Assembly: GCA_030148775.1 (NCBI GenBank)
Contig: JASBST010000024.1
Location: forward strand, 1-32,024
From: Thiogranum sp.
GTDB lineage: Bacteria > Pseudomonadota > Gammaproteobacteria > DSM-19610
Reading direction: 5' to 3'
Length of the DNA stretch: 32,024 nucleotides
Within the stretch, counting starts at the first letter, position 1; the number at the start of each line of letters is the position of its first letter. The notes under the pieces were generated by a model that was not told the origin of the DNA, did no database searches, and saw only the letters and a program-made list of their open reading frames with translations. Positions 1 to 32,024 of the stretch are shown here, piece by piece. Made by a program: the position numbers and the translations under genes.

Positions 1-93
1 AAAGAGTCAAGTATTATTATCATTACAACTGTTGATGAAACGGAGACGCACACTTGGCAAGGTGTTGCGCCTGGGAGTCAAATGAGGCGAATC

Positions 94-534
94 ATGAAAT
101 TATCAACCAAAGGTCGTCATGCCATCACCGCGATGATGGAATTGGCGTTACGTCATAGCAAGGGTCCCGTTACCCTGGCCGATATCTCTGTTGAACAGTC
201 GATTTCGGTGTCTTATCTCGAACAACGGTTCGCGCGGCTGCGCAATCACGGTCTGGTGACCGGCATGCGGGGGCCCGGAGGCGGTTACTGCTTGCGCCGC
301 CCCGCCACGGAAATCACCATTGCCGAGATTCTCAGCGCTGTCGACGATGCCATGCCGGCTCGACGCGAACGCATCCCGGGCGAGGAATGGCCGCAGAGTG
401 TCGTCATGTGGAACCAGCTGAGTTCGCGCATTTACGACTATCTGAACGGACTGACATTGGCCGAAGCGGTCAGTCAGAACGGCGGTGATCAGGGCGATGG
501 CTTCGGATCCGGCATTCAGCAGAGCGCTGCCTGA
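94..534 (+). CDS. Rrf2/IscR-family transcriptional regulator lacking Fe-S ligand cysteines
   Basis: The product is a DNA-binding regulator of the Rrf2 family, closest to IscR. It opens MKLSTKGRHAIT and has a winged helix at about residues 28-66 (LADISVEQ, SYLEQRFARLR, RGPGGGY). The region that should hold the three [2Fe-2S] cysteines (C92, C98 and C104 in E. coli IscR) reads PARRERIPGEEWPQSVV and has none. The only Cys is at about residue 66, next to the wing. Cluster-dependent switching is therefore unlikely, and I infer an apo-type regulator. Start 94 aligns with family N-termini. ATG 82, with GGGAG at 73-77, is an alternative that adds four residues. iscU follows after about 45 bases, so co-transcription is likely. 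No iscS lies between them. Confidence 0.85.
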   Translation: MKLSTKGRHAITAMMELALRHSKGPVTLADISVEQSISVSYLEQRFARLRNHGLVTGMRGPGGGYCLRRPATEITIAEILSAVDDAMPARRERIPGEEWPQSVVMWNQLSSRIYDYLNGLTLAEAVSQNGGDQGDGFGSGIQQSAA

Positions 535-578
535 ACACCCATTCGGTCTGAACGTTACACTTCTGGAGATAGCAGGTA

Positions 579-980
579 ATGGCATACAGTGACAAGGTTT
601 TGGATCACTACGAAAATCCGCGCAACGTCGGCTCGTTCGACAAGGCCGACACCAGCGTGGGCACCGGAATGGTCGGCGCGCCCGCGTGCGGCGACGTAAT
701 GAAGCTGCAAATCAAGGTCAATGAAAGCGGCGTGATCGAAGACGCCCGTTTCAAGACCTACGGCTGCGGATCGGCGATTGCCTCCAGCTCTCTGCTGACC
801 GAGTGGGTCAAGGGCAAGACGCTGGCGGAAGCCAGCCAAATCAAAAACAGCCAGATTGCCGAGGAATTGGCGCTGCCGCCGGTGAAGGTACACTGTTCGG
901 TCCTGGCCGAGGACGCCATCAAGGCCGCCATCTCCGACTTCCAGCAGAAAAGCGAACAAAAGCGGGAAGAAGTGGCCTGA
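579..980 (+). CDS. iscU: Iron-sulfur cluster assembly scaffold protein IscU
   Basis: IscU is the scaffold on which IscS-derived sulfur and iron are assembled into [2Fe-2S] clusters before HscA/HscB-driven transfer. The 133-residue protein keeps every key position at E. coli numbering: Cys37, Asp39, Cys63 and Cys106, plus the HscA-recognition motif LPPVK at 99-103. A GGAGAT ribosome site lies upstream of ATG 579. A charged C-terminal tail (EQKREEVA) is a few residues longer than usual. The genes iscS, iscA, hscBA and fdx are absent on both sides. The gene is followed directly by a strong hairpin, so this is a two-gene iscR-like/iscU unit, and the sulfur donor must be encoded elsewhere. Confidence 0.95.
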   Translation: MAYSDKVLDHYENPRNVGSFDKADTSVGTGMVGAPACGDVMKLQIKVNESGVIEDARFKTYGCGSAIASSSLLTEWVKGKTLAEASQIKNSQIAEELALPPVKVHCSVLAEDAIKAAISDFQQKSEQKREEVA

Positions 981-1001
981 TTTCGGTTTCAAGCAACCTA
1001 C

Positions 1002-1039
1002 AACGCATAAAGCCACCGTTTTCGGTGGCTTTATGCGTT
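1002..1039 (+). terminator. Perfect 17-bp hairpin after iscU, likely terminator
   Basis: Arms at 1002-1018 and 1023-1039 are exact reverse complements around a TTTT loop. The core is AAAGCCACCG / CGGTGGCTTT. It begins 21 bases after the iscU stop. The T-run lies inside the 3' arm, as in many compact bidirectional Rho-independent terminators. Confidence 0.8.
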
Positions 1040-1061
1040 ACGGCTGACGCGGAATAGTCGT

Positions 1062-1895
1062 ATGGCAGACGCAGACCAGGTACTCGAGCTGTTTCCCCGG
1101 TCGGGACAACGGCGCCGCCTGAAAAATCTCTATCTGGATCAGATGGCCGACCTGCCCAAGGACGGTCTACCTTTTATATATAGCAACTATATCGCCAGTC
1201 TGGACGGCCGCATCGCCCTGCCCGCCGAGGATCGCCACAGCCATCAGGTGCCGCCGGCGATCGCCAATGATCGCGATTGGCGGCTGTTTCAGGAGTTGGC
1301 CGCTCAGGCGGACCTGCTGATCACCAGCGGACGTTATTTCCGCCAGGCCGCGGATGCCGAAACCCAATCCGAACTACCGGTCGGACAGGCACGCGATTTC
1401 GACGATTTACGCGCCTGGCGCCTCGCCCAGGGACTGAAGCCGCAACCGGATATCGCGGTGTTCAGCGCCAGCCTGGATATTCCCTTGGAAACCCTGGAGC
1501 ACTACCGCGGCCGACAACTGCTGCTGATTACCGGCAAACAAGCCGACCGCGACAAGATCGCCGAACTGACGGGCGCGGGACAGATGCAGTTGATCCAGTG
1601 CGGCGACGGCTGCGGTGTAGACGCCACCGACCTGAAACAACAGCTGCGGCGCTACGCTTACCGCCGTGTCTACGCGATTGCCGGGCCCTCGGTTTTGCAC
1701 ACGCTGGCAAGCGGCAACGCGTTGGACCGGCTTTACCACACTACGGCTCACTGCCTCCTTGGCGGCAAGACGTTCGATACCTTCGTCTGGGGCGAGCAGC
1801 TGCAACCGGCTTTTGCCCTGCCGCTGCGGGCCATGTATCTCGATACCGAGGCGCCGCCCGGCTGCGGCCAGACGATGGCGGTCTACGGCCGCTAG
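1062..1895 (+). CDS. RibD C-terminal-type (pyrimidine reductase/DHFR-like) family protein
   Basis: The 277-residue protein is related to the NADPH-dependent reductase half of RibD, which reduces the ribosylamino side chain in riboflavin synthesis. Visible family motifs are SNYIASLDGRIAL at about residues 40-52, a nucleotide-binding stretch around LLITSGRYFRQ, and a C-terminal AGPSVLHTLASGNALDRLY segment followed by GGKTFDTF. There is no deaminase domain (no HAE or PCxxC zinc site), so it is a stand-alone reductase-like protein rather than full RibD. The exact substrate is unknown. It starts 22 bases after the iscU hairpin, so it probably has its own promoter or relies on readthrough. No strong Shine-Dalgarno site is visible. 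Confidence 0.75.
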   Translation: MADADQVLELFPRSGQRRRLKNLYLDQMADLPKDGLPFIYSNYIASLDGRIALPAEDRHSHQVPPAIANDRDWRLFQELAAQADLLITSGRYFRQAADAETQSELPVGQARDFDDLRAWRLAQGLKPQPDIAVFSASLDIPLETLEHYRGRQLLLITGKQADRDKIAELTGAGQMQLIQCGDGCGVDATDLKQQLRRYAYRRVYAIAGPSVLHTLASGNALDRLYHTTAHCLLGGKTFDTFVWGEQLQPAFALPLRAMYLDTEAPPGCGQTMAVYGR

Positions 1896-1971
1896 GTCGG
1901 GATGATAGCCGGACCGGCCAGGGTGATCCCACGCGATTGTGTTAGCATGCCCCGGAGCCGAGGGAGAAACC

Positions 1972-2520
1972 GTGAAATTCTGTAGTACCTGCGGCGCCAG
2001 CGTCAGCCTGCGCATACCGGATGGTGACAACCGCGAGCGTTTCGTCTGCACGCAGTGCCGCACCATTCATTATCAGAATCCAAAAATCGTCGCCGGCAGC
2101 ATCCCGGAATGGGAAGGACGCATCCTGCTCTGCCGGCGCGCCATCGAACCCCGCTATGGACGCTGGACCCTCCCCGCCGGTTTCATGGAGAACCACGAAA
2201 CCACCGAGCAGGCGGCGGTGCGCGAAACACGGGAGGAAGCCGGCGCGGATATCCGCATCACCAGCCTGTACAGCGTCTTCAGCATCCCGCACATCAGCCA
2301 GGTATACATGCTCTTTCGAGCCGAGTTGCTCGACGGCGTCTTCTCCGCCGGGGAGGAGAGCCTGGAGTGCGCGCTGTTCGACGCACGCACACTGCCGTGG
2401 GAGCAACTGGCATTTCCGGTGGTTGGCGAAACGCTCAAGCGCTATTTCAGCGATAAAGCGCAAAACAACGGATTTCCCCTACAGCGCGGAGAAATTCTCA
2501 AACATCCCCGGCGCGACTAG
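1972..2520 (+). CDS. Nudix hydrolase with N-terminal zinc ribbon
   Basis: Nudix hydrolases cleave nucleoside diphosphates linked to another moiety, such as ADP-ribose, NADH or FAD. Residues 4-29 form a zinc ribbon (C4-x2-C7 and C26-x2-C29). The Nudix box is complete: G70, E76, then R84-E85 and E88-E89 with G91. The protein is 182 residues. I chose the GTG at 1972 because AGGGAGA at 1961-1967 sits at ideal spacing and because the protein then opens with the zinc ribbon (MKFCSTCG). An upstream GTG at 1939 would add 11 residues. The zinc-ribbon arrangement recalls NudC-like enzymes, but the protein is shorter than NudC. The substrate cannot be assigned. Confidence 0.88.
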
Positions 2521-2537
2521 CGGTCGGGGTATGTCTC

Positions 2538-2885
2538 TCAGGCAACCGCCCTGCGCGCCGCTCGCCGTGACTCGGCGACCGGTGCGTCGATGAGCCAGTC
2601 CCTCAGCCTGCGCCGCTGTGCGCCGCTGACCACGTCGAACATCAGGCCGGCCCCCGCGGCATCGAAATGAACCACCACCGCCGGCAGGCGCATGGCCGCA
2701 TGGCGCCGACCGTCGTAGATTTCGACTTCGACATACTCGTTTTTGTGCCAATCGCGCCCGGCGGTTTCGATATACAGCCCCCCCAGCCCCAGATTTCTAC
2801 AGGTGCCGCCCTGGATCGGCACGCCATGTTTGTATAAAAGCAACTGAAAACCCAGCTGCTTACGAACACTGCATCGGTGTTCCAT
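2538..2885 (-). CDS. PilZ domain protein (candidate c-di-GMP receptor)
   Basis: PilZ domains bind the second messenger c-di-GMP through an RxxxR motif and a (D/N)xSxxG motif. Here R4-C-S-V-R8 lies at the extreme N-terminus. The second motif reads N31-L-G-L-G-G36, so the usual Ser is replaced by Gly. The rest is a compact beta-barrel-like sequence of about 115 residues ending in a basic tail (ESRRAARRAVA). It is a stand-alone adaptor with no attached output domain. It faces the Nudix gene with 17 bases between the stops. Its partner is unknown. A degenerate-GGDEF regulator lies elsewhere in the window, but no direct link is visible. Confidence 0.82.
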   Translation of the reverse strand: MEHRCSVRKQLGFQLLLYKHGVPIQGGTCRNLGLGGLYIETAGRDWHKNEYVEVEIYDGRRHAAMRLPAVVVHFDAAGAGLMFDVVSGAQRRRLRDWLIDAPVAESRRAARRAVA

Positions 2886-3095
2886 TTATCCTCTCCCCAG
2901 CTAAGCGCAGTCCGCGCAGCAAACCTTCCGAAGCGCTATATCGCCTGACCCTGCAGATACTTTACCGCCGCCGGCGCGCACTGTTGTGAGCTGGATCAAG
3001 ATTCCGCCCGATAGTTGTAAGCCCTTGACTGACAGCGTACGAATCTGCAGTCTGTGCGCCGGCGACCGCGACCCGGGTACCAGCGCGTGCAGACT

Positions 3096-4052
3096 ATGCA
3101 AAACGGCGTATTTCTCGATCTCGAAAGCATCCACCCGCAGGATCTCGACCTGACTGAGTTACGCGACAGTCTGGTGAACTGGACGTTCCACGACAGCAGC
3201 CATAGCGACCAGGTTGGCGCGCGTATCGCCACCGCACAGGTGGTGGTGACCAACAAAGTCCCATTGAACGCCGATCACCTGCGCGCGGCCGGGCGACTGC
3301 GTCTGATCTGTCTGGCCGCCACCGGTGCCGACCGGATCGATGTACAAGCCGCCCGCGACGCCGGCGTCAGCGTTCGCAACGCCCGCGACTACGCCACGGC
3401 GTCGGTCGCCGAAGCGGTGTTCGCACTGCTATTGACGCTGCTGCGCCAGCTCGACGCCTACCGCCGTCAGGTCTCGCTGGGGCACTGGTCCGAGAGTCCG
3501 CATTTCTGTCTGTTCGACGCACCGATCGAGGAACTCAACGGCAAGGTGATGGGCATCGTCGGTTACGGCGTTCTCGGCCGCGCGGTCGCCGAACGGGCGA
3601 AAGCGTTCGGCATGCGGGTACTGGTCGCGCAATCGTTACACAACGCCGGCCACGACAATGCTCGTGTGCCGCTATCCGATCTGCTGCGCCTTGCGGATGT
3701 CGTCAGCCTCCACTGTCCGCTTTCGCGCCTGACAGCGGGCCTGATCGGGGCGCGTGAATTGGCCCTGATGAAGCGCGGGGCGATCCTGATCAACACGGCG
3801 CGTGGCGGTATCGTCGACGAACGGGCTCTGGTCGGTGCGCTGAAGGCCGGCACCATCGCCGGCGCCGGCATCGATGTGGTCGCGCAGGAGCCCCCGGCGG
3901 CAGACAACCCCCTGCTCAGGTTCGTGTCGCCGCGCCTGATTTTGACACCCCACATCGCCTGGGCCAGTCGCAGCGCGCGCCAACGACTGGTGGGCGAGAT
4001 AGTCGCCAACATCCGCGCCTTTCAGCGCGGTGAAACACGCAACGAGCTATAG
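3096..4052 (+). CDS. D-2-hydroxyacid dehydrogenase (glycerate dehydrogenase-like)
   Basis: This is an NAD(P)-dependent oxidoreductase of the D-isomer-specific 2-hydroxyacid dehydrogenase family, 318 residues from ATG 3096. The Rossmann motif is GIVGYGVLGRAVAERA. The catalytic triad is visible as Arg in INTARGGIVDE, Glu in GIDVVAQEPP and His in LTPHIAW. The N-terminal segment (GVFLDLESIHP) resembles the glycerate/hydroxypyruvate reductase group, but substrate choice among hydroxypyruvate, glyoxylate and other 2-oxoacids cannot be read from sequence. An in-frame upstream start at 3054 adds 14 arginine-rich residues unlike family N-termini, so I rejected it. The gene converges on the RRM gene with 28 bases between stops. 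Confidence 0.9.
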   Translation: MQNGVFLDLESIHPQDLDLTELRDSLVNWTFHDSSHSDQVGARIATAQVVVTNKVPLNADHLRAAGRLRLICLAATGADRIDVQAARDAGVSVRNARDYATASVAEAVFALLLTLLRQLDAYRRQVSLGHWSESPHFCLFDAPIEELNGKVMGIVGYGVLGRAVAERAKAFGMRVLVAQSLHNAGHDNARVPLSDLLRLADVVSLHCPLSRLTAGLIGARELALMKRGAILINTARGGIVDERALVGALKAGTIAGAGIDVVAQEPPAADNPLLRFVSPRLILTPHIAWASRSARQRLVGEIVANIRAFQRGETRNEL

Positions 4053-4080
4053 CCTGTCGGTAGCGTCGTGAGACGACCGG

Positions 4081-4350
4081 CTAACGCGGTCTGCGCATCC
4101 GCCAGACGCCCCGCGGCTTAGCCAGATTCACCTTGAGGTTACGGCCTTCGAACTCGATGCCGTCGGTGACGCTGATTGCATACTCGGCGCTGTCGTCGTC
4201 CATTTCGACGAACGCGAAACCCCTTGGCTTCCCCGTATACCGATCATTGATTAACTTGACGGAAAACACATCTCCGTGACGGGAGAATAAGTCGCGTAGT
4301 TGATCGGGCGTTGTTTCAAAAGCAATATTACCTACATAGATCGACTTCAT
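4081..4350 (-). CDS. Small RNA-binding protein with a single RRM domain
   Basis: The 89-residue protein is essentially one RNA recognition motif. RNP2 is IYVGNI at residues 4-9 and RNP1 is KPRGFAFVEM at 41-50, followed by GIEFEGRNLKVNLAKPR and a short Arg-rich tail. Such glycine-poor bacterial RRM proteins are single-stranded RNA binders, often cold- or stress-linked in cyanobacteria and proteobacteria. The start at 4350 is fixed by a strong AGGAGGTT site at 4361-4368 on the minus strand. An upstream in-frame start at 4422 would add residues with no RRM similarity. The target RNA is unknown. Confidence 0.9.
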   Translation of the reverse strand: MKSIYVGNIAFETTPDQLRDLFSRHGDVFSVKLINDRYTGKPRGFAFVEMDDDSAEYAISVTDGIEFEGRNLKVNLAKPRGVWRMRRPR

Positions 4351-4582
4351 TGTTATTGCCAACCTCCTGGTCGGTATCCGACACCGGAAAACAAACAAAG
4401 ATTCCGCGCGGAAGGAACGCATCCTGAGCGAACAGCCTTCCCCGGACTGTGCCGCGCAGGGCCCGCGTAGTTGGATTCTTACCCGTCCCGGGAAGGAACT
4501 TCGCCACGCAGGCGAAAAAAGTATAGACCAGTAAATCCGACCGTGAAGTGGCCCACGCTGTTCAGCTGCCGTCTATCCCCGT

Positions 4583-4588
4583 TATACT
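4583..4588 (+). promoter_or_regulatory. Candidate -10 box upstream of the YhcB-like gene
   Basis: TATACT lies 27 bases before ATG 4616. A matching -35 is poor (TTCAGC at 4561-4566, 16-base spacer), so this is a tentative promoter. Confidence 0.3.
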
Positions 4589-4615
4589 GCCGGCAACACA
4601 GATCGGATGACCTGA

Positions 4616-5134
4616 ATGAACAGCATTTGGATAGGGGCCGCGGGCCTGACGGGATTATTGTTTGGCGTGGCATTGGGAATGCTGTTCACCAGTCGTTTGC
4701 GTGGCGGCGGCCGCAAGGCTAAGGCGCTGGAGGCGGAACTCGCGCAACTGGAACAGCGCTTCAAGGACTATCGCCAGCAAGTCACTCAGCACTTTCTGAC
4801 GACTTCTGAACTGGTGCAAAAAATGTCCGACAGTTACCGCGATGTCTACGAACATCTGGCAGGCGGGTCGCAAACACTCTGTCAGACAAAACTCGACAAA
4901 CCCGGGGAACCGCCACCCGACACGCAGCAATTGCCGGAATCGGAACGGGTGGACACCGAGGCGTCCGATGAAACCCGCGCCTCGAAGAGCCCGCAGCCGG
5001 CGGCCGCCGACCTGAACGCCGACGAGGGGCTGGGCGACGCGCCACGGGTGCCGGAACTGGATATCCACGAGCCGGTCCCGAAAGCCGGTCCGGGCACGCC
5101 GGCCTCCGCCTCTCCTCGCAAAAACGATCTTTAA
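4616..5134 (+). CDS. YhcB/ZapG-like DUF1043 inner-membrane protein
   Basis: The 172-residue protein has an N-terminal membrane helix (about residues 4-25, rich in Gly, Leu and Ala). A coiled coil follows at about 35-60 (ALEAELAQLEQRFKDYRQQV), then the characteristic TQHFLTTSELVQKMSDSYRDVYEHLAGG block of DUF1043 proteins. E. coli YhcB (ZapG) is a cell-envelope and division-linked protein. The last 80 residues are acidic, proline-rich and low in complexity, and are probably disordered. The gene lies about 60 bases before typA with a separate promoter-like element between them. Confidence 0.88.
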   Translation: MNSIWIGAAGLTGLLFGVALGMLFTSRLRGGGRKAKALEAELAQLEQRFKDYRQQVTQHFLTTSELVQKMSDSYRDVYEHLAGGSQTLCQTKLDKPGEPPPDTQQLPESERVDTEASDETRASKSPQPAAADLNADEGLGDAPRVPELDIHEPVPKAGPGTPASASPRKNDL

Positions 5135-5159
5135 TTATCCGTCGGCGGAACCTTTCAGG

Positions 5160-5165
5160 TATAAT
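5160..5165 (+). promoter_or_regulatory. Candidate -10 box of typA
   Basis: A consensus TATAAT lies 29 bases ahead of the GTG start of typA, in the short gap after the YhcB-like gene. No good -35 hexamer is present at 16-18 bases upstream. Confidence 0.4.
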
Positions 5166-5194
5166 CCGCGCTCTTTTACCTGCGGGAACCGGCC

Positions 5195-7009
5195 GTGATT
5201 GAACGTCTGCGCAATATCGCCATAATCGCCCACGTCGATCATGGAAAAACCACCCTCGTCGACCAGCTTTTGTCCCAATCCGGCACCCTCGGCCAACGTG
5301 GCGCCGCGCCCGAACGGGTGATGGATTCGAACGATCTGGAACGCGAGCGCGGTATTACCATTTTGTCGAAAAATACCGCGATAAAGTGGCGCGATTTCCG
5401 CATCAATATCGTTGACACGCCGGGGCACGCCGACTTCGGCGGTGAAGTGGAGCGCGTGCTATCGATGGTCGATTCGGTCTTGCTGTTGGTGGATGCGGTC
5501 GAAGGCCCCATGCCGCAGACCCGTTTCGTCACCCAGAAGGCACTGGCGCGCGGCCTGCATCCGATCGTCGTCATCAATAAAGTCGACCGGCCCGGCGCGC
5601 GCCCCGATTGGGTACTCGACCAGACCTTCGATCTGTTTGATCGGCTGGGGGCCTCCGATACCCAGCTCGACTTCCCGGTGGTGTACGCCTCCGGTCTGCA
5701 GGGTTTCGCCAGCACTGACGTGGACAGCCACGACGGCGATATGACGCCGCTGTTCGAAATGATTGTCGACAAGGTTCCGGCACCCGACGTCGACCTCGAA
5801 GGCAGCTTCCAGATGCAGGTCAGCTCTCTGGATTACAACAGTTACGTCGGCGTGATCGGTATCGGGCGTATCAGTCGGGGCCGCATCAGATCCAACTCGC
5901 AAGTCACCATCGTCGATCGCCATGGGCGCCAGCGTAACGGACGCATTTTGCAGTTGTTTGGTTTTCTTGGGCTGGAACGCGTGGAGACCGGCGAAGCGCA
6001 GGCCGGTGACATCATCGCCTTCACCGGTATCGACGGTCTGGGTATTTCCGACACGCTGTGCCTGCCGGGCAAGGTGGAGGCGCTGCCGCCGCTGACTGTA
6101 GACGAACCTACGGTCAGCATGACTTTCCAGGTCAACAATTCCCCGTTCGCCGGACGCGAGGGCAAGTTCGTCACCTCACGCCAGATCCGCGAACGGCTGG
6201 AACGCGAGCTGGTGCACAACGTCGCGCTGCGCGTGGCCAACACCGACGATCCCGACAAATTCAAAGTCTCGGGGCGGGGCGAGCTGCATCTGTCGATCCT
6301 GATCGAAAACATGCGCCGCGAAGGCTACGAACTGGGTGTATCGCGTCCCGAAGTCATCTACCGCGAAATCGACGGTCAGTTGCACGAGCCGTACGAGCAG
6401 CTCACCGTGGACGTGGAGGACCAGCACCAGGGTGCGGTGATGGAAAAGCTGGGCGAACGCGGCGCCGATCTGCAGAACATGATTCCCGACGGTAGCGGCC
6501 GGGTGCGCATGGACTTCATTATTCCCTCACGCGGGCTGATCGGTTTTCGCACCGAGTTTCTCACCGCCACTCAGGGCAGCGGCCTGCTGTATAACGTCTT
6601 CGACCACTATGCCCCCGTCCGCAAGGGCGATTTCGGCAAACGTGTCAACGGCGTGCTGATCGCCAACGGCGCCGGCAAGGCGTTGGCCTATGCGCTGTTC
6701 AACCTGCAGGAACGGGGTCGGTTGTTCATCGACCCGGGCCAGGCGGTCTACGAGGGAATGGTGATCGGCATTCATTCGCGCGGCAACGACCTGGTGGTCA
6801 ATCCCCTGAAAGCGAAGCAACTGACCAATATCCGCGCCGCAGGCAGCGACGAGAATATTCTTCTCACCCCGCCGATCCGTATGTCTCTGGAGCAGGCGCT
6901 GGAATTCATCGACGACGACGAACTGGTCGAGGTCACTCCGCAGAGCATCCGCCTGCGCAAAAAACTGCTGCTGGAGCACGAACGCAAACGCGCCGCCCGC
7001 GCCAGTTGA
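5195..7009 (+). CDS. typA: Ribosome-associated translational GTPase TypA/BipA
   Basis: TypA/BipA is an EF-G-like GTPase that binds the ribosome and supports 50S assembly and growth under stress or cold. The 604-residue length is typical. G-domain motifs are present: AHVDHGKTT at residues 12-20 (G1), RGITI (G2), DTPGHADFGGEV (G3) and NKVDRP (G4). EF-G domain III/V-like regions and the BipA-specific C-terminal domain follow (IPSRGLIGFRTEFLT, NDLVVNPLKAKQLTNIRA). The GTG start is supported by the family N-terminus (IERLRNIAIIAHVDHGKTT), which leaves no room for another start. No lesions were seen. Confidence 0.97.
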   Translation: MIERLRNIAIIAHVDHGKTTLVDQLLSQSGTLGQRGAAPERVMDSNDLERERGITILSKNTAIKWRDFRINIVDTPGHADFGGEVERVLSMVDSVLLLVDAVEGPMPQTRFVTQKALARGLHPIVVINKVDRPGARPDWVLDQTFDLFDRLGASDTQLDFPVVYASGLQGFASTDVDSHDGDMTPLFEMIVDKVPAPDVDLEGSFQMQVSSLDYNSYVGVIGIGRISRGRIRSNSQVTIVDRHGRQRNGRILQLFGFLGLERVETGEAQAGDIIAFTGIDGLGISDTLCLPGKVEALPPLTVDEPTVSMTFQVNNSPFAGREGKFVTSRQIRERLERELVHNVALRVANTDDPDKFKVSGRGELHLSILIENMRREGYELGVSRPEVIYREIDGQLHEPYEQLTVDVEDQHQGAVMEKLGERGADLQNMIPDGSGRVRMDFIIPSRGLIGFRTEFLTATQGSGLLYNVFDHYAPVRKGDFGKRVNGVLIANGAGKALAYALFNLQERGRLFIDPGQAVYEGMVIGIHSRGNDLVVNPLKAKQLTNIRAAGSDENILLTPPIRMSLEQALEFIDDDELVEVTPQSIRLRKKLLLEHERKRAARAS

Positions 7010-7034
7010 AGCCGCCGGCCGCCGCAGGCGCAAA

Positions 7035-7583
7035 CTAGTCGCGGCGGGTTTGGTCGCTGTTCCGTCCGGCCCACCAGAGCCGCAGCCGCAGCCCAACGCC
7101 GGTGGTATAACCGACCTCGACGAAACGGATGTCGCCGTTCGCGTCGAGAATAAAACTGCTGGGCACACCTTTGACGCCATAGGCCCGGGCCGTCTGCCCC
7201 TGACGGTCCAGGGCCACCGGAAAGGACAGGCCCTGCGCCCGCATCCAGCTTTGCATCTCCGAGGCGCTCATATCGTCCAGCGACACCGCCAGTACCTGAT
7301 AGTCTTGCGCCAGCGCGTCGATGCTGGACTGCTCCAGGCGGCATACCGGGCACCAGGTGGCCCAGAACTGCAACAACAGCGGTCGTCCACGATAGGCCGA
7401 CAGATCCACCGGGCGCCCGTCGTGCAGACGCAGCTCGAAGCCGGGCGCGGCGCCGACGGCCACGTCGCGGGTCTGATAGAGGTGCACGGCGAACACCACC
7501 CCCAGTAATAACGCGCCTTCGAGCAACCAGCGTTTCCAACCACGGCGCTTATTTTTGACGGCGGAAGAGATTTGCGACTTCAT
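7035..7583 (-). CDS. Membrane-anchored thioredoxin-like protein (TlpA/ScsD-type)
   Basis: The 182-residue protein has a basic N-terminus, one membrane helix at about residues 19-35 and a periplasmic thioredoxin fold. The active site is W-C78-P-V-C81, and the cis-proline loop is GVP at about 139-141. The WCPVC site and single N-terminal anchor resemble ScsD/TlpA-type thiol-disulfide oxidoreductases, which act on periplasmic cysteines in copper tolerance or cytochrome c maturation. Redox direction and partner are not readable. It converges on typA with 25 bases between stops. It is divergent from the small exported protein at 7662. Confidence 0.88.
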   Translation of the reverse strand: MKSQISSAVKNKRRGWKRWLLEGALLLGVVFAVHLYQTRDVAVGAAPGFELRLHDGRPVDLSAYRGRPLLLQFWATWCPVCRLEQSSIDALAQDYQVLAVSLDDMSASEMQSWMRAQGLSFPVALDRQGQTARAYGVKGVPSSFILDANGDIRFVEVGYTTGVGLRLRLWWAGRNSDQTRRD

Positions 7584-7661
7584 AGAAATGAGCGCGGCTT
7601 CACAGTTTCCTCAGGGAGGTCGAGCTTAGTCTATTCGCCTGGCATCCGGAAACCTGAAACC

Positions 7662-8099
7662 GTGAACTATCGCTACCTGTCGCCACTGCTGCTCTTGCTC
7701 GGATTGCCGAACGCGCACGCCGACTACGATTATGTGACCGCGCGCATTCCGCACGCCCAACAGCGCATCGCGCCGGCCGCGCTGGCCGAGTTCAACATTC
7801 TGCTGTATCGCGCCGGCAGAAGCGCCGCCGAGACGCTGTGCGAGGGCAATTGGCTCGTCGAGGGCAGGCTGGTCCACCAAAGCGGCCCGCTGCCGGTGAC
7901 CACTGCCGACGGTACCCTGGTGTGGTTCTACAGCGCCGCCCGCGAAGCCGCCCCTCTACCCTGCGCCGGAATTTCCCGGCAACAGTTTTTTCAGGAAATG
8001 CGCCGCCACCTGCCGGATTGGGTGACACTCGATTCGGCCGCCGCCGGCAAGGGCAAGGTGGCGTCGGCGGCAGCTACGACGCCCTCCCCTGCACCTTGA
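7662..8099 (+). CDS. Small exported protein of unknown function
   Basis: I do not recognise a family. From the GTG at 7662 the 145-residue product starts MNYRYLSPLLLLLGLPNAHA, a convincing Sec signal peptide with an AHA-type cleavage site. The mature part has two cysteines (in LCEGNW and PCAGIS), possibly a disulfide pair, and an Ala/Pro/Lys-rich tail. The divergent neighbour is a periplasmic thiol oxidoreductase, which fits a disulfide-containing periplasmic partner, though this is only inference. An in-frame upstream start at 7572 would bury the signal peptide and overlap the neighbour's start. Confidence 0.65.
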   Translation: MNYRYLSPLLLLLGLPNAHADYDYVTARIPHAQQRIAPAALAEFNILLYRAGRSAAETLCEGNWLVEGRLVHQSGPLPVTTADGTLVWFYSAAREAAPLPCAGISRQQFFQEMRRHLPDWVTLDSAAAGKGKVASAAATTPSPAP

Positions 8100-8103
8100 G
8101 CGT

Positions 8104-9456
8104 TCAGGCGCCGCTGTCGCGTTCACCGCTATCGCGTTCCACCAGTTCGCGCAGCGTCAGATCTTCCAGACCCGCCTCCAGCGAGGCCTGCACGCGATTC
8201 ATCACCGTTTCCACTTTCATTTCGTGCGGCAACGACTTAAGCGCCAGAAAACGGTTTTCCCCCGCACTGCGCACAACCCGAAACAGCTCCGCCAGCGTGA
8301 TCGAACCCACATCCCGGCGCGGCAGGTAAGCCGGCGGCTCCTCGGCCGTGGGCGCAATAAAGCCGGCGTCCAGCATGATCTGCAACACCTGGTCGATCTG
8401 CTGCATGGGCAGTCCCAGGCGGCGTACCAATTGCTGCGCGGTCAGCGGTTCGCGCTGGCCCAGATGGTGTTCGGCCACCATGTACATCAACTGCAAGGCC
8501 AGGCGCTCCCGCAGACGATTGCTCAAGCGCAGTTGCAGCGGATAACGCGTCAGGTACTGCGGGTACTGGATGTAGAACGCCACCTGCGCCCCCAGCAACA
8601 GCACCAGCCAGTTCAGGTACAGCCAGATCAACAGCAGTATCACTATGGCGAAACCCGAATAAATGGCCGCGTACTTGGACGACGTGACAATAAAGGCGGC
8701 AAACGCCCAGCCGCTCGACTGCCACAGTATCCCGGCGACCAGCCCGCCGCTGGCCGCGGCCACCAGTTTGACCCGGGTGTTGGGTATGAACAGATAAATG
8801 AACGTGAAAGCGGCGATCACCAACAGGTACGGCACCAGTTTGCTGAGCGTCAGCACTATCATTCCCAACGGCTCGACACTCAACAGTTGTTGCACCACCG
8901 TGTTGTTCATCGCCGTGGCGGTCACACCCAACGCCGTGAACACCAACACCGGCCCCACCAGAATCACGCTCAGATAGCTGGAAAAGCGCTGCGCCAGACC
9001 GCGCAGTTGTTCCACCTGCCAGACATAGTTGAATGAGGACTCGACTTTTTGTATAAGCGAAACAACGGTATAGAGCAGAAACAGCAGGCCCAGCGAACCC
9101 AGCACGCCGACTTTGATGTTTTCGACAAAACCGATGATATTGTTGCTCAACTCGATGCCCTTGGGCCCCAGCGGCGCAAGAAAACGTAACAGCAACGGCT
9201 CGATCTGGTTGTGTACGCCAAAACCTTTTAACACCGAAAAGCTCACCGCGAGCAACGGCACCAACGACAGCAGCGTGGTGTAGACCAGACTCATGGCGCG
9301 CAGATTGAGTTGGCCATTGAGCAGTTGACGCAGTAACACGACGCTCAATCGCAAGGTGATAATCGGTACCCGCAGCCATCCTTGAAGGGTGCGCAAATCG
9401 TCGCGCCACAACCTCGCCTTGGCGTCTTCGAACCATTGCAATGCCTGATGAGTCAT
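8104..9456 (-). CDS. YihY/BrkB family inner-membrane protein with C-terminal winged-helix region
   Basis: The 450-residue protein matches the YihY/BrkB family (once mis-annotated as RNase BN). It has multiple membrane helices across about residues 35-300 and family segments LRAMSLVYTTLLSLVPLLAV and IWLYLNWLVLLLGAQVAFY. The function of the family is unsettled. After the membrane part, about residues 320-430 read as a soluble winged-helix-like region (LTAQQLVRRLGLPMQQIDQVLQIMLDAGFI), longer than in E. coli YihY. ATG 9456 follows an AGAGGTAGG site on the minus strand. A 403-base AT-rich gap separates it from the divergent H1-like gene. Confidence 0.88.
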   Translation of the reverse strand: MTHQALQWFEDAKARLWRDDLRTLQGWLRVPIITLRLSVVLLRQLLNGQLNLRAMSLVYTTLLSLVPLLAVSFSVLKGFGVHNQIEPLLLRFLAPLGPKGIELSNNIIGFVENIKVGVLGSLGLLFLLYTVVSLIQKVESSFNYVWQVEQLRGLAQRFSSYLSVILVGPVLVFTALGVTATAMNNTVVQQLLSVEPLGMIVLTLSKLVPYLLVIAAFTFIYLFIPNTRVKLVAAASGGLVAGILWQSSGWAFAAFIVTSSKYAAIYSGFAIVILLLIWLYLNWLVLLLGAQVAFYIQYPQYLTRYPLQLRLSNRLRERLALQLMYMVAEHHLGQREPLTAQQLVRRLGLPMQQIDQVLQIMLDAGFIAPTAEEPPAYLPRRDVGSITLAELFRVVRSAGENRFLALKSLPHEMKVETVMNRVQASLEAGLEDLTLRELVERDSGERDSGA

Positions 9457-9859
9457 AACCGAACCTACCTCTAAAAATGTTGCGCATTTACAACGCCACG
9501 CGAAAAAATCTTCCTGTCGAGGTCATTTTTCACATTTTTTGAAAATTTTTTTTCCTCCCTTTCAAGCCCGCCGTCAGCCTGATTTCGCGTCGCCGTCCCG
9601 ACCCGCGCCGACCCCGTGAAATAGTTCAGAGATTCACCAAATACTATTATTTACTTACGAAACGCATGTTGCAATTTTTTTTCGTCGAGCTTCCAAGCGC
9701 TTAAACTAACATTTCGACCGATGCGTTTCTTCTCAAGTTACACGCCAATCATAGAGCCAAACATCACCTAGGTGTTGTAATTTGTTCTTTTTTCATTAAA
9801 GTTTTAATTGTAAGCGCCGTAACGTTACGCGAACCATGTACCTGAAGGAGGTTATCCTC
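9457..9859. other. AT-rich intergenic region with short palindromes
   Basis: This 403-base gap has no convincing gene. It is strikingly AT-rich compared with the flanks, with several A/T tracts (around 9530-9552, 9674-9682 and 9781-9810). It holds two clear palindromes: CACCTAGGTG at 9765-9774 (extended imperfectly to ACAT/TTGT) and CGTAACGTTACG at 9818-9829, just ahead of the H1-like gene. It is the likely divergent control region of the BrkB and H1-like genes. Confidence 0.5.
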
Positions 9860-10069
9860 ATGGCAGCACGAAAGAAGACCGTTAAACGTAAGGCCACCGC
9901 CAAGAAGAAGGCTGTGTCCAGAAAGAAGAAGGTAGCCACCAAGAAGAAGGTCGCTACCAAGAAGAAAGCCGCGAAGAAACGTCCGGCCAAAAAGAAGGCC
10001 GCTAAAAAGAAAGTAGCCAAACGGAGAACCACCAAGAAGCGCACGACCAAGAAACGGGCACGGCGCTGA
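9860..10069 (+). CDS. Histone H1-like lysine-rich DNA-binding protein
   Basis: The 69-residue protein is about 57 percent Lys plus Arg. It is built of repeated KKK-(A/V)-A/T units with Ala, Thr and Val, like eukaryotic H1 tails, chlamydial Hc1 and the C-terminus of Pseudomonas AlgP. It probably coats or condenses DNA or binds RNA. The start at 9860 is set by a perfect AAGGAGGT at 9845-9852. ATG 9836 lies upstream of that site and was rejected. There is no folded domain. A strong terminator follows, so it is a monocistronic gene. Codon repeats make its DNA locally repetitive. Confidence 0.85.
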   Translation: MAARKKTVKRKATAKKKAVSRKKKVATKKKVATKKKAAKKRPAKKKAAKKKVAKRRTTKKRTTKKRARR

Positions 10070-10083
10070 GTTGGTTGATCCTC

Positions 10084-10112
10084 AAAAGGCCTGCTTATGC
10101 AGGCCTTTTTTT
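10084..10112 (+). terminator. Rho-independent terminator after the H1-like gene
   Basis: The stem AAAAGGCCTGC / GCAGGCCTTTT closes on a TTAT loop and is followed by a run of T, 15 bases after the stop codon. This is a textbook intrinsic terminator. Confidence 0.93.
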
Positions 10113-10344
10113 CGCCTTTAATAAATATTAACTGACTGTTTTTTAAATACTTTTATCTTTTGTCGCCTGGCGCCGCCAGCCACTCCCGGGACGCTGCGTG
10201 ACGACCGTCCCCCGTCGACATTTTGTCGCTCTCCCGATCCTGCCATCTTTCACATAACAAATTGAAACCACGGACTATTGTTAAAGGACAGAGCCCGAAT
10301 GCCGACACCCAGCGAAGACAAAGACTCCGCGGCGGGACGCAGCG

Positions 10345-11547
10345 ATGGAAAATCTGGACGAGAAGCCTCTTATTCTGGTGGTCGACGATTCGCGCCTGAT
10401 GCGCCTCGCCGCACGGAAAATTCTACGCGACGATTTCGCCATCCTCGAAGCCGGCGACGGCGAACAAGCCTGGGAACGTCTGCAGGCGCAGACCGATATC
10501 AACCTGGTGATGTCGGATTTGTCCATGCCCAATCTCGATGGACTGGGTCTGCTCAAACGTATCCGCGAAGCCGATAACGATCGCCTGCAACAGCTGCCGG
10601 TCATCATCGTCACCGGTGCCGAGGACGACGACGGCAGCCGGCAAAAAGCGCTGGCCGCGGGCGCCAGCGATTTCATCACCAAGCCCTTCGAATCGGTGCA
10701 ACTGCTGGCACGCGCCAAGGCGCAGGCCAGCCATCAACGTACCCAACAGGCCCTGCACGACAGCGAAACCCGCAAAACGCATCTGGAACAGCACAATCAA
10801 GTTGACCTGCTGACCGGTCTGGCCAATGCACGCGGTTTCGACAATGCCGTCGAGGAAAGCCTCTCCTTCGCGCGCCGCCACGGTACCGATCTGAGCCTGC
10901 TGATGCTGCGGGTGGAGAAATACAAAGCCTTGTTTCTGCGCCACGGCAAGCAGACCGCCGAGCACCTGCTGACGGACCTTGCCCGCCTGTTGAGCGACGG
11001 CCGCCGGCGCGAGGACGTGGTCGCCCGCCTTGAGATCGACACCTTCGCGCTCCTGTTGCCTTCGGCCGGCGCGCAAGACGCCCGCCGCATCGCCGGTCAG
11101 GTCCTGGCACGCATAATAGAGGAACAGGATAGCGGCGAGAGCGACAAACCGGCGATTGAGCTCAGCATGGGTGTGGCCAATCCGCAGCTGCTACCCTCCG
11201 TGCGCTCGGCCGACTTGCTGGCGACGGCGCGGGAGGATCTGCGCGCGATGCCGCCGCCTGCCGACAGCGCCCCGGTACCGACTTCCAGGTCGCGGCGCGA
11301 ACCGTCGCGGGCACCGAAGCCCAGCATCGCCACCGCCGCCGAGCTGCTGTCGGCCCTGCAGGCGCTGAGCGAAGCTCGGGAACCGGAAGGTGACCGGGAC
11401 GCCCTGGTTCTGGCCATTATGCCGCTGCTGCAAAACTGGAATAAGGCCCACGGCGGCGGCTGTTCCGCCCTGCTGCGGGAACTCGAAGCCCGGTTACTGA
11501 CACCGCCGACGCCGCAGACGACACGGCTTCCGGCCGACTCCGGTTAA
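10345..11547 (+). CDS. Response regulator with degenerate GGDEF domain
   Basis: The 400-residue protein has an intact receiver domain at about residues 8-125 (acidic pair D14-D15, phosphoacceptor D58, T90, K113). A diguanylate-cyclase-like domain follows at about 150-290, opening with the DLLTGLANARGF signature. The catalytic GGDEF motif is replaced by EIDTF at 230-234, so cyclase activity is not expected. It may bind GTP or act as a protein-interaction output. A proline/Arg-rich linker and a helical tail of about 70 residues follow. No kinase gene is adjacent. An ATG at 10299 with a good AAAGGA site opens a different frame and does not lead into this protein. Confidence 0.85.
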   Translation: MENLDEKPLILVVDDSRLMRLAARKILRDDFAILEAGDGEQAWERLQAQTDINLVMSDLSMPNLDGLGLLKRIREADNDRLQQLPVIIVTGAEDDDGSRQKALAAGASDFITKPFESVQLLARAKAQASHQRTQQALHDSETRKTHLEQHNQVDLLTGLANARGFDNAVEESLSFARRHGTDLSLLMLRVEKYKALFLRHGKQTAEHLLTDLARLLSDGRRREDVVARLEIDTFALLLPSAGAQDARRIAGQVLARIIEEQDSGESDKPAIELSMGVANPQLLPSVRSADLLATAREDLRAMPPPADSAPVPTSRSRREPSRAPKPSIATAAELLSALQALSEAREPEGDRDALVLAIMPLLQNWNKAHGGGCSALLRELEARLLTPPTPQTTRLPADSG

Positions 11548-12025
11548 GCCTGGCGGCGATAACCCCGCGGTCGCAGTGCCACCCGACACCGTACTCGCGT
11601 GCAGCAAACCCCGTCGCTGCGATACAGCCCGTATTCGAACGCCGGCGTACTGCGCTGGTGGCGCTCCAGATCGGCACGGATCTGCGCCTTGATCCGCGGA
11701 TCGAAGACGAAGCGCAGTTCCAGATCGCTGTTGCCCGGGTGTTCGAATTGCAGCGACAGCGAACGCGTCCAGACGCTATAGCCGGGGAACTGTTTGGCGC
11801 AGGCTATGGCCGCGATAGGATCCGCAATAGCCGCCTGATAGCCGCCGAACATGCTGTCGCCGAGGTTGCGCGAGAACATCGTCAGCGGCAGACGCAAACG
11901 CACATCGTTCCAATCCTCATCCAACTGCACGACCTTCACACCCATCATTCTGAACGGCGGATACCATTCAATGCGCCAGCGTGCCGGAGAAATCGGGCCG
12001 CACGCAGGAACCGGAGCGCGTTCAT
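11544..12025 (-). pseudogene. DUF4442/YiiD-C-type hotdog-fold protein, frameshifted near its N-terminus
   Basis: The body, read from about 11970 down to the stop at 11544, matches hotdog-fold thioesterase-like proteins. It reads WYPPFRMMGVKV, then MFSRNLGDSMFGGYQAAIADPIAAI, then VWTRSLSLQFEHPG, then a C-terminal barrel strand. That frame has no plausible ATG, GTG or TTG at the expected place. In the neighbouring frame ATG 12025 gives MNALRFLRAARFLRHAGALN, exactly the helix expected before WYPPF. Inserting one T near 11966 would join them into about 160 residues. I read this as a one-base deletion, either real or a sequencing error. It is divergent from yajQ and its 3' end overlaps the upstream regulator stop by 4 bases. 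Confidence 0.65.
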
Positions 12026-12125
12026 GGGCATGTGTGGATCGACCGGCTGTGGGTGAGGTAATATTGTAACGTGTCCAAGTGAGCCATTGGCAACCGCCAG
12101 CGCGACAGCAAAAGAGAGCACCCGC

Positions 12126-12608
12126 ATGCCATCGTTCGATACTGTATCCGAAGTGGATCTGCACGAGGTCGCCAACGCCGTCGATCAGAGCAACCGAGAG
12201 ATCGGCACCCGCTATGACTTCAAGGGTTCGTGCGCCAAAATCGAACACAGCGGCGACTCGCTGACCCTAGTCGCGGAGAGCGAATTCCAACTGGGCCAGG
12301 TGCGCGATATTCTGCATACCAAGCTGGCCAAGCGCGGGCTCGATCTGCGTTCGCTGCAGGCGGGAAAAATCGAACAGGGCAACCGCCAGGTCAAGCAGAG
12401 CCTGAGTGTCCAACAGGGCATCTCGCAGGACAACGCGCGGAAAATCATCAAACTGGTCAAGGACGCCAAATTAAAAGTACAAGTCAGCATCCAGGGCGAC
12501 AAAGTCCGCGTGGCGGGCAAGAAACGCGACGACCTGCAGGCGGTAATCGCACTGTTGCGTTCCGCGCCGGTCGATCTGCCGCTGCAATATATCAATTTCC
12601 GCGATTAA
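12126..12608 (+). CDS. YajQ family nucleotide-binding protein
   Basis: The 160-residue protein starts MPSFDTVSEVDLHEV and ends LPLQYINFRD, both diagnostic of YajQ/DUF520. The conserved NREIGTRYDFKG block lies at about residues 24-35. Two ferredoxin-like domains are expected. Family members bind nucleotides. Some Xanthomonas and Pseudomonas members are reported as c-di-GMP effectors, but that role cannot be assumed here. An AAGAGAG site precedes ATG 12126. It is followed about 120 bases later by fabA with its own leader. Confidence 0.95.
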   Translation: MPSFDTVSEVDLHEVANAVDQSNREIGTRYDFKGSCAKIEHSGDSLTLVAESEFQLGQVRDILHTKLAKRGLDLRSLQAGKIEQGNRQVKQSLSVQQGISQDNARKIIKLVKDAKLKVQVSIQGDKVRVAGKKRDDLQAVIALLRSAPVDLPLQYINFRD

Positions 12609-12731
12609 GTCAGTATTTTGGCGGCTACGGGGTGCGCGGCGGCACCGCGACCGCCCACGCCATGCAAAATGCGGGCTAAACCGCTAGAATACGCGCCTCT
12701 GAAATCAGCCCAAACGGATACCGGCCAGCTT

Positions 12732-13271
12732 ATGAGCACAGCACCCGCGGCGCAGCGGCATACCCAAAACCAGTACTCTTACGACGAACTGCTCAAATGC
12801 GGTCATGGCGAGCTGTTCGGCGCGGACAACGCGCGCCTGCCGCTGCCACCGATGCTGATGTTCGACCGTATCGTTCACATCAGCGACCGGGGCGGCGCGC
12901 ACGGCAAGGGGCAGATCGTCGCCGAACTGGATATCCGTCCGGACTTGTGGTTTTTCGACTGTCATTTCGAGTCCGACCCGGTGATGCCGGGTTGCCTGGG
13001 CCTGGACGCCATGTGGCAGTTGATCGGCTTTTACCTGGGTTGGCTCGGCGGTCCGGGACGCGGCCGCGCCCTGGGCGCGGGCGAAGTCAAGTTCAGCGGC
13101 CAGGTCACGCCGGCCAACAAGCTGGTCACTTACCGGATCGACCTGCGGCGCGTGATTCAGCGCAGTTTACACATGGGCATCGGCGACGCGGTGATGGAAA
13201 CCGACGGCAAGGAAATCTATCACGCCAAGAGCCTGCGGGTCGGCCTGTTCACTTCAACCGAAAAATTCTAG
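12732..13271 (+). CDS. fabA: 3-hydroxydecanoyl-ACP dehydratase/isomerase FabA
   Basis: FabA dehydrates 3-hydroxydecanoyl-ACP and isomerises trans-2- to cis-3-decenoyl-ACP, the branch point to unsaturated fatty acids in the cytoplasm. The 179-residue hotdog protein carries the catalytic pair His78 and Asp92 in the segment [19 protein letters not shown], with the same 14-residue spacing as His70 and Asp84 of E. coli. The N-terminus is slightly longer than usual. fabB follows 11 bases after its stop, so the two form the standard unsaturated fatty-acid operon. Confidence 0.97.
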
Positions 13272-13282
13272 GATCCTATCGT

Positions 13283-14500
13283 ATGCGGCGCGTAGTCATC
13301 ACGGGACTGGGTATCACCTCCAGTATCGGCACCAACCAGCAGCAAGTTCTCGAATCTCTGCAGCAAGGGAAGTCCGGCATCGTGTTCGCTCCCGAGTACC
13401 AAGAGCTGGGTTTCCGCAGCCACATCCACGGCGCCGTCGATCTGGACCTCGATGCGCTGATCGACCGCAAGCTGCGCCGTTTCATGGGCGACAGCGCCGC
13501 CTACAACTATCTCGCCATGCGCGAAGCCATCGCCGATGCCGGTCTGGAGGAACAGGATATCTCCAATCCCCGCACCGGGCTGATCGCCGGTTCCGGCGGT
13601 ACATCGACGGAGAACGTGACGCTGGCGGTCGATCTGATGCGTCAGAAGGGCGCGAAAAAAGTCGGTCCGTTCATGGTGCCGCGCACCATGGGCAGCACTA
13701 ACTCGGCCTGCCTGTCCACGGCCTTCAAGATCAAGGGTGTAAACTACTCCATCAGTTCGGCCTGCTCGACCAGTGCGCATTGCATCGGCAACGCCTGTGA
13801 GCTGATCCAGCTTGGCAAGCAGGATATCGTCTTCGCCGGCGGCGGCGAGGAACTGCACTGGAGTCTGACGTTGCTGTTCGACGCCATGGGCGCGCTGTCG
13901 TCGAAGTACAACGACACGCCGCAGACCGCCTCCCGCGCCTACGACGCTACCCGCGACGGCTTTGTCATCGCCGGTGGCGGCGGCATGCTGGTGGTCGAGG
14001 AACTGGAGCACGCGCGCGCACGCGGCGCCAAGATCTATGCCGAACTGGTCGGCTACGGTGCCACCTCCGACGGCTATGACATGGTGCATCCGTCCGGCGA
14101 GGGCGCGGCACGCTGCATGCGCCAGGCGATGCAGGGCATCGACGGCGACATCGACTATATCAACGCCCATGGCACCAGCACGCCGATCGGCGACGTGCGG
14201 GAGCTGGAAGCCATTCGTGAAGTCTTCGGTAACGACATTCCAGCCGTCAGTTCGACCAAATCGCTGACCGGACACTCCCTCGGTGCCGCGGGTGTGCAGG
14301 AAGACGTCTACTCGCTGTTGATGCTGCAACAGGATTTCATCTGCGCTTCGGCCAACATCGGGCAATTGGATGCGGCGGCCGAGGGCTTTCCGATTCAGCG
14401 CGAACTCAAGCGTGACGCCGGCCTGCGCACGGTCATGTCCAACAGCTTCGGCTTCGGCGGCACCAACGCTTCGCTCGTGTTTCAGCGCTACGACGGCTGA
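13283..14500 (+). CDS. fabB: 3-oxoacyl-ACP synthase I FabB
   Basis: FabB condenses malonyl-ACP with acyl-ACP and is essential for elongating the cis-3 product made by FabA. The 405-residue thiolase-fold enzyme has the Cys-His-His triad at Cys161 (SACSTSAH), His296 (NAHGTSTP) and His331 (TGHSLG), two residues offset from E. coli. The C-terminal glycine-rich loop is [16 protein letters not shown] 13283 matches family starts ([16 protein letters not shown]). Its last 13 bases overlap the 3' end of the convergent hrpA. Confidence 0.97.
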
Positions 14501-17500
14501 TCGCGCCGGCCGCTCAGTTCGCGCCACAGCCGATCGAGCCGCTGCGGCGATATCTTCTCCGCCGTGCCCAGCGACTGGGCAAACAGCGAAACCCGCAATT
14601 CCTCGATCAACCAGCGATAGCGCAGCAGTTGCGGATTGTCCCCGTCGCGCTCGCGCGCCTGGCAGTAGCGTGCCCAGTGTCCCTCCACCAGCGACGCTCG
14701 CTCGCGATCGCGCGCCAGATCGGCGCCAGCCTGTTGCAGACGTATCCGCGCCGCTTGCAGATAGCGCGCCAAATGGGGTAGCCAGACCGCTGGAGTGGCA
14801 CCGAGAAATCCCGGGTAGACCAGCGCCTCGATCTGCTGCTGCACCTGCGCGGCCAACGCCAGCAGCTTCAGATCGGTGTGGCCTTTTAGCGCCTGTCGGG
14901 TAGCGTGATAGGCCTGCAAAATCTGATGGCTGAGGGCGCCGATCCGCACCGCCTCCGGCAACACTCGCCCGCGGCCATTTTGCAGACAGCGATGAAAGGC
15001 TTCGCCATCGCGCACGGACGCCGCGTCCGGCAGAAACGCCGCCCGCAGAGCGGCCGTTTCCAGGTCCTCGCGCAGCACAGCGGCAACGGCCACGGTACTG
15101 AACCACAGCACCTGTTTGTCGAAGTCCGCCACTGCGCGCGCAATGTCGCGCACCTGTGCCGCGGCCTGTCGGCGCAACAGGGCCAGCACGCCCTCGCGGT
15201 GCGCTGTCCGCGCCTGCCCGGCCCGCTCGAACAGCCGCAGGTCGATACGCTTGCCCCTCAGCGCCAACGCCGGATAGGCGCGTACCCGCACGCCCTGACG
15301 ATGAAACTCCAGGCTTTCCGGCAACGCGCCGAAATCCCACTCGCACAGGTCCTCACGTTCGAAGCCCTGATCGGTGATGGCGGCGAAATCCTGCCGCGCG
15401 TGGTCGGCGAACTGCGCCTGCAACCGCGCCAGGTCGCGGCCGCGGGCCAGCCCGCGGCCGTCGCCGTCGACGACTTCGAATGCCGCGTGCAGATGCGCCG
15501 GCAGCTGCTCGGGACGCCAGGCCCCCGGCGGCACCTCGATACCGGTCATGCGTTGCAGTTGCGCGGCGAGGAAGGCGCTCAGAGTGCCGTGCGGCGTATC
15601 CACGGCCGCCTGCAGACAAGCGGCGGCGAAATCCGGCGCCGGCACGAAATGCCGACGCAACGGCTTGGGCAGCGATTTGATCAGGCCGACGCATTTCTCC
15701 TGGCGCAAACCAGGCACCAGCCAGTCGAAATCCATCGCCTCGACCTGGTTGAGCACGGCTGCGGGTATACGCACGCATACCCCGTCGTACTCCCCTCCCG
15801 GCTCGAAATGATAGCTCAGAGACAACTGCAATCCGCGCACCGAAAGACTGTCGGGAAACTGTTGTGCGCTGATGTCGCCGGCATCGTGCTGCCTTACCTG
15901 GTCGGCGCGCAGACAGAGCAGCTGCGGCTGCCGGCGGCGGGTCTGTTTCCACCAGCGGCGAAAAGCGCTCAGACTGTTGACGCTGGGCGGAATCCGTTGG
16001 TCGAAGAACGCGTACAATTGCTGTTCGTCGACGATCAGATCACGACGGCGCGATTTGGCCTCAAGCTGCTCCAGCTCCTGCAACAGCGCGCAGTTATGGT
16101 CGACAAAAGCCTCACGCTCGCGCCACTCGCCCCGCACCAACGCATGTTGGATAAACAATTGCCGCGCAACCACCGGGTCGATATCGGCGTAGTCGACCTT
16201 GCGCCGCTGTATCAGCGGCAGACCGTAGAGCGTGACGTTTTCGAACGCCACCACGGTGCCGCGCCGCCGCTCCCAATGGGGTTCGGCATAGTGGCGCTTG
16301 ATCAGGTGCGGCGCCAACGGCTCAAGCCAGGACGGATCGATAAGCGCCACGGTACGCAGATAGCGGCGAGCGGTTTCCACCTGCTCGGCCGCGACCAGCC
16401 AGCGCGGGCGCTTCCTGCCCAGGCCCGACCCGGGGAAGAGGCTGAACTTCAGATTGCGCGCCCCCAGATACTCGTCGTTCTCGGTATGCATGGCCACCTG
16501 TCCGAGCAGGCCCGCGAGCAACGCCTGATGCACCGCCTCGTAACCGGCGGGATCGGCGTTGCTCTTCAATCCCATCGCGTGCGCCTGTTCCTGCAACTGG
16601 CGATGGATGTCGATCCACTCACGCATGCGCGTCCAGGAGACGAAATGCTGGCGGCACCAGCGCCGCAGTTTGTTCTGCGACAGATGCCGCGCCTGTTCGC
16701 TGAAGGCGCGCCATAACTTGAGATAGCCGAGGAAATCGGAACGCTCGTCGCGAAACAGCGCGTGCTTTTCGTCCGCGCTCTGGCGCTGTTCCAGAGGCCG
16801 GTCGCGCGGATCGGCGCTTTCCAGCACCGCCACGATGACCAGCACTTCGCTCAGGGCGCCCTGCTCGTGCGCCGCCAGCAACATCCGCGCCAGTCGCGGG
16901 TCGACCGGCAGGCGCGCGATTCGTCTGCCGAGCGGGGTCGGCCGCAACGCCGGATCGAGCGCGCCCAGCTCCTGCAACAATTTGTAACCGTCGCGGATAT
17001 AGCGCGCGTCGGGCGGCTCGACGAAGGGGAAATCCTCAATCCTGCCGAGGTCCTGCGTGGCCATCTGCAAAATCACCGAGGCGAGATTGGTGCGCTGGAT
17101 TTCCGGGCTGGTAAAGGCCGCGCGTTGCTGATAATCGGCTTCGTCATACAACCGGATGCACACCCCCGCGGCGACCCGGCCACAGCGTCCGGCGCGTTGG
17201 TCGGCCGACGCCTGCGAGATGGGCTCGATCGGCAGTCCCTGGACTTTGGTACGGTAATTGTACCGACTGATGCGCGCCAGTCCGGTGTCAATCACATACC
17301 GGATCCCCGGCACGGTCAGAGACGTCTCGGCCACATTGGTCGCCAGTACGATACGACGCCCGCGGTGCGGCGCAAACACCGCGTTCTGCTGGACCGGCGA
17401 CAGACGCGCGTAGAGCGGCAAAATTTCGGTTTGCGGCAGGGCATGTTTACGCAACAGCTCGGCGGTTTCCCGGATCGAGCGTTCTCCCGGCAGGAACACC

Positions 17501-18396
17501 AGGATATCCCCCGGTCCCTCGGCGATCAGTTCGTCGACGGCGTCCACCACGGCGGCCTCTGGCGAGGCGCGGGCGCCATCGTCCTCGGCGCCGCGCGCGG
17601 CCCGATAACGAATTTCCACCGGATAGGTACGGCCCGAAACCTCGACCACCGGCGCCGCGTGAAAATGGCGCGAAAAACGCAGCGGATCGATTGTCGCCGA
17701 GGTGATGATCAGTTTCAGATCGGGGCGCGAGGGCAGCAGGCGATGCACGTAACCAAGCAGGAAATCAATGTTAAGGCTGCGCTCATGGGCTTCGTCGACG
17801 ATCAGCGTATCGTACTCGCGCAGCTGCGGATCGGAGCGGACCTCGGCCAACAGCATGCAGTCGGTCATCACCTTGATGTAGCTGCTGTCGCGCACCCGAT
17901 CCTGGAAGCGCACCTTGAAACCGACTTGTTCGCCGAGCCGGCAATGCAGCTCTTCGGCCATGCGCGCCGCCAGACTGCGTGCGGCCAGACGGCGCGGCTG
18001 AGTGTGGGCGATTTTACCGCGCACGCCGCGTCCCAACTGCAGACACAGTTTCGGCAACTGTGTAGTCTTGCCGGAACCGGTCTTGCCGCAGACCACGACC
18101 ACCGGATGCGCCGCCAGCGCGGCCAGGATCTCTTCGCGCCGTTCCACCACCGGCAGCGGCTGGGGAAAGGTCACGCCAGGCAGCCCCGCCTGACGGCGGG
18201 CCACGCGTTGTTGCGAGGCCTCGATCTCCTGTCGCAGCCGCGCCAGCGCGCGGTCCACCGGCTGCGCGCGCGCCCATCGCGCCTGCAGACGCTGCAACTG
18301 CCGGCGCAGTGCCGGCACGTCGCGTGCCAGGCATTGCTCCAGTGACTGCTGCAACGCCTGATAGACGGCGTGTGCTTCCAAATCGCCCTTTATCAT
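14488..18396 (-). CDS. hrpA: ATP-dependent RNA helicase HrpA
   Basis: HrpA is a DEAH-box RNA helicase implicated in RNA processing and rescue of stalled ribosomes in E. coli. From ATG 18396 the protein is 1302 residues, matching the usual 1300. Motif I is [10 protein letters not shown] at about 104-113, motif II is DEAH at 201-204, motif III is SAT at 233-235, and the helicase C-terminal domain holds motif VI as [10 protein letters not shown]2 and OB-fold regions and the long DUF3418 C-terminal region follow. The in-frame upstream start at 18624 would add about 76 residues not found in the family. Large open frames on the opposite strand are composition artefacts. Confidence 0.96.
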
Positions 18397-18529
18397 GCGA
18401 AAAACGACCGACGCGGCCCAAAAAAGCCGTATTCTACACCGATGAGCGAACCGGCCGCGGGAACCAGCCGGGTTGCAGACAAGTCGTATACTTGACGATA
18501 CACCGCAATCAAACCATCGAGGAGTGACG

Positions 18530-19006
18530 ATGAAGACTGAAATTGCCCGACGACGCCTGCTCCAATGGCTGGGCGCCGGCACCGGCCTGGCGTTGGCCGC
18601 CCCCCGCGCCGGGGCACAGGACAAGGATGCCGATCTGTTCGGTGAACCCGCCCATAAACTGGTTTATCAGTTCAATAAAGCCGACGTGGATTACATGGAG
18701 CACGTGCTGTTTTCGGTCGGCGCGATGCTGCGCAAATACAGCGACAACGTCCACCTGGTGGTCACCGCCATCGGCCCCGGTCTGCACATTCTCGCCAAGC
18801 AGCCGGGGCGACCGGTGCCCGAAATCATCCGCCAACGCGTCTCCAGTCTGGCGGCCTACGGCGTCAGTTTTCATGCCTGCGGCAATACCATGAAATCGCT
18901 CGGCTGGGACGCATCGCATCTGCTCGAGTTCGCCGAAGTGGTGGAAATCGGCGCCGACGACCTCATGCTTCTCCAGGAACAGGGTTACAGCTATATCAGC
19001 TGGTAA
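18530..19006 (+). CDS. Tat-exported DsrE-like sulfur-relay-fold protein
   Basis: The 158-residue protein has a twin-arginine signal (R7-R8-R9-L-L-Q-W-L-G, then an Ala-rich h-region and AGAQ cleavage). A DsrE/DsrF-like domain follows (KLVYQFNKADVDYMEHVLFS, VTAIGPGLHIL). One conserved Cys lies in FHACGNT at about residue 117. Cytoplasmic DsrE-type proteins relay sulfur on cysteine. Export of this one suggests a periplasmic sulfur or thiol role. GAGGAG at 18519-18524 sets the start. Two c-type cytochromes lie directly downstream on the same strand, which suggests an electron-transfer partnership, although an extended -10 box between them allows separate expression. Confidence 0.85.
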   Translation: MKTEIARRRLLQWLGAGTGLALAAPRAGAQDKDADLFGEPAHKLVYQFNKADVDYMEHVLFSVGAMLRKYSDNVHLVVTAIGPGLHILAKQPGRPVPEIIRQRVSSLAAYGVSFHACGNTMKSLGWDASHLLEFAEVVEIGADDLMLLQEQGYSYISW

Positions 19007-19010
19007 GCTC

Positions 19011-19019
19011 TGTTATAAT
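19011..19019 (+). promoter_or_regulatory. Extended -10 promoter element ahead of the cytochrome pair
   Basis: TG-T-TATAAT is a perfect extended -10 element, starting 5 bases after the DsrE-like gene stop and about 100 bases before the first cytochrome ATG. No consensus -35 is needed for this class, and none is seen. Confidence 0.45.
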
Positions 19020-19121
19020 GCCGCCGGTCCGGCGTTAGAAGACTCCAAAGCAGCCGCCGGAAGCGTTGCGCGGCAATATCGTGCGCACCGACTGTAGACA
19101 TCAAAGACGAGAGTGAGGATT

Positions 19122-19457
19122 ATGAAAGCAAACTATTTACCTTGCCTGGCACTGTTGGCCGCCAGCACCCTGCCGGCGAGCGGGTTGGCCGCCGGCGATG
19201 CGGCCGCCGGCAAGACCAAAGCCTTTACCTGCATGGGATGTCATGGCATTCCCGACTACAACAATGTCTATCCCACCTTCCACGTCCCCAAACTCGGTGG
19301 ACAGCACGCCGAGTACATCGTCGCGGCGTTGCAGGAATACGCCAAAGGCCAGCGCAAACACGGTACCATGCAGGCGCAGGCAAGCACCCTGAGCGAGCAG
19401 GACATGCAGGACATCGCCGCTTTTTTTGCCGCAGGCGGCCGGGAGGACGGAAATTAA
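19122..19457 (+). CDS. Small periplasmic class I c-type cytochrome (first of pair)
   Basis: The 111-residue precursor has a Sec signal peptide (hydrophobic residues 8-22, cleaved near GLAA/GDAAAG). One haem site C37-M-G-C-H41 follows, with the probable distal ligand Met83 in KHGTM. The GGQHAEYIVAALQEYAKGQR helix resembles half of a cytochrome c4/c5-type protein. It is a soluble electron carrier. It is unusual in having an extended aromatic stretch (IPDYNNVYPTFHVPKL) after the haem motif. The next cytochrome begins one base after its stop codon, so translation is probably coupled. Confidence 0.9.
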   Translation: MKANYLPCLALLAASTLPASGLAAGDAAAGKTKAFTCMGCHGIPDYNNVYPTFHVPKLGGQHAEYIVAALQEYAKGQRKHGTMQAQASTLSEQDMQDIAAFFAAGGREDGN

Positions 19458-19458
19458 T

Positions 19459-19809
19459 ATGAACACATTAAAACAGTGGCTCGTGCTGAGCGCTATTTCA
19501 GTTTTCACGCTTTCGGCGCACGCCGGCGGCGACGCCGAGGCCGGCAAGAAAATAGCCAGCCAGACCTGCCAGGCCTGTCACGGCGCCGACGGCAATAGCA
19601 CCAATCCGCAGTATCCGACGCTCGCCGGACAGCACGCCGATTACCTGGTGCACGCCTTGAAGGGCTATAAAAACGGCGACCGCAAGAATCCGATCATGTC
19701 CGGATTTGCCGCCAGCCTGTCGCCCGCCGATATGAAAAATGTAGCCGCCTGGTTCGCCAGCCAGAAAGGGCTGACCTCCCCCAGATTACCCAACACCGTC
19801 CACGAATAG
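19459..19809 (+). CDS. Small periplasmic class I c-type cytochrome (second of pair)
   Basis: The 116-residue precursor has a Sec signal (residues 5-21, AHA/GGDAEAG). It has one haem site C37-Q-A-C-H41 and the probable ligand Met80 in NPIMSGF. The GQHADYLVHALKGYKNGDRK helix parallels the one in the upstream cytochrome, so the pair looks like an old duplication or the two halves of a split dihaem c4-type protein. It resembles cytochrome c553/c4 carriers of Gammaproteobacteria. A perfect 14-bp inverted repeat follows the stop. Confidence 0.92.
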   Translation: MNTLKQWLVLSAISVFTLSAHAGGDAEAGKKIASQTCQACHGADGNSTNPQYPTLAGQHADYLVHALKGYKNGDRKNPIMSGFAASLSPADMKNVAAWFASQKGLTSPRLPNTVHE

Positions 19810-19814
19810 GCGCT

Positions 19815-19845
19815 CAGGCTGATGCCCTGAAAGGGCATCAGCCTG
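19815..19845 (+). terminator. Perfect 14-bp inverted repeat after the cytochromes
   Basis: CAGGCTGATGCCCT at 19815-19828 pairs exactly with 19832-19845 around a GAA loop, 5 bases after the stop codon. No T-run follows directly, so it may be a weak terminator or an mRNA 3'-end stabiliser. Confidence 0.6.
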
Positions 19846-19893
19846 TTCGACCCGCCAAAAACGACAAAAAAGGGATTTCTTGTCATTTTTTTC

Positions 19894-19906
19894 TTGACTT
19901 TGTCAA
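19894..19906 (+). promoter_or_regulatory. Palindrome ahead of the MerR-type gene, possible operator/-35 region
   Basis: TTGAC-TTT-GTCAA is a perfect dyad whose left half is also a good -35 (TTGACT). It lies about 45 bases before the MerR-type start in an AT-rich leader. A partial copy (TTGTCA) occurs at 19880-19885. It could be an autoregulatory site. A matching -10 at normal spacing is not clear. Confidence 0.4.
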
Positions 19907-19953
19907 AAAGCCTGCGACACTTGTGCTAATTACCCAGGCACGGGGTAGGCGTG

Positions 19954-20403
19954 ATGCAAAGTGGTTTCACCCGCCAACAGGCCAGCGCACTTACCGGGCT
20001 TAGCTGCCGCCAACTCGATTACTGGCGCAAAACCGGCCTGGTGATCCCCCAACAGCAAACCGCCGGCGGACACAGCCGCTACGGCTTTATCGACCTCGTG
20101 GTATTACGCGCCGCCAGACGCTTGCTCGACGCCGATATTTCCCTGCAACGCATCCGCAAATGCCTGCAATCGCTCGCGCGCTTTCTGCCCGCCAGCAAAC
20201 ACCCGCTGGCGGAGCTGTCGCTGGTGGTTACAGGTGATGTGGTGCTGGTATTTCATGGTGAGCGCGCCTTCGACGCGCTCACCGGTCAGGAATGGGTCTT
20301 TCCGATCGCCGAACTGGCAGCGGAAGTCGAAAAACTGCAGCAGCCACCGCCGCAACAGGGCGAACTGTTCACTGCTGAAAAACATCCGGGAGTAAGGGCC
20401 TGA
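19954..20403 (+). CDS. MerR-type HTH regulator of the ParA-CBM48 locus
   Basis: The 149-residue protein has an N-terminal MerR winged helix at about residues 4-70: FTRQQASALTGLSCRQLDYWRKTGLV is the HTH, GGHSRYGFIDLVVLRAARRLLD the wing and helix. A C-terminal alpha/beta region follows (LSLVVTGDVVLVFHGERAFDALTGQEWVFPIAEL), ending with a short coiled coil. There are no metal-binding cysteines of the MerR/CueR kind. ATG 19954 and GTG 19951 are adjacent alternatives. The downstream ParA fusion starts 101 bases later on the same strand. The C-terminal domain may be an interaction module for the ParA system rather than a small-molecule sensor, which is inference. Confidence 0.85.
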   Translation: MQSGFTRQQASALTGLSCRQLDYWRKTGLVIPQQQTAGGHSRYGFIDLVVLRAARRLLDADISLQRIRKCLQSLARFLPASKHPLAELSLVVTGDVVLVFHGERAFDALTGQEWVFPIAELAAEVEKLQQPPPQQGELFTAEKHPGVRA

Positions 20404-20504
20404 CCTAATAACAAGTAACACAGGCATGATGATGAAGCGTCAACGCGCACCGTCTTGGTCGCAATCGTATGAACAACCGCTGCAGCACGACTGGGAGACA
20501 GAAT

Positions 20505-21620
20505 ATGCACATAATTGCCATCGCCAATCAGAAAGGCGGCTGTGGGAAGACCACCACCGCCATCAACCTGGCCGCCGAGCTGGGAAGGCAACAGCAACGC
20601 GTTCTGTTGATCGATATGGATCCCCAGGCGCACGCGTCGCTGGGGCTGGGGATCAGGGAACGCTGTTTGCAGGGGTTGTACGAGGTTTTCAATCACGAGC
20701 TGTCGCTCGAGCAGGCGATCCTGCCACAGGTGATCCAGGGTGTGGATCTGGTGCCGGCGACGGTGACGCTGGCAGCGGTTGAACCGCTGCTGACCGATCA
20801 GCCCGGACGCGAAAGACAATTACTGGAACACCTGGAGTCATTAAAAAACCGTTATGACCAGATTCTCATCGACTGCCCACCCTCGCTGGGCCTGCTTTCG
20901 ATCAACGCCCTGAGATGCGCCGATCGCGTGCTTGCTCCGCTGGACGCCGGGCTTTTCTCCCTGGATGGGTTGCAGCAGTTGCGTGGTATCGTCGGCCTGC
21001 TGGAGGAGAAATACGCGCTGCGTCTGCCGGTGGAAATCGTGTTGACGATGTTCGACGACCATACCCGGCTGGCGCAAACGCTGCTCGGTCACATCCGACA
21101 ACTGTGGCCCGGGACGCTCCACGACATCCGAATTCGTCCCACCGTGCGTGCCCGCGAAGCGGTTTATTTCGGCAAACCGTTATGCCAATACGCGCCCCGG
21201 AGCACGGCCGCTGCCGATTACCGACGTCTGGCCGCGGCACTGCTCGCAGCCGCCCAGCAAACCGCCGCCGGACCGTCGCCCACCACGCCTTGTTCAGGTC
21301 TTGAAAACGACATCGAGGACATCAACATGAGCCTAAGCAGCGAAAAGGCCCTTCGACAGATGGTCGTACTGACGTTCAGCGACATCGAATGCAACCGCTT
21401 GCAACTGGCCGGCGACTTCAACGACTGGGTGCCGGACCACAACGTGGAAACGCGCAAACTCAACGGCCGCTGGCAGAAGGTGTTCACCGCCGAGCCCGGC
21501 GTCTATGAGTACCGGCTGCTGGTAGACGGCAAGTGGCAGGCCGATCCCACCAATCCTCATGAAATACCCAATGACCTCGGCGGCATCAACTCTCTTTTAC
21601 AGGTACCGGCACAACTCTAA
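20505..21620 (+). CDS. ParA-type ATPase fused to a C-terminal glycogen-binding (CBM48/AMPK-beta-like) domain
   Basis: Residues 1-250 are a ParA/MinD ATPase: deviant Walker A K10-G-G-C-G-K-T-T, Walker A' IDMDPQ at 36-41, Walker B LIDCPPSLG at 121-129. A linker of about 25 residues leads to an immunoglobulin-like carbohydrate-binding domain at about 284-369. It contains GDFNDW, EYRLLVDGKWQADP and LGGINSLLQV. Comparison with AMPK-beta from memory shows the starch-contact residues kept as Trp308, Trp344, Leu358 and Asn362, with Lys replaced by Arg337. The 371-codon frame is uninterrupted. An internal ATG at 21327 behind GAGGA could also yield a free binding domain. The next gene overlaps the stop by one base. 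I infer positioning of a polyglucan or glycan-bearing cargo. Confidence 0.88.
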   Translation: MHIIAIANQKGGCGKTTTAINLAAELGRQQQRVLLIDMDPQAHASLGLGIRERCLQGLYEVFNHELSLEQAILPQVIQGVDLVPATVTLAAVEPLLTDQPGRERQLLEHLESLKNRYDQILIDCPPSLGLLSINALRCADRVLAPLDAGLFSLDGLQQLRGIVGLLEEKYALRLPVEIVLTMFDDHTRLAQTLLGHIRQLWPGTLHDIRIRPTVRAREAVYFGKPLCQYAPRSTAAADYRRLAAALLAAAQQTAAGPSPTTPCSGLENDIEDINMSLSSEKALRQMVVLTFSDIECNRLQLAGDFNDWVPDHNVETRKLNGRWQKVFTAEPGVYEYRLLVDGKWQADPTNPHEIPNDLGGINSLLQVPAQL

Positions 21621-22300
21621 TGACCAGTCAGCTCAACCCCGCCTGGCAACGCAGGCCATTTTCCTCCGATCACCTGGCAGAAATCAGTGCCCGCTTTCTC
21701 AGTAGCGAAGCGCGCCCGGCACCGGCTGCTGACAGCTGCCAGGTGATTTCTTTTTTACTCGCCGACAAGGCGCAGGAGGAGATGGTGCGCCAGTTGGGCC
21801 GCGAACTGGCGCGGCAGGAGCCATCGTGCCGCTGGGAATGTCTCGCCACCGATCAGACGGCGGCGGCCGGCGGCGCCCCCTGCACAGGCGGCAACGCGGT
21901 CTGTCTGCTGACCAGCACCTCGGTGGCGCAAGTCATCGAACGGACGTCCGGGCCTGTCGTACTGTCGGTCGGCGCCAGCCTGGCGGGCGTCAGACAGGCG
22001 TATATGGATATCAAACGCCTGAGCGCGTCCCAACAGCGGGATATCGCCGTGCTGCTGGTCGGGCCGCGCGACCAGCACGCCGCGTGGCGCTATTTCCGCA
22101 AACTGGCCGTCGGCACGTTACGTTTTCTGGATATTCCCTTGCTGAATCTCGGCTTCCTGCCGCCGACCGAAACGGCCGATCAGATTCCGCAGGAGCTGCG
22201 CCGGCAACTCCTGAACCGTATCGGCGCCCGCCTACTGCGCTGCGGCTTCCACAACCGGTATACTGAAACCTCGGCAACCGGGGATCGACGCGTATCATGA
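21620..22300 (+). CDS. P-loop-less FlhG/MinD-like protein
   Basis: The 226-residue protein has no Walker A motif. About residues 105-195 nevertheless resemble the C-terminal half of FlhG/FleN and MinD ATPases. In order, it has a strand (PVVLSVGASLAGVRQAYMDIKRL) like the TSITDAYALIKLL segment, another strand (DIAVLLVGPRDQHAAWRYFRKL), and TLRFLDIPLLNLGFLPP like RFLDVALQYVGVIPYD. The N-terminal 100 residues look variable and include two cysteines. I infer a degenerate, non-hydrolysing ParA-superfamily partner of the upstream ATPase. It is coupled on both sides: its ATG overlaps the ParA stop, and its stop overlaps the next ATG as ATGA. Confidence 0.75.
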   Translation: MTSQLNPAWQRRPFSSDHLAEISARFLSSEARPAPAADSCQVISFLLADKAQEEMVRQLGRELARQEPSCRWECLATDQTAAAGGAPCTGGNAVCLLTSTSVAQVIERTSGPVVLSVGASLAGVRQAYMDIKRLSASQQRDIAVLLVGPRDQHAAWRYFRKLAVGTLRFLDIPLLNLGFLPPTETADQIPQELRRQLLNRIGARLLRCGFHNRYTETSATGDRRVS

Positions 22301-22890
22301 GACTCAATATACAGGCGGTGGAAGATTATGATATTGAAGCCCTGCGCGCGCTGTTGATCGACGCCGCCGACGACCTGGTGGGCGCCGGGCACACCCTGCT
22401 CGAATCCAAGCTGCCCTGGGACGGTCACCCGATCCTGCTCGCCGATGCCGATGCCCGCCCGGTGCTGATCAGTTTCGACCTCGCTAACAGCCAGGCGGCA
22501 CTGGTCAGCGGCCTGCATGCCAGCGACCAATTGAGCGCGGCGCTACCCTGGGTCAATCAGGTCTATGCAGGGTTGCAGCGGCTGGAAAAAAGACCCCGTC
22601 TGGTGGTGGTCACCCGTGAACCGCCGCCGGGTTACCAGGCGGTGCTGTCCGGCGATCAGCATCTGTCCCTGTTTCTCTGTCGCGTCTTGCAGGTCAATGA
22701 TGAAACCGGCGTGCTGTTGGAAGCCCTGAATCACGACGGCGCCGCGACCCATGCCGTCCCGTCCGCCGGCGTCACCGCAACCCCCCGCCCCGTCTCACTG
22801 ACCGTCGCCACCCAGCCGCCCGCAGTGGCCGAAGACGACCCGGAGCTTGCGCTGAGCGACCAGGAAGCGAGCTACTTCCAGCAGCTCTGA
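22297..22890 (+). CDS. Uncharacterised third component of the ParA-CBM48 operon
   Basis: No family is recognised with certainty. The 197-residue acidic protein has a folded N-terminal part at about residues 10-150, a Pro/Ala/Thr-rich linker, and a conserved-looking acidic tail (DDPELALSDQEASYFQQL) of the sort used as a docking peptide. The pattern ESKLPWDGHPILLADADARPVLISFDL followed by SAALPWVNQVYAGLQRL is reminiscent of the PD-(D/E)XK nuclease-like fold, with the catalytic E-x-K replaced, so any nuclease activity is doubtful. ATG 22297 overlaps the upstream stop, implying coupled translation and a role in the same complex. Confidence 0.7.
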   Translation: MRLNIQAVEDYDIEALRALLIDAADDLVGAGHTLLESKLPWDGHPILLADADARPVLISFDLANSQAALVSGLHASDQLSAALPWVNQVYAGLQRLEKRPRLVVVTREPPPGYQAVLSGDQHLSLFLCRVLQVNDETGVLLEALNHDGAATHAVPSAGVTATPRPVSLTVATQPPAVAEDDPELALSDQEASYFQQL

Positions 22891-22960
22891 AGTCGATCCC
22901 CGCGAGGCGCGCCCCGACTCTCGGCGCGTGCGGGTAACTGCCCGGACAAGTCTGGAATGA

Positions 22961-22994
22961 TTCCCACCCCGCCAGCTGTTTTTCGGGGTGGGAA
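22961..22994 (-). terminator. Hairpin downstream of the small membrane ORF and ParA operon
   Basis: TTCCCACCCCG at 22961-22971 pairs exactly with CGGGGTGGGAA at 22984-22994, with a 12-base loop. It lies between two convergent genes and could serve both strands. No strong T-run flanks it. Confidence 0.55.
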
Positions 22995-23021
22995 CCAGGA
23001 CCGAAACCGGCCTTTTCCCTG

Positions 23022-23120
23022 TCAGGCCGTCGCGTATAACGATGCCACGAACGCTACCCAGGCGATGGATACGATGAACAAAGCGGCGATCCGGCGTTGA
23101 AACTGCTGAACTTGGGTCAT
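23022..23120 (-). CDS. Very small single-pass membrane protein
   Basis: The ORF encodes 32 residues. A polar, basic N-terminus (MTQVQQFQRR) is followed by one hydrophobic helix of about 20 residues (IAALFIVSIAWVAFVASLY) and a short ATA end. An AGGAGG site sits 7-8 bases before ATG 23120, and a hairpin lies 28 bases past the stop, so it has the parts of a real gene. No homologue is recognised. Size and topology resemble small regulatory or accessory subunits of membrane complexes. Confidence 0.6.
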   Translation of the reverse strand: MTQVQQFQRRIAALFIVSIAWVAFVASLYATA

Positions 23121-23533
23121 CACTGCCTCCTGGTGTTATATGCTGACTCTCTCCGGGCCCAAAATGCCGCAGCGCTCCGACGAACCGGAAAACCGCGACA
23201 AAAACCCCAACGTATCTGTTTCTAACGCAGTCAAAATTTCAATGCAAACAATGATTACGCCGCCGGCCCATTTGTGTCTGGATTTGGCGACAGTGCGTCT
23301 AAAAAATGACCAAATTTCCGCCACAACCGATCGAAACCGGTCCGGCCAGCGCCAAATGGTACAACTAACGCGAATGCACTAGGCCGCCCCGGCGCGTCTC
23401 CCAGCGCCCACCTGAGATGAAGCCTTCGCGGCGCGATTGGTCGCCGTCGGCCTGCGCCGTTTTCCCCATGCACGAGTCGATGGCAAAATCCCGCCGGGCT
23501 CGGCTACACTACGCACCAACCGAGGGTTTTGAC
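23121..23533. other. Intergenic stretch without a supported gene
   Basis: These 413 bases hold only weak open frames with unnatural composition. The part at 23200-23270 is AT-richer than its surroundings and may contain the promoter of the small minus-strand ORF. No consensus promoter or repeat stands out. Confidence 0.4.
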
Positions 23534-23845
23534 ATGCCGACCATTGAAAAGAACATGCCCAAGTGGGACGTCGCACTGGCTTCACTGGCGGGCGACGAAT
23601 TCCGTAAAAAAGGCGAGGCGCTGAAACTCGACGATTTTCACCGCCTGGCGACGCAGCACGCCATCCGCCTCGATGACATCATGGAAACAATGTTCCTGCT
23701 GGCTATTCACGGGCAGTGGACCTATACCGACCCTAATGGCCAAACCCAGCCGCTGAGCCAGGACACCCTGGACAACCTGTACGTCAAACGCCGTCTGTCG
23801 GAGCAGGATCTGAGCGCCTTCGACGGCGGCTGGCAGCCGGTCTAG
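23534..23845 (+). CDS. Conserved-looking small cytoplasmic protein of unknown function
   Basis: The 103-residue protein is not assigned to a family. It is soluble, charged and apparently helical, with a segment LDDFHRLATQHAIRLDDIMETMFLLAIHG, a short beta turn (WTYTDPNGQTQPLS), and a C-terminal WQPV. It has no cysteine, no signal peptide and no membrane helix. GAGGG at 23522-23526 precedes ATG 23534. An in-frame upstream start at 23417 adds an unnatural basic leader. It converges on the LysR gene with a single base between stops. Confidence 0.65.
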   Translation: MPTIEKNMPKWDVALASLAGDEFRKKGEALKLDDFHRLATQHAIRLDDIMETMFLLAIHGQWTYTDPNGQTQPLSQDTLDNLYVKRRLSEQDLSAFDGGWQPV

Positions 23846-23846
23846 C

Positions 23847-24707
23847 TCAGGCTGTCGCCGATCCGTCGATTTCGGCGGCGAGCTCGCGCAAGCCATGCAG
23901 GGCCTGGCGTTGCACGTCGCTGTCGGCTTCGCGCGGAAACACCATGTAAGCGGGATGAATGAATTCCGGCCCGTTTCTGACCTGATATAACTGCCCGGCA
24001 TCGATGAATGGCTGCGCCATGCGGATCGGCAGAAAACAGGAACCGCCGTTGGCCAGAATCAGCTGCACCCCCAGCCAGCCGATATTGACCACCTGCGGCG
24101 GCCGTGACAGGTCCGGAAAACTCTCCCGGTGCTTGGCGTAAAAACCGGGGCCCCACTCGACATAGATGTAATTCTCGTCCGGCCACTGCGTCTTGGGGTT
24201 GGAGCTGACCATCACCAGCGTCTCGTCGAACAGGTGCTCGACGACCAGACCCGGGGCGTGACTGGGCGTATACATGAGACAGATGTCCAGTGTGCCTTCG
24301 ATCAGGCGGCGCATCAGATCCTCCTCGAAGCCGATTTCGCTGCGGATGGAAACATCGGGGGCCGCCTCGCGCATCCACCCCACCCAACGCGGCAAAAAGC
24401 CTTCCCACAGCGCGATACGTCCGCCGATACGCACCCCGGCCCGATAACGGCTGGGCAGACCGACCTCATGGCGCGCCTGCTCCACTGTCAGCACCAGCGT
24501 TTTGGCGTGCGACAGGAAACGTCGCCCCGCCGGCGTGAGCGTGGCGCCGGCCCGGTTGCGCACAAACAAGCGCGCCCCGAGATCCGCCTCCAGATGCTGA
24601 ATCCGGGCGCTGACGGTGGACTGGGTCACGTGCAGCCGATTGGACGCTTCGAGAAAACTGCCGTGGGCGGCGATGGCTAAAAAGGTGCGGGCCTGTTCAA
24701 TGTCCAT
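23847..24707 (-). CDS. LysR-family transcriptional regulator
   Basis: The 286-residue protein has a canonical LysR HTH at about residues 1-60 (FLAIAAHGSFLEASNRLHVTQSTVSARIQHLEADLGARLFVR). A linker helix and a periplasmic-binding-protein-like effector domain follow (VRIGGRIALWEGFLPRWVGWMRE, IEGTLDICLMYTP). The effector ligand is unknown. It is transcribed divergently from the HPP-CBS pair across a 244-base AT-rich gap with dyads. LysR proteins usually control the divergent neighbour, so these two genes are the likely targets. Confidence 0.93.
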   Translation of the reverse strand: MDIEQARTFLAIAAHGSFLEASNRLHVTQSTVSARIQHLEADLGARLFVRNRAGATLTPAGRRFLSHAKTLVLTVEQARHEVGLPSRYRAGVRIGGRIALWEGFLPRWVGWMREAAPDVSIRSEIGFEEDLMRRLIEGTLDICLMYTPSHAPGLVVEHLFDETLVMVSSNPKTQWPDENYIYVEWGPGFYAKHRESFPDLSRPPQVVNIGWLGVQLILANGGSCFLPIRMAQPFIDAGQLYQVRNGPEFIHPAYMVFPREADSDVQRQALHGLRELAAEIDGSATA

Positions 24708-24730
24708 AATGGGGCAATATCTTCAATAAT

Positions 24731-24778
24731 ATCGGATATAGCGATAGTAACATGCAATATATATCGTTTGTCTATAAT
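24731..24778 (+). promoter_or_regulatory. Candidate LysR operator and HPP promoter
   Basis: ATCG-GATATAG-CGAT at 24731-24745 is a spaced dyad in the AT-rich divergent region. TATAAT at 24773-24778 is a good -10, but a consensus -35 is missing at 17 bases, as in activator-dependent promoters. The pattern fits a LysR-activated promoter for the downstream pair. Confidence 0.4.
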
Positions 24779-24951
24779 TCGTTCGCCCTATTATGATGCG
24801 CCCATGCTTTTTCCGCAGGAGATACGTTTTGACCGATAAACCCTCCGTTCAGAGCGCCGCGAAGGCGCCTGGATTCCGACAGCCGGTTCCCGTTGCCCGG
24901 CCCCACCGATGCGCGCGCGGCGGCCGCCGCGCCGCCTGCGGATAACCCGCC

Positions 24952-25956
24952 ATGGCCACACGATCGTTGGGCGCCGCCATTGTCGCTTTCGCCGGTGTCG
25001 GGGCCAGGCGCAGCGGGCATCTGGAGAAATGGGTGTCGGGCGCGGGCGGATTTTTCGGTATCCTCGGTATTGTACTGGTCAGTCAGGCCACCCTGGGGCT
25101 CGGCGCCAGCACCGGCCTGGTGGCTTCAATGGGTGCATCGGCGGTGCTGCTGTTTGCCGTTCCCCATGGCCCGTTGTCACAGCCCTGGGCGGTGTTCGGC
25201 GGTCATATGATTTCCGCCTTCATCGGCATTACCTGCGTCAAACTGATTCCGCAATCGCTGTTATGCGACGCGGTGGCCGTGGGCGCCGCGATCGGCGCCA
25301 TGTACTACTTGCGCTGTACCCATCCGCCGGGTGGGGCCACGGCATTGACCGCCGCGGCGGGCGGCGACGCGCTGCATTCACTGGGTTATCAGTATCTGCT
25401 CACGCCGGTGCTGCTCAATGTGCTGATTATTCTTCTGGTGGCCGTCCTGTTCAACTACCCCTTTCGCTGGCGTCGCTATCCCGCGGCGTGGGCGCACGAT
25501 ACTTCACCCCCCGATCAGCGGACGGAAACCGAGCTCTATTCCCGCGAGGAGTTAACCCGGGCGATTCTGGCCGCGAATCCTTCACTGTCGCACAAACACA
25601 GCGACGTGCATGAAATATGTCAACTCGCCCGCACGGACCGGCGCGACATCCCCATCGCCGCGCACGACATCAGGCTCCACGCCTACTACTGCAACGGCGA
25701 GTTCGGCGCCCCCTGGCAGGTGAGACAAGTCATCGCCGACACGGCGAGCGGTGCGACGCCTGGCGAAGGCAACCTGACTTACCGCGTCGTGGCGGGCCAA
25801 GACCAGCGCGCCGTGGGCACGAGCAGCCGCGGGGAATTCGCCGAGTGGGCGCGCTACGAGGTGACCCCGAATGAAAATTCCTGGCGGCGGGTCGAGTCTT
25901 GCGGCGACGGCGACGCCCGCGTTCCGCCCCTGGATACAAAGCGGAGAGCCTCATGA
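24952..25956 (+). CDS. HPP family integral membrane protein with extra C-terminal domain
   Basis: Residues about 30-170 form the HPP membrane domain, with GASAVLLFAVPHGPLSQPW at 61-79, the name-giving HPPGGATAL at 124-132 and about five membrane helices. Plant and cyanobacterial members are linked to nitrite transport, but bacterial roles vary. Residues 181-334 are a soluble extension not resembling the CBS pair often fused to HPP proteins. Here the CBS protein is the next gene, overlapping as ATGA. The N-terminus is uncertain: AGGAGA at 24817-24822 serves a TTG at 24829 in the same frame that ends at TAA 24943, just before ATG 24952. A ribosome site for 24952 itself is not obvious. Confidence 0.8.
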   Translation: MATRSLGAAIVAFAGVGARRSGHLEKWVSGAGGFFGILGIVLVSQATLGLGASTGLVASMGASAVLLFAVPHGPLSQPWAVFGGHMISAFIGITCVKLIPQSLLCDAVAVGAAIGAMYYLRCTHPPGGATALTAAAGGDALHSLGYQYLLTPVLLNVLIILLVAVLFNYPFRWRRYPAAWAHDTSPPDQRTETELYSREELTRAILAANPSLSHKHSDVHEICQLARTDRRDIPIAAHDIRLHAYYCNGEFGAPWQVRQVIADTASGATPGEGNLTYRVVAGQDQRAVGTSSRGEFAEWARYEVTPNENSWRRVESCGDGDARVPPLDTKRRAS

Positions 25957-26579
25957 CCGATTCAAGCCCGAAGCGTCCGCAGAGAGCGGATTTCGAGCAG
26001 GCGCTGCGCAGCATGGACACCTATATCGACATCACGGTGGACGATCTGATGGCGCTCAACCGGCGCGCGGAGCAGATCGCCGCGCGCCAGGAAACCGAAA
26101 ACATCAGCGTGAGCCGGATCATGAGTCAGCCGGTACAAAGCGTCCTGCCGACGACGCCCCTGCATGAAGCCGCGCACCTGATGGTGGCCGAGCGTATCAG
26201 CGGACTGCCGGTGATCGACGCCAGCGGTCAACTGCAGGGCATCATTACCGAAGCCGATTTTCTGCGCGCGCTGGGTATTCCCAGTGCCCAGCCGAATCAC
26301 AACCTGTGGCAGACGCTCGAATCCCTGTTCACGCATCTACGCCATCACGGTGAGCTGGAAGCGCCCAACGACCCCGTATCGACCCATATGGCAACCCAGA
26401 TCATCTGTGTCGGCCCGCAGGCCGATCTGCACGACGTGCTCGAGGCCATGCGCCACCACCGCGTCAAGCGCCTGCTGGTCTGCGACGCGCAGAAAAAGGT
26501 GCAGGGAATCGTCACGCGCTCCGACCTGGTGAGGATTTTCTTTGACTGCTACACCAGGCCCGGACGGAAAGGGCGTTAA
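25953..26579 (+). CDS. Tandem CBS-domain protein paired with the HPP protein
   Basis: The 208-residue soluble protein has an N-terminal helical segment (FEQALRSMDTYIDITVDDLMALNRRAEQI) and two CBS domains. The first is at about 50-110 (VSRIMSQPVQSVLPTTPLHEAAHLMVAERISGLPVID), the second at about 145-200 (VSTHMATQIICVGPQADLHDVLEAMRHHRVKRLLV). CBS pairs bind adenosyl ligands such as AMP, ATP or SAM and gate enzymes or transporters. ATG 25953 overlaps the HPP stop, so it is probably translated with it and regulates that membrane protein. Confidence 0.92.
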   Translation: MTDSSPKRPQRADFEQALRSMDTYIDITVDDLMALNRRAEQIAARQETENISVSRIMSQPVQSVLPTTPLHEAAHLMVAERISGLPVIDASGQLQGIITEADFLRALGIPSAQPNHNLWQTLESLFTHLRHHGELEAPNDPVSTHMATQIICVGPQADLHDVLEAMRHHRVKRLLVCDAQKKVQGIVTRSDLVRIFFDCYTRPGRKGR

Positions 26580-26761
26580 AAGCTCCCTTTTGGCACAAGC
26601 CGCCCCCTCTGTTCGGCCGTTTCGCGCTTCAACCCGCGGCAGCCGGCGTCCCGAACACCGCCAACAAGCCGACGCTGAGAATCCCGGCCGCGGGCATCAC
26701 CCCCCAAAGGTTTACATTTCGACTATAATCGCGCTGGCCACCGAGACCACAGGGAAATGTG

Positions 26762-27049
26762 ATGCCAGCCGCCGAGTTGCCCGCCAACGAAAAAGAACGC
26801 CTGCACGCCCTGCGTGCCTATCGCCTCCTCGACACCGAATCCGAAAACGCCTTCAACGAACTCGCCGAACTCGCCGCAGAGATTTGCGAAGCCCCCATCG
26901 CCCTGATCAGCCTGGTGGACGATTCGCGCCAGTGGTTCAAGGCACGCGTCGGCATGAGCGCGCAGGAGACGGCGCGCAGTGTTTCCTTTTGCGCCCACGC
27001 GATTCTGCAGGACAATCTGTTTCTGGTAGCTGATGCCCGCGACGACTAG
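26762..27049 (+). pseudogene. N-terminal GAF fragment of an amber-interrupted histidine kinase
   Basis: The 95-residue fragment begins MPAAELPANEKERLHALRAYRLLDT and continues as a GAF sensory domain (FNELAELAAEICEAPIALISLVDDSRQWFKARVG, then SFCAHAILQDN). It stops at TAG 27047-27049. The very next codons, in the same frame, read RFAYNPLVTGPPHIRFYAGAPL, the exact continuation of this GAF type (family text ...RFADNPLVTGPPHIRFYAGAPL). One sense codon has therefore become amber. TATAAT at 26724-26729 and AGGGA at 26751-26755 serve as promoter and ribosome-site candidates. Confidence 0.85.
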
Positions 27050-27070
27050 CGCTTCGCCTACAATCCGCTG

Positions 27071-27934
27071 GTGACCGGTCCGCCGCACATTCGCTTTTAC
27101 GCCGGCGCGCCGCTGCATACCGAAGAGGGTTTCGGTCTGGGCACCTTGTGCGTCCTCGATGACCAGCCGCGGCAACTGACGGAGTTTCAAAGCAAAGCCC
27201 TGCAGATTTTGCGTCGTCACGTACTGACGCTGATGGATCTGCGCCGACGCAATCGGGAGCTGAAAGGGCTGAACCGGGAACTCGACGCCTTCACCAGCGC
27301 GGTCTCGCACGATCTGTCGGCCCCGGTGCGCCGGATTCTCGGCTATTGCAACCTGTTGCAAGAGAACCAGCGGAACAAGCAGGACGAGGAAACCGACAAG
27401 CTGCTGGACCGGATCGAGGTGTCCGGGCGAAAGATGAAGCTGCTAATCGACAGCCTGCTGTCGTTGTCGAAACTGGCGGTACGCGACATCAACATACGCA
27501 AGGTCGATCTCAGTCAGCTGAGCCGGGAGATACTCTCGGAGCTGCACGCCCTGACCCCGGACCATGCGGTCGAGATCAAAGTGGCCGACGGCATCACTGT
27601 CTACGCCGACGAAGGTATGATGCACAGCATGCTGGAAAACCTTCTTGGCAACGCCTGGAAGTTTTCCTCGGGACATCCCCACCCCGTCATCGAGGTCGGC
27701 GTTTGCGGCAACCAGGGCGAGCGGATCATCTATGTGCGTGACAATGGCGTGGGTTTCGACATGGCCTATCGGGACCGCCTGTTCACGCCCTTCCACCGGC
27801 TGCATACCGAAAGCGAATTTCCCGGCATCGGCATCGGTCTGGCGACGGTGCAGCGCGTTATCCGCCGCCACGAAGGCGAAATCTGGGTGGACGCGGCGCC
27901 GGGGAAAGGCGCCACCTTCTACTTCACGCTGTAG
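27071..27934 (+). CDS. Histidine kinase C-terminal part (rest of GAF, HisKA, HATPase), downstream of an amber codon
   Basis: From GTG 27071 the 287 residues comprise the last GAF strands (RFYAGAPLHTEEGFGLGTLCVLD), a HisKA domain with phosphoacceptor His in FTSAVSHDLSAPVRRILGY (residue 80 here, 183 in the full frame), and an intact HATPase: N-box NLLGNAWKF, G1 DNGVGFD, G2 GIGIGLATV. All catalytic elements are sound, so the kinase core is under no visible decay. If translation does not restart at 27071 or read through the amber codon, the core is lost. The full frame 26762-27934 would be 390 residues. No response regulator is adjacent. Confidence 0.85.
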   Translation: MTGPPHIRFYAGAPLHTEEGFGLGTLCVLDDQPRQLTEFQSKALQILRRHVLTLMDLRRRNRELKGLNRELDAFTSAVSHDLSAPVRRILGYCNLLQENQRNKQDEETDKLLDRIEVSGRKMKLLIDSLLSLSKLAVRDINIRKVDLSQLSREILSELHALTPDHAVEIKVADGITVYADEGMMHSMLENLLGNAWKFSSGHPHPVIEVGVCGNQGERIIYVRDNGVGFDMAYRDRLFTPFHRLHTESEFPGIGIGLATVQRVIRRHEGEIWVDAAPGKGATFYFTL

Positions 27935-28042
27935 CGGCTGCCGCCGGGCAACGGGGCGACGCGCTTAACCCGTTGCGCCGGGAGACAGGGTTCGTTCCGG
28001 TACCAGTCGGGACCAGGTCAGCGGCGCACCGACCCGGCCGCT

Positions 28043-29239
28043 TCACCGGGAACCGGCCGCCGGCAGAAGGAACTTGATCGCCGCGCCGCCGGTCGCGCCG
28101 TTTTCCGCCCAGATCTGCCCCTTGTGCGCCTGGATGATGCCGCGACAGATCGCCAGGCCGAGGCCGCTGCTGGCCTCGCCCTCCGTCGGCCGCGTCGAGC
28201 CCCGGGTAAAGGGCTGGAAAATCTGTTCCAGCTCCGCCGCCGCGATACCGGGTCCCTCGTCCGCAACTTCCACTTGCAACACGTTGCCGGCGCCGCTGAG
28301 CGTGATCCGTACGCGGCTCCCCCGGGGCGAGAATTTCAGCGCGTTCGCCAACAGATTGTCCATGACCTGCTGCACCCGCACCAGGTCGCACGACGCCGTC
28401 GCGGCGTCCACCGCACGATGGAAATCGATACGGATGTCCTTGGCACCGGCGAGCGGTGCGATCGAATCGATACGCTCCCGAATCAGCTCGGCGAGGTCGA
28501 TGGACTGAAGTTGCAAACGCGACGGTTGCGGCGTGGCACGGGACACTTCGAGAATGTTATTCAGCAGCCGGCCCATATTATGGGCTGTCTGAAGTATCTT
28601 CTCCAACAGCCCCAGTTCTTCGGCAGTCAGCTTGTCGCGGCACTGACGCGACAAGCCCGATGCCAGCAACGTAATGATGTGCAGAGGGTTGCGCAGATCG
28701 TGCGCCGCCATATCGAGCAGCCGGTCCTTCTCGGCGTCCAGCCGTTGCAGCTTGGCGCTCTGACTGGCCGCCTCACGCTGCAGGCGGGCGAAGTCGTTGT
28801 ACATCCGCATGAAGTCTTCGTAGATATCGGCTTCGTAGGAACTGTTGGCCGCCTGGTCGAACTTCGCCAGTAGGTCGAGGCACTGGCCGGAGCGCTCGGG
28901 CCGGTTCACCGCCAGTTCGCGACACAGCGCGCGCAGGGCGCTCGCCGACGTCGCCGCCAGGATCAGCGTCTCGACGTCCGCCCGATAGCCGGCCACACTC
29001 AGTGTATGCGGTGCACCCGCGACGGTGAAACACAGCTCCCAGTTCACTGTAGCGGCGCCGTCATTCAACTGCGCCAGAAACTGCAGGCCCTTGGCATGGC
29101 TGGACTCGTCCAGCAGGCGAATGAACGCCGGATGAGCCGACGCCTGGCCGGCGAGATCGAAATCGTCGCGCAACCAATCGCGCAGCACGCCGTCACCGCC
29201 GCACACGAGCGCCAACCCCCGGGCCGGAGCGTCGTTCAC
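28043..29239 (-). CDS. Histidine kinase of the B12-sensor operon
   Basis: The 398-residue protein has a PAS-like N-terminal region (about 15-125) and a coiled coil (about 160-185, RLQREAASQSAKLQRLDAEKDRLLDM). HisKA follows with AAHDLRNPLHIITLLASGL, then HATPase with N-box NLLANALKFS, G1 DEGPGIA and G2 SSGLGLAI. There is no membrane helix, so it is a cytoplasmic kinase. GTG 29239 overlaps the stop of the B12-binding gene (GTGA), which argues that the two proteins are made together and interact. A longer open frame to 30169 is only a shadow of that gene. No response regulator is next to it. Confidence 0.88.
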   Translation of the reverse strand: MNDAPARGLALVCGGDGVLRDWLRDDFDLAGQASAHPAFIRLLDESSHAKGLQFLAQLNDGAATVNWELCFTVAGAPHTLSVAGYRADVETLILAATSASALRALCRELAVNRPERSGQCLDLLAKFDQAANSSYEADIYEDFMRMYNDFARLQREAASQSAKLQRLDAEKDRLLDMAAHDLRNPLHIITLLASGLSRQCRDKLTAEELGLLEKILQTAHNMGRLLNNILEVSRATPQPSRLQLQSIDLAELIRERIDSIAPLAGAKDIRIDFHRAVDAATASCDLVRVQQVMDNLLANALKFSPRGSRVRITLSGAGNVLQVEVADEGPGIAAAELEQIFQPFTRGSTRPTEGEASSGLGLAICRGIIQAHKGQIWAENGATGGAAIKFLLPAAGSR

Positions 29240-30309
29240 GAACCGGACTCGACCAGATGGTTGCACAACTCGAGGGCCGAGCGGGCATCCTGCGCGTGGC
29301 CATCGACCGAGAAATGCCGCCACAGGTCCGCCTGGGCATTGAACGGATAACCGCCAACGACGATTTTTATCCGCGGCAAGGCGCTCTCGGCGCGTATCTG
29401 ATTGACAATATGACGGGTGACCGCCAGATGGGTAGTCAAGGTCACCGACAGACAAAGCACGTCGGCGTTGGTCGCCTCGAGCAGCCTGAGCAGATCCCGG
29501 GTCGGCACATTGGCACCGAGAAAATGGCTGTCCCAGCCCGCCAGCTCGAAACAGTCGGCAACCATGCGCAGACCGATTTCGTGCAGCTCGTCGCCCACGC
29601 AGGCGGCCACCAGTGTGCGGCCGATTCGTTCGGTGGTGAATACCCGCGCCGACAACCGACCCATCAACAACTGGATCACCGCGGTGCAATAGTGTTCCTG
29701 CGCCACCGACAGTTGATTCATTTGCCACAGACGCCCGATCTCGCGTAACAGTGGCTGGAACAGTTGCAGATAAATATCCATGATATCGGCGCCGTCCCCG
29801 GCCACGGTCTCCACCAACTGGATGGCCTGTACGCGACGGCACGCCAGCAGATGATCCAGCAGCTCGCGCGCCAGCCCGTCCCAGCGGTTGTGCGCGAGAA
29901 TATGGCTTGCCGGCTGGTCGGGCAGCGATGGCAACCGATCGACGACCGCGTAAAGATAATCCGCGGCGAGTGCCGCATCGGAACTGTCCTGATGCTCCTG
30001 CAGAATTTCGGCGAGGATACCGAACTGGGCGCTCAGATCCTCGATCGGAATGTTCAGACCGGACAACAGCCCTTTGAGCCAGATCACATAATTGTTGAAC
30101 AGCGCCGGGTTGCGGCTGGACACCGCCTCGGCCAGATACAGGATATGATAGCGCGCGTCGGCTTCGCATCGACCACGGCCGTGCTGGCCGTAACGCCGCT
30201 CGAGTTCGGGGAACGCCTTGAACTGCCGCGCCACCGCCCGCGCCGCGATCTCATCGCCGGCGTGGGCGAAATCGCACGGCGAATAGACCGGCGACTCAGG
30301 AACAGACAT
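29236..30309 (-). CDS. Cobalamin-binding sensor protein with CarH-type W-x9-EH motif
   Basis: The 357-residue soluble protein carries a four-helix B12 cap and a Rossmann-like B12-binding domain in its C-terminal half. The cap motif W195-x9-E205-H206 is the signature that places the 5'-deoxyadenosyl group in CarH/LitR photoreceptors. The ligand-loop motif is E241-L-H243-E-I-G246, matching (D/E)xHxxG, where His coordinates cobalt. SVTLTTHL and IVVGGYPF are later core motifs. There is no MerR DNA-binding domain; the first 170 residues are helical. I infer a B12-based light or cobalamin sensor signalling through the overlapping kinase gene. Its start lies within the ABM gene's 3' end (14-base overlap). 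Confidence 0.88.
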   Translation of the reverse strand: MSVPESPVYSPCDFAHAGDEIAARAVARQFKAFPELERRYGQHGRGRCEADARYHILYLAEAVSSRNPALFNNYVIWLKGLLSGLNIPIEDLSAQFGILAEILQEHQDSSDAALAADYLYAVVDRLPSLPDQPASHILAHNRWDGLARELLDHLLACRRVQAIQLVETVAGDGADIMDIYLQLFQPLLREIGRLWQMNQLSVAQEHYCTAVIQLLMGRLSARVFTTERIGRTLVAACVGDELHEIGLRMVADCFELAGWDSHFLGANVPTRDLLRLLEATNADVLCLSVTLTTHLAVTRHIVNQIRAESALPRIKIVVGGYPFNAQADLWRHFSVDGHAQDARSALELCNHLVESGS

Positions 30310-30640
30310 GCGTGAAGTAACGGATTTGCGTACGGCCCTTAACCAGCTTCAGGCCTTTCGGTATACCCGCGTGCGACTCGCTGTAGGCGTGACTGCGGTG
30401 CCACTTGCGATAGCTGGCCTCATCATCCCAGTAAGTGATCAGCCAGAATTCGGCCGCGTCCTCCGCGGGTTGGACGACGTCCATGCGCACGAAGCCGTCT
30501 ACGTCATCCACCTGATGCGGACGATTCTGGAACGCGGCAAGCACTTCCGTTTGCATGCCATTGGCGACCGCAAAACAGCTGATAGCGACAAAGCCGTCGG
30601 CCGCTGCTTGGCGCTTTTCTGGTGCAGAGCTGTTTTCCAT
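30296..30640 (-). CDS. ABM-fold (antibiotic biosynthesis monooxygenase-like) protein
   Basis: The 114-residue ferredoxin-like protein has the ABM pattern: FVAISCFAVANGMQTEVLAAFQNRP, VDGFVRMDVV, and FWLITYWDDEASYRKWHRSHAY, the last being the family hallmark. Relatives include haem-degrading IsdG/HmoA-type and quinol monooxygenases. The W-x2-S-x-A-Y end resembles the haem-degrading subgroup but does not prove it. It leads the operon with the B12-binding protein and kinase, overlapping the former by 14 bases. ATG 30640 is preferred over the TTG at 30646. Confidence 0.85.
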   Translation of the reverse strand: MENSSAPEKRQAAADGFVAISCFAVANGMQTEVLAAFQNRPHQVDDVDGFVRMDVVQPAEDAAEFWLITYWDDEASYRKWHRSHAYSESHAGIPKGLKLVKGRTQIRYFTHVCS

Positions 30641-31038
30641 TGACAAACACCCACTTGCGAAGGGGGGAGGGGGCGGTCCCGTGAACTATACGTGGCTTTT
30701 CCCCGGGCATCCAGACGCGGCGACGACTGGCTCGGCGACACGACAGCCGCCACCGCTTGCACCTGGAGCGGCGCAAATCCTTCCGGCCACGACGTCTATG
30801 GTCTTGATTTGCCGGCTGCCGTGCGGCACGGCGCAGCTATTGCTATCACCGCGGCAAATCCAGATCCCATTGCCATGTAGGATCCCGCTTTCAGCGACGG
30901 ATTTGTCATCTGCCCAACCGCACCTATACTTCATTCCTCACCCGTTCGACTTGCACAGTGGGCGTACCACACCGGGCCGTTTCGGACATCCGCTGTGCCC
31001 AAGCAACCCCGTCACCGATGGGAGCCGACGAGCCTGCT
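30641..31038. other. Divergent intergenic region between the B12-sensor operon and the P450 remnant
   Basis: These 398 bases contain no supported gene; the open frames here have unnatural composition. The region must hold the promoter of the minus-strand operon. On the plus strand it holds a good sigma70-like element near its right end. Confidence 0.45.
30903..30930 (+). promoter_or_regulatory. Sigma70-like promoter driving the CYP152 remnant
   Basis: TTGTCA at 30903-30908 and TATACT at 30925-30930 are separated by 16 bases, each one mismatch from consensus. This is the best promoter match in the window, about 110 bases before ATG 31039. Confidence 0.5.
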
Positions 31039-31696
31039 ATGCGTTTGATCCCGAGAGAACCGTCACTCGACAACACCCTGGCGCTGCGACGCGATCCCTA
31101 TCGTTTCATCAGCAGCCGCTGCCAGCGGTTGGGCACGGCACACCGCCGCAGTGGAGGTCCTCAATCTGCTGCGGCCCACCGTCGCAGTCTCGGTCTATCT
31201 GACCTTCGCCGCGCTGGCACTGCACACCCATCCCGAAGGACGGCGGCGCATCGCCGCCAGAGAACCGGGCTACGTCGACCGCTTCGCGCAGGAAGTGCGC
31301 CGTTTCTATCCCTTCTTTCCTCTGGTAATGGCACAGGCCAGCACGGACTTCCTTTGGAACGACTATCCGTTTCCCGCCGGCAGAAAAGTGGCCCTGGACC
31401 TGTACGGCACCAATCATGACCCCCGGCTTTGGCCCCAACCGGAACGGTTCGACCCTGAGCGCTTCGACAGCCGCGCGCCCGGCCCGTTCGACTTGATCCC
31501 GCAGGGCGGCGGCGACACCAACGTCACCCACCGCTGCCCGGGCGAACCGGTGGCGCTCGCGCTGCTGCAAACCGGACTTGAATTTCTGGCCGCCCGGCTG
31601 CAATACGAGGTGCCTGAACAGGATCTGACCATCGACTACACCCGCCTTCCCGCGCTGCCGCGCAGCGGCTTCGTCATTCGGCAGGTGCGCTGTTGA
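31039..31696 (+). pseudogene. CYP152-type fatty-acid P450 peroxygenase with large internal deletion
   Basis: The N-terminal piece MRLIPREPSLDNTLALRRD (31039 to about 31140) matches the start of CYP152 enzymes such as OleT and BSbeta. It then jumps, with a frame change, to the C-terminal half: LLRPTVAVSVYL (acid-pairing Arg), EVRRFYPFFP (ExxR helix), LDLYGTNHDPRLW, IPQGGGD, and haem-ligand Cys in HRCPGE, ending GFVIRQVRC at 31696. By comparison with OleT, about 200 residues are missing, including the B-helix active-site His. The junction lies near 31138-31152. The product cannot form a working P450. The promoter is still intact and an IS3 element lies about 190 bases downstream. Confidence 0.85.
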
Positions 31697-31917
31697 GGCA
31701 GGTCAACGGGACAACATCGCGCATGACGACGTATCTCGCCGTCGGCCGTTATGCGGAAGGTTTTGTCGCAGTGAAGCCGGCCGCCGCGTCCAGCGTGTAC
31801 CGTGCCGCGCCTCGAATCAAGTTGCTTCTTCGTTGATTGCCGCGGAACCAAGGTCCACCTTTTCGGTGTCCAGCTTTTGCTGACTGTAGTGGCTCAGTGA
31901 TTTTGGCCACTTAATAA

Positions 31918-31936
31918 GGGGTGATACTATCACCCC
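31918..31936 (+). promoter_or_regulatory. Perfect palindrome in the IS leader
   Basis: GGGGTGATA-C-TATCACCCC is a 9-bp perfect dyad with a one-base centre, 22 bases before the OrfA start. It may be a transposase operator or an mRNA hairpin that limits translation from outside transcripts. Confidence 0.5.
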
Positions 31937-31957
31937 ATAAATTAAGTAGGTATTACT

Positions 31958-32024
31958 ATGAGTACACGAAAAAGACGATCCTTTACAGCAGAGTTTCGGC
32001 TTGAAGCCGCTCAGCTGGTTGTTG
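31958..32024 (+). CDS. IS3-family transposase OrfA, 5' fragment (runs off the window)
   Basis: The 22 visible residues start MSTRKRRSFTAEFRLEAAQL, the standard opening of IS3-group OrfA helix-turn-helix proteins, which bind the element ends and join with OrfB by frameshift to make the transposase. The AAGTAGG at 31943-31949 is the ribosome site. The rest lies outside the window. Confidence 0.85.
   Translation, partial: MSTRKRRSFTAEFRLEAAQLVV

Follow-up and report, generated by a model that had tools for sequence, protein, structure and literature searches.

The locus and its fusion gene

The stretch of DNA analysed here (32,024 nucleotides, referred to throughout as the window) comes from a gammaproteobacterium for which Thiogranum and Thiohalobacter MAGs are the closest relatives with a name. 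It contains an operon in the usual gene order MerR, ParA-CBM, U226 and U197 (Table 1), in which a ParA-type ATPase and a CBM48-type carbohydrate-binding domain (CBM) are encoded by one gene. The frame of this gene is intact, from an ATG at 20505 that is preceded by GGAGAC to a stop codon at 21618-21620; its stop overlaps the start of U226 (TAATG), and the stop of U226 in turn overlaps the start of U197 (ATGA). Within the fusion protein, Pfam assigned residues 1-170 to AAA_31 (E 9.7e-50) and residues 288-368 to AMPK1_CBM (PF16561; E 9.6e-9), the latter with a score of 35.8 bits against a curated cut-off of 26.8; it is the single PF16561 match at E <= 0.001 in this genome, which is 86.7% complete. 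The ParA half carries a deviant Walker A motif with the signature lysine (KGGCGKTT), a Walker A' motif (DMDPQ) and a Walker B region (IDCPPS), the letters of which are invariant across 11 aligned fused rows; its nearest solved structures are a ParA family protein and Soj, and by its sequence motifs it is assigned to the ParA/MinD ATPase family. The preliminary description of this DNA had reported a complete ParA joined in frame to a CBM48-like domain and had suggested that such a protein positions or partitions glycogen; the architecture is confirmed, and the profile match for the second domain, then still to be sought, lies above the curated cut-off.

Table 1. Position and evidence for the operon features discussed in the text.
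Feature	Positions in window	Strand	Evidence or context
Inverted repeat GACAAAAAAGGGATTTCTTGTC, candidate operator	19863-19884	+	Upstream of TTGAC box and MerR
MerR-type HTH protein, 150 aa, first gene of the operon	19951-20403	+	MerR_1, E 3.6e-14
ParA-CBM48 fusion gene, 371 aa	20505-21620	+	ORF check, Pfam, orthologous fusions
ParA domain, residues 1-252	20505-21260	+	AAA_31, E 9.7e-50; invariant motif letters
Internal Shine-Dalgarno GAGGA (21315-21319) and in-frame ATG (21327-21329, codon 275)	21315-21329	+	10/10 fused loci of the genus
AMPK1_CBM/CBM48 domain, residues 288-368	21366-21611	+	Pfam, contact residues, structure-profile match
U226, P-loop-less FlhG/FleN/MinD-fold protein	21620-22300	+	Model vs. 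solved structures
U197, weakly NucS/EndoMS-like protein	22297-22890	+	Model vs. solved structures

Distribution and phylogeny of the fusion

In a survey of close relatives (56 genomes, the window's own counted, with 17 in its genus), 10 of the 17 genus genomes encode ParA and the CBM in a single open frame, and five (G003, G004, G009, G010, G014) have the CBM without a full ParA; no CBM row was obtained for the genus members G006 and G013, which are 79 and 82% complete. Elsewhere in the family, the CBM of one genome (G017) is not accompanied by ParA, and G018 and G019 yielded no CBM row. A draw of 369 Gammaproteobacteria, in which genomes with a CBM match of E <= 1e-10 were counted as carriers, contained 16 carriers from 10 families; in 15 of them the CBM lies inside an open frame of 360-522 amino acids that includes ParA (in G041 the frame is open over 393), and the sixteenth, G009, has a stand-alone CBM. 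A draw of 398 genomes at phylum level returned only the window's own genome and one weaker match (G750, E 3.4e-16), so that the fusion appears to be rare overall. In 10,962 bases of a Myxococcales contig (L040), a CBM 37% identical to that of the window was found at positions 4666-4962; these bases contain no match to the window's ParA.

In a midpoint-rooted tree of 23 fused and 13 other ParA domains, from which one locus (L087, a copy of L012) was omitted, all fused domains fall on one side of a branch (98/96) and the other ParA domains on the opposite side. An isolated artefact, against which the preliminary description had proposed a survey of genomes, or a chance fusion is ruled out by the recurrence of the open frame within the genus and among the class-draw carriers, and by the single ParA group; the fusion is real, spread across families and maintained. 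An origin from mobile elements was also rejected, as searches of plasmids and phages at E 1e-5 gave no match to the window's CBM; an alignment of 20 CBM sequences (A7) found no confirmed relative among viral contigs.

Operon partners and the upstream inverted repeat

All four operon genes occur together at the 10 fused loci of the genus and at loci of families f23, f72, f99, f122, f134 and f153; in family f65, no U197 was found, and a partial MerR is present at one of two loci. Three genomes (G099, G326, G100) have ParA-CBM, with no MerR, U226 or U197 within the 17 kb read, and the region from G350 has U226 and U197, with no MerR or CBM. ParA-CBM stands without MerR, U226 or U197 at L091:8533-17001 and L092:8291-17000; its surroundings in L091 include genes for UvrD, a mechanosensitive channel and a sucrose synthase, and the same gene clusters are found in L092. 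At L103:8302-9326, U226 and U197 lie close to DsrE and HrpA, again without MerR or CBM. In the window, a DsrE-like gene and two tandem cytochrome c genes (18542-19809) precede the operon and recur at many loci of the family; an HrpA-type helicase adjoining the DsrE cluster is a recurrent feature of families f1 and f122.

The MerR protein has a conserved C-terminal extension. No Pfam family reached its cut-off in the five U226 and four U197 proteins scanned. Two alignments (A1 and A2) each comprised 15 of 17 loci, and the structure models of U226 and U197 were built from 25 and 23 rows, respectively. The U226 model (mean pLDDT 80) matches FlhG (4rz2; E 4e-6, 12% identity), FleN, including FleN in FleQ complexes, and ParA structures, with TM scores of 0.53-0.59 against three FlhG chains; as modelled, U226 shares the FlhG/MinD fold, and no Walker A motif or P-loop was seen by eye in 15 aligned sequences. 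The U197 model (mean pLDDT 83) has its best EndoMS/NucS match at E 3.3e-3 and TM 0.41, a weak similarity with no match below 1e-3; the catalytic motif ExK of these nucleases appears by eye to be replaced by SFD. Toward its 3' end, U197 has a low-confidence stretch followed by a conserved C-terminal motif, LSxEExxYFQQL (22852-22887 in the window, and in homologues), which is possibly a docking peptide.

The inverted repeat follows the pattern GACAAAAA-N6-TTTTTGTC just upstream of the TTGAC box before MerR. By eye it can be made out in all 16 aligned family loci, imperfectly in some (L009, L020) and with paired changes in both arms in L017 and L019; the site in Table 1 is the only one within the window. 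The strict consensus (<=2 mismatches) was found in seven of the 16 genomes, at one place each and always at this operon; the other nine, including the window's own genome, gave no strict match, the window's site having more mismatches, and a backwards control pattern matched once, in G001. No similar repeat was seen in nine regions upstream of MerR from other families, except for a loosely similar one in L094, and a sigma-70 scan found no promoter. The repeat fits an autoregulatory operator, and is a candidate for one; it could equally be a parS-like or centromere-like site. A wider MerR regulon was considered and rejected, none being visible with the strict consensus confined to this operon in seven genomes.

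These partners bear on the main rival to a positioning role, and a serious one, namely that the CBM reports the glycogen state of the cell while ParA and U226 relay this signal to MerR, to cell division or to motility. FleN acts on FleQ, and the CBM of AMPK beta reports glycogen state. A sensing circuit of this kind would account for the MerR gene with its conserved upstream repeat, for FlhG and FleN (the latter also bound to FleQ) as the best structural matches of U226, and for the retention of the CBM where ParA is missing; yet the strict repeat consensus reveals no further target genes, and three genomes have ParA-CBM with no MerR, U226 or U197 in the 17 kb read. On balance, we regard a glycogen-sensing or regulatory role as unlikely, but deserving of attention ahead of the other alternatives.

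The CBM48 domain and its co-occurrence with glycogen genes

When a profile of 20 CBM sequences was compared with solved structures, the AMPK beta-2 and beta-1 domains were the best matches (E 2.6e-12 and weaker), followed by a pullulanase and then by the plant glucan phosphatases LSF1 and DSP4/SEX4. Contact positions were placed on the window's CBM through alignment to AMPK beta structures, in which the named Trp, Trp, Leu, Asn and Lys positions presumably contact sugar. The conservation of these positions was followed in 30 aligned sequences, consisting of 10 fused and six stand-alone rows from the family, 13 fused rows from other families (the G041 copy and 12 more, with near-duplicates among them; L087 omitted here as well), and one Myxococcales row for which no ParA was found. 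Both tryptophans (34 and 70 of the CBM protein) and the asparagine (88) are invariant in all 30, the lysine position holds arginine in 29, and the leucine is kept in 20; the residues named in the preliminary description, with its exchange of Lys for Arg, were thus correctly recognised. To judge by these residues, the binding site looks functional.

The glgA model (TIGR02095) scored over its cut-off in 199 of the 369 class-draw genomes; the CBM and glgA draws were taken as the same 369 genomes because their number and handles agree. All 16 carriers have glgA, compared to 183 of 353 non-carriers (one-sided p 3.8e-5, with kinship ignored); since the carriers are related, such p-values are overstated, and a calculation at family level, with 10 families at the background rate, gives about 0.001. 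G171 belongs to the genus of the carrier G281; it was not scored as a carrier itself and has at best a weak glgA match (E 1.8e-15). None of the 16 carriers has its best glgA or glgB match close to the fusion: these matches are distant from it or on a different contig, in assemblies that are fragmented. Further genes were compared between the 16 carriers and 50 hand-picked non-carriers: glgB exceeded its cut-off in 16 of 16 vs. 41 of 50 (p 0.10), phaC in two vs. 14 (in a third carrier, G359, it remained below the cut-off), FlhF in 14 vs. 35, and BMC shell proteins were found in six vs. 20, with no significant difference between the two groups for phaC, FlhF or BMC. Among the carriers, glgA and glgB are universal and the other tested traits are not; the 50-genome control set does not separate the groups. 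The co-occurrence with glycogen genes that the preliminary description had proposed to examine is therefore borne out for glgA and left without statistical support for glgB. By the same counts, three other roles were set aside: PHA as cargo, given how few carriers have phaC; carboxysomes as cargo, given the distribution of BMC shell proteins; and a flagellar role, hinted at by the U226 fold, given the non-significant FlhF comparison.

The domain could also be an E-set adaptor for a protein partner that binds no glucan, in which case the link to glycogen would be coincidental. The similarity to known CBMs is modest (35.8 bits), the contact lysine has become arginine and the leucine varies, the glg genes are not neighbours of the fusion, glgA is widespread in the class, and glgB fails to distinguish carriers from hand-picked controls; all of this would suit an adaptor. 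The invariance of both tryptophans and the asparagine in every aligned sequence argues against it, as do the AMPK glycogen-binding domains as best solved relatives and the presence of glgA in every carrier, and we consider a mere adaptor distinctly unlikely.

A possible internal start and relatives without ParA

In all 10 fused loci of the genus, GAGG precedes an in-frame ATG just ahead of the CBM (Table 1), and no Shine-Dalgarno word was found at the other in-frame ATGs of these 10 genes. The glutamate codon inside the internal site is GAG in 10 of 10, in genes with 92 GAG and 138 GAA codons overall. At all six ParA-less loci, the stand-alone CBM gene begins with the equivalent ATG, which is preceded by a site of this kind. 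The ATG at codon 275 is therefore a possible separate start for a CBM protein of 97 amino acids. Among the 13 fused loci from other families, none has an ATG with a Shine-Dalgarno word before the CBM, so that the fusion appears to work without an internal start elsewhere; four of them (L087, L088, L092, L095) have a GTG or TTG with a Shine-Dalgarno-like word there, in a recheck that allowed these start codons where the test within the genus had scored ATG only.

ParA is absent from the locus in six of the 16 locus-bearing genomes of the family, and MerR, CBM, U226 and U197 are retained; among the matches listed for these genomes, other ParA proteins are at most 39% identical and include no close copy. 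In one of the six, G009, fragments resembling both ends of ParA lie between MerR and the CBM on a single contig (L014:1363-1620), which probably reflects a deletion of ParA; no such fragments were seen in the five other ParA-less loci. On a tree of the four retained proteins, which leaves several forks unresolved and has a very long outgroup branch, the ParA state needs five changes by parsimony, at least three of them forced by well-supported branches. Since the fused ParA group reaches other families, the absences are best read as losses. In these relatives, the CBM with U226 and U197 must act without that ParA; the repeated absence of ParA, together with the three carriers without nearby partners, points to a modular system.

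That the window's genus is in the process of losing its ParA half, with free CBM acting alongside U226 and U197 as the working product and the fusion as an ancestral relic, is very unlikely: the internal start in every fused genus locus, the repeated changes of ParA state and the ParA fragments in G009 would all be expected, but 10 fused genomes keep intact ParA motifs and an open frame through the linker, and the other-family fused loci lack the ATG and its Shine-Dalgarno site.

A proposed role of a glucan-tethered ParA in glycogen positioning

A ParA that is tethered to alpha-glucan and positions or partitions glycogen is the most likely reading of this operon, although we hold it tentatively. 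The protein would be a chromosomal positioning ATPase of the ParA type with its cargo adaptor built in: the ParA half is expected to form an ATP-dependent dimer bound to the nucleoid, the C-terminal CBM48 domain would bind alpha-1,4-glucan, that is, glycogen, and through its ATPase cycle the protein would distribute or move glycogen on the nucleoid. Granules would then not build up at the poles, and each daughter cell would inherit glycogen. U226 may be the partner that controls the ATPase, U197 may serve as a scaffold or DNA-binding partner, and MerR would govern the operon through the single upstream inverted repeat. In the window's genus, the internal start would also yield a free CBM, presumably able to coat glycogen without ParA, which may explain why ParA could be lost there. 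That these parts together constitute a dedicated glycogen-partitioning machine, with a ParA that has its own glucan domain, a P-loop-less partner, a putative nuclease-fold protein and MerR control, is slightly less likely.

The proposal of the preliminary description has thus stood in part. In its favor are the fusion itself, the CBM48-type domain, the single ParA group across 10 families, and the occurrence of glgA and glgB in all 16 carriers; against its simple version speak the absence of ParA in six relatives, an internal start that may make free CBM, the distance of the glg genes and the p of 0.10 for glgB. Several of these points count against glycogen positioning more generally: ParA is missing at six of the 16 family loci, no carrier has its top glgA or glgB match close to the fusion, glycogen genes are common (glgB in 41 of 50 non-carriers), the contact lysine is replaced and the leucine inconstant, and the system is rare in the phylum draw. 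The operon with its P-loop-less FlhG/MinD-like protein, the internal start and the ParA-less relatives are additions to the earlier account.

The need for such a system can be argued from Escherichia coli csrA mutants, in which, according to PMC4836754, glycogen accumulates at old poles, presumably excluding the chromosome, and cells cease to divide once a pole is about five divisions old; misallocation of glycogen is thus costly. With a predicted glucan-binding domain fused to ParA, active positioning of glycogen can be put directly to the test. Taken together with the conserved internal start signal, the lack of ParA in several close relatives may also illustrate how a fused gene comes apart again. 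Among the open-access papers listed in literature searches, judged by titles and the beginnings of abstracts, none describes a ParA that binds or positions glycogen, in agreement with the earlier impression that no such system had been described; neither CBM48 nor ParA is mentioned in the 300,000 of 445,374 characters of PMC11046441 that were covered, and the word glycogen is absent from a review of granule proteins (PMC13052382).

Comparison with known systems

In AMPK beta, SEX4 and LSF1, a CBM48-type domain takes a signalling protein to glycogen or starch. These proteins provide the best solved matches to the CBM described here, which belongs to the same type; in contrast to them, it is attached to a bacterial ParA ATPase. 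U226 resembles FlhG, FleN and MinD in fold, and differs from them in having no P-loop and only about 12% identity to FlhG. With the partition ATPases ParA and Soj, the ParA half shares its fold and motifs, Soj being among the nearest solved relatives; unlike them, it carries an added CBM, and the fused ParA domains group apart from the 13 other ParA domains. As to a ParABS-type partner, Pfam scans of MerR, U226 and U197 showed no ParB family.

Granules can also be linked to the nucleoid by other means: PhaM, PhaF, PhaH and AlgP are DNA-binding proteins that attach PHB or polyphosphate granules to it, and their ATP dependence is listed as unknown in PMC13052382; in the window's system, the corresponding element would be a ParA-type ATPase. 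ATPases of the ParA/MinD family place chromosomes, carboxysomes, flagella and chemoreceptors (in part PMC10241942). A close parallel in this family is the McdA/McdB system of carboxysome positioning (PMC6328274, PMC10241942), although the carboxysome as its cargo does not carry over, BMC shell proteins being present in a minority of carriers (6/16). PMC10241942 describes a ParA-type ATPase that places a non-DNA metabolic compartment on the nucleoid, as is proposed here for glycogen; there, the separate protein McdB provides the link to the cargo, whereas in the window's operon a predicted glucan-binding domain is fused to the ATPase itself.
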